In this document: positions 1 through 43,344 of the stretch, piece by piece
Layout: each line of letters opens with the position of its first letter
Numbering within the stretch: position 1 is the first letter of the stretch
From: Saprospiraceae bacterium
GTDB lineage: Bacteria > Bacteroidota > Bacteroidia > Chitinophagales > Saprospiraceae
Length of the DNA stretch: 43,344 nt
NCBI GenBank assembly: GCA_029263015.1
Contig: JAJCYI010000030.1
Coordinates: 1-43,344, forward strand
Reading direction: 5' to 3'
Position numbers and translations under genes: made by a program
Notes under the pieces: model-generated
Seen by the model: the letters and a program-made list of their open reading frames with translations, nothing else
Told to the model about the DNA's origin: nothing
The model's database searches: none

Positions 1-1
1 T

Positions 2-193
2 CTCAATGCCATGCAGCGTTTCCTCCGCCGCAAGGACATCATGGGCTACCACAAGGAGCATTATCTGAACACCATACAATTTACCCGCAAGTTACTGGAA
101 TCAATGGACAGGGTAGCACTGGCCAATTTGAAAAGGGAGATTGAAGTGGCCAAATCGGTGGCGGAGAAAGGGTGGCTGTTGGAGCAGTGCTGA
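2..193 (+). CDS. C-terminal end of an unidentified protein (cut by window edge)
   Basis: The reading frame is open from the window edge and ends at a stop at 191-193, so about 63 C-terminal residues are visible. They are helical and charged (LNAMQRFLRRKDIMGYHKEH, ending EKGWLLEQC) with no signal or membrane segment. The first in-frame ATG is at 11, but the frame runs through the edge, so this is probably the tail of a longer gene. It vaguely resembles the helical tail of uncharacterised Bacteroidota proteins ending in a WLLE motif; that is recollection, not a search result. A strong hairpin lies 134 bases downstream. Confidence 0.45.
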   Translation, partial: LNAMQRFLRRKDIMGYHKEHYLNTIQFTRKLLESMDRVALANLKREIEVAKSVAEKGWLLEQC

Positions 194-326
194 TTTCTGA
201 AATTTCAGCAAGATAGAAGCGAAAGTCCATCACAGCGCAAGCATCAGCTTCAGGGCGAATTTTGGGAATCTTGGCGTTGAACTTTCGACATCATAGGCCC
301 CGCTAAAACGGGAGGGTCACAAACAA

Positions 327-359
327 AGAAGCAACGCTTTTTAAAAAAGCGTTGCTTCT
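327..359 (+). terminator. Perfect 16-bp hairpin, probable terminator
   Basis: Two 16-base arms (327-342 and 344-359) are perfect reverse complements around a single central base (AGAAGCAACGCTTTTT and its complement). The A/T-rich centre and GC-rich shoulder can work as an intrinsic terminator in either direction. It lies between the partial gene at the left edge and the lipoprotein at 510. The rest of 194-509 shows no gene. Confidence 0.6.
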
Positions 360-509
360 GAGGCAGTTTCCGTTTAAATGGATAGGACTATTCTTGGGGC
401 ATGATGCACTGTGTCTTGTACTCCACCATATTTACAACTGGGTTTTATTGCTACTGTTAGATAATCTGATTAACTTGAAATCTTACCGTTTTAAGAAAAG
501 TCAATATCC

Positions 510-1157
510 ATGAGAACCTGGTCTATCCTTCTACCGTTCTTTTCAGCTTTAATAATTTTATCCTGCGGCATTAGCCGGGGATTGCTTTTCAAAAGTAAAT
601 GTGGAACAGCCGAACCCTACTCCATCAAACCAGTGGCAATAAATTTAGAAGAAGGCGATTTGTTATTGGGTAGCACTCGGATATGGAGGGAACGAAATCA
701 AAGCGTTCCTTACGATTTAGGGGCAACAGTTATTTCCGATGACGAATTTGAAAAAATCAAAAGCCATTTCAAGAATCAGGTTTATGGTGACAGCATTTAT
801 GCGTTTGCCCTGTTCTTCGACGGATTAATCAGCATGGAAAATAATTTTGACCCCAATGACCTTATCGGATATTGTAAATACACTATTGAGAAAGGTAAAA
901 TGTACCAAACCCTTTATACTAAGGCTATGGGTAGTTTCATGTTGCACAAATATTTTGGTGGAGAGGCTGCTTATTTGGAATACAACTCATTGGGTTATTA
1001 TGCCCAGCAGGTGTTCAAACAACATGAAAACCGTTCTTTTATCTTGATTAGGAACGTGGGGCATGACAGGCTCAATCTTAGGCATCCTAAAAATGAAGTA
1101 TTGAAAAAAATAAGAGCATCAGGGCTTAATAAAAGTGAGGGTAAAGTATCAAGCTGA
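510..1157 (+). CDS. Unknown lipoprotein
   Basis: A 215-residue protein starting with a typical lipoprotein signal: positive MRTW, a hydrophobic stretch and an ILSC lipobox with Cys at about residue 19. It should be exported and lipidated. The mature part has no motif I recognise. It is mixed alpha/beta and rich in Tyr and Phe (for example FDPNDLIGYCKYTIEKGKMY near residues 113-132). No catalytic signature is evident. The nearest gene downstream is a decayed toxin-antitoxin locus on the other strand, so no operon context helps. The function is unknown; the coding call rests on length, signal peptide and the absence of a better frame. Confidence 0.7.
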   Translation: MRTWSILLPFFSALIILSCGISRGLLFKSKCGTAEPYSIKPVAINLEEGDLLLGSTRIWRERNQSVPYDLGATVISDDEFEKIKSHFKNQVYGDSIYAFALFFDGLISMENNFDPNDLIGYCKYTIEKGKMYQTLYTKAMGSFMLHKYFGGEAAYLEYNSLGYYAQQVFKQHENRSFILIRNVGHDRLNLRHPKNEVLKKIRASGLNKSEGKVSS

Positions 1158-1244
1158 TCGGGTATACGCTGGTGCAGGAGACGGCGTTCTGTGTCCAGCT
1201 ACGCTTTTCCAATTGATTGAAGTTCAGGGAGTTGTGACTCTGAC

Positions 1245-1758
1245 TTACAGTATATTGAGAAAAGAATCCGCCGTCATGACTAGGATAGAAACGTTTTTAA
1301 AATCTTGCAGGTTTCTGGTAAGAAAATACTGCATATTGTTTTGTTCGGCAACTTGATATTGAATAGTATCTTCCAAATCTTTAAAATTTGAAACGGCGTT
1401 GTTGCATGAACATTTTTCCTTTGGTCAAAGCGGACTTTCGGTCACGAACATTTTTTAAAAAGTCTTTTCTGTGATAAGTATTTGGCGAAAATTAAATAAA
1501 CCAAATAAGATTGTTTCATGTAACAACGCCATTTGAACCCAAAGAAAGGTCAATCGTTTTTTCATTTACAGGGAGTGGTGTCACCAACAATCTAAATTTT
1601 GAAATGGCTTGCCAGGCCGACTTCTTTGTTGGCAAAGATTTGCAAAGCAAGTAAAGAAGGAATGGGAATACGCTTGCTGGAACCTAAGCTTCCACTTCTC
1701 CCGAATCAGCTTTATTGAAAAACATGGCTGCGAGGACGTCAAAGGGTTCTCTTTTCAT
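1245..1758 (-). pseudogene. PIN-domain (VapC-like) toxin remnant, split by a MITE
   Basis: Read on minus, three blocks rebuild most of a PIN ribonuclease toxin. Block 1 (1752-1687) reads REPFDVLAAMFFNKADSGEVEA and ends in a TAG at 1684-1686. Block 2 (1683-1531) continues in the same frame with YLLCKSLPTKKSAWQAISKF and ends LSLGSN. Block 3 (1385-1245) gives NFKDLEDTIQYQVAEQ after the duplication and then FLTRNLQDFKN, the C-terminal PIN signature. A 136-bp MITE plus its 9-bp duplication sits exactly between blocks 2 and 3, and removing them restores the frame. The N-terminal strand with the first catalytic Asp (LDTN-type) is missing. PIN toxins are usually 130-140 residues; about 120 remain. 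The gene is dead through N-terminal deletion, a nonsense codon and the insertion. Confidence 0.85.
1395..1530. mobile_element. 136-bp MITE with 16-bp TIRs and 9-bp target duplication
   Basis: The element starts GGCGTTGTTGCATGAA (1395-1410) and ends with its near-perfect complement TTCATGTAACAACGCC (1515-1530, one mismatch). The flanks ATTTGAAAC (1386-1394) and ATTTGAACC (1531-1539) agree at 8 of 9 positions and read as a target duplication. There is no coding capacity inside. A second element at 13526-13710 has the same ends and also a 9-bp duplication. Nine-base duplications and this kind of TIR are compatible with mobilisation by an IS5-group (IS903-like) transposase, which is not in this window; that family link is inference. 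Confidence 0.85.
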
Positions 1759-1939
1759 CAAGATAGGACTTTTTTTCATCAAAATCTGGAGGAAGGGTTT
1801 CTATGCCGTACAGGCTTTCGACCGAAGGGGTGAGCGGCGAAGTTTCTCTATTCTTGCTATTGGTAATGCTATCTAGATAGGCTTCAATCAGTCTGGATAG
1901 ACTGGTACTGTATTGTTTGGGTTTTCTCCTTGCCCTACC
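1739..1939 (-). pseudogene. DUF6364-type antitoxin remnant
   Basis: The minus frame encodes KQYSTSLSRLIEAYLDSITN followed by SKNRETSPLTPSVESLYG and LPPDFDEKKSYLDEKRTL, stop at 1739-1741. This is the pattern of the C-terminal two thirds of DUF6364 antitoxins: a TSLS..IE.YL helix followed by a SL.G...LP.DFD tail that wraps the PIN toxin. The ribbon-helix-helix N-terminus (KLTLTID...) is absent; the frame runs straight back into the stop codon of the ASPIC gene at 1940-1942. The adjacent PIN remnant on the same strand confirms the pairing. Both the antitoxin start and the toxin start have been deleted, so the locus is inactive. Confidence 0.78.
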
Positions 1940-4177
1940 TCACCCACCAAACTCAAACCTTTTCACCTCATAATATTCCACCTCCGCTTCCCCTTCCGTG
2001 ATCTTCATAAAACGATTGATCTCAAGATTTTCAAAAACCCTGACGGAATGCACCCGGTTAGGCCATTTCACTTTGATGGATTTGATTTTGGTGGCATCGC
2101 CAAGGCCGAGTTCGAGTTGGAGGCTGTTGCCGCCGAAGCTGCTGCCTGTGGAGACGGTGGTGTGGAAGACCTGTTCTTTACCACTGGCATTTTGTGTGGT
2201 AACTTTCACTCTGGCGCCGATGGCGCAGTGGTTGGCAGTTGTGCCCACGAGCTTGAGGGAAGTCCAACTGTTTTCATCGCCAATGGGGTTGAGGAAAAAG
2301 GCATCGCCAAAAACATCCCCCTCGAATGCGCCGCCGATGACTGTAAAAATATCCTGGTCGCCGTCGTTGTCGAAATCGCCGAAACCGACGGCGTGGCCTT
2401 TTTGGACATGTCCGAAACCGCCAGCGGTGGTCACATCCTGATAGCTCCGGCCGTTGTTGTTGCGAAACATTTTATTGGGCACGACAGCTGTGAAACCAGG
2501 CGCTCCCGTTCCAAGATAACAATCGAGCCAGCCATCGTTGTCGATGTCGCCGTAGTTCGAGCCCATCACGAACATGGCCTCGTCCAGCCCTGCTTTTTTG
2601 GCAATATCGGTGAAGGTGTTATCCTGGTTGTTGATAAAAAGGGAAGGATTGCCCTCAGTGGCCTCGCCCCGGAAGTTCAAGGCAGCCAGGTGGGCTGCGA
2701 CCCGTCCGTCCCTCACGCCAAATCCAGCAGCAAAAATGTCTTCCCAGCCATCGTTGTTGAAATCGAACATCCAGCAGGGGAAGCTGACGATGGGCGTTTT
2801 TGCGGTGGCTGTTTCAGAGATGTTTTGAAAACTGATGGATTGGGTCTCAGGGTTGAATCCATTGTTCAACAATAGGAAATTAGGAGACCCAAGTATGGAG
2901 ATGTACAAATCTGTCCAGCCGTCGTTGTTCACGTCGCCAGCGGTGCAGCCTTTTATAAAAGCGTAAAGTTGGCCAAGCCCCAATTCCACTACTTTATTGG
3001 TGAAAGTGCCGTCACCATTATTGAAATAAAACTCGCAGGGATTGTTGTACCCCTGTCCACTTTCATTGCCGATGAAAAGGTCGAGCCAGCCGTCGTTGTC
3101 GAAGTCGGCCCAGGCGGCGGTCTGCGTGGGGGCGAAATTCAGAAGGCCGGCCTCTTCTGTCACATCCGAAAATGTTCCGTCTCCATTATTTCTAAGGAGT
3201 GAATTTGGAATCTGGCCACTCTTCTTGTACCAGGCCCCACGGAGCACCAGCACATCGATCCAACCGTCGTTGTTGTAGTCGGCGTGTTGGGTATTGAGGC
3301 CACCCCTCAGGCTATCGAGCCCTGCCTCTTTTGATTTTTCGGTAAAACTCCCGTCGCCATTGTTTACGTAAAAATGTGATTGGTCAGAAGAGCCCCACGA
3401 CGAAGCGAAGATGTCAAGTAGTCCATCGTTGTTGAAGTCGTCCACGCAAGTTCCGCCGGACAGTCCCATCGTATTCACACCTATTTCATCAGCGATGTTC
3501 TTAAAAATAGGGACTTGGTAATCAGAGGAAAAAGAACGCGTTGGGATCAGCCATTTTGCGGGAACTTTTTCAGGGTATTCCCCGAGGGTCATGTAAGCAA
3601 AATTGAGCATCCACAGGGTTTCGTAATGATCGGGCTTTTCATTCAGCATTTCTTCATAAAGCTGGATGGCCGTGAGGCTTGCCTCTTGGATGGTATAAAT
3701 GCCTTCCCCTTTGATCGGCATGAGGCAGGATTCGCGGTTGAAGCGTTGGATGCAGTTGTCCGATTCGCCGAGGCGGATGTACGAGAGGGCGAGCATACGT
3801 TTTACGGTAAAGAGGAAATCGGCGTTCAGCCCAGCCTGGGTACCCGATTGCAGCAGTTGTTCAAATTCCCCGATGGCCTGTTCGTTTTTACCAGCATTGA
3901 GCAGCTCATAGGCATAGTACATTTTGTTGGTCATTTGGTCGTTGACGGTCTGGCTGTTGTCCATTTTGATCTTGTACTGCTCGGCCCGTTGGGCGTTGAG
4001 GTAGTACTCCAAACTCAGCGGGTCTATATTGCTATATGAATCGGCAAGGAGCTTGATCATTTTGGCCGTGCCCGAAAGCTGCTTGGCAGGAGGTGGGGCC
4101 TCGTTGGAAGTTTCATCCCCACAACTTGATAGAACGATAAAAAGGAGAATGGCTAAGGTTGTACTCAATAGTTTCAT
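1940..4177 (-). CDS. FG-GAP/VCBS repeat lipoprotein with ASPIC/UnbV domain (CRTAC1-like)
   Basis: A 745-residue exported lipoprotein: signal MKLLSTTLAILLFIVLSSC with Cys at 19, a helical TPR-like region (about residues 35-200), then a beta-propeller built from FG-GAP/VCBS repeats (about 225-630). The repeats show the calcium-binding core D-x-N-N-D-G-x-x-D many times (DFNNDGLLDIF, DYNNDGWIDVL, DFDNDGWLDLF, DVNNDGWTDLY, DIDNDGWLDCY, DFDNDGDQDIF). The last about 90 residues carry the ASPIC/UnbV domain (IGARVKVTT...STGSSFGG...ELGLGDATKIKSIKVKWPN). Proteins of this family are surface or secreted and thought to bind ligands or polysaccharide; no catalytic role is visible. It is divergent from the CotH-like gene, with 114 bp between them. 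Confidence 0.93.
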   Translation of the reverse strand: MKLLSTTLAILLFIVLSSCGDETSNEAPPPAKQLSGTAKMIKLLADSYSNIDPLSLEYYLNAQRAEQYKIKMDNSQTVNDQMTNKMYYAYELLNAGKNEQAIGEFEQLLQSGTQAGLNADFLFTVKRMLALSYIRLGESDNCIQRFNRESCLMPIKGEGIYTIQEASLTAIQLYEEMLNEKPDHYETLWMLNFAYMTLGEYPEKVPAKWLIPTRSFSSDYQVPIFKNIADEIGVNTMGLSGGTCVDDFNNDGLLDIFASSWGSSDQSHFYVNNGDGSFTEKSKEAGLDSLRGGLNTQHADYNNDGWIDVLVLRGAWYKKSGQIPNSLLRNNGDGTFSDVTEEAGLLNFAPTQTAAWADFDNDGWLDLFIGNESGQGYNNPCEFYFNNGDGTFTNKVVELGLGQLYAFIKGCTAGDVNNDGWTDLYISILGSPNFLLLNNGFNPETQSISFQNISETATAKTPIVSFPCWMFDFNNDGWEDIFAAGFGVRDGRVAAHLAALNFRGEATEGNPSLFINNQDNTFTDIAKKAGLDEAMFVMGSNYGDIDNDGWLDCYLGTGAPGFTAVVPNKMFRNNNGRSYQDVTTAGGFGHVQKGHAVGFGDFDNDGDQDIFTVIGGAFEGDVFGDAFFLNPIGDENSWTSLKLVGTTANHCAIGARVKVTTQNASGKEQVFHTTVSTGSSFGGNSLQLELGLGDATKIKSIKVKWPNRVHSVRVFENLEINRFMKITEGEAEVEYYEVKRFEFGG

Positions 4178-4291
4178 GAAAATTATTTGATGTGAAGCTA
4201 TAAAATAGTACGGGAGCGGCTATTGAAAGTTTACTGGAATTTGCTGGAAATGTTTTTAAATTAGCATTTCAAAAGAATTGAACCTGAAAAT

Positions 4292-5305
4292 ATGATTAAG
4301 CGCCTCCTACTCTCCGCTGTTTTGGTTTTTTTTGGCCTTTGTGCCTGTCACAAGCATGTGGAACTTACCGAAACCCCCTTCCAGCATTTTGAGGATAAGA
4401 AACCGATCCACCTCGTTATTGACACAGACATGGACAAGCTGCTGGCCAAAGAAGAAGACCAGCCTTACCAAGATGCCCAGTTGATCCTTAAAAAAGATAA
4501 ATGTACGGACGAACATTTCCATTTGGAGGCAAGGCCCCGGGGCGTTTTCCGGAAGGCAAACTGCGCATTTCCACCTCTTAAAATCCGCTTCCCCGATGAA
4601 GTCTTGGAGGCAGGTGGGTTCATGGATTACCCTACTTTGAAATTGGTGACCCATTGTCAGGAAGACCCTGCTTACGATCAGCTCATATTAAAAGAATATT
4701 TAATTTTTAAGTTATATAATATACTAACAGACAATGGTTTCAAGACTCAGTTGACCAAAATTACTTATTGCGACTCTTATAAACGGCACGAAAATATAGA
4801 GCGGTTTGGTTTTTTAATCGAGCATCCCAGGGAACTGGCCGACCGCATGAACGGCCGTATTTTAGGTGAAAAATATGGTGCGCCAAGAAACATCCACAAA
4901 CCTCAGTACAAGATTTTTACCCTCTTCCAGTACATGATCGGGAACACCGACTGGGGTCTTTCCAACCGTCACAATGTCAAGCTCATCCAGCCCAACACAG
5001 GGGATTTGAAAATACCCATGCCAATACCTTACGACTTCGATTTTTGTGGCCTCGTTGATGCACCGTATGCCATACCGCACCACAACCACCCAATCAAAGA
5101 TGTGAAAGAACGCTATTTCCAGTGGCGGGGAGGAGAAGAGGATTTTACAGACGTTTTTGATTTGTTTAAATCTAAAAAAGAAGCGTTATTGGCCGTCTGT
5201 GAAAATTGTGAATACATAACGGAAAAGAGCAAAGCAGAAATGCTTGGCTATCTTGAATCTTTTTTTGTGCTATTGGATACGCCAGAAGCGATTGTTGGGA
5301 AGTAA
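4292..5305 (+). CDS. CotH-like protein-kinase-fold lipoprotein
   Basis: A 337-residue protein with a lipoprotein signal (MIKRLLLSAVLVFFGLCAC, Cys about 19). The core shows features of the CotH family, atypical secreted kinases: ARPRGVFRKANC...PPLKIRFP near residues 77-98 (CotH proteins usually have an R-G-N-S/T-like strand here), YMIGNTDWGLSNRHNVKLI near 210-228 with the catalytic-loop Asp, and PIPYDFDFCGLVDAPYA near 240-257, where the YDFD Asp is the likely metal ligand. Bacteroidota CotH homologues are often outer-membrane lipoproteins of unknown substrate. The IS3 element starts six bases after the stop codon without disrupting the gene. Confidence 0.85.
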   Translation: MIKRLLLSAVLVFFGLCACHKHVELTETPFQHFEDKKPIHLVIDTDMDKLLAKEEDQPYQDAQLILKKDKCTDEHFHLEARPRGVFRKANCAFPPLKIRFPDEVLEAGGFMDYPTLKLVTHCQEDPAYDQLILKEYLIFKLYNILTDNGFKTQLTKITYCDSYKRHENIERFGFLIEHPRELADRMNGRILGEKYGAPRNIHKPQYKIFTLFQYMIGNTDWGLSNRHNVKLIQPNTGDLKIPMPIPYDFDFCGLVDAPYAIPHHNHPIKDVKERYFQWRGGEEDFTDVFDLFKSKKEALLAVCENCEYITEKSKAEMLGYLESFFVLLDTPEAIVGK

Positions 5306-5350
5306 TTGTTCTGTATTGTCCTGAAATAGCCTTACACAAAAAGGTGTAAA

Positions 5351-5734
5351 ATGTCAGGAATAAAAAAGCCTGTAAAAAATTACAACCGTTATTCAAACAG
5401 TCTGAAACGCAAGATAGCAAAAGCATATATATCGGGTCAGGCCAGTTATGCTATTTTAGCGGAAGAAAATGGGCTTCGTGATAAGACCGTGGTGAAAGAA
5501 TTTGTAAAATGGTATCGCCGGAAATTAGAGTTGGAGCCCGATTTTGATATCCAACCAGAGATGCCGGAAAACCCGAATATTTTGTCAGAGAAAGAATTAC
5601 AGGTCCGAGTCAAGGAATTGGAAAAGGAGTTGCACTTAGCGAAGCTAAAAGCTGAAATGCTGGAGACCATCATTGATTTGGCAGAGGAGCAATTCAATTT
5701 GGATATCCGAAAAAAGTCTGGGGCCAAGCAGTAA
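5351..5734 (+). CDS. IS3-family transposase OrfA (HTH and leucine-zipper subunit)
   Basis: The 127-residue protein has an N-terminal helix-turn-helix (about 12-60: YSNSLKRKIAKAYISGQAS...ILAEENGLRDKTVVKEFVKW) and a C-terminal heptad region (EKELQVRVKELEKELHLAKL) typical of IS3 OrfA. Near its end the sequence A AAA AAG (5710-5716) lies in the correct phase for -1 slippage (codons CGA AAA AAG), which would fuse OrfA to OrfB as RKKVWGQAVTGMKAF. A TIR-like motif overlaps the start codon (from 5345), so the promoter and start may be contacted by transposase. Confidence 0.92.
   Translation: MSGIKKPVKNYNRYSNSLKRKIAKAYISGQASYAILAEENGLRDKTVVKEFVKWYRRKLELEPDFDIQPEMPENPNILSEKELQVRVKELEKELHLAKLKAEMLETIIDLAEEQFNLDIRKKSGAKQ
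5710..5716 (+). promoter_or_regulatory. A AAA AAG programmed -1 frameshift site of the IS3 element
   Basis: The heptamer A AAA AAG is in phase with orfA codons (CGA AAA AAG). Slippage by -1 skips the orfA TAA at 5732-5734 and enters the orfB frame, giving the OrfAB fusion that acts as transposase in IS3 elements. The motif is a canonical slippery site for this family. The downstream stimulatory structure was not resolved by eye. Confidence 0.8.
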
Positions 5735-5739
5735 CAGGG

Positions 5740-6695
5740 ATGAAGGCATTTTATAAATGCACAGGACTCGGTGTTCTGTGCGGACTGGTTGGCAAGACCC
5801 GACAGGCCTTTTATGAATACAAATGGCGGGTTGAAAAGACTCAATTTGAAGACGCCATTATCGTTGACCTGGTAAGGAAAGAACGCAGGATAGCCAAGCG
5901 GGTAGGTGGTAAAAAATTATTTCTGATCTTAAAAAAGGCTTTATTGAAGCACGGTATCACCGTAGGCCGGGACAAATTTTTGGATGTTTTACGGGACAAT
6001 GACCTGTTGGTAAAACGCCGGCGGAGACGGGTCAGGACAACGATGAGCCGCCACCGGTTGCGGAAATATCCAAATCTTTCGAAGGGCCTGGAAATTGACC
6101 GGGCCGGGCAATTATGGGTATCCGACATAACTTATCTGAGTGTCGAGGGGGTACACATTGCTACCCGATCTTGATAACGGATGCCTATAGCCGAAAGGTG
6201 GTGGGGTACAACTTTGGCCGGACAATGGATGCCAGTTTTTGCGTCCAGGCGCTGGAAAGTGCGGTTGCAGACCGGTGTTTTGGCGGCAGAAAATTGATGC
6301 ACCATTCAGACCGGGGGCTGCAATATTGTTCGGAAGCATATGTGAAGATTTTGAAAAACAACCACATTTGCATCAGTATGACGGAAAACGGGGACCCTTT
6401 GGAAAACCCTTTGGCGGAAAGGATGAACAGGATATTCAAGGACAATTTCGCTTTGGACGTGCCGTTTGCAACTTTTGAAGAAGGCCGGCAAGCGGTCCGG
6501 AATGCCATTGATTATTATAATAACCGCTTGCCGCACTCGTCAATAGATATGCTTACACCAATGGAAGCGCACCATAAAACAGGCGATCTGAAAAAACATT
6601 GGAAGTGGTATTGGAAGGAAGAACAGGAAGCGATGAAACAGCTTGAAGTAGAATTAGAAGCAGACATCGGTATTCCTAATCAATCGCAAAGGTGA
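5740..6695 (+). pseudogene. IS3-family transposase OrfB (DDE integrase), one-base frameshift
   Basis: Two overlapping frames make one rve-type DDE transposase. The first (5740-6174) has the HTH_21 region (KKLFLILKKALLKHGITVGR) and the first catalytic Asp (WVSDITYLSVEG). It shifts in the G run at 6147-6151. The second continues GTHCYPILITDAYSRKVVGY, then HSDRGLQY with the second Asp and NPLAERMNRIFKDNF with the catalytic Glu. One extra G in the run would restore a continuous protein of about 318 residues, the normal OrfB size. All three catalytic acids are present, so the lesion is recent or an assembly artefact. Confidence 0.88.
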
Positions 6696-6745
6696 GGCAT
6701 TTTCTGTGAAATTGTAAAGGGTATATAAACGGCTTCGTGCCTCGG

Positions 6746-6786
6746 CCGCCCTTGACAAAATCACAAAAAATACTCAGGGACGGCTT
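6746..6786 (+). terminator. Hairpin after the transposase gene
   Basis: GCCGCCCTTGA and TCAGGGACGGC form an 11-bp stem with two mismatches in the non-coding right part of the IS, followed by a smaller AGGTTT/AAACCT hairpin. It lies 50 bases after the orfB stop and could end the transposase transcript. Confidence 0.4.
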
Positions 6787-6838
6787 AAGGTTTGAAAAAC
6801 CTAAAACCCTGGACTACCTTTGCCGGGCCCCGTTTGGC

Positions 6839-6954
6839 TGTAAGGGTAATTCAGGATTTTTATCGGTCGTGTAAAGTTATTTCAGGATATTTTTTACCCT
6901 GTAAAGCTATTCACGGACTATTTTTTAACTGTAAGGTTTTTTCAGGACGATACA
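6839..6954 (+). repeat. Four TIR-like iterons phased every 30-31 bp
   Basis: Copies begin with TGTAAGG or TGTAAAG at 6839, 6870, 6900 and 6930, each followed by a (T)TTCAGGA-like core (6900 has TTCACGGA) and a T-rich spacer. The last one is the right TIR itself. The reverse complement of the left TIR (TGTAAGGCTATTTCAGGAC) fits the same consensus. Spacing of 31, 30 and 30 bp is about three helical turns, which would put all sites on one face of the DNA. Such iterated end motifs are expected for transposase binding, but are not usual for IS3. Confidence 0.75.
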
Positions 6955-7007
6955 TTCCATCCTGATTTTTTTTCATTCACCATTCACCTCTCACCATTCA
7001 CCTCTCA

Positions 7008-8187
7008 TCACTTTCCCACCAGCCTCCCAATATGCGCCAGCCCAAACACCGGCCCTGGCAGCAAGAACAAATACCACCACTCTGGCGCCATTCTGTTCTG
7101 TAAAAAACTCAATAACTGGATGCTGAAAATGGTCAGGGCAAAGCCAATGCAGTTGACGATGGTAAGTGCCGTTCCCACGTATACTTTGGGCGCCTTTTGT
7201 GCTACGACAGCAGAAAACTGTGGACTGTCACCAACGACTGAAAAACCCCAGGTAAGTAACCCAAGGAGGAAAAGCCATTTTGGCAAAAAGAATAGGAATG
7301 GCGAAAGCAAACAAAAAATACCCGAGATCAGCAGCATGGCAAAAGCGACTTTTGGGCTGCCTTTTTTTATTGAAAAATACCCACCCAAAACGCAGCCCGC
7401 CCCTCCCATTGCGATGGTGAGGAAGGACCACAATGGAATCGAAATATTTGTTCCCTGCATTTCATTGAACGTGGACAGCATGATTGGTACGAATGCCCAC
7501 ATAGCGTACAGTTCCCACATGTGGCCAAAGTATCCGAATGCTGCGGAGCGGAAGGCCTTGAAGCGGAAAATCTGGGGAATTACATTCCATTCAAATTTTG
7601 GAGCAGCCTGCCTGAATGGCCCATCGCCTACGGTGAAATAAAGTAGCATGCCACCCAAAACTGCAAGCGCAGAGGTGGCCATGAGCAAACTGCTCCATGG
7701 GAGGCCCGCTCGAAGTTGCTTTAAGTAAATGCGGGAATGCCGTACCCAACACCAGTGCCCCAACGAGGTAGCCCAATGCCTTTCCCAATCCTTTATCGTA
7801 CCAGTCCGCTGATATTTTCATGCCGACCGGATAAATGCCTGCAAGGAAAAAACCTGTGAGAAACCGGAAGGCCATCAACGAGGTCTGTCCATCAGCATAC
7901 CAATAGACACAAAGATTGAAAAACGCTCCCGCTAGGGAAGAAAACAAAAAGGTTTTGGAAGGTGAAAAACGATCAGCAATGGACAGGATTGCAAAAACCA
8001 AGGTGCCACCAATGAACCCTAATTGTACTGCCGATGTGATGTTGGCGACAGACCCTTCTGGTAAGTTGAGTGCCTGCTGCAAATCCCCGGCAATGGCATT
8101 TCCGGTAAACCATAACGACGTACCTGCGAACTGTGCAAACACGATGATGGGGAGAATGTGGGCAGGAATGTCGTTTCTTATTCTCAA
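7008..8187 (-). pseudogene. MFS transporter, one-base frameshift
   Basis: Two overlapping minus-strand frames (8187 to about 7700, then about 7720 to 7008) give one major-facilitator protein of about 392 residues with twelve likely membrane spans. The N-terminal half reads HILPIIVFAQFAGTSLWFTG and ISADWYDKGLGKALGYLVGA (loop after TM4), the C-terminal half FGHMWELYAMWAFVPIML onward. Deleting one base from the C run at 7705-7707 restores SSGLPWSSLLMATS across the junction. The N-terminal motif resembles uncharacterised Bacteroidota MFS proteins; the substrate cannot be told. Either inactive or a sequencing error: no other lesion is seen. Confidence 0.8.
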
Positions 8188-8200
8188 AATCCTTTATTTG

Positions 8201-8313
8201 GGGTGTATTTCAAAATGTCGGTGGAAACGTAGTGCGGATTTCCCAATCCGCCCTGTTTACAGCCGGATTGGGAAATCCGGCCTACCTTCTTACCGACATT
8301 TTGAAATGCACCC
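8201..8313. mobile_element. 113-bp palindromic element, copy 1, with 8-bp target duplication
   Basis: The element runs GGGTGTATTTCAAAATGTCG to a mirrored end ...CGACATTTTGAAATGCACCC and is nearly palindromic throughout, with arms GGATTTCCCAATCC and GGATTGGGAAATCC around a CCTGTTTACAG centre. It is flanked by a perfect direct repeat TTTATTTG (8193-8200 and 8314-8321). A second full copy of identical length is at 37060-37172 and a truncated one at 33478-33561. It lies just upstream of the MFS gene and after the metallohydrolase gene end. No ORF is inside. Confidence 0.85.
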
Positions 8314-8365
8314 TTTATTTGCGAACAAGTCTAATCTGCTCAATTTATTTTATCACCGTTCCTTA

Positions 8366-9208
8366 TCACCTTTTGGGCAATAAAAAAGTACTTCCTTCCG
8401 CAGCGATCCCTACTTCGAAAGAATAGTTTTTCCCTTTAGTGCCCTGTTCCAAATAACTAATTAGTTGTTTATCGGAATGGGAAGGATCATGGTGGAAAAA
8501 CAGCATCTTTTTCACTTTGGTAAGTTCTGCAAATTTTAAGGCATCTTCAACCGAACTATGGCCCCATCCGACACGGGGCTGGTATTCTTCCTTGGTATAT
8601 TGAGCGTCGTGGAGCAGTAGGTCGGCGTTGTGAGCGAGGTCGTAGCCAGATGTCCATGCTGGTTCAAGGGGATAGTTGGATGATCCTAATACTGGCTCGT
8701 GATCGGGGATGTAGGTAAGGGCGGCATTGTCTTTTTCAATCCGGTAGCCTACTGTTGGGCCAGGGTGACAAACGTAAGCGGAATTTATTTTCAAGGATCC
8801 GATATTGAATTCGCTGTGGTTGATCTCGAAGAGATTGGGTTGGCAGGGCAGGTCTTGCAAGCGGATCGGGAAGAGTGGAGGTGAAAGATACCGCATGAGC
8901 CGGTGCTGTAAACTTTCCTTATTCGCAGTTGGGCCCCAGATATTCACTGTCATATTGGGGTTGTAGAGTGGGCGGAAAAACCCAAGCCCCATAATGTGAT
9001 CCATGTGAAGGTGCGTGAGCAGAATATCGACACGGGTGACAGATGGTGGGACGTCGTAACCCAGCCTGCGAATGCCCGATCCGGCATCCAAAATGACGAA
9101 GGCATCGTCAGTAGTTACTTGAATGCAAGAGGTGTCCCCTCCGAATTGGTTGTTCACGGGGCTGGGTGCAGGGATAGAACCTCGGGTGCCCCAAATCGTG
9201 ATTTTCAT
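8366..9208 (-). CDS. Metallo-beta-lactamase-fold hydrolase
   Basis: A 280-residue soluble protein starting MKITIWGTRGSIPAPSP, the start typical of RNase Z-like MBL-fold enzymes. It has the metal signature HLHMDH (about residues 86-91) with the ILLT strand before it, a later His in YVCHPGPTVGY (about 147), the metal-bridging Asp in LLLHDAQYT (about 201) and the C-terminal His region GHSSVEDALKFAEL / LFFHHDPSHSD. Di-zinc binding is expected; the substrate is not known (candidates are cyclic nucleotides or other phosphodiesters). A PAS protein lies upstream on the same strand, 374 bp away, so cotranscription is possible but unproven. Confidence 0.9.
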   Translation of the reverse strand: MKITIWGTRGSIPAPSPVNNQFGGDTSCIQVTTDDAFVILDAGSGIRRLGYDVPPSVTRVDILLTHLHMDHIMGLGFFRPLYNPNMTVNIWGPTANKESLQHRLMRYLSPPLFPIRLQDLPCQPNLFEINHSEFNIGSLKINSAYVCHPGPTVGYRIEKDNAALTYIPDHEPVLGSSNYPLEPAWTSGYDLAHNADLLLHDAQYTKEEYQPRVGWGHSSVEDALKFAELTKVKKMLFFHHDPSHSDKQLISYLEQGTKGKNYSFEVGIAAEGSTFLLPKR

Positions 9209-9550
9209 CAGTTTATTAACTTAAGTTGCGATGAACCCATATCTGAAAAGGAAATCGGTCTACCGGTTTATGGTTTATTGGTATAAAGGCGCTCCGAAAA
9301 CCAAAACACCTTAAACCAATAGACCCTTTAATCTTGATCTGTATTAATCAATACTTCGGTAACTTTTTGAGAATTCAAAATTTTTAAATCATAATCGACT
9401 GATATCCAAGCATTTGTGTTTTTAAATATAAATTCTTAAAATTTTGACAATCAATGACTTATGAAAAGTTACGGAAGTGTTGTTTATCGCAACTGGGGTT
9501 TATTAGTTATTGTTTTAGCGGTACAGATGCCTGACTGTCGGCAGACAGGG

Positions 9551-9582
9551 AACTTACCACGGTTATTTAATCATGGTAAGTT
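9551..9582 (-). terminator. Hairpin after the PAS gene
   Basis: CTTACCACG and CATGGTAAG form a nine-base stem with one mismatch around a T/A-rich loop, just past the PAS gene stop on the minus strand. The rest of 9209-9550 shows only a few short inverted repeats and no convincing gene; the small plus-strand frame there overlaps the PAS gene and looks spurious. Confidence 0.4.
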
Positions 9583-9978
9583 TCATAATTCTTTGGTTTT
9601 CCAAAAAAGGACAACTACTCCCAAAAACCGATCAGGGCGTCCAATGACTGGGTAAGTCGTTACAGATACTTTGTTTTTCTTCCCTTTCAAACTTTCGATC
9701 CAGAATTCACCGTGGGCAGGGTAGTGGTGGGTCAGCGTTTTTACGAGAGGGAGGTTTTGGCGTGATATGGGGATGCCATTTTTATCAACAGGCTTGAAGA
9801 AATTTGACCATTCTTCCACGGACATTTCTCCGGTTTCTTCGAAACGTTTCCCCAACAATTCTCCCGCAGGCTCATTGAAAAACAACATGTCCCCCTGCTC
9901 GTCAGTTAGGAAAACTGGGATGGATAGGCAATCTGCCAATTGCCGGCTGAGTATGATTTCGATGTGGTTGGCTGACAT
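9583..9978 (-). CDS. Stand-alone PAS domain protein
   Basis: The 131-residue protein is almost entirely one PAS fold: CLSIPVFLTDEQGDMLFFNE (PAS core strand and helix), GELLGKRFEETGEMSVEEW, and a C-terminal sheet ending FLGVVVLFWKTKEL. No output domain, signal peptide or membrane segment is present, so it would act by binding another protein or as a ligand sensor. It lies upstream of the MBL-fold gene, same strand. The region between it and the divergent protease gene (9979-10467) is A/T-rich with no gene; a small AGTACTTGAAAGTACT palindrome sits near 10213. Confidence 0.82.
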   Translation of the reverse strand: MSANHIEIILSRQLADCLSIPVFLTDEQGDMLFFNEPAGELLGKRFEETGEMSVEEWSNFFKPVDKNGIPISRQNLPLVKTLTHHYPAHGEFWIESLKGKKNKVSVTTYPVIGRPDRFLGVVVLFWKTKEL

Positions 9979-10467
9979 ACTTAAAAAGTAAAAGGCTAAA
10001 GTATAAAGTTAAAAGCTGTTTTACATTATTTTTTACTTTTTTACTGTTCCTTTTCGAGCACGGTCGTTCCTTAAGAACCCAGTCAGTAGCCAATCGGGTA
10101 ATCTTTGTTTTCTATATCTTCGTCTGAAATATTTAATTCTGAAATTGGAAATTGTTTAACCAATTGACTATCGAATGTACAAATTTTAAAACAACCACAG
10201 TAGTCAAAGGTCAAGTACTTGAAAGTACTTTGTCACTTTGAAATTTAATACCCGAGGAATACTCTTTTGTCATCCCGAATAGGAATCTGTCCTGGTAAAA
10301 ATTGCTGTAAGGTGGCACTTTTAACGAGGACGGATTTCTACGAAATGACAAATCATGGGTTTTGTTAGAAAATTATCTAAAGGAGTAGGTTATTTAATTC
10401 CTACTCCCTAAAGCGACAAAGTAGTATTAAGTACAGGATGGGCAAATTTTTAATTTATCAATTCCCC

Positions 10468-10475
10468 TATCTTTG
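10468..10475 (+). promoter_or_regulatory. Bacteroidota-type -7 promoter box for the protease gene
   Basis: TATCTTTG matches the Bacteroidota -7 consensus TAnnTTTG exactly and lies 37 bases before the ATG at 10512, leaving a leader of about 30 nt. An A/T-rich tract (AAATTTTTAATTT) lies upstream where the -33 element would be. The box overlaps the alternative TTG start at 10473, which argues for the ATG at 10512. Confidence 0.5.
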
Positions 10476-10511
10476 GACACTGTATTTTTACAAAGAACCA
10501 CCATATCCATT

Positions 10512-12569
10512 ATGTACCAATTCACATACGGAGGTAAAAAAGGCACTTCCTTCCAACTCGTTGAAGCCAAAGAACTTGTTGTAATCAGAACGAAAGAAGC
10601 ACTGGCCATTGAAGAAATCCCCATGTCTGGCCAGGCGAGAGAGCTGCTGCCCAGCCTGTTGCCAGTGGCAGCTTTCCCCGAAGCCAACGTCACCGTTTAT
10701 CGATGTGTGGCAATGGAAGAAAATTCGCCCGTTGCCATGCGGAATGCCATCTGCCGGACGCTCAATAATGAGGATGCGATCAAATTCGCAGGCCGGGTAC
10801 TCACCGATCCAAGGACTGGCTCTATTGTGGTTTACACAGGCAACCTGTACCTGCAATTTAAAGATGAAGTGAAAAAAAAGGATTGCAAGGCGGTCATGAA
10901 AAAGCACGGCCTTAAAATGAAAGAAGAACTGGGCATTACCCAAAATGCTTATTTCGTGGAAGGGCCGGAAGGTACTGGGTTGAAAGTTTTTGAATTGGGT
11001 GAAAAGCTGCTGTCCGAGCCAACGGTGGAATGCTGCCACCCCGAACTGGTGCGGGAGCGCAAGTACAAATTTGTTCACCCCATGCAATGGCACCTCAAAC
11101 CCACTGTCGTCAATGGCGTGTCCATCAACCAACATGTGGATGCAGAATCCGCCTGGGAAATTACCAAAGGAAAAGGCGTCACCATCGCGGTGCTGGACGA
11201 TGGGGTGGATGAGTCGCATGAAGAGTTTAAAGGCAAAATTGTCGCACCCCGTGACACTGTTCAGAATGTGGACGATGCCAACCCCAAACACGTCGCCGAC
11301 CGGCATGGCACGGCCTGCGCCGGAGTGGCCTGTGCAGGCGGCAAAAAGAAAGCCTGGGGAGTGGCGCCAGAAGCCAAGTTGCTGCCTATCCGATTGGGCA
11401 GCATCGGTTCCATCTCCGAGGCCAAAGCTTCCAAATGGGCTGCCGATAACGGCGCCGATGTCATCTCGTGCAGTTGGGGTCCGATGGGCGGCTCGTGGTG
11501 GAACCCCAACGACCCGCTGCATTTTTCGATGTCCAGAATACCCGATAGTGCCAAAGCTGCGATCGATTATGCGGTGGAAAAGGGAAGGGGAGGCAAAGGC
11601 TGCATTATAACCTGGGCTGCAGGCAACGGCAATGAAGATGTCAAATTCGATGAATATGCCAGTTATGAAAAAGTGATTGCGGTGTCGGCTTGCAACGATC
11701 AGGGAAAACGCAGTGTTTACAGCGATTTTGGTGATGCGGTTTGGTGCTGCTTTCCCAGCAACGATTTCAACGTGCCGTCCATGAACCACCCAAAACCGCT
11801 CACCCCTGGCATCTGGACGACTGATCGCTCTGGCAAGCGGGGCTACAATTCCGGTGGCTTCAACGCCGAGCACCTAGTTGGTGATGTGGACGGAAAATAC
11901 ACGGCTACTTTCGGGGGCACCTCTAGTTCCTGTCCTGGCGTGGCGGGCATAGCGGCGCTCATGCTTGCCGTTAATCCAGAATTGACTTGGGATCAGGTGA
12001 AGGAAGTCATGAAAAATTCTTGTGACCGAATAGATGAAACGTTTGGCAATTACGACTCCAGCGGCCACAGTCCTTTCTTTGGCTATGGCCGCCTGAATGC
12101 CCTCAAAGCGGTGCAAAATTCCGAGGCCGCTGGCCAACAGGTGGATGCGGATGCGGAGGTCAACTTTTTGGCAAATGGCCTGGGCCGTTTCAACAAAAGC
12201 GCCAACGTGAAATTGAAAAATGGGAAAAAGGCAAACCTCTCGTCAAAAGGGGAACGCTTGCTTGGCCTCCAGCTCAACATTGAACCGTTCCATCCAAGTC
12301 TAAGTATTTCTTATAAAATAATGGTGAAAAACAAAGGCGCATCATCGGGAAGTAATGGCTCGTTTGCTGGCACAAAAGACCGCCGCCGCTCCACCGTTGG
12401 CATTTCCATTAAACTGGTAGGCAATATGGCCTCCAATTGCAGCGTGGAATATGCCGTGAAAATTAAGGGCATAAGAAAATGGAAGAAGGCGAAGGACGGG
12501 AAATGGGCTGGGAGTAATAATGCAAAAAAGGGTTCAACGATTGTGGGGGTGATGGTGAAGGTTGTTTGA
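10512..12569 (+). CDS. Subtilisin-like (S8) serine peptidase with repeat C-terminus
   Basis: A 685-residue protein from the ATG at 10512; a longer frame from a TTG at 10473 is unlikely because a promoter box overlaps it. The N-terminal about 190 residues look like a prodomain. The S8 triad is complete: Asp 229 in TIAVLDDGVDESH, His 265 in DRHGTACAGVACAG, Ser 471 in GGTSSSCPGVAGIAALM, with the oxyanion Asn in WAAGNGNED. After residue 560 come two or three degenerate repeats of about 40 residues (SISYKIMVKNKG...GSFAGTKDRRRSTVGISIKL; CSVEYAVKIKGIRKW...GKWAGSNN...GSTIVGVMVKV) that resemble clostridial hydrophobic-W (ChW) modules. No classical signal peptide is visible, which is odd for a subtilase; export may be non-classical or the enzyme cytoplasmic. 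Confidence 0.92.
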   Translation: MYQFTYGGKKGTSFQLVEAKELVVIRTKEALAIEEIPMSGQARELLPSLLPVAAFPEANVTVYRCVAMEENSPVAMRNAICRTLNNEDAIKFAGRVLTDPRTGSIVVYTGNLYLQFKDEVKKKDCKAVMKKHGLKMKEELGITQNAYFVEGPEGTGLKVFELGEKLLSEPTVECCHPELVRERKYKFVHPMQWHLKPTVVNGVSINQHVDAESAWEITKGKGVTIAVLDDGVDESHEEFKGKIVAPRDTVQNVDDANPKHVADRHGTACAGVACAGGKKKAWGVAPEAKLLPIRLGSIGSISEAKASKWAADNGADVISCSWGPMGGSWWNPNDPLHFSMSRIPDSAKAAIDYAVEKGRGGKGCIITWAAGNGNEDVKFDEYASYEKVIAVSACNDQGKRSVYSDFGDAVWCCFPSNDFNVPSMNHPKPLTPGIWTTDRSGKRGYNSGGFNAEHLVGDVDGKYTATFGGTSSSCPGVAGIAALMLAVNPELTWDQVKEVMKNSCDRIDETFGNYDSSGHSPFFGYGRLNALKAVQNSEAAGQQVDADAEVNFLANGLGRFNKSANVKLKNGKKANLSSKGERLLGLQLNIEPFHPSLSISYKIMVKNKGASSGSNGSFAGTKDRRRSTVGISIKLVGNMASNCSVEYAVKIKGIRKWKKAKDGKWAGSNNAKKGSTIVGVMVKVV

Positions 12570-12581
12570 ATTATGAGTGTA

Positions 12582-12611
12582 TTGCAAGTTACGCTGTCGC
12601 TAAACTTGCAA
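12582..12611. repeat. Palindromic AAGTT/AACTT repeat, B1
   Basis: TTGCAAGTT (12582-12590) pairs with AACTTGCAA (12603-12611) around ACGCTGTCGCTA. It lies 12 bases after the protease stop and may also serve as a terminator. An identical-length copy is at 12798-12827. The core is the reverse complement of the hairpins at 12708 and 13781. Confidence 0.7.
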
Positions 12612-12671
12612 AAACGGGTATAATTTCTGAGTGATGATTTATTGGCACTGCATGAGAGTACTGGAAGTGGC

Positions 12672-12766
12672 CACAAATCTATATTCTAAGGTAAAAAACG
12701 AAAGTTATTTTAAGTTTAGCGGAGCATAACTTAAAAAGAAAACAGCATGGGGTTTGCAACCACAAG
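12672..12766. repeat. About 95-bp direct repeat A1, with internal hairpin
   Basis: Starts CACAAAT, contains the hairpin TTTTAAGTTTAGCG...AACTTAAAA (12708-12736) and ends GGTTTGCAACCACAAG. A second copy at 13746-13839 agrees at roughly three quarters of positions and in the same orientation. The two flank the OGG-fold gene. No ORF is inside. Confidence 0.7.
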
Positions 12767-12797
12767 ATCCTGTAGGGCTAAGCGTAGTGGGAGCGTA

Positions 12798-12827
12798 TTG
12801 CAAGTTACGCTATTACTGAACTTGCAA
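12798..12827. repeat. Palindromic AAGTT/AACTT repeat, B2
   Basis: TTGCAAGTT and AACTTGCAA again, with a centre ACGCTATTACTG. It ends 24 bases before the ATG of the OGG-fold gene, so it would fall in that gene's leader. The preceding bases GTATTGCAAGTTACGCT also match the B1 copy. Confidence 0.7.
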
Positions 12828-12851
12828 CAATAGGTGAATCGCTATAAATCA

Positions 12852-13523
12852 ATGCTGTATGAACATTGGTCAAAATTAAAAGAAAACATGAAAATAGCTG
12901 AATTTCAAAGTTTCATCATAGAGTTTCCATATAAAAACCAATCGGTTGATATAAAAAGCGACAAATGGATAGTTGAGAGTCAACAAAATTTTATTGATGA
13001 TATTTTCGAAAATAAAAAATTAATCACCCTTAATAGAAGTGATTTGATTAATTCAAGATCGAATATAAAAGAATTTATTTTAAAAACTTTAATGTGGGGT
13101 TATCCGACTAAAGGTAGAGGACGCAATATTGAAAATTTACTTGAGAAAAGAAATTTAGAGCAATTAATAGAAATCCTTAATGGTTACAAAGAAAATGAAA
13201 TTACCATTGACCGATTGAAAAAAGACATAAGATCTGTTTCTGGATTAGGATTGTCAACTATTACAAAATTTACTCATTTTTTGGACACAACTATTGATGG
13301 AAATAAAGCCGTAATTTTGGATAAGCGAATCATAGAAACAATTAATGTTGGTCGATTTGATGAATTTAAAAATTTAAAAGGAATAAAATACGATAATGCT
13401 GCTAAATATTATTTTGAGTATTTAGAAATAATAAATAAATTATCTGAATTAATAAAAGCCGAACCAGATCAGATAGAAATGTTTTTATTTATTTTTGGCA
13501 GATCACTATCAAAAGTTAATTGA
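12852..13523 (+). CDS. OGG-fold (8-oxoguanine glycosylase-like) protein
   Basis: A 223-residue soluble protein from the ATG at 12852 (a GTG at 12834 is in frame but overlaps the end of the leader repeats). It has MWGYPTKGRGRNIE, a helix-hairpin-helix-like VSGLGLSTITKFTHFL, DGNKAVILDKRIIETI and a C-terminal PDQIEMFLFIFG. This order fits the family annotated as 8-oxoguanine DNA glycosylase OGG-fold proteins, found mostly in accessory DNA; I judge this from memory. The Asp of ILDKR could be the glycosylase catalytic Asp, but there is no obvious catalytic Lys at the usual HhH position. The gene is much richer in A/T than its neighbours and flanked by repeats, both signs of transfer. A MITE has inserted exactly at its stop codon. 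Confidence 0.65.
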   Translation: MLYEHWSKLKENMKIAEFQSFIIEFPYKNQSVDIKSDKWIVESQQNFIDDIFENKKLITLNRSDLINSRSNIKEFILKTLMWGYPTKGRGRNIENLLEKRNLEQLIEILNGYKENEITIDRLKKDIRSVSGLGLSTITKFTHFLDTTIDGNKAVILDKRIIETINVGRFDEFKNLKGIKYDNAAKYYFEYLEIINKLSELIKAEPDQIEMFLFIFGRSLSKVN

Positions 13524-13525
13524 TA

Positions 13526-13710
13526 GGCGTTGTTGCATGAATATTTATGCAGATAATCAGAATTTTATAAATTAAGATAATAATTAATTGTCTATTTTAA
13601 AGACTTTAGAACAGTTGTCACAATGTTTTATATTGGTTATTTATTATCTATTTTTGCAATATAAAATTTTGTATTTCTACTGAATTCATATTTTTTTATG
13701 CAACAACACC
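13526..13710. mobile_element. 185-bp MITE with perfect 9-bp target duplication
   Basis: Left end GGCGTTGTTGCATGAA (13526-13541) and right end TTATGCAACAACACC (13696-13710) are inverted copies. The flanks are identical nonamers TAATTGATA (13517-13525 and 13711-13719). The left duplication contains the TGA stop of the OGG-fold gene, so the insertion keeps that protein intact. The interior is very A/T-rich and has no ORF. It shares ends but little interior with the MITE at 1395. Confidence 0.9.
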
Positions 13711-13745
13711 TAATTGATAAGTAAATTATGATATGACTCATCTGT

Positions 13746-13839
13746 CACAAATACGTATTTCAAGATAAAAACGAAAATTATTTTAAGTTTAGCGAAGCGT
13801 AACTTAAAAAACACCAACATGCGGTTTGCAAACACCAAG
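13746..13839. repeat. About 95-bp direct repeat A2
   Basis: Second copy of the repeat at 12672: CACAAAT start, hairpin TTTTAAGTTTAGCG...AACTTAAAA at 13781-13809, end GGTTTGCAAACACCAAG. It precedes the ATP-grasp gene by 44 bases. Together with A1 it brackets the OGG-fold gene and the MITE. Confidence 0.7.
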
Positions 13840-13882
13840 CTCGGCATAGTTAGTATGATTCGCATTAATAATAAATAAAAAC

Positions 13883-14959
13883 ATGATAATCATAATAAGC
13901 AGCAAAGGGCATTGGCGTAATGGGTGGCTCACTAATTCCAAACGATTACAAATTGCAATTGATATTTTAGAAAAAGCAGGTGTTCGGGTTCAGTCGGTTG
14001 AAGTTGAAAATATTGAGCAATTAGATAAAGTATTGGACAATGTCTCAGAGGATGCCTTGATTTGGAGCAATGCCTACTATGTTAATGATGGTGGAGATAA
14101 AATCATATGGCTAAATAATTATATCCAGAAAAGAAACCTCCCTCTTTTGGGTTCTAATGCTCAAACGCTGCGTAACCTTTTACAAAAAGATGTTTGCCAA
14201 TCTATTTTAAATGAGGCGAATATTCCAATTCCAAGGTTTACGGTTATTGCTACAGCGCAAGGAGAAGCAGCAGAAAAAATCATTGCTCAAAGTGGAATAG
14301 GTTTCCCAATGGTGCTAAAACCTACTGCCGAATCAGGTAGCGTAGGGATTGCGATGGCAATCAGCCTTGAAAAAGCTACTCAAATAGCAAAAAAAATATT
14401 GATAGATTTTCCGTATAGCAACGTAATTATAGAACAATTTTTACCTAGCGATGATATTACTTGCGGCTTCCTGCAATTTGGTGATGAAATTCTACTTCTG
14501 CCGACTTCTTATATAGTGCAAAGTGTTCCAGGTAAATACAATATTTTAGATCGGAGTAACCGCCTTCAAAAATGGGATGATAAAGACAAAATGCAGCTTC
14601 CCATAAGGGATGAGATCATTTTGACGCAACTTAGGAACCATATTCCGAATATTGCATCCGCATTAAATATTAGAGATATTACGCGTATAGATGGGCGATT
14701 GGATAAAAATGGTACACTTCTTTTTTTTGATGTCAATGGTTTGCCTGCGTTGGATTTTCCTGATAGCGTAATGAATAAGCAGTGTTTTACTTGTTTTCCA
14801 GATTATTCTCAGGAGGAGGTGTATAAAGGCTTGATATATACCATTGTGGCAAATGCATTAATGCGTTATGGAATGGAAGTACCGTTAATTATGCAAGCAC
14901 AGAATTTATTTACAATGGAAAGTGAAATCGCTATTAAATTGTTCTTGGACCGTTACTAA
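13883..14959 (+). CDS. ATP-grasp enzyme (D-Ala-D-Ala ligase/RimK-like)
   Basis: The 358-residue protein has an ATP-grasp layout: an N-terminal pre-domain, LLQKDVCQSILNEANIPIPRF (about 94-114), the ATP-binding FPMVLKPTAESGSVGIAMAI (about 142-161) with Lys and a Gly/Ser-rich loop, the hinge region SNVIIEQFLPSDDITCGFL (about 181-199), and the metal-binding strand LLFFDVNGLPALDFP (about 276-290) where a usual E-x-N motif is D-V-N. That substitution (Asp for Glu) is conservative. The substrate is unknown; it could ligate amino acids or peptides. The gene is A/T-rich like its OGG-fold neighbour, and with it probably belongs to an acquired patch. Confidence 0.85.
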   Translation: MIIIISSKGHWRNGWLTNSKRLQIAIDILEKAGVRVQSVEVENIEQLDKVLDNVSEDALIWSNAYYVNDGGDKIIWLNNYIQKRNLPLLGSNAQTLRNLLQKDVCQSILNEANIPIPRFTVIATAQGEAAEKIIAQSGIGFPMVLKPTAESGSVGIAMAISLEKATQIAKKILIDFPYSNVIIEQFLPSDDITCGFLQFGDEILLLPTSYIVQSVPGKYNILDRSNRLQKWDDKDKMQLPIRDEIILTQLRNHIPNIASALNIRDITRIDGRLDKNGTLLFFDVNGLPALDFPDSVMNKQCFTCFPDYSQEEVYKGLIYTIVANALMRYGMEVPLIMQAQNLFTMESEIAIKLFLDRY

Positions 14960-15087
14960 ATTTCCAGAGAGAATTCCACTGATCCGGTTGATTGATTGAT
15001 TGATTGAATTAACAGAACATTCCCCCGAATTCTAAAAGAAACTCAACGATCTAACACATAACCTGACATACTCAATTTTCTATAACT

Positions 15088-15378
15088 ATGGCTGATATAA
15101 GAGAATCCAATTTTTGGCAAAGCCTCATAAAAAAAATCGCAAAGATTCTTTTGAAGAATGTTGGCGTCAGGACGAATCCTCCAACGCACAACCAACATGT
15201 CGTCCCTCACGCGGAAGGCTGGGCAATAAAAGGAGAGGGAAATGAAAGATATACCGCTATTTATAAATACCAGGACGATGCAATCGAGCGGGCCAAGGAC
15301 ATCGCCCAGAATTATGGTTCAGATGTTATCATCCACCGGAAAGATGGCACGATCCGGGATCGGATTGGTTATGGATAG
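15088..15378 (+). CDS. DUF2188 protein
   Basis: A 96-residue protein whose C-terminal half (HNQHVVPHAEGWAIKGEGNE ... RAKDIAQNYGSDVIIHRKDG) is the DUF2188 pattern H-V-V-P...GW.V...A...A...A.......V.IH..DG. The first about 35 residues form a basic helix. The function of DUF2188 is unknown. A GATT-rich microsatellite (TTGATTGATTGATTGA) lies about 90 bases upstream. The next 319 bases to 15697 contain no gene or strong signal. Confidence 0.85.
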   Translation: MADIRESNFWQSLIKKIAKILLKNVGVRTNPPTHNQHVVPHAEGWAIKGEGNERYTAIYKYQDDAIERAKDIAQNYGSDVIIHRKDGTIRDRIGYG

Positions 15379-15697
15379 ATAGTACATTTTCTTTTTCAGT
15401 TATACCATTTGAAGACAAAGATGGTCAGTTCTATAAGTCGGTATTTCTGAATCAGCGCTGACAATTTGAACCACACATCCTCCCTAATTTTTCACTTCAG
15501 CAGGACAAATAGAAAAAAATGATAATTTTAAAAGGCTTGACTGTCAAAATGTTTTAAGTTTGCTGCTGATTTATGATTGCTGAACTTAGTTTAGGTAATG
15601 GCTGTAACAAATATCAATCAGCAATCATCAATTTCTCTCCCGTTTCATTGGTACAAGAAAGAGACATTCACGCATAATATAGGGCAAATCAATCACC

Positions 15698-18600
15698 ATG
15701 AAAAAGCGACTTTATTACGCTACGTCCGCAATTGTACTCTTCTTTGGGATAGGGGCTATCCTCGATTTTGGCGTTACAAAAGATGGCCATCTTGCCTCTT
15801 ATGTCAACCGCATCGAATCCAGTTTGCACAAAAATGAATCGGAAGTCAATTCGATGCTGTCGGATATCAGGTTCCTCAAAAGGCAGCTGAAAGGCATTGA
15901 CCAACTCACCCCTCCTCAGCGGGAAGAAGATTTACAAAAGCTTGAGGAACTAACTCTTAAAAGTTACAACCTGACCTTATATAAAGGAGATTCGCTGGTT
16001 TTTTGGTTGAACAACCGAGCATTCGTGAACCCAGAAACCTTGTATGAGCTACAGGCAACTGGAGAGGTTAGCCGCTTGTTGAAGTTGCCCAATGGTTATT
16101 TTGAACTTATTAAAAGAGACTTGCCGGACAGCCTCATTGCCGTGGCCCTTTTGCCTATCAAAAGGGAGTATGCCAAAGAAAGTGAATTCTTGCCCAATAC
16201 TTTTGAAACCAAAGGTTTTGAGATCCCAAAAGATGTTGTGCTGAAGGAAATCCCGACAGGCTTTTCCATTAAAAACATGCGGGGAAAGGAACTGGCTTGG
16301 CTCGAGGCCATTGGCCCGGCCAAAGATAAAAAGCACCTGCAAATGGTGTTTTTTATATATGTGCTGGGTTTTATTGCATTGGGTGTTTTGGTCAACGATC
16401 TGGCCGTTTTATTGGTGCGACGATTCCAACCATGGGTCGGTGCCGGTTTTATGTTGGCAGCGGTAATTGGGATACGGTGGCTCACGGTCGAGTTGGGTTT
16501 CACGAGCCATTTTGAAGAATTCCAGACCTTTTCAAATGTATTTACCGATCCGATTCTGGAGGGTGTGAAATCACTGGGGGAACTCCTCATCAACATAATT
16601 TTGCTGGTCTGGATGATGGTTTTTTTCAACCGGGAGTTTTTGGTCAAAGAGTTTGTCCACCCGTCGAAAGCCATCCGGTTCGGCCTTACCACGCTCAATT
16701 TTTTTGCCATCAACTTGGGCATTCTCATGGTGAGTAGCATTTTCAAATCCATCGTACTGGATTCGTCCATCGTATTTGATTTTGAAAATGTATTCAATCT
16801 CAATTCACAGAGTGTCCTGGCCATGGTGGGTGTCGTGTTGTTGCTGCTTGCGCTCTTCCTTTTCAGTCACCGCATGATGACTGCCATCCACAAAATCGGA
16901 ATGGACAAAAACTGGCGGCTGATGGGTATGGGGTTGGCGCTTTTGCTGACGGTTCCGGTCGTTGGAATGGGCAACCTGCAATTGCCGCTTTGGCATTTCA
17001 TGGTGGCAGCCACTTTGTACCTGGTCGTTTTTGAGATTTTTATCGAAATATCCGACATGACACTGGGTTGGCTGGTAGGTTGGGTCATGCTGTACGCAGG
17101 CCTTACTTCCATGCTGTTGTACAAATACAATGGCGACAAGGATCTAAATAGGCGGATGGAATATGCAAAGGCGCTGGCCAGTTATGAGGACTCTCTTGCC
17201 GAGGTTAGTATTGTAGAATTGTTGCCCTCATTTTACGATGAGAACACACTGGACGAATGGCGTGACCTGCAAAAACTATACAACGGCAAACCCATCCCTT
17301 GGGAGCATGCCCATGATATAATCAGCAAACGTCTGGAAGAGAACAAATACCTTCAGCACAACTATAAATTTGACATTTTTGCTTTTGATTTGAACGATGG
17401 CCAGGTTGCTGTTTCCTACCAAGATTTAACCATGGCGGATATGGAAATCCAATTTCAAAATGCTAAACCAATAAAGAACCCAGTAGAACAACTGCGGTTC
17501 AAGAAGGAAGAAAGCCGAGATCCCGGTTATCTCATGAGGTTGCCTATCCATATCGAATCGCCATTGCTGGTTTATGTAAAATTCAACCGTTCTTTTTCCA
17601 GGCCATCAAAGGTTTATACAGAATTGTTGTTGGTTGATAAATACAAAAAACTGAAAGAGCTTGACGATTATGATTATGGAATTTACCAAGATACCGTATT
17701 GGTGGAAGAACGGAACAAAGCCTACATCAAACGCCTGACCGATACACTGCCTCTCGTAGGAGATTCCCTTATTATCAAACATACGAGCAGGCGCTCTGAA
17801 CTGCTCTACCACGCGTCGGCCGGTATTGTTATTAAAATAGGCAAAGACACCGGTGGTTACATCAAGCCGCTTTCTTTGTTTTCCTATGTGTTCACCCTGT
17901 TGGCAATAGCTGTTCTGATATTTGGCTCCATCAATTACCTGACGAATGCTTTGCCTGGGCCGCTGAACTTTCTCCGGACTACCAAACCATCGCTCCGCAA
18001 CCAATTCCAGTTTTGGGTCATTGGAATGATACTGTTTTCGTTCCTGGGAATTGGTTTTGTCTCGGTGTGGTATTTTCAGCAATCATCTGACGATTACCAC
18101 AAAGGTCGTTTGAGCAGGAAAGTATCTTCTGCATTGGCCAATGTCAATTATGAAATTGCTTCGCGGGATCGCGAGCTACAAGAAATAAAGGAAATAAGGG
18201 CGCAGGCTGAGGAAGACATCATCAACAAACTTGGCACAGAAATAAAAGGAAGCTTGGGGCAAGGGAGCCAGGAAATTTTGGATGGCATCAATGGATCATC
18301 GCTCATCAAGCTGATCTCAGATGTTCACCGTCTGGATGTCAATATCTACAACCTCAACGGTGACCTTATTACTTCATCAGAAGAAGATATTTTTAAAAGA
18401 GGTCTGGTTGCCCCAAGAATGGGGGCTTATGCCTTTCAAGAATTGACCAAACTTGGGTTTGAACAAAGCAACCAATTAGAAAGCATAGGCAACCTGGACT
18501 ACACTGCTGCCTATTTCCCACTAAAAAGTGTGGGAGGGGAAACGAAGGCATTCATGGGGATACCTTATTATGCACGGCAGCGAGAACTTGCCAATGATGT

Positions 18601-19540
18601 GACCGATTTTATGAGTACCTTGCTTAACGTGTACGTGTTCCTTCTACTTATAGCGGGAGGACTGGCCATCGTTATAGCCAATGCGATTACTAAGGCACTT
18701 TCCCAACTGCGGGAAAACTTGGGTAGCCTGCAACTGGGCGGTAATCAAACCTTGGTCTATAAAAGAAAGGATGAAATTGGCGAACTCGTGGATGCCTATA
18801 ACGTCGCAGTTAAAAAAATTGAAGAAAGCTCAAGGTTGCTGGCCCAATCGGAACGGGACCATGCTTGGCGGGAAATGGCCAAACAGATTGCCCATGAGAT
18901 CAAGAATCCGCTAACTCCAATGAAATTGAGCATACAATACTTGCTGCATGCTTACCAATCGAACCCAAAAGATGCTGAGCCATTGCTAAAAAGGGTTACT
19001 AAAACCCTGATAGAACAGATAGATGCACTGGCACAGATCGCCAATGAGTTTTCAAATTTTGCCAAATTGCCAGAACCCGAAAATTCTGAATTTTCTATTA
19101 ATGACCTGTCTGCTTCGGTCCATCATCTCTTTGCCAATGAACGGACTGATATGGATATTTCCATTAATTTGCCCGACCAAGATTTTGAAGTGATTGCCGA
19201 CCGCAACCACCTCACGAGGGTGCTGAACAATTTGTTCAAAAATGCCATCCAGGCGATTCCAGATGAACGGAAAGGCATCATCAACCTGTCACTTTACGAA
19301 GAAAACGGAAAAGCTATTGTCCGCATCAAGGACAATGGTTCTGGCATTTCGCCGGAAATACAGAAGAAGGTTTTTATCCCTAATTTTTCAACAAAAAGCT
19401 CTGGTACTGGTCTGGGCCTGGCTATTTGCAAAAGCATCGTGCAAAGTTTTAACGGCGATATTTATTTTGAAACAGAAGGAGGACAAGGCACCATTTTTTA
19501 TGTTGAACTACCTTTGATGAAAGTTACTGAATTGGCATAA
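15698..19540 (+). CDS. Large membrane sensor histidine kinase (NtrY-like core)
   Basis: A 1280-residue kinase. The N-terminal part has a signal anchor (about 5-25), an extracytoplasmic segment to about 210, a cluster of membrane helices (about 212-490, for example FFIYVLGFIALGVLVNDLAV), a second long extracytoplasmic part, and further spans near 730 and 770. After a last span near 985-1005 come a HAMP domain (ALSQLRENLGSLQLGG...DEIGELVDAYN), HisKA with phospho-acceptor His 1066 in EMAKQIAHEIKNPLTPMKL, and HATPase with NLFKNAIQAIPDE (N box), IKDNGSGIS (G1) and SSGTGLGLAICK (G2). No receiver domain or partner regulator is next to it. The signal sensed is unknown; the two extracytoplasmic segments are unusually large. 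Confidence 0.95.
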   Translation: MKKRLYYATSAIVLFFGIGAILDFGVTKDGHLASYVNRIESSLHKNESEVNSMLSDIRFLKRQLKGIDQLTPPQREEDLQKLEELTLKSYNLTLYKGDSLVFWLNNRAFVNPETLYELQATGEVSRLLKLPNGYFELIKRDLPDSLIAVALLPIKREYAKESEFLPNTFETKGFEIPKDVVLKEIPTGFSIKNMRGKELAWLEAIGPAKDKKHLQMVFFIYVLGFIALGVLVNDLAVLLVRRFQPWVGAGFMLAAVIGIRWLTVELGFTSHFEEFQTFSNVFTDPILEGVKSLGELLINIILLVWMMVFFNREFLVKEFVHPSKAIRFGLTTLNFFAINLGILMVSSIFKSIVLDSSIVFDFENVFNLNSQSVLAMVGVVLLLLALFLFSHRMMTAIHKIGMDKNWRLMGMGLALLLTVPVVGMGNLQLPLWHFMVAATLYLVVFEIFIEISDMTLGWLVGWVMLYAGLTSMLLYKYNGDKDLNRRMEYAKALASYEDSLAEVSIVELLPSFYDENTLDEWRDLQKLYNGKPIPWEHAHDIISKRLEENKYLQHNYKFDIFAFDLNDGQVAVSYQDLTMADMEIQFQNAKPIKNPVEQLRFKKEESRDPGYLMRLPIHIESPLLVYVKFNRSFSRPSKVYTELLLVDKYKKLKELDDYDYGIYQDTVLVEERNKAYIKRLTDTLPLVGDSLIIKHTSRRSELLYHASAGIVIKIGKDTGGYIKPLSLFSYVFTLLAIAVLIFGSINYLTNALPGPLNFLRTTKPSLRNQFQFWVIGMILFSFLGIGFVSVWYFQQSSDDYHKGRLSRKVSSALANVNYEIASRDRELQEIKEIRAQAEEDIINKLGTEIKGSLGQGSQEILDGINGSSLIKLISDVHRLDVNIYNLNGDLITSSEEDIFKRGLVAPRMGAYAFQELTKLGFEQSNQLESIGNLDYTAAYFPLKSVGGETKAFMGIPYYARQRELANDVTDFMSTLLNVYVFLLLIAGGLAIVIANAITKALSQLRENLGSLQLGGNQTLVYKRKDEIGELVDAYNVAVKKIEESSRLLAQSERDHAWREMAKQIAHEIKNPLTPMKLSIQYLLHAYQSNPKDAEPLLKRVTKTLIEQIDALAQIANEFSNFAKLPEPENSEFSINDLSASVHHLFANERTDMDISINLPDQDFEVIADRNHLTRVLNNLFKNAIQAIPDERKGIINLSLYEENGKAIVRIKDNGSGISPEIQKKVFIPNFSTKSSGTGLGLAICKSIVQSFNGDIYFETEGGQGTIFYVELPLMKVTELA

Positions 19541-19744
19541 GGTAGAGATGGGTTATTGGATTAACGGTTTTTAGGTAATGTTACATGTTTAAGCAACATC
19601 GCCGGTTACACCAAATAATCGCCTTGAGTCCGAAACAATTTTACTTAACTATACCTTCTTAAAAGGAATTGACGTTAGGGTTATTAGAATTTCCAGTTTC
19701 TCAATTTCCAATTTCTAATTCTTAACATCCAACTTTTACCACAC

Positions 19745-21412
19745 ATGAAGCGATTCGCATTTATCAGTTCCCTTGCATTTTGTTTTTTCTTGTTCCAAAA
19801 CAGTGTAAATGCCCAGTGCATTTCTGGCAATTGCCAAGATGGAACGGGGATCTACATGTACCCTTCTGGGGCCAAATATATCGGCCAGTTCAAAGATGGT
19901 GAAATCCACGGCATCGGTACTTGTTATTACAGTGATGGCAGCACTTATAGGGGCGAATGGGCACATAGGTATCCGCAAGGCAATGGAATCAAAACACTGG
20001 TGGATGGCCGAAATTGGGAGGGAGCCTGGAAGATGGGGCTGCCCATTGATGAGGGCGGGCTGGTGATCGAAAACCTATTCCCCGATCCTGAACCGATCAT
20101 CCAATCAGGGTGCCTGGCAGGTGATTGTGAAAATGGAGAAGGTATGTTCGCTTATCTTGATGGCAGTAAATACGAAGGTCAGTTCATAGGTTCGAAGCCT
20201 GATGGCTGGGGCACGTTCAGCTATCCAAGTGGCGATAGGTACGTTGGTGCATTTGTCAAAGGCTTGAAACAGGGGCGTGGGACGTTTTACTATGCCGATG
20301 AAACCCAGAGCACTGGAGAATGGCGGGAAGGCGAATATCTCGGCAACCCCCAGATTGAAAATGGTAGGGTCGGTTGTACAGAAGGCGATTGTAAAAACGG
20401 ACGTGGCACTTACATCTACCAAGATGGCATTGCAAAATATACTGGTACATTCACCAGCGGCATGCCCGACGGCAAAGGCGTGATCTATTATTCTAACGGA
20501 GAAAGGTACAAAGGTGAATGGGCTTTGGGCAGCTTCAACGGCGAGGGCATTCTTTACCTGCCCGATGGGACGGAAGTGGTTGGTTTTTGGAAAGAAGGCT
20601 CGTACATGGGCAAAGAAGACCCGAAACTGGAAGAGCGGCCTGCATCACCTTCGCTCAGCCCTGATGAATACATAGCCATCCGCAAAGCAAACGAAATGAA
20701 AGTTTGGGCAGTCATCGTTGGCATTTCTTCATACGACCACATGCAGGCGTTAAAATATACCGATGACGATGCTTACCGCATGTATGCATTCCTGAAAAGC
20801 CCGGAAGGCGGCGCAGTTACTGATGACCGGATCAATATTCTGATAGATGAAGATGCAACAAAGGAAAAAATCCTATGGGCATTGAATGCTACTTTTGATA
20901 AGGCAGGCGAGAATGACTTGGTGATGGTCTATTTTTCTGGCCACGGCCTGCGGGGTTCTTTTTTACCGATTGATTTTGATGGCTACCAGAATAAATTGAA
21001 GCACGAGGAGATCAATGAGATCATGGAGAGAAGCCCTTGTAAATATAAATTGGTCATCGCAGATGCCTGTCACTCAGGAAGCTTGTTGGCCATGAAAAGT
21101 GGCGAGACCCGCAACATCCTCGAAGATTATTACAAAACACTGGCAAATGCCGACGCCGGGACGGCGCTTATCATGTCGTCCAAATCCGATGAAACTTCAC
21201 TGGAGAGCAGTGGCCTCCGACAAGGCGTGTTCAGCCATTTCCTCATCCGTGGCCTGAAAGGGGAAGCTGACCTCGACAACAATAAAATTGTCACCGTGCA
21301 AGAGTTGTTTGATTTTGTGGATGAAAATGTGCGGGCTTACACGGTGAACCGCCAGTCCCCAGTTATCAAAGGTGACTATGATGGCAAAATGACGGTAGGT
21401 GTGGTGAGATAG
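19745..21412 (+). CDS. Secreted MORN-repeat caspase-like peptidase (C14)
   Basis: A 555-residue protein with a signal peptide (MKRFAFISSLAFCFFLFQNSVNAQ). Three modules follow, each opening with a Cys pair (QCISGNCQDGTG, GCLAGDCENGEG, GCTEGDCKNGRG) and containing MORN repeats (YIGQFKDGEIHGIGTCYYSD; YVGAFVKGLKQGRGTFYYAD; YKGEWALGSFNGEGILYLPD). From about residue 320 comes a caspase/metacaspase p20 domain with the dyad His 400 (YFSGHGLRG) and Cys 442 (IADACHSGS). MORN modules often bind membranes or scaffold; here they would sit outside the inner membrane. The kinase gene is 204 bp upstream on the same strand. A convergent terminator follows. Confidence 0.93.
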   Translation: MKRFAFISSLAFCFFLFQNSVNAQCISGNCQDGTGIYMYPSGAKYIGQFKDGEIHGIGTCYYSDGSTYRGEWAHRYPQGNGIKTLVDGRNWEGAWKMGLPIDEGGLVIENLFPDPEPIIQSGCLAGDCENGEGMFAYLDGSKYEGQFIGSKPDGWGTFSYPSGDRYVGAFVKGLKQGRGTFYYADETQSTGEWREGEYLGNPQIENGRVGCTEGDCKNGRGTYIYQDGIAKYTGTFTSGMPDGKGVIYYSNGERYKGEWALGSFNGEGILYLPDGTEVVGFWKEGSYMGKEDPKLEERPASPSLSPDEYIAIRKANEMKVWAVIVGISSYDHMQALKYTDDDAYRMYAFLKSPEGGAVTDDRINILIDEDATKEKILWALNATFDKAGENDLVMVYFSGHGLRGSFLPIDFDGYQNKLKHEEINEIMERSPCKYKLVIADACHSGSLLAMKSGETRNILEDYYKTLANADAGTALIMSSKSDETSLESSGLRQGVFSHFLIRGLKGEADLDNNKIVTVQELFDFVDENVRAYTVNRQSPVIKGDYDGKMTVGVVR

Positions 21413-21428
21413 GATAACCTTGATGTCG

Positions 21429-21468
21429 AAAAAAGCCCGCTGGAATTTTTTCCAACGGGCTTTTTTTA
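21429..21468. terminator. Bidirectional intrinsic terminator
   Basis: AAAAAGCCCGCTGGA and TCCAACGGGCTTTTTT form a GC-rich stem with one mismatch, with A tract before and T tract after. It lies between the convergent caspase gene (plus) and T9SS gene (minus). Confidence 0.85.
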
Positions 21469-21477
21469 TTGTGTGCC

Positions 21478-21533
21478 TCCAAAAGCATCCAAAAGCATCC
21501 AAAAGCGACGCTTTTCAAAAAAGCGTCACTTTT
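21478..21533. repeat. Decamer direct repeats and hairpin
   Basis: TCCAAAAGCA is repeated from 21478 in steps of 10 bp and leads into a hairpin AAAAGCGACGCTTTT / AAAAGCGTCACTTTT (21501-21533). It resembles the AAGCAACGCTTTTT hairpin at 327. It is probably a second terminator for the minus-strand gene that ends at 21540. Confidence 0.5.
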
Positions 21534-21539
21534 AAATCA

Positions 21540-23335
21540 TCACCGTTGCACAGAGAAAGCTTTGCTCACACTGCCATCCACAGTATTCACATTCAAGAAA
21601 TACTGTCCGGCGGGCAAGAACGAAACATCAATGAGGGCATTGTCTTGTGCTCCAATGATGTCCCTGCTGATAGTCGAAACGATGCTACCGTTACTGTTTA
21701 CGATGGTGTAATCAACTTTATCGTAGTTCTTCGCCAGGTTGGTTTCCACATTGATGAAATCTCTGACCGGATTTGGATAGACGCTGAACGAACCAATCTC
21801 AGGATTTACCTCGCCAATGCTAGTGGCTTGGCCAATGACCAGCGCTGTGGAACACGAGCCCCAGAAATTATTGAACACCCCTGCGTCACCTTCAATATCG
21901 GCGGTCAAATCAATCCAAGTATCGACGAAAAAATAAGGGAGATCTGCCAAAGTCGGGGCAATGAAATCTGCGTAAACAGTATTGTCATACGTTTCATCAA
22001 AACCAAAAAATACCGTCTCAGGACCTTGGTAGCGAACGCCTATGTAATAGACCTTGTCATCACCCGGAACAACATACCCAGGTTCAAAATCATCAAAATC
22101 GAGTACGGGAATTCTCAACCAGGCGTTAGCAGCAGTAGGGTCAGGGAATTCTGTCACTTCTCCAAAGCCAACTATTGTAATCTCATCATTGGTGGTGTTT
22201 CCATCTTCATCGGCATCGTCCCATTCGTAAACATAAGCGGTGATATTGGAAGCGCCAACAGTTGCCATATCGGCTGCACTTGTTGAAACATAGAAAATGA
22301 TAGAGTCTAGGGAGTAGCCTGAACCTAATGGCATTTGATAGCCAGTCAGGAATTCAATGCTGGTGATTCCCACACCAGTGTATGAGTTGGTGTAAACGGG
22401 CGGGCATTGGCCAAATCCCACTGGCTTTTTGTGTAAACATTTTCACTTAGGACAAATGAAGTGGTGATTTCATTGTCATCGCCCAGGCCATCGATACTAT
22501 CACTGGCAATCAAGTAATTTATTTCATAAGTGCCAGCACCTTCAATTGCAGTATAAGCTGGCAATGTCACCAATTCCGAACTATCCACATCAAGTCCCGC
22601 CAATGAGGCGGATTCTTCGTAAACCGTTGTAGCAGATCCTCCACCAATCGGGGTGAAATCAATTTTCCCGTCCAGGGAAATATTGGTGGCATTGTTTTGA
22701 CCATTGTTCGCGATGATGGTGCCGAGATCAATTGGAGTCAACAGCGCCTCTGCCTGTGCAACTGGCATAACGCCATTTGGAGCGCGGAGGATGCCCGTAT
22801 TGGCTACACCAATGTTGTTTGCAAATACGACAGAGCCTATGGTCATGTTGACTGGCCCGTTGGCCAATTCGTCCTTAACCAATTGACCATCTTCATAGGT
22901 AATGAATACGACAGGCACGACAACCGAAGTAGCTGAGTCCCCTGCAAGCATGTTGAACAGGCCTGCCCCTGGCGCATTGTTGACAATAATGACTGCAATG
23001 GCGCCTGCTTCCTGTGCATGGTAGGCTTTCAGGCTGAAGTTACAAGCACCCCTATCTACAATGGCGATCTTGCCCGCCATCTCGGCAGTGTTCATTACTG
23101 GCGTGCAAGCATCTGGATTAGGGTCAACTTCATCATCAACAATGGCAACATCTGCAGTCCAGGTACCGGTGCTGGGATCAGCACCCCAGTTGTCGGCAGT
23201 AACTGAATTGGTGAAACCAAATGATCCCGCAATGTTAGCAGGCGAATTGACAAGGACGAGGGTCTCTTGTGCAGTTGTAGTGGCTGCTCCAATAGCAAAG
23301 CAGACCACTAACGTGGTAAGTAATTTTTTAAACAT
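21540..23335 (-). pseudogene. PA-domain protein with T9SS C-terminal domain, one-base frameshift
   Basis: Two minus frames (23335 to about 22400, then about 22395 to 21540) form one protein of about 598 residues, homologous along its whole length to the intact protein at 23661. Parts: signal peptide (MFKKLLTTLVVCFAIGAATT, start ATG at 23335), a PA domain (GKIAIVDRGACNFSLKAYHA), a beta-rich central region, and a T9SS type A sorting domain (FSVYPNPVRDFINVETNL ... KAFSVQR). The frame breaks in the G run at 22398-22400; adding one base gives ANARPVYTNSYTG, matching the paralogue's register. PA domains usually attach to secreted peptidases; no catalytic domain is recognised here. It would be exported by the type IX system if the frame is real. 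Confidence 0.85.
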
Positions 23336-23349
23336 AACAGTCGAGTTTA

Positions 23350-23376
23350 AGAGCAAGGAAAAAATATTCCTTGTCT
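23350..23376 (-). other. Hairpin in the leader of the PA-domain gene
   Basis: GAGCAAGGAA and TTCCTTGTCTC pair (one mismatch) around AAAATA just 15 bases upstream of the ATG at 23335. It would lie in the 5' leader and could influence translation or RNA stability. This is based on base pairing only. Confidence 0.3.
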
Positions 23377-23581
23377 CATGGTGATAAATAAAAAACAGAG
23401 ATAAAATTAAGGAGGGAAAGGATGCAGCATTACTGTTTAATAGTTTAAATTGGTTAGGTATTCGACAAATTCTAAATCCGTAATTCTCTGCTGATATTTT
23501 TTGAATTGTACCGAATATCGCTGATCGGGTAGCACCAAACTGGTATCAGGTTCTTAATTTATTCTTTACACGATCCAATAA

Positions 23582-23616
23582 AAAAAATCCCGCCGAATTG
23601 CTCGGCGGGATTTTTT
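23582..23616 (-). terminator. Perfect 15-bp intrinsic terminator
   Basis: AAAAAATCCCGCCGA and TCGGCGGGATTTTTT are perfect complements with a five-base loop ATTGC. It lies 45 bases after the stop of the PA-domain gene at 23661 on minus. The stretch 23377-23581 holds no gene. Confidence 0.9.
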
Positions 23617-23660
23617 ATAATTGGTATTCAATATCAAATACCAGATTACTAATTCCAATC

Positions 23661-25439
23661 TTATCGTTGTACGGAGAAAGCTTTGCTTACGCTGCCATCT
23701 TCGGTATTAACGTTCAGGTAATACTGACCAGCAGGCAAGGTAGAAACATCAATGGTTGCATTTTTGTCTTGACCTTGAGTCCTGAGGATTGACACCACTT
23801 TTCCATTGTTGTCAACAACAGTGTAATCTACTTTGTCAAAATCTTTTGCCAACTTAGTTTCAACATTGATGAAATCAGTAGTTGGGTTTGGATAAACCTC
23901 GAAAGAACCAATTTCAGGATTCACTTCACCAGTGCTATTTACCTGGCCAATGATCAAAGCCGTAGCGCAAGATCCCCAGAAGTCAGTGAAGATAGCAGCG
24001 TCGCCTTCGATATCAGGACTGAGGTCGATCCATGTATCTACCCAAAAGTAAGGCAGGTCAGCCAAAGTAGGGGCGATAAAATCAGCATAAACTGATTGAT
24101 CGTATCCCGTGTCAAAACCAAAGAAAACCAGCTCAGGACCTTGGTAACGTACCCCAACAAAATAAACATTGTCGTCTTGTGGTACAACAAAGCCAGGTTC
24201 AAAATCATCAAAATCAAGAATTGGGATAGTCAACCATTCCGCTGTGGCAGTTGGATCAGCCCAATCAGTCACTTCACCAAAGCCAACTATTGAAATCTCA
24301 TCATTTTGCTCCAATCCATCTTCATTGACATCATCCCACTCATATACAAAAGCAGTAACGTTAGATGCTCCGACAGTCGCTAGATCAGCAGCATTGGTAG
24401 CCACATAAAAATTGAATGACTCCAACTGGTACCCAACACCCAAAGGCATTTGGAAGCCAGTTATAAACTCAATGTTGCCACCACCGGCGATGGTAAAGGC
24501 ATTGTCCCTTGCTGGGCGGTCGTTCGCAAAATCCCATCCAGCTTTTGTGTAAACATTTTCACTCAAAAAGAACTGGTTGGTATTTGCATTATCATTGTCA
24601 ACTTGGTCAGCACTGTCACTGGTAATAGTATAACTTACATCGTAGGTACCCATGCCTTCTGTGGCAATGTAATCATCACTAGTAAGCAATACTGATGAGT
24701 CCTCTTCCAGTAAATCAAAAGTTTCTGTTGCCGAGTAAACATTCATAGAAGCTCCGCCTCCAACTGGCATATAGTCAATAGAGGTTTCCAAGACCACATT
24801 CGATGCATCGTTGGCACCAAAATTAGTGACGACAGCGCCTGGCGTGAAAGGGATCATTGCCACATCGTATTGGCCAGCTGGCATCGTGCCATTGGGAGCG
24901 CGCAACCAGTCAATGTTATTTGCACCAATATTGTTGGGGAAAGCCACATCACCGATTGTCATATTGACAGGCCCCAAGGCCATTGCAGCTTTGATAATAT
25001 CTCCATCTTCGAGGCTCAACATCACCACAGGGATAATGACTTCGGTCGCAAAATCACCGCCGCCCATACCAACTGGACCTCCTGTGATGTTGTTGATAAT
25101 TACGCAAGCGATTGCACCGGCATTCTGAGCATTTAGTGCTTTTAGGCTGAAGTTACAGCTGCCCCTGTCAACCATTGCAATTTTACCAGCAAGGTCAGCA
25201 CCATTGACCAATGTGTCACATCCTTCATTTGTTGGCGCAGTTAAAGCCTCCACTAATGCAACATCCGCAGTCCAGAGACCAGTGGTAATGTCCGCACCCC
25301 AACCATTGTCAAATGCATTGGTGAAAGTGTAAGAACCCTCAATGTCGGTGGGTGAATTTACAAGTACAAACTGCGACGAAGCCGTAAAAGCTCCGAATGC
25401 AGTACAAAATAGAAAAGTAACAAGTAGTTGTTTAAGCAT
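23661..25439 (-). CDS. PA-domain secreted protein with T9SS C-terminal domain (intact paralogue)
   Basis: The 592-residue protein starts with a signal peptide (MLKQLLVTFLFCTAFGAFTASSQ), has a PA domain (about 85-190; AGKIAMVDRGSCNFSLKALN), a beta-sandwich central part with acidic clusters (VYEWDDVNEDGLEQNDEIS, EF-loop-like) and a T9SS type A C-terminal domain (FEVYPNPTTDFINVETKL ... AGQYYLNVNTEDGSVSKAFS). It is the tandem paralogue of the frameshifted gene just downstream, from which it differs by many substitutions spread evenly, so the duplication is old. The function is unknown; the acidic repeat could bind calcium. Confidence 0.9.
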   Translation of the reverse strand: MLKQLLVTFLFCTAFGAFTASSQFVLVNSPTDIEGSYTFTNAFDNGWGADITTGLWTADVALVEALTAPTNEGCDTLVNGADLAGKIAMVDRGSCNFSLKALNAQNAGAIACVIINNITGGPVGMGGGDFATEVIIPVVMLSLEDGDIIKAAMALGPVNMTIGDVAFPNNIGANNIDWLRAPNGTMPAGQYDVAMIPFTPGAVVTNFGANDASNVVLETSIDYMPVGGGASMNVYSATETFDLLEEDSSVLLTSDDYIATEGMGTYDVSYTITSDSADQVDNDNANTNQFFLSENVYTKAGWDFANDRPARDNAFTIAGGGNIEFITGFQMPLGVGYQLESFNFYVATNAADLATVGASNVTAFVYEWDDVNEDGLEQNDEISIVGFGEVTDWADPTATAEWLTIPILDFDDFEPGFVVPQDDNVYFVGVRYQGPELVFFGFDTGYDQSVYADFIAPTLADLPYFWVDTWIDLSPDIEGDAAIFTDFWGSCATALIIGQVNSTGEVNPEIGSFEVYPNPTTDFINVETKLAKDFDKVDYTVVDNNGKVVSILRTQGQDKNATIDVSTLPAGQYYLNVNTEDGSVSKAFSVQR

Positions 25440-25692
25440 AACATTAAAATTTTTAGTGATTGAATAGTCGTTTTTTACGAAGGGCTAAAAGTAATGAAAT
25501 AACTTCTTTAGTTATTGAAGAAAGTGTAAAAAAATGGTCTTTAAAGTACCATTTAAGGTTTAAGATTGTGGAATGAGGCAACTTTTTGGGGTCAGGAGCT
25601 GGGTTTTCATTTTCATTTTTAATTATTGATATTACTTATTGATATTACGCAGTGACTGAATTTAGTCAGCGAGCATTCATCCGTGCCCATCT

Positions 25693-25962
25693 GTGTGGGT
25701 GGCTCGCCAAAAACGGTTTGAGCGAAGTGAGTTTTTCTTTAGCAAAAAGCGTTTTTGTTTCCCTGCCTTCCGGCAGGCAAGATTTTTCGCTAAAAAAAGA
25801 AAGCCCCCGGCAGGGATGCTAAAAGTGCTGTGGAATAAAGCTTCTCTTCTTACCTCCCTACCGGGGGTTTTCTTTTTGCATTCGCACAAAAAGAAACAAA
25901 AATGCTTGCCTGCGTAAACTCGCTCCGCTCAAGCAGTACGCAGGCGGGCCACCCGCCCACAC
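25693..25962. other. Nested 270-bp imperfect palindrome
   Basis: The outer arms are GTGTGGGTGGCTCGCC (25693-25708) and GGCGGGCCACCCGCCCACAC (25943-25962). Inside them are TTGAGCGAAGTGAGTTT against AAACTCGCTCCGCTCAA, GCGTTTTTGTTTC against GAAACAAAAATGC, and a GC-rich AGCCCCCGGCAGGG against CCCTACCGGGGGTTT. The order is mirrored, so the whole segment can fold as one long branched hairpin. It lies in a 780-bp divergent intergenic region with no gene on either strand that I accept. The rest of 25440-26221 shows only a weak palindrome near 26125. Confidence 0.65.
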
Positions 25963-26221
25963 GAGTACAGACCTGTCCTAATTGTACTGAGAAGAATATA
26001 ATTATTGGTTTGCTGCGTAACATCAGTTAAATAAATTGTTATTTCAAGTTCAGCATCAGCGTAATTTGAAATCTGAAAAACAAGCAGTCGGTGACTGCCA
26101 GCGCACCAGAGCGAACGGGAGTTGCAAGATATACTGTGGAAACTTGCGACAACGAGTTCCAATCCCTTACATCAAAATTTTCCCATCTTTACGATTCATT
26201 ATTTTATAAACAACTCTTTAT

Positions 26222-27841
26222 ATGCGCAACGAATTCACTGTGTTTTCCTTCTTCTCATTGCTTATCGTGACAGTGATTGCCTATTTCTGGTGGCCTCCTA
26301 TACGCTGGTTGCTGGTCGTTTTGATTCCGCTCATTTTGCTTGGCATTTATGAAATGTCCCAGACCAAACACGCCATCATGCGCAACTTCCCCATACTTGG
26401 CCGAGGGCGGTATATCATGGAATTTTTACGCCCCAAAATCTACCAGTATTTTATTGAGTCGGATACCAATGGCACACCTGTCAGCCGTATGTTTAGGTCA
26501 GTCGTTTACCAGCGGGCGAAGAAGATGCTGGACACCGCTCCTTTTGGTACTCAAATGGATGTTTACAGGGAAGGGTATGAATGGGCCAATCATTCCATTG
26601 CAGCGATGGATGGGCACGAGCTTGACCAAAATCCACGCATCATCGTTGGCGGGCCAGACTGCAAACAACCATATAGTTGCAGTGTGCTGAATGTGTCGGC
26701 GATGAGTTTTGGTTCGTTGAGCAGGACTGCTGTGATGGCGCTGAACGGAGGCGCAAAGATCGGTGGCTTTGCGCACAACACGGGAGAAGGCGGCATCAGC
26801 CCTTACCACGAAAAGTTTGGTGGAGACCTTATTTACCAAGTTGGTACTGGCTACTTTGGCTGCCGCACCAAAGATGGCCATTTTTCACCGGAAGAATTTG
26901 CCAAGCGTGCTGCCATACCTGCGGTAAAAATGATCGAAATAAAATTGTCGCAAGGTGCAAAACCAGGGCACGGGGGTATTTTGCCAGCTAAAAAAAATAC
27001 GCCTGAAATAGCAGCTATCCGCGGCGTCGAGCCTGGAAATGCCGTGCTTTCCCCTCCTTACCACAAAGCATTTTCTACGCCTGTTGAAATGATGGAACTG
27101 ATTGGCCAGATGCGGGAATTATCGAATGGGAAACCGATTGGGTTCAAGCTTTGCATTGGCCGAAAGAGTGAATTCCTTAGCATCTGCAAGGCAATCGTTG
27201 CAACAGGCATCAAGCCCGATTTCATTACTGTCGATGGTGGAGAAGGCGGTACTGGCGCTGCACCTTTGGAATTTTCCAACTCTGTCGGCATGCCCTTTCG
27301 GGAAGGGCTGGCCTTTGTTTATGATGCGCTGATCGGGTTTGGTTTAAAGAAAGATATAAAGATTATTACGGCAGGTAAAATAATGACCGGGTTCCACATT
27401 TTTAAGGCCATTTCCCTCGGCGCAGATATCTGCTGCTCTGCTCGTGCCATGATGTTTGCATTGGGCTGCATACAAGCAATGGAGTGCAACAAAAATACCT
27501 GTCCGACGGGAGTTGCCACCCAGGATGCAGAATTGGTGCGGGGCTTGGTGGTCGGCGATAAAAAAGAACGGGTTGCCAATTTCCACCACGGCACGGTCGA
27601 GGCTTTTGTGGAATTGCTGGCTGCTGCGGGCATCGACCATCCTGATAAGATCAACCGCACCGATATTTATCGCCGCATATCTGGGAATGATATTAAGCGC
27701 TATGACCAAATTTATCCTTATTTGACACCTGGCTGTTTATTAAATGAAAATACAACTCCTGATGACTGGAAAGTGCAAATGGCGGAGGCAAGGGCGGATA
27801 GTTTTAAGGCTGATTTTCAGGTGCTGGCGGGTGGGGGTTAA
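26222..27841 (+). CDS. FMN-binding glutamate synthase-family protein (GltB-like, membrane-anchored)
   Basis: A 539-residue protein with two N-terminal membrane helices (about 5-42: TVFSFFSLLIVTVIAYFWWP and IRWLLVVLIPLILLGIYEM), then the FMN/synthase TIM barrel of the large glutamate synthase subunit (about 100-510). Landmarks are SAMSFGSLSRTAVMALN, GEGGISPYH, KLSQGAKPGHGGILPAKK, ITVDGGEGGTGAAPLEF, and the 3Fe-4S cysteine region ECNKNTCPTGVATQD. There is no glutaminase domain, so it is not a full glutamate synthase; stand-alone members probably oxidise an amino acid-like or amide substrate. The enzyme is predicted to face the cytoplasm from the membrane. Confidence 0.9.
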   Translation: MRNEFTVFSFFSLLIVTVIAYFWWPPIRWLLVVLIPLILLGIYEMSQTKHAIMRNFPILGRGRYIMEFLRPKIYQYFIESDTNGTPVSRMFRSVVYQRAKKMLDTAPFGTQMDVYREGYEWANHSIAAMDGHELDQNPRIIVGGPDCKQPYSCSVLNVSAMSFGSLSRTAVMALNGGAKIGGFAHNTGEGGISPYHEKFGGDLIYQVGTGYFGCRTKDGHFSPEEFAKRAAIPAVKMIEIKLSQGAKPGHGGILPAKKNTPEIAAIRGVEPGNAVLSPPYHKAFSTPVEMMELIGQMRELSNGKPIGFKLCIGRKSEFLSICKAIVATGIKPDFITVDGGEGGTGAAPLEFSNSVGMPFREGLAFVYDALIGFGLKKDIKIITAGKIMTGFHIFKAISLGADICCSARAMMFALGCIQAMECNKNTCPTGVATQDAELVRGLVVGDKKERVANFHHGTVEAFVELLAAAGIDHPDKINRTDIYRRISGNDIKRYDQIYPYLTPGCLLNENTTPDDWKVQMAEARADSFKADFQVLAGGG

Positions 27842-27906
27842 AAAACTGGAAATTGGAAATTGAGAAATTGGCGTGTGAACAATTTTCAATTTTTATTAAA
27901 TAATCG

Positions 27907-28734
27907 ATGAAACATATAATAACCATATTTTTCCTTTTCTTTTTTATTGGTGCAAATGGTCAGCCCGTAAAATTAATGACCTATAACATCCGATATGACA
28001 ATAAAAATGATGGAAAAAATTGGTGGGAATTAAGAAAAGAAAAAGTGGCTGAATTAATTCGATATTATGAACCGGAAATACTTGGAACGCAGGAAGGATT
28101 ATTTCATCAAATTAAATACCTCGACAGTACCCTGTTAAAATATAAATTCATCGGAGTAGGACGTGACGACGGTATGGATAAAGGGGAATTTTGCGCCATA
28201 TTTTTTGACACCACAAAATTTCATCTATTATACCAATCTACTTTTTGGCTTTCTGAAACACCCGACCGGGTTTCAGTTGGTTGGGATGCAGCTATGGAGC
28301 GAATATGCACCTATGCAATTTTTAAAAACAAATCCAACTCCGAAAATATTTACGTATTCAATACGCATTTCGATCATATAGGAAAAGAAGCACGGAAGAA
28401 TGCTGCGGATTTAATTCTCGAAAAAATAAATCGGCTGACCGGAAATATGGCTGGTAAAATAATTTTAATGGGCGATTTTAATTTGACCCCTGATGAAAAT
28501 CCGGTAATGAAAATTAATGAATTAATTAATGACGCCAAAAACATTAGTATTAAAAAGCCATATGGCCCAGAGGGCACGTTCAATGGTTTTGATATAACCA
28601 AAAAATTGACCGATCGGATCGATTATATTTTTACCAAAAATGTGAAAGTGCTGGAGCATGTGACCATTGATGATCGAGTCGATGATTTTAAATATCCGTC
28701 AGATCATTTACCGGTGATGGTTACCGTGGAGTAA
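27907..28734 (+). CDS. Endonuclease/exonuclease/phosphatase-family secreted enzyme
   Basis: The 275-residue protein has a signal peptide (MKHIITIFFLFFFIGANG) and the complete EEP signature: LMTYNIRYDN (Asn/Asp strand), EILGTQEGL (catalytic metal-binding Glu), FNTHFDHIGKEARKNAA (catalytic His), LMGDFNLTPDENPV (Asp/Asn), and DRIDYIFTKNVKV ... YPSDHLPVMVTVE (terminal Asp/His). Family members cut DNA or phosphate esters; a secreted Bacteroidota version probably scavenges phosphate or degrades extracellular nucleic acid. It lies 65 bp after the glutamate synthase-like gene on the same strand. Confidence 0.9.
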   Translation: MKHIITIFFLFFFIGANGQPVKLMTYNIRYDNKNDGKNWWELRKEKVAELIRYYEPEILGTQEGLFHQIKYLDSTLLKYKFIGVGRDDGMDKGEFCAIFFDTTKFHLLYQSTFWLSETPDRVSVGWDAAMERICTYAIFKNKSNSENIYVFNTHFDHIGKEARKNAADLILEKINRLTGNMAGKIILMGDFNLTPDENPVMKINELINDAKNISIKKPYGPEGTFNGFDITKKLTDRIDYIFTKNVKVLEHVTIDDRVDDFKYPSDHLPVMVTVE

Positions 28735-28784
28735 TAGTTGAAATTTACTATTTTGCATTTTGTTTTATCGAAAATCCAACTATC

Positions 28785-30422
28785 ATGAAAAACGCTTTTT
28801 TTCTCATCTCCTTATTCTTCCTCTTTTTCTCCTGCCAAAACCAACAAATTTTTGATGTGCTCATAAAAAACGGGAGGATCTATGACGGTTCCGGCGAGCA
28901 GCCAATCATTGCTGACATTGGCATCAATGGTGACACCATAGCGGCTATTGGCAACTTGGATGCAGTGGGTAAGACAACCATCGATGCGACGGGAAAAGCG
29001 GTCTCCCCAGGATTTATTAATGTGCTCAGTTGGGCCAATGTGGGGTTGATCGAAGATGGCAGGTCACAGAGCGATATCCGGCAGGGAGTGACCCTAGAAG
29101 TAATGGGCGAGGGTCGCTCGATGGGACCGCTCAATGAAGATATGAAAACTGAAATGCGTGAGAACCAGGGAGATATAAAATACGATGTTGAGTGGACGAC
29201 GCTCGGTGAATATTTACAATTTCTTGAAAACAAAGGTGTTTCGACCAATGTGACTTCATTTATTGGCAATGGCACGGTGCGGCAGCATGTGGTCGGTATG
29301 GAAAACCGGGAAGCCACGCCAGCAGAAATCGAGCAAATGAAAACACTTGTGGACGGGGCCATGCGGGAAGGGGCTGTCGGTATTTCTTCCTCGCTGCTGT
29401 ATGCACCCAGCATGTATGCCGATACGGAAGAGTTGATAGAGTTGGCTAAAGTGGCGGCCAAATACGACGGCATGTACATCTCCCATATCCGTGATGAAGG
29501 GGACGAACTGTTGGAGTCCATTGAAGAATTGATAACCATAGGCCGGGAGGCTGGTTGTGCCGCTGAGATTTACCATTTAAAAGCTTCCGGCCAGCAAAAC
29601 TGGCATAAAATGGATTCCGTTTTTGCAATGATCGAGGCAGCAAGGGCAGGGGGTTTGGCCATCACGGCAGACATGTACACCTATCCAGCCAGCAGCACTG
29701 GCCTGCATGTGCAGTTGCCCGATTGGGTGCGGGAAGGCGGTGTGGACGCGGCGCTTGAGCGGTTGGCGGATCCAACACTCCGAGCTAAAATATTGGCCGA
29801 TATCGAATTCAGAAATCCGCCAGAAAGTATTTTACTAGTCGGTTTCCGCAATGCTGAACTTCGGGTTCATGCAGGCAAGCGTCTAAATGAATTAGCCACT
29901 GAATTTGGCAAATCTCCCGCTGAGACCATGATGGATCTAATGGTGGAAGACGGCAGCCGCATCCAAGTGGTTTATTTTTCGATGTCAGACGAGAACATCA
30001 ATAAAAAAATCGTGCAGCCATGGCTGAGTTTTTGTTCCGATGCAGGATCTTACTCTGCGGAAGGGGTTTTCCTTAAACAGAGCACCCACCCAAGAGCGTA
30101 TGGCTCTTTCATTCGGGTTTTGGGAAAATTTTCCCGGGACGAGGGACTGTTTCCACTGGAAGATGGCATCCGGCGGCTCACCTCGCTTCCAGCTCAAAAT
30201 TTAAAACTTAAGAAAAGAGGATTGCTCGAACCTGGCTATTTTGCCGATGTGGTAATTTTTGATCCTGCAAATGTAAAAGACAAAGCTACTTTTGAAAAAC
30301 CCCACCAATATGCAGAAGGCATTGAGGAAGTTTTTGTGAATGGTGTGCAAGTAATAAAAAATGGTGACCATACTGGAGCGACGCCCGGCAGGTTTGTAAA
30401 AGGGCCTGGTTTTGAGGAATAG
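28785..30422 (+). CDS. N-acyl-D-amino-acid deacylase-like amidohydrolase lipoprotein, altered metal site
   Basis: A 545-residue lipoprotein (signal with lipobox LFFSC, Cys 17) of the amidohydrolase family, D-aminoacylase branch. Conserved blocks are DVLIKNGRIYDGSGEQPIIA (N-terminal strand), MYISHIRDEG and EIYHLKASG (the two metal-ligand His regions), CSDAGSYSAEG and HPRAYGSFIRVLGKF. The HxH motif that normally follows PGF(I/V)D is replaced by PGFINVLSW (residues 75-83), and the metal-ligand Cys region reads VMGEG (residues 106-110). The substrate may therefore differ from classical D-aminoacylases; the enzyme should be periplasmic. It is 50 bp after the EEP gene on the same strand. Confidence 0.85.
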   Translation: MKNAFFLISLFFLFFSCQNQQIFDVLIKNGRIYDGSGEQPIIADIGINGDTIAAIGNLDAVGKTTIDATGKAVSPGFINVLSWANVGLIEDGRSQSDIRQGVTLEVMGEGRSMGPLNEDMKTEMRENQGDIKYDVEWTTLGEYLQFLENKGVSTNVTSFIGNGTVRQHVVGMENREATPAEIEQMKTLVDGAMREGAVGISSSLLYAPSMYADTEELIELAKVAAKYDGMYISHIRDEGDELLESIEELITIGREAGCAAEIYHLKASGQQNWHKMDSVFAMIEAARAGGLAITADMYTYPASSTGLHVQLPDWVREGGVDAALERLADPTLRAKILADIEFRNPPESILLVGFRNAELRVHAGKRLNELATEFGKSPAETMMDLMVEDGSRIQVVYFSMSDENINKKIVQPWLSFCSDAGSYSAEGVFLKQSTHPRAYGSFIRVLGKFSRDEGLFPLEDGIRRLTSLPAQNLKLKKRGLLEPGYFADVVIFDPANVKDKATFEKPHQYAEGIEEVFVNGVQVIKNGDHTGATPGRFVKGPGFEE

Positions 30423-30427
30423 GATTG

Positions 30428-30475
30428 AAAATATTTCGGTTGGACCGGCGTCAGCTAGTCCAACCGAAATATTTT
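30428..30475. terminator. Perfect 18-bp bidirectional terminator
   Basis: AAAATATTTCGGTTGGAC (30428-30445) and GTCCAACCGAAATATTTT (30458-30475) are perfect complements with a 12-base loop. It lies between the convergent deacylase (plus) and outer-membrane barrel (minus) genes and can serve both. Confidence 0.9.
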
Positions 30476-30480
30476 CCGGG

Positions 30481-32916
30481 TTAATTGACTCGACGTTGCT
30501 CTTCAATTGATCCAGTTTGGCGGTTTCTTTTTCCTTTGAGTTTTTTATTTCCAAAGTTTCGAGAGTAAGTCAAACGGAAAGTTCTTTCTGAAAACCGATA
30601 AGCAGCCTCGTATTCAAAGCCAAGGGTTGGATCGGTTGTATATCCTTCAGGGTTGAATGTTAGGAATACATCATTGACATTTAAACTCAGTCTCCCGTTG
30701 TTGTTGGGCAGTTTTTTTTGAAGCCCGACATTAAGCGCTCCTCTCGCCTTCCATTTGACAACACCTCTAATGCTAGGAGAGCGGTAATTTCCTGCAAGTT
30801 CCAATGTGATTTCTTTGGGTAATTTAAAGGTTTGAACAGAATTTATTCTAACTGTTTTTAGCTCGGCTGTCAAAAATCTACCTTCAAACCTGGTCTTGTT
30901 TTTCTGCCAACCACCCGTGAAATTATTTTGCATTTGCCACCAATCGGTTACTTCTAAAGGAAAGGACAAGGAAGCGGATATTACTTGCGAATAATCAAGA
31001 TTAACTGCGCTGGTTATTTGAGTGTTAGTAGTTTCGTCAATAAATGGCTGTCCTCGTGAGATCGTTTCATCTTCATAGCTGTACTGGAAGGAAAACAATA
31101 CCGTTTTGAACCGGTAATCGGCTTTCACCGCATCGGTAATGGAGGGTTGCAGGGCAATGTTACCTGTATTATAAGTCGTCGGGTCATAAAAGAATATCCA
31201 GGGTGCTAATTGTGTAAAACTGGGACGATTAATACGGCGGCTATAAGAGAATTGGATTTTGTTATTTTCATTGATTTTCCGTGAAAGAAACAAGCTTGGG
31301 AAGAAATCACCATAGCTTCGGTCAACAATATCTGGTTCTTCTATTGTGCCGAGGTTGGACTCAGTGTGTTCGTATCGCATTCCAAATTTCAAATCTGTTT
31401 TGTCATCCAACTTGAGCGTAAGTGCAGCATATGCAGCCAATATGTCTTCATTCAAAGTATATTCTGCTGTAAAGTCTGGGTCTGTCACCCAACCATGTGG
31501 TTCCAGCATTTCCAGGCTGATGTTATTGTCGAAAGTGGAGAATGCCGCTTTTACGCCCGTTTCCAGTTTTACGTTTTCTCCAATGTTGTTGGTGTAATCA
31601 GCTGTCCCGACGGTAAATTGAATAGGGGTTTCTTTGCCGACCCTAAGTTGGTCTTCTTGTGTGAAACTGCCGTTCTCATCATAGTATTTAATGACATATG
31701 CACTGGGCTGGTCTTGATGATTATAGGCATAGTCAAAATCTAAGTTGAGGGTCTGGTTTTTTGTGAACTTATGCTGAAGATTAAGATTCCCCAGATAATT
31801 ATTCCAAACGTTGTCCTCGTCAATGGTCATGCCCAAAGTGCTGGTTTGGATACCTGCTTCTGATAAACGGATGTCGTTGAAAGCATCCATTGTCCAGTCT
31901 CTTTGTGAATAGGTGGCCAAGCCTCCGAGTATTGTTTTCTCGCTCAGTTGGAAATCCATCCCTATTCTCACATTGTGGTTTTGGGTAAAGGCAGGATCCC
32001 TGTCACTTACACTACTGTTCTCAGATTGAACACCTTGAAAAATAATGCTGCGATAATTGGTGAATTCCTGGACGGATCGGTTATAATTATAACTATAACT
32101 ACCGTAGAGGTTGACTTTATTTGTCCGATGATTAAGGCTAATGCTTCCGCCAAATTTTTCGTGCCGTCCATAGCCGGCATTCAGTGAATAAGAACCATTC
32201 GTTCCCTCGTCAGCACTTTGTTTCAGGACGATGTTGATAAAACCTGCATTGCCTTCTGCATCAAAATTGGCAGGGGGAGTGGTGATTAATTCTATCTTCT
32301 CAATGTTGTCGGCGTTCATACCCTCCAACATCTGCACCACTGCGTCAATGGACATGCGGTTGATTTTGCCATTTATCATTACCACCACACCGCCCTTTCC
32401 AGCCATGGAAATACTGCCATTCAAACGGTCAACCAATACACCTGGCGACCTTTCCAAAACTTCCAAGGCATTCGATCCGGCTGACGTAACGCTATTGGCC
32501 ACGTTCACGACCATGCGGTCAATTTTTTGTTCATATAATGGCTTTTTCGCCACGATTTCCACCACGTTCAAATCTGCAATATTATCAGATAAGGTGGTCG
32601 TTCCGTGTTCCAATGTTCCAGCGCCGTTAACTTGAATCGCCGCTGAATAATAACTGGCGTACCCAACCATCGTGACGGAAAGGAGGTAGTCGCCGGAAGG
32701 AACATTTTCGATGGCATAAAGGCCATCTATATCTGAAACCTCGCCTTTCACTAATGAGCTATCAGAAGGGTTTAACAATAGCACATTGGCAAAAGGTAGT
32801 GATTCGCCGTTGCCATCTTTAACGTTACCGGATATTTGAGATTGGCTGAAAGCTTGGTGGGAAAATGTCACTACCGCGAATAGCGTAATAGTGAAGCATA
32901 GGTTAGTATGTTTCAT
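30481..32916 (-). CDS. Outer-membrane beta-barrel receptor (SusC-like/TonB-dependent, OMP_b-brl_3)
   Basis: The 811-residue protein has a signal peptide (MKHTNLCFTITLFAVVTFSH...), a CarboxypepD_reg-like domain (QISGNVKDGNGESLPFANVL, about 25-110), a TonB plug-like region (LNVVEIVAKKPLYEQKIDRM ... VVMINGKINRMSID) and a long barrel with alternating hydrophobic strands (about 230-811) ending in NRQTGSIEEQRRVN. This is the domain order of Bacteroidota outer-membrane receptors of the OMP_b-brl_3 type. The usual TonB box was not picked out with confidence. No SusD-like partner is nearby, so the substrate is unknown. Confidence 0.92.
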   Translation of the reverse strand: MKHTNLCFTITLFAVVTFSHQAFSQSQISGNVKDGNGESLPFANVLLLNPSDSSLVKGEVSDIDGLYAIENVPSGDYLLSVTMVGYASYYSAAIQVNGAGTLEHGTTTLSDNIADLNVVEIVAKKPLYEQKIDRMVVNVANSVTSAGSNALEVLERSPGVLVDRLNGSISMAGKGGVVVMINGKINRMSIDAVVQMLEGMNADNIEKIELITTPPANFDAEGNAGFINIVLKQSADEGTNGSYSLNAGYGRHEKFGGSISLNHRTNKVNLYGSYSYNYNRSVQEFTNYRSIIFQGVQSENSSVSDRDPAFTQNHNVRIGMDFQLSEKTILGGLATYSQRDWTMDAFNDIRLSEAGIQTSTLGMTIDEDNVWNNYLGNLNLQHKFTKNQTLNLDFDYAYNHQDQPSAYVIKYYDENGSFTQEDQLRVGKETPIQFTVGTADYTNNIGENVKLETGVKAAFSTFDNNISLEMLEPHGWVTDPDFTAEYTLNEDILAAYAALTLKLDDKTDLKFGMRYEHTESNLGTIEEPDIVDRSYGDFFPSLFLSRKINENNKIQFSYSRRINRPSFTQLAPWIFFYDPTTYNTGNIALQPSITDAVKADYRFKTVLFSFQYSYEDETISRGQPFIDETTNTQITSAVNLDYSQVISASLSFPLEVTDWWQMQNNFTGGWQKNKTRFEGRFLTAELKTVRINSVQTFKLPKEITLELAGNYRSPSIRGVVKWKARGALNVGLQKKLPNNNGRLSLNVNDVFLTFNPEGYTTDPTLGFEYEAAYRFSERTFRLTYSRNFGNKKLKGKRNRQTGSIEEQRRVN

Positions 32917-32978
32917 GTCTTCAATGTGATGATGTGAGGATGGTTTGGTTAGGGCGCTGCTAAGGTAATAAAAATAAT

Positions 32979-33043
32979 GAAATTACGGTAGGATGGGAAA
33001 TTACGGTAGGATGGGAATGGAATTTCCATCCTACCGTAATTTC
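32979..33043. repeat. Two tandem 18-bp arms and one inverted copy (alternative hairpins)
   Basis: GAAATTACGGTAGGATGG occurs exactly twice in tandem (32979-32996, 32997-33014), and its perfect complement follows at 33026-33043. Either tandem arm can pair with the single inverted arm, giving two alternative stems with loops of 11 or 29 bases. It directly follows the stop of the TPR remnant and precedes the receptor gene, so it is a candidate terminator or attenuator. Confidence 0.7.
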
Positions 33044-33413
33044 CTAATGCTCTATTTGCCGCAAAATAGATGCTGCTTCCCTATTTTTATAATCCCCTTC
33101 CTCCAATAATTTACTCAGAACAAGGGCAGCTTGTGATTGCTCACCTTGGTGCAAAAATGCCAACGCTTTGTACCACAGGGCTTGTTGGCGGTAATCGTTG
33201 TCGGAAGTCAGCACTTCATTAAATGCAGAAATGGCTGCTTTAGTTTGGGGGTTTGGTTGCGACAGGTAGCTCATGCCGAGGTAAAAATTGGCGAGATAGG
33301 TTATCGTCCCTTCTTCCGTTAATGATGCTTGAAAAGCGCCCGCTGCTTTTTCGTATTGGCCAGAAGCATAAGCGTCAATGGCTGTATTCCAACTTTCTTC
33401 TTGACTACTTCCA
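33044..33413 (-). pseudogene. C-terminal remnant of a TPR protein
   Basis: In frame from about 33413 to the stop at 33044-33046, it encodes GSSQEESWNTAIDAYASGQY then AGAFQASLTEEGTITYLANF and ALWYKALAFLHQGEQSQAAL, a run of TPR helices typical of Bacteroidota tetratricopeptide proteins. There is no usable start: the frame runs back into a stop inside the hairpin at 33418-33450. The N-terminal part (perhaps a lipoprotein or membrane anchor) was lost where the hairpin and a truncated palindromic element now lie. The first ATG in the remaining frame is at 33274, but this leaves the TPR incomplete. Confidence 0.65.
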
Positions 33414-33417
33414 CAGA

Positions 33418-33450
33418 AGACCTGACAGGTTTTGCAAAGCTGTCAGGTCT
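33418..33450. repeat. AGACCTGACAG inverted repeat
   Basis: AGACCTGACAG (33418-33428) pairs perfectly with CTGTCAGGTCT (33440-33450). Repeats of this type occur widely in intergenic DNA of Bacteroidota (from memory). It interrupts the TPR gene remnant and stands next to the truncated 113-bp element. Confidence 0.6.
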
Positions 33451-33477
33451 GGCCACCAAGACATTGGTTAAAAAAAT

Positions 33478-33561
33478 GTAGTGCGGATTTCCCAATCTGC
33501 ACCGCTATAGCCAGATTCGGAAATCCGGCCTACCTTCCAACCGACATTTTGAAATGCACCC
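33478..33561. mobile_element. Palindromic element, truncated copy
   Basis: The right part matches the 113-bp element (GGCCTACCTTCC, then CGACATTTTGAAATGCACCC), with more substitutions. The first about 30 bases of the left arm are missing. The flanks carry AAAAAAT on both sides (33471-33477 and 33562-33568), which may be a duplication or just a poly-A coincidence. Confidence 0.6.
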
Positions 33562-33575
33562 AAAAAATCCAGCAA

Positions 33576-36500
33576 TCACTCTTTTCCTTCATCCATCAAT
33601 ATTGCCCCAACCCCAGCTTCCCACAATTCCTGATTGAATGAAATGACCTCGTTGTCAATGATTTCTTTTGCTCTTTTTTGAAAGACAGACCATTCTGCAA
33701 TCAGTTCTTGATGCCTTTTCAGAACAGGCTTGATGACCCTGGGAATAGCACTTTCAGTTTGATTGATCAAGAAAAGGAAATTTGCTGAAAGTTTGTTGGG
33801 GAAATTTTCAACGTCATCATAAGCCTTCGATTTTCTTTGCACCATTTCAGCATCCCATGCCGCCATTCGCTTCAAAAGTGAACGGCCATCTGACTTTATA
33901 GTATTGAATTTGCCATCGTCTGATAAGCGCTTTAGAATATTTTTGATTTGTTTCTGAAGGTCGTGCACCGTGTTGATGGTCCTATGCATTTCATTAAAAG
34001 TAGCGGTCATGGATGTCATGAGATCATGGTATTCTTGGTAAGTCGATGCATCTGTTGGATACAAGGGGTTAGACAAAACTTGGAAAGTAGTAGGAGACGT
34101 CCGATTGTTCCTTTTCAAGGTTACGGAGTATTCGCCCGGTACAGCCTTGTGCCCGCGATAACTGCCTTCAATATAAACATCGGGTATTCCGACCATGGTA
34201 GCATGACGCATATTCCAGACAAAACGGTTCAACCCTTTTGAATTTGGCAAAACAGGTTCAGCAGGTGGTCCTCCGGCCCATTTTTGAAAGGTGCTGTCTT
34301 TTACAGAACTAAAGCGCCTGACTACTTGTCCATTGGCATTTTTAATTTCCAGCATGATCGGTGTTTTATCTATCAGCTCGGGCAAATAATAATAAATAAC
34401 CACCCCATTTGCAGGATTCACGCCCCTTAAAGGATGGGATCCAGTGAACTCAGGAGCAGAACTATTCAATTCACTTGACCCATTGATGAGCATGGCGTCT
34501 TCGGGCTGGAATAATTTAAACACACTATGCTCATTTTTGTACTGACGAATCAAACCCAAATCATCCAAAACCCAAAAAGACCTTCCAGAAGTAGCGACAA
34601 TTAAATCGCCATGCCGGACGATAAGATCGGTGATTGGGCAAATTGGCAAATTAAGTTGAAAAGGCATCCATTCAATTCCTCCGTTCCATGAAATATACAC
34701 ACCTGTCTCGGTTCCGGCGAACAACAAATCTTTGCGCTGTTCATCTTCCCTGACGACCCGGGTAAATGCGCCCTGGGGAATTCCCTTGCTGATATTGGTC
34801 CAGGATTTACCGTAATTGGTTGTTTTGTAAAGGCCAGGTGTATGGTCATTGAATTTATACCTTGTGGTAGCGATATAAGCAGTTGCTGGATCGTGCGGGG
34901 ATATTTCGATGGCATTGATCAGGCATTCTGTCAAGCCCACAGGGGTGACGTTCTGCCAATTTTTCCCACCGTCTTTGGTCAGCTGTACCAAACCATCGTC
35001 GCTGCCAGTCCAGATCACGCCTTTTTCATGAGGCGATTCTATGACATAACTCAGGGTTCCATAATTTTCAGCTCCAACCGCTTCGTTGGTATAAGGGCCA
35101 CCTCCTTTCCCCTGCTTTTCAATTTCATTTCTGGTAAGATCGGGCGACACCTCTTCCCAAGTGGTTCCCATATCCTGTGTCCGCAACAAGTATTGAGCAC
35201 CATGAAAATAGGTGTTCGGCTCGTGTTGTGACCAAATAATAGGAGCGTTCCAATTGAAGCGGTACCGCATATCTTTAGCATCCCGAGCTAAATATTGAAT
35301 GGGTGCGGCCATGATATTGGTCCCCGCTTCTGCTTTAGTGTCGAGAACTTCAATCGTTCCGAGATAACTTCCTCCAAGCACGTATCTTGGATTGTCAGGA
35401 TCAAAGGCCAGAAAAGCGCTTTCTCCCCCGGCAGAATAAGTCCAACTTTGCTCATGGATTCCGCTGCTGTTTAACTCCCTGTTTGCCAGTCGAATAGAAG
35501 AATTATCCTGTTGCCCACCATATACTCTGTATGGAAATGAATTGTCGACATTCACCCGGTAAATCTGGGCAGTCGGCATATTGCTTTGTGTTGACCAACT
35601 TTTTCCTCGATTGAAACTGATCGCTGCACCTCCGTCGTTGGCAATGCACAGGTTTTTTGGATTGTCTTGATTAATCCACAGGTCGTGGTAATCCCCATGT
35701 GTTCCCGTTAGCCTTTCCCAGGTTTTTCCCCCGTCAATGGATCGCAACGCTGGCGCACTTAACACATATACCATGTTCTCATTTACTGGGTCGGCAAACA
35801 CCTCGGTATAATACCAGGCTCTTTGTATCAATCGGTGATCTTTGCTTATTCGAGACCATTTTTTCCCAGCGTTATTTGAAACAAACAAGCCGCCCAATTC
35901 CTGATCCGAATCGCTCTCTACCAAAGCATATACCTTGTTAGGATTTGCCTGGCATACCGAAACCGCCATCTTTCCTAGTTCTTTTGGCAAGCCATCGTGG
36001 ATTTTATGCCAATTCTCTCCGCCATCCACCGATTTATAAAGACCACTGCCTGGGCCACCGCTAATAACTTTCCACGGCAACCGACCATGCTCCCACATGG
36101 CGGCATAGAGGACCAGTGGATTGTTCCTATCCATCGATATGTCGGCACAGCCGGTGTGATCATCCACGTAGAGTACCTTGTTCCAGGAAGCTCCGCCATC
36201 CTTGCTTTTGTATAAACCGCGTTCCTCGGATTTTCCATAAAGCGCACCTTGCGCGGCCACATAAACGATATCAGGATTTTTGGGATGGATGATGATCCCC
36301 GCAATATGTTGTGTCAAGTCCAGGCCTACTTTTTTCCATGTTTTTCCAGCATCATTGGATTTATATACACCATCGCCGTGGTGTGTCATGACGCCGCGAG
36401 GGGCATGTTCGCCCATGCCACAATAGACCACATTTGCATCGCTTTCCGATACAGCGACTGCGCCCACCGATCCTGTTTTGAAATATCCGTCAGAAATATT

Positions 36501-36752
36501 GCTCCATATTTGGCCAGCATCTTCAGTTTTCCAAAGACCGCCGCCAGTCGTACCCATGTAATAAGTGAGCTGATCTCCCGCCACACCACAAGCGGTTACG
36601 GAACGTCCTCCCCGAAAGGGGCCGATATTTCTCCATTTTACAGGTTTAAAAAAAGAATTGGGACCAGTTGGATTTGTAGTGTTGCTGGAATTTTGACCGA
36701 ACATTCCGACTGTGCCAATAAGCAGGAAACAGGTGAGGAAGAAGTTGTTCAT
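33576..36752 (-). CDS. Secreted BNR/VPS10-type beta-propeller protein
   Basis: A 1058-residue protein with a signal peptide ([20 protein letters not shown]). The body has many sortilin/BNR-type repeats (S-x-D-x-G-x-x-W): [78 protein letters not shown]. They would form a large propeller (about residues 40-760). The C-terminal part (about 800-1058) is helical with a beta domain ([20 protein letters not shown]). It matches a common Bacteroidota class annotated as glycosyl hydrolase or VPS10 domain protein; no catalytic residues can be named. No T9SS domain is seen at the C-terminus. Confidence 0.85.
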
Positions 36753-36824
36753 ACTAATGTTGGTTTGTTTAAAGGGCTAAATATACTGAACCAATATAGG
36801 TTTTGCATCATCTATTTTTTCTCA

Positions 36825-36991
36825 AAAGGGCTTTCTCACAAACACCTTGTTAGGAATATTTTGGGCTTTATTGTTTGGAAAACGATCTCATTTTGTGAAA
36901 ATCTTAAAATGGAATTCCATAGCCAACAATTCGTAAATCGTTGAAAATCAATACTTGTTTTTCTAACAAGGTGTTTGTGAGAAAGACCTTT
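36825..36991. mobile_element. 167-bp element with 32-bp inverted ends
   Basis: Left end AAAGGGCTTTCTCACAAACA (36825-36844, continuing to 36856) and right end 36960-36991 are inverted copies that match at 30 of 32 positions, with 23 consecutive perfect ones (CTTTCTCACAAACACC...). No ORF is inside. A duplication was not found at the edges. It sits in the divergent region between the propeller gene and the caspase gene. Confidence 0.7.
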
Positions 36992-37059
36992 TTATCAGAG
37001 CAACTATTAGCAAAACGTTGATTTAAAGTGATAACTTTCCATGCGAAATGGGATCAATC

Positions 37060-37172
37060 GGGTGTATTTCAAAATGTCGGTGGAAACGTAGGCCGGATTT
37101 CCCAATCCGCCCTGTTTACAGCCGGATTGGGAAATCCGGCCTACCTCCTTACCGACATTTTTAAATACACCC
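37060..37172. mobile_element. 113-bp palindromic element, copy 2
   Basis: The length is the same as for the copy at 8201. It begins GGGTGTATTTCAAAATGTCG and ends ACATTTTTAAATACACCC, with mirrored GGATTTCCCAATCC / GGATTGGGAAATCC arms. The flanks GATCAATC (37052-37059) and GATCAATA (37173-37180) agree at 7 of 8 positions. It ends 33 bases before the ATG of the caspase gene, so the promoter of that gene must lie within or at the edge of the element. Confidence 0.85.
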
Positions 37173-37205
37173 GATCAATAAGTATCCTTCTTTAATTCAA
37201 ATGCC

Positions 37206-39551
37206 ATGAAAGCAACCGTCTCCTTTTGCTTGATATTTACATTCTTGATTTCTACCCTTTTTTCCCAAGATAAAAAGGGTGTACTTCCGATTGACCAAAA
37301 CCCAGAGGGGAGCATCACCACGACCCGTGCCGTGGTCATCGGCATTTCCGATTACCAGGATGAAAAAATACCCGACCTCCAATATGCCCATAAGGATGCG
37401 GAAGCATTTGTGGCCTATTTGCAATCACCCGCAGGAGGTACACTAGCTTCACAAAATATCCAACTACTCACCAATAAGCAAGCAACCGGTGGCAAGATGT
37501 TTACCGCATTTGATTGGCTGAATGAAAAGAGCGAAGCAGGCGATCGGGCCATCATATTTTTCTCTGGTCACGGGGATGTAGAACGCATCACTAAATTTCA
37601 GTTGGGATATTTGCTTCCTTATAACTCTCCTCCATTAGCTTATCCTTTTGGCGCCTTTTCATTAGAATTTTTGCAAGCTATTATTTCAACCCTTGCAGAA
37701 AAAAACGTGCAGGTTATTTTAATTACAGATGCCTGTAGATCTGGCAAACTGGCAGGAAGCAATGTTGGCGGTGCCCAAGCCACTGCTGCCAATCTGGCCA
37801 AACAATTTGCCAACGAAATAAAGATCATGTCTTGCCAACCCAATGAATTCAGTTTGGAGGGAGTGCAATGGGGCGGAGGAAGCGGGGCTTTTTCCTATCA
37901 TCTAACCAATGGTTTATTTGGCCTGGCTGATAATGATGAAGATCTGAATATAAACCTTCTTGAGCTGGAAAACTATTTAGAAAAAATAGTGCCTTTGGAA
38001 GTTGCCCCGCACAGTCAAATACCGATGACGGTTGGTAACAAGAGTACAGTGATTTCCAGAGTTGATGAAAATATTTTGACTGCTCTTATAGAACGAAAGA
38101 GCAAAGAAATGCCTGCCATTTCTCCCATCGACACTAAAGGTTATGAAGAATTATTGTTGACTAAAGCAGATAGTAACTTTCAAAAAATGTATCAGCAGTT
38201 TATAGCTGCTTTAGAAAGCGGTAATCTGCTGGAGCCTGCAGATAGCTCTGCTTATGACTTGTATCAAATACTTTCTAAAGAAAAGAGCATGTCGGATTTT
38301 CATGGTTTGATGAAGAGAAACCTGGCTGCTGCCTTACATGATGAACCACAGGAAGCTATTAATGCTTATTTGCAGGCGGACTCTTTGGAAATGGCAAGGA
38401 GATATAACCAGGATAAAAAATACAATTCATATCCTATATATTTACAAAAAGCTGCGGAAATCTTGGGCCCCGAGCATTACATGTATAATAATCTATTAGC
38501 CAAACAGCATTACTATCAAGGTTTGAATCTTAGGTTAGCATCGGAAGATGAAGCCTATCACAAAAAGGCGAAGGATTCTCTTTTAAACAAAGCACTCAAA
38601 GAACAAACACTGGCCTTGCAATACGAAAATAAAGCCTCTTTCATCTACAATGAGATTGGACTTTTATACGGTAGATTATATCAATATGAAAATGCATTTG
38701 AATATTATAAAATAGCTATAGAATGGTCTCCTGATTGGATGATTCCATATTATAACTTAGGTGTTACGCTACAAAAAATTAACCGATCAAATGAAGCGGA
38801 AAAGATGTATAAAAAAGCCTTATCATTGGATTCAACATTAACTTGGCCATACTGGGAGCTGGGAGATTTTTACAGAAAAATTAACCGATTAAATGAAGCG
38901 GAAAAGATGTATAAAAAAGTCATAGCATTGGATTCAACAGATATATGGGCATACTTGATGCTGGGATCGTGTTACATTGGTACAAACAAATTTAATGAAG
39001 CGGAGAAGATGGCTAAAAAAGCTATCGAATTGGAGTTAAAATTTTATTGGGGATACGTTCAACTGGGAAGGCTTTATTATTATACAAACAGAATTGCCGA
39101 AGCCGAGAAGATGTGTAAAATGGCTGTTGATGTGAATCAGATGGAGCATTATTGTGACGATATACTTATCAGAATCTATAGCCAGACCGGAAGAGATAAT
39201 AGGATTAAGGACTTAATCCTGAAATTAGAAGCACAGGATACAAAAGACCCCTTTGTCCTTAGCGTCATAGCTTTCGGCTATATACATTTAAAAGACTATA
39301 AAAAAGCCGATGAGCATTTTCAGCAGGCTATTAAGCTGAATCCTTATAATGGGTTTCCTTATTATTATTATGCCTGTTACTTCGCCCTTCAGAACAAACA
39401 AATAGAAGCCTTGGATATGTTGGAAGAGGCTATTTTAAAAGACATAAATTATCTTTTTATTAGAAAGGATAATTATCTGGACAATATCCGAGAAACAGAA
39501 GGTTTCAAAGCGCTGATGACAAAATACTTCCCAGAACAGGTGAAAAATTAA
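37206..39551 (+). CDS. Secreted caspase-like peptidase (C14) with TPR array
   Basis: A 781-residue protein: signal peptide (MKATVSFCLIFTFLISTLFS), caspase/metacaspase domain (about 38-280) with dyad His 122 (IIFFSGHGDVE) and Cys 177 (LITDACRSGKLAG), a helical linker (about 290-430) and eight or so TPR repeats (about 430-775: for example YENAFEYYKIAIEWSPDWMI, NEAEKMYKKALSLDSTLTWP). The TPRs probably select the protein partner. It is the second caspase-like protein in this window; the first is linked to MORN repeats. Its upstream region is occupied by the palindromic element at 37060. Confidence 0.92.
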   Translation: MKATVSFCLIFTFLISTLFSQDKKGVLPIDQNPEGSITTTRAVVIGISDYQDEKIPDLQYAHKDAEAFVAYLQSPAGGTLASQNIQLLTNKQATGGKMFTAFDWLNEKSEAGDRAIIFFSGHGDVERITKFQLGYLLPYNSPPLAYPFGAFSLEFLQAIISTLAEKNVQVILITDACRSGKLAGSNVGGAQATAANLAKQFANEIKIMSCQPNEFSLEGVQWGGGSGAFSYHLTNGLFGLADNDEDLNINLLELENYLEKIVPLEVAPHSQIPMTVGNKSTVISRVDENILTALIERKSKEMPAISPIDTKGYEELLLTKADSNFQKMYQQFIAALESGNLLEPADSSAYDLYQILSKEKSMSDFHGLMKRNLAAALHDEPQEAINAYLQADSLEMARRYNQDKKYNSYPIYLQKAAEILGPEHYMYNNLLAKQHYYQGLNLRLASEDEAYHKKAKDSLLNKALKEQTLALQYENKASFIYNEIGLLYGRLYQYENAFEYYKIAIEWSPDWMIPYYNLGVTLQKINRSNEAEKMYKKALSLDSTLTWPYWELGDFYRKINRLNEAEKMYKKVIALDSTDIWAYLMLGSCYIGTNKFNEAEKMAKKAIELELKFYWGYVQLGRLYYYTNRIAEAEKMCKMAVDVNQMEHYCDDILIRIYSQTGRDNRIKDLILKLEAQDTKDPFVLSVIAFGYIHLKDYKKADEHFQQAIKLNPYNGFPYYYYACYFALQNKQIEALDMLEEAILKDINYLFIRKDNYLDNIRETEGFKALMTKYFPEQVKN

Positions 39552-39630
39552 ATAAGAACAAGAAGTTGGACAAGGCATTGGTTTTCAAGTGAGTAGGAAG
39601 ACGTTTCAAAAATACCCTCTTGCCCAAAAC

Positions 39631-39677
39631 CGGAAGTTGTACTTCCGAGTACAAATGGCCCGGAAGTGCAACTTCCG
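39631..39677. repeat. Two CGGAAGT...ACTTCCG palindromes, 30 bp apart
   Basis: CGGAAGTTGTACTTCCG (39631-39647) and CGGAAGTGCAACTTCCG (39661-39677) are 17-bp near-palindromes exactly 30 bp apart, in the convergent gap between the caspase gene and the AraC-type gene. They may be protein binding sites or terminator hairpins. The 39552-39684 gap holds nothing else. Confidence 0.55.
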
Positions 39678-39684
39678 ATTACGG

Positions 39685-41211
39685 TCAATATACCTCCCTA
39701 TTCTCTTTAATCCGATAAGCCGAAGGCGTCATGCCTATTTCCTTTTTAAAATAGCGGTTAAAGGAAGCCTTATTGTTGAACCCCGCATCATAGGCGATTT
39801 GCATAATCGTGTAATGGCTAAATGCAGGATCGGCCAATAAGCGTTTGACATGCTCCACTCGGCGGCTATTTATCAGTTCAAAGAAATTGACGCCATAATG
39901 TTCGTTGATTACCTGCGACAATTGATGGCGGCTGATGTTCATATAGGCGGCCAGATCGGCCAGGCGCAATTCGTTTTCCTTAAAAACCTTTTCCTCCCTT
40001 AGTAGCCGTTCCATGTGCCGTTTAATTGATTCACTTGCGCCTTGAGTCAGGCTGGAAGTTTGGTATTTTTTAACGGGCAGAAATTTGCCGATAGGTTCGC
40101 TGCTAAATACCCGCTTTTGCACCAAACCCATATAAGCGATGACCAAAATGCCCAGTGCCATTACCAAACTAATGGCGTAGTCCCATTCAGCGTTGAAAAA
40201 AGAACAGCGCACCAAAACAAAATAAGATAGAAAAGCAAGGGTATAAGCAATCATCCCCCAGTCCACAATCCTTGTCCACGTTTTGATATTGGCGTCCACT
40301 TGCCATTCATTCTTGGTCATGGAATGGATGTGTACAGCATAAAAAAGAAGGTGTCCAGTGAGCAAGGTGGAGGAAGTGCCAATGATCAAAAGATCAGAGG
40401 AGAGGCCAGTTTTTATGCCTAACCTCACCAAAATACTGGGGAGTGTGAGCAGTCCAGATACCGCTGGGATGATATAATGCAGTGCCGCTTCTTTGGTTGT
40501 AAAATCTTCTTTAAAGGTAGTTTTTAAATAAAAATAAAGAGAAGGCCCGATCAGGAAAGTCAAGAACTGCCATACATTCTGGAGGTAAGGAAAATAGGCC
40601 ACATAACCAGTCCATATCAGGTTATAAGTAATCAGTATCAGCGCGGCGGCAAACACCACAATCGAAAGCCATTTTTCACCTGCAGAAAATCTCGATCTTC
40701 CGAAAAATAAAACAAAACCAATTAACATCCCCAATATTGCAATGACTGAAAGTAGGCCTGTCCAAATATTGAAAGCAGGCTCTACGGATTGTTTCAGTCG
40801 GGTAAAAGCTTCATTCTCTTTTGCCAAATAATCGAACTCCTTGTTCGACAGCATTCTGTAATTGAGCACATTCGCCGGGATGGCCTGGAGGCAGGCCATC
40901 GCCAGGCTATCTTGTCGGAGGGCAGCATGGCATTTTGCTTCCCAAAAAATAGCATAATGTTGTTTTTGTGCTTCCATCTGACGGACTTCCTGAAACAAGG
41001 CCGCTGCCCGTTCTATCTCGCCATTGCGGTAAAAACAAATTGCCCCGTTGAATTTCATGCCCTCGCTGAGGAGTGGCGTATTTTCCAATTCCGCGGCTAT
41101 TTTGGCACATTCCTGACCTGCCATGGCTGACTGCAAAGCCTCACTCGTCAGTTGCCCGAAAGCAAATGCGGCATTGCAAATGAAAAATAGGAGTAGGAGT
41201 TTTTTCTTCAA
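39685..41211 (-). CDS. Membrane-anchored AraC-type transcriptional regulator
   Basis: From the TTG at 41211 (LKKKLLLLFFICNAAFAFGQ, a signal peptide) the protein is 508 residues. The longer frame from 41277 starts in a short tandem repeat (GATACACC) and adds no plausible sequence. A short helical sensor part (about 25-120) is followed by a series of likely membrane helices (about 145-340; WTGLLSVIAILGMLIGFVLF, LTFLIGPSLYFYLKTTF) and a C-terminal AraC DNA-binding domain with two HTH units (LADLAAYMNISRHQLSQVIN; TIMQIAYDAGFNNKASFNRY). This TPR-like/7TM/AraC arrangement is common in Bacteroidota one-component regulators; the target is unknown. Confidence 0.9.
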   Translation of the reverse strand: MKKKLLLLFFICNAAFAFGQLTSEALQSAMAGQECAKIAAELENTPLLSEGMKFNGAICFYRNGEIERAAALFQEVRQMEAQKQHYAIFWEAKCHAALRQDSLAMACLQAIPANVLNYRMLSNKEFDYLAKENEAFTRLKQSVEPAFNIWTGLLSVIAILGMLIGFVLFFGRSRFSAGEKWLSIVVFAAALILITYNLIWTGYVAYFPYLQNVWQFLTFLIGPSLYFYLKTTFKEDFTTKEAALHYIIPAVSGLLTLPSILVRLGIKTGLSSDLLIIGTSSTLLTGHLLFYAVHIHSMTKNEWQVDANIKTWTRIVDWGMIAYTLAFLSYFVLVRCSFFNAEWDYAISLVMALGILVIAYMGLVQKRVFSSEPIGKFLPVKKYQTSSLTQGASESIKRHMERLLREEKVFKENELRLADLAAYMNISRHQLSQVINEHYGVNFFELINSRRVEHVKRLLADPAFSHYTIMQIAYDAGFNNKASFNRYFKKEIGMTPSAYRIKENREVY

Positions 41212-41257
41212 GTTTACAGGTTTAAGGTTTATTGGTTTAACGGAGGGACACAATACA

Positions 41258-41279
41258 CCGATACACCGATACACCAACT
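41258..41279. repeat. Tandem GATACACC repeat
   Basis: The octamer (C)GATACACC occurs two and a half to three times in tandem in the 12-base-scale gap region between the NHL gene and the AraC-type gene. It lies just upstream of the probable AraC start and may cause length variation there. Confidence 0.5.
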
Positions 41280-41288
41280 ATACCATCC

Positions 41289-42410
41289 TTACTTCTGTAC
41301 CACGACCTTCTGTCTAGCGATCTTGCCGTCTGATAATTTTGCGGTAATATAGTATATTCCGTCGGCCAGATTGGAGGCATCCCAACTGGTGCTGTCGATA
41401 AAGTTAGTTTTTGAAACAAACATTCCTGATGAACTGTGGACTTCGAAAGACCTTAGTATATTGAATGCATCTGGGGTGGCAATTTCAAAAAGAACTCCAA
41501 CTGAAGGCGTCACGAAAGTGACATCTTGGAAAATTTCCTGTGTTGGATTAGGGGAATTCTCTCTCAACCTAACGGCATTCGGGAGGAGCAGGTTGAGTGA
41601 TCCTGCAGAGACGACGTCTTTAATGAAAGTGCCATCTGAGCTAAATAGCTTGACGGACTGTGCGGCCCCAGCTCCGAGAACGATATCGCCGTTTGGAAAA
41701 AAGTCCACACCTTCGGCCTGTGGCACGCCTGTAATGAAGATGCCTAGAAAATTCCCATTACTGTCGAACCGCTTTACGTTTCCTGCACTCCAGTCCAATA
41801 CAAACAAATCGCCATTATCACCGAACCAGATATTGGTAGGGCCAGTGAGGTTGGCGGAGATGAAATTGCCGAGATCTTCGCCCGTTGTGCTGTATTTTCG
41901 GACGTATTTTCCATTGAATGAAGACACATAGAGGTTGCCCGCAGCGTCCCAGTCGAGGCCAATGGCAGAGCTGGTGTTTGTTTGGGTAAAATCATCCACG
42001 AAAGTGCCGTCTATATTGTACCGTTTTACCTTGGTATTGTTACTCCATTGCAGGACATATAACAAGTCATCCGGACCGATTGCGAAACGGGTTGGGCCGC
42101 TGATGCCCGTGGCAAATTCCCCGATGAATGCACCTGTAGTTGCATTGAATTTTGAGATGCGGTTGGTGTTCAGGCTGCTGATTAATACAGTGTTGTCATC
42201 TTCGAGAAAAAGAATATCCTGCGGCCAGTCCACATGGTCGGAAATGAAGACTTCCCCGTTTTCCCCGTTTTCATCAAATTTAAGAATCTGCCAGGGCGGG
42301 TTGTTGAAATTGCCTCCATCGCTAATGTAAATGTCAAAATTTTGGGCGGTAAGAGGAGCAAAAAAACAAACTGCGAGAAAGCATGTGAGTGATAATACTG
42401 TTTTAGTCAT
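41289..42410 (-). CDS. NHL-type beta-propeller protein with T9SS sorting domain
   Basis: A 373-residue protein from the ATG at 42410 (MTKTVLSLTCFLAVCFFAPLTAQ, signal peptide); the longer frame start at 42452 is upstream of the signal and unlikely. Six or so NHL/SMP-30-like blades follow (SKFNATTGAFIGEFATGISG, VKRYNIDGTFVDDF, VRKYSTTGEDLGNFISANLTG, VKRFDSNGNFLGIFITGVPQ, VKLFSSDGTFIKDVVSAGSL). The last about 80 residues resemble a T9SS type A C-terminal domain (FQDVTFVTPSVGVLFEI ... LSDGKIARQKVVVQK). It would be secreted. The downstream AraC-type gene follows after a short gap, so they may be cotranscribed. Confidence 0.88.
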   Translation of the reverse strand: MTKTVLSLTCFLAVCFFAPLTAQNFDIYISDGGNFNNPPWQILKFDENGENGEVFISDHVDWPQDILFLEDDNTVLISSLNTNRISKFNATTGAFIGEFATGISGPTRFAIGPDDLLYVLQWSNNTKVKRYNIDGTFVDDFTQTNTSSAIGLDWDAAGNLYVSSFNGKYVRKYSTTGEDLGNFISANLTGPTNIWFGDNGDLFVLDWSAGNVKRFDSNGNFLGIFITGVPQAEGVDFFPNGDIVLGAGAAQSVKLFSSDGTFIKDVVSAGSLNLLLPNAVRLRENSPNPTQEIFQDVTFVTPSVGVLFEIATPDAFNILRSFEVHSSSGMFVSKTNFIDSTSWDASNLADGIYYITAKLSDGKIARQKVVVQK

Positions 42411-42415
42411 GGTAG

Positions 42416-42423
42416 CAAATTTA
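42416..42423 (-). promoter_or_regulatory. TAnnTTTG -7 box very close to the NHL gene start
   Basis: On minus, TAAATTTG lies directly upstream of CTACC-ATG. It fits the Bacteroidota -7 consensus exactly, with a TTTG motif 25-30 bases further up, but the spacing would give an almost leaderless transcript starting at or next to the ATG at 42410. It may be a coincidence in A/T-rich DNA. Confidence 0.3.
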
Positions 42424-42646
42424 TTTTGTGAAATAATAACAAAACAAAGCACTCGCCGCCAGTATGTAGTTTCACTTTATAAAGAATTACCCTTTTTCTT
42501 TACACGATCCATAATGGGACTGGTAAAAACGCATGGATACATATTATTCGGTAAGGTTGTCTGCTGAAATGAAATCTGGAAGAAGTGGAAAGAAAAGGAA
42601 AAGAATTCAGGAAAGGAACAACGAGTGATGAACTGAACAGGGTCGA

Positions 42647-42877
42647 TTAGCAGTAAGCTGTTTTGCGGAGAACTTGTTTCATGAGTTGTTTGTGGTTGAA
42701 ATAGAAAGCCAAAGTCTCAACTTCTTTTTTGTCCTCAGTTTTTGTTTCTTCTTTTTTGTTTTCTACAACGGTAGTTTCCTCAGTGGTTGGAAGTGTAGTT
42801 TCGTTAGATTGAGCGTTGGCAGCGATTCCGGTGAGCAAGATGGCGATGATGATGATGATATTTTTGATGTTGTTCAT
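42647..42877 (-). CDS. Small secreted protein, Glu/Lys/Thr-rich
   Basis: From the ATG at 42877 it encodes 76 residues: a signal peptide with a striking Ile run (MNNIKNIIIIIAILLTGIAANAQ), a charged low-complexity part (ETTVVENKKEETKTEDKKEV) and a short C-terminal segment (FYFNHKQLMKQVLRKTAYC). The longer frame from 42952 adds no recognisable sequence. There is no known domain. The plus-strand frame across this locus is its antisense shadow. The gap 42424-42646 and the stretch 42878-43254 show no other gene. Confidence 0.6.
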   Translation of the reverse strand: MNNIKNIIIIIAILLTGIAANAQSNETTLPTTEETTVVENKKEETKTEDKKEVETLAFYFNHKQLMKQVLRKTAYC

Positions 42878-43254
42878 TTTATGTCGTTGTTTGATTTGAT
42901 AATTTGCAACAACATTGCCGTTTTTGGCACAAAATGCCATTTTTTTCGCCATTTTTTCCCATTCTATAAAAAAGGTGACAGGGTGTTTGTTGCTCTTTGG
43001 AAATACACTGTTTTCAAATGGGACAAAAGAATGGTTTTCTGTGACATTTTACCGGAGGGCCTTTTTCTTAAAAAAAATTCTGAACCTTGTTTTATTGGCA
43101 CGAAGCCCTGGGTGATGCACCATTCTGAGGCTAAGTGGGATGTACTTGTGTGGCATCAGAGCAGTTTAGAGTGGGGAAGTGAGGACTATCTGTCAATTTC
43201 TATAATAGACATCTTTCCTAAATAACTATAAGTCAGCTAAACAGTCTTTTTCCG

Positions 43255-43338
43255 TCATACTTCGTTATTTTTTTCAGCAATAGCTTCGGCTATTCCTTCA
43301 AAAAATGCCTCGTCTGACAAAAATATCCTTGTTTCCAT
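43255..43338 (-). pseudogene. Short N-terminal fragment, possibly of a helix-turn-helix protein
   Basis: ATG at 43338 opens a 27-residue frame (METRIFLSDEAFFEGIAEAI, AEKNNEV) whose stop overlaps another ATG (ATGA). The F-F-E-x-I-A-E pattern resembles the start of small excisionase/HTH proteins in Bacteroidota. It breaks off after 27 residues, so it is either a fragment or a true micro-ORF. The window ends six bases further. Confidence 0.3.
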
Positions 43339-43344
43339 GCCTTA

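What the first reader, a model, noticed from the sequence alone, without database searches (positions are those of the whole stretch)
1245..1939. A toxin-antitoxin pair killed in three ways, with a MITE exactly splitting the PIN toxin
Seen: on minus, an antitoxin tail of DUF6364 type is followed by a PIN toxin in three blocks. A 136-bp MITE with a 9-bp duplication sits between blocks 2 and 3, and deleting MITE plus one duplication copy joins LSLGSN to FKDLEDTIQY in frame. Known: PIN toxins need Asp in the N-terminal strand; that strand is deleted. Inference: deletion of the antitoxin and toxin starts, a nonsense codon, and the MITE insertion record a stepwise death. The order of events could be dated.
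Basis: partly seen in the sequence, partly recalled or inferred. Interest (0 to 1): 0.75.

Follow-up and report, generated by a model that had tools for sequence, protein, structure and literature searches.

The report
Dead toxin-antitoxin pair with transposon insertion
A bacterial toxin-antitoxin gene pair lies in ruins between two other genes, broken by deletions, a stop codon and a tiny transposon, which is a tidy but ordinary example of gene decay.

Summary
On the minus strand at 1939-1245 lies a relic DUF6364 antitoxin plus PIN_3 toxin operon. The antitoxin piece passes Pfam's cut-off for DUF6364. Each of three toxin pieces, searched apart, matches a profile of 26 intact homologs (0 of 1000 shuffles reach each score). 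The pieces on either side of the insert end and begin in neighbouring alignment columns, so it sits between two adjacent codons; 6 of 26 homologs have one residue more there. The insert (1395-1530, 136 bp) is a real MITE, but its 9-bp duplication is 8/9 identical. I trace it to IS5-family elements (IS903-type by their 9-bp duplication): a decayed 1132-bp copy in the same genome and an intact 1132-bp copy in a same-genus genome. A first lead, an IS630 with a 9-bp duplication, proved to be a nested insertion.

The deletion at the toxin start also took the antitoxin's end (about 58-63 bp, inferred). Order and date of events stay open: no near allele among 298 family genomes, and none of 10 same-genus neighbourhoods clearly holds the pair. 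Ordinary decay, new member of known kinds.

The parts
1742..1939 (-). Antitoxin relic (DUF6364, PF19891): 66 codons without a stop and without an ATG, GTG or TTG, lacking about the first 16-20 residues and the last few
   Evidence: Pfam 5e-8, profile positions 21-69 of 70; own profile columns 17-75 of 82, 56.9 bits, 0 of 1000 shuffles; codons
1751..1765 (-). Fusion point: reads as the antitoxin C-terminus (YLDEK) in one frame and as the toxin (ILMKREP) in another; about 58-63 bp missing against intact operons
   Evidence: Alignment to intact homologs; sequence; size is inference from the spacing in 10 intact pairs
1687..1779 (-). Toxin piece 1 (PIN_3), toxin-like from about 1764 on; the N-terminal strand with the first Asp of the family motif is missing
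   Evidence: 12.7 bits at columns 14-38, 0 of 1000 shuffles
1684..1686 (-). In-frame TAG between toxin pieces 1 and 2
   Evidence: Sequence; alignment
1531..1683 (-). Toxin piece 2
   Evidence: 15.8 bits at columns 51-89, 0 of 1000 shuffles
1531..1539 (.). Target duplication, one copy (8 of 9 identical to the other)
1395..1530 (.). 136-bp MITE with 16-bp ends of IS5-family (IS903-like) type
   Evidence: related copy in the own genome 90% identical
1386..1394 (.). Target duplication, other copy
1245..1385 (-). Toxin piece 3 with its stop codon; keeps the FKDLED and TRN..DF stretches
   Evidence: 52.7 bits at columns 91-135, 0 of 1000 shuffles
1940..4177 (-). Unbroken neighbour: FG-GAP / UnbV_ASPIC protein, whose stop codon directly precedes the antitoxin relic in the same frame

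Best explanation
This is a dead, probably horizontally acquired type II toxin-antitoxin operon (DUF6364 antitoxin, PIN_3 toxin). Shown: the antitoxin lacks its start; the antitoxin end and the toxin start, with the first Asp of the family motif, are missing at one fusion point; the toxin frame has a TAG; and an IS5-type MITE sits in the toxin frame between two adjacent codons. Inferred: the fusion arose by one deletion of about 58-63 bp, perhaps between short repeats, and it could have been the first fatal event, since it takes part of the toxin's active site while leaving most of the antitoxin. After that nothing selected against the stop codon, the antitoxin-start loss or the MITE. The MITE was moved by an IS5/IS903-type transposase and has no role in the locus now.
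For: Antitoxin: Pfam DUF6364 5e-8. Toxin pieces: collinear profile matches at 14-38, 51-89, 91-135, each beating all of 1000 shuffles. Relatives: 23 of 100 genomes (own included) have a match to toxin piece 3 and 21 of 60 (own included) a DUF6364 match; many of these places hold both genes side by side and whole, one in the own genome at C139 (L043). MITE: ends and 9-bp duplications shared with a decayed 1132-bp IS5-family copy in the own genome and with an intact 1132-bp copy in G010, whose ends differ from the motif at one and two bases. Horizontal gain: 0 of 10 same-genus neighbourhoods of the ASPIC gene (9 genomes) have a piece at E 0.01 or better, nor 0 of 68 loci from named genomes. A parallel case, G033:C97, keeps a full antitoxin beside a broken toxin, which fits toxin-first death.
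Against: No near allele was found to show the intact or the MITE-free state at this site; the case rests on homologs mostly 34-56% identical to the pieces. Toxin pieces 1 and 2 are weak taken singly (12.7 and 15.8 bits). All 26 homologs in the profile were picked from frames that piece 3 matched, which flatters piece 3. At the insert, 6 of 26 homologs have one residue more, so a lost codon there is not strictly excluded. The alignment also puts a 3-residue gap in the antitoxin just before the fusion, so more than one deletion is possible. The duplication is 8 of 9. MITE and IS match only over 16-20 bp at the ends. One search gave three weak hits (E 0.026, 0.083, 0.092) that I take as chance, and one locus (L125) has only 646 bp downstream.
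Confidence: 0.93

Rival explanations
1. The antitoxin relic still does something: its C-terminal, toxin-binding part survives as a short protein that neutralises the intact toxin elsewhere in the genome (anti-addiction).
For: 66 codons without a stop; an intact DUF6364-PIN pair in the same genome, C139; the relic is in frame with the upstream ASPIC gene past its stop codon.
Against: None of its 66 codons is ATG, GTG or TTG; the C-terminal end is clipped; identity to the C139 antitoxin is only 43%; one frame in three would match the ASPIC frame by chance.
Confidence: 0.03
2. A dead operon as above, but the MITE insertion itself killed the toxin and the other lesions came later.
For: The frame was continuous across this point when the MITE landed.
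Against: Nothing separates this from the other order; the deletion that removes the first Asp would be expected to kill the toxin on its own (recalled for PIN domains).
Confidence: 0.25
3. Assembly or sequencing error made some of the lesions (for instance the TAG).
For: The genome is a draft of 245 contigs; reads were not available.
Against: The MITE has a duplication and related copies; four separate lesions in one small locus are unlikely errors.
Confidence: 0.03

Closest known systems
PIN_3 / DUF6364 (VapBC-like) type II toxin-antitoxin operons
   Same: Gene order antitoxin then toxin; profile matches for both; whole pairs in the own genome and in relatives
   Different: Both genes are broken here; the first Asp of the toxin motif is gone. 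That such pairs act as toxin and antitoxin is inference from the PIN domain; 0 papers in the library hold the word DUF6364
IS5-family elements of the IS903 group and their MITEs
   Same: 9-bp target duplication (given for the 8 IS903-group elements in the Table 2 passages I saw of PMC3281130, and for IS903B in a passage of PMC9769513); 16-bp ends, one identical and one with one mismatch to a 1132-bp IS5-family copy in the same genome
   Different: 136 bp, no transposase; no similarity to that IS beyond 16-20 bp at the ends. That the IS903 end sequence resembles this one is recalled, from no call
Genes inactivated by MITEs (review PMC10969869, passages seen)
   Same: Insertional inactivation of a gene by a MITE is described
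   Different: Here the target was a toxin of a toxin-antitoxin pair that carries other fatal lesions too

Membership tests
DUF6364-PIN_3 type II toxin-antitoxin operon | Antitoxin of DUF6364 type upstream | tested here: met
   33.7 bits over a cut-off of 27.3; partial, positions 21-69 of 70
DUF6364-PIN_3 type II toxin-antitoxin operon | PIN domain downstream on the same strand | tested here: met
   Only as pieces and only against a profile of whole homologs, three of which were shown to hit PIN_3; no direct Pfam hit
DUF6364-PIN_3 type II toxin-antitoxin operon | Intact open frames with all catalytic acids | tested here: not met
   N-terminal Asp strand missing, TAG, MITE; it is a relic of this kind, not a working member
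DUF6364-PIN_3 type II toxin-antitoxin operon | Toxicity and neutralisation | not testable with these tools
   none; bench assay of a whole pair needed
MITE of an IS5/IS903-type element | Terminal inverted repeats shared with an autonomous-type element | tested here: met
   Both ends of G000:C32:33025-34156 read GGCGTTGTTGCATGAA, identical to one MITE end and one base from the other; its three broken frames hit IS5 transposase NF033579 below the cut-off (68.5, 58.2, 29.8 bits against 140); an unbroken one in G010 passes it (309.4 bits)
MITE of an IS5/IS903-type element | 9-bp target duplication | tested here: met
   8 of 9 here, 13 distinct elements passed a filter of 7 of 9 or better: 7 at 9, 4 at 8, 2 at 7. 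Paired ends in L002, L101 and L112 did not pass
MITE of an IS5/IS903-type element | No coding capacity, short, several copies | tested here: met
   136 bp; one further near-full copy in the own genome at 90%, one full-length in G009 at 73%; copy number is low
IS630-family element (considered and dropped as parent) | Transposase element bounded by these ends | tested here: not met
   The IS630 in L003 has its own 33-nt inverted repeats inside the MITE ends: nested insertion

The most novel reading that the evidence does not exclude
The clipped DUF6364 relic is a retained anti-addiction fragment: it lost DNA binding but kept toxin binding, and still protects the cell against the intact PIN toxin at C139 or against incoming elements.
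Probability: 0.03. Interest if true: 0.45.

Novelty: new member of a known kind. Interest (0 to 1): 0.22.

Why it matters
It is a clean worked example of how an accessory toxin-antitoxin locus dies: four lesions of three kinds in about 700 bp, with the insertion point readable nearly to the codon. With population data it could help test whether toxins die before antitoxins. As it stands it changes no picture. It also adds a group of IS5-type MITEs with defined ends and 9-bp duplications in this Bacteroidota genus.

Tried and rejected
Rejected: an IS630 element with a 9-bp duplication as parent of the MITE. L003 looked like that, but the IS630 has its own inverted repeats just inside the MITE ends, so it sits inside a MITE. 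A paper search made for that lead (8 listed, listing only) was not followed.

Led nowhere: Pfam and NCBIfam on the toxin pieces alone; Rfam on the window (no match); toxin piece 2 in 60 genomes (own genome only); PDB sequence search with one whole homolog (no match); PADLOC on one whole pair (no match); a close allele of the antitoxin in 298 family genomes (highest identity elsewhere 56%); papers holding DUF6364; papers on decayed toxin-antitoxin pairs (9 listed, listing only, no title on point); papers on MITEs and toxin-antitoxin systems (242 found, 20 listed). Of those I looked into PMC6354349 (passages: MITE recombination deleting plasmid DNA that a toxin-antitoxin system guards, not a MITE inside a toxin; 12 of 20 places shown) and PMC10969869 (passages). 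The folded MITE strand is only mildly more stable than shuffles (z -2.35, 5 of 200 as good).

Considered: dating the events by the mismatches in duplication and repeats. Rejected, because one mismatch in 9 bases and 10% divergence from a sister copy give no order relative to the deletions.

Full report
What was checked. The finding claims, on the minus strand at 1939-1245, a DUF6364 antitoxin tail, then a PIN toxin in three blocks, with a 136-bp MITE and a 9-bp duplication between blocks 2 and 3.

Antitoxin. The frame 1742-1939:- is 66 codons without a stop, none of them ATG, GTG or TTG. It hits Pfam DUF6364 at 5e-8, 33.7 bits over a cut-off of 27.3, at profile positions 21-69 of 70. Against a profile of 20 antitoxin homologs (aligned, built) it scores 56.9 bits at columns 17-75 of 82; the best of 1000 shuffles scores 9.4. 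So about the first 16-20 residues are missing. What lies there instead is the end of an unbroken FG-GAP / UnbV_ASPIC gene (1940-4177:-), whose C-terminus looks normal beside same-genus orthologs.

Toxin. The pieces 1687-1779, 1531-1683 and 1248-1385 (all minus) have no Pfam hit alone, and no NCBIfam hit except one far below its cut-off at E 0.099 for the middle piece. By blastp against frames of loci from relatives, piece 3 is 62% identical over 37 residues to a broken toxin of G033 and 50% over 44 to the whole PIN frame of L042; the other pieces match at 34-56% over 24-50 residues. I aligned 26 whole PIN frames and added the pieces as separate rows. Scored apart against that profile, piece 1 gives 12.7 bits (columns 14-38), piece 2 15.8 bits (columns 51-89, to its second-last residue) and piece 3 52.7 bits (columns 91-135, from its first residue). 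In each case 0 of 1000 shuffles reached the score. In the alignment piece 2 ends in the column directly before the one in which piece 3 begins, and in L042 they match residues up to 97 and from 98. So the MITE with one duplication copy lies between two neighbouring codons; no joining was needed to show this. Against strictness: 6 of the 26 homologs (L043, L017, L041, L018, L019, L025) have one residue more just before this point. All 26 homologs were picked from frames that piece 3 matched, so piece 3's score is flattered; pieces 1 and 2 are the freer tests. Three of the whole homologs were run on Pfam and hit PIN_3 (PF13470) at 8e-17 to 1.6e-19.

Lesions. There are four. (1) The antitoxin start is lost. 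(2) A fusion lies around 1751-1765: the same bases read YLDEK in the antitoxin frame and ILMKREP in the toxin frame, both close to the family pattern. In 10 intact pairs the first Asp codon begins 18-23 nt behind the antitoxin's last base. From that spacing, and assuming the family's usual antitoxin tail, I infer that 58-63 bp are missing here, with the antitoxin's last residues and the toxin's first 13 or so, including the first Asp of the D-T/S-N/D motif. That this Asp is catalytic in PIN domains is recalled. The alignment also shows a 3-residue gap in the antitoxin just before, which may be length variation or a further loss. (3) A TAG at 1684-1686. (4) The MITE.

The MITE. It spans 1395-1530. 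Its ends are 16-bp repeats with one mismatch between them. Its flanking 9-mers agree at 8 of 9; 11 of 43175 placements of a 136-bp stretch in the window do as well, this one included. The end motif occurs 4 times in the window against 0.06 expected, twice here and twice at 13526-13710, a second MITE with a perfect duplication. The own genome has one further near-full copy at 90% (C21). Of 60 genomes, own included, 4 have a match to the MITE, and one of them, G009, a full-length copy at 73%. In one search, over 27 sources, 13 distinct paired elements passed a filter of 7 of 9 in their flanks: 7 at 9 of 9, 4 at 8 of 9, 2 at 7 of 9. Paired ends in L002 and L101 (the sister copies) and L112 did not pass. 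In the motif search over 100 genomes, own included, 36 had a match; many are single hits, which the reversed control motif also gives, while the own genome had 12 against 1.

Parent element. G000:C32:33025-34156 is 1132 bp with two ends identical over 16 bp and a perfect duplication. Three broken frames in it hit the IS5-family model NF033579 at 4e-7 to 6.7e-19, all below its cut-off, with several stops inside. G010:C604 holds an unbroken transposase frame over the cut-off (309 bits) in an element also of 1132 bp, with ends one and two bases off the motif and a perfect 9-bp duplication. In the Table 2 passages of PMC3281130 that I saw, the 8 IS903-group elements of the IS5 family have 9-bp duplications while IS427-group ones have mostly 2; a passage of PMC9769513 gives 9 bp for IS903B. 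So the MITE belongs with an IS903-type IS5 element (inference). Similarity between MITE and IS does not extend past 16-20 bp at the ends, so it is not a simple internal deletion of the copy found. An early lead, an IS630 bounded by the same ends and a 9-bp duplication (L003), fell away: it has its own 33-nt inverted repeats just inside.

Origin and order. None of 10 same-genus loci (9 genomes) with the ASPIC gene has a toxin or antitoxin piece downstream at E 0.01 or better; three weak hits at E 0.026-0.092 are taken as chance, and one locus has only 646 bp downstream. Nor has any of 68 loci from named genomes at E 0.01. The pair therefore looks acquired here. Of 298 family genomes, own included, 74 hold antitoxin relatives; the highest identity listed outside the window's own locus is 56%. 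No near allele was found, so the MITE-free state is known only at protein level, and the events cannot be dated or ordered. One related case, G033:C97, has a full antitoxin beside a broken toxin, which fits toxin-first death but is a single case; G038:C3 has both genes partial and G010:C53 a toxin frame with a stop.

Organism. The nearest named orthologs of the ASPIC gene include Bacteroidetes HyVt-532 (60%) and Saprospirales NAT133 (56%). The window is probably from a Saprospirales-like Bacteroidota; its own record was not named.

Verdict. An ordinary relic.

Noticed in passing
window 13526-13710: A second MITE with the same kind of ends (185 bp) and a perfect 9-bp duplication TAATTGATA that covers the stop codon of the ORF ending at 13523; about 90% identical to a copy at G000:C217.
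   Followed up: partly
L003 308-1530 (G000:C166): An IS630-family element nested inside an IS5-type MITE, mimicking an IS630 with a 9-bp duplication.
   Followed up: yes
G009, many contig ends: Intact transposon ends lie within about 25 bases of many contig starts or ends, suggesting many collapsed copies of one IS in this same-genus genome; NF033579 finds no transposase there, so the mobiliser may be another family or missing from the assembly.
   Followed up: no
L050 / L011 (G033:C97): A whole DUF6364 antitoxin next to a PIN toxin broken in the middle: an independent dead pair.
   Followed up: partly
L116 (G014:C22) 232-286 and L115 (G010:C363) 301-366: Very small elements (55 and 66 bp), little more than two inverted ends, with perfect 9-bp duplications.
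   Followed up: no
window 510-1157 +: A 215-residue protein with a lipoprotein-like start and no Pfam or NCBIfam hit, found in none of the 13 other genomes of its genus searched.
   Followed up: partly
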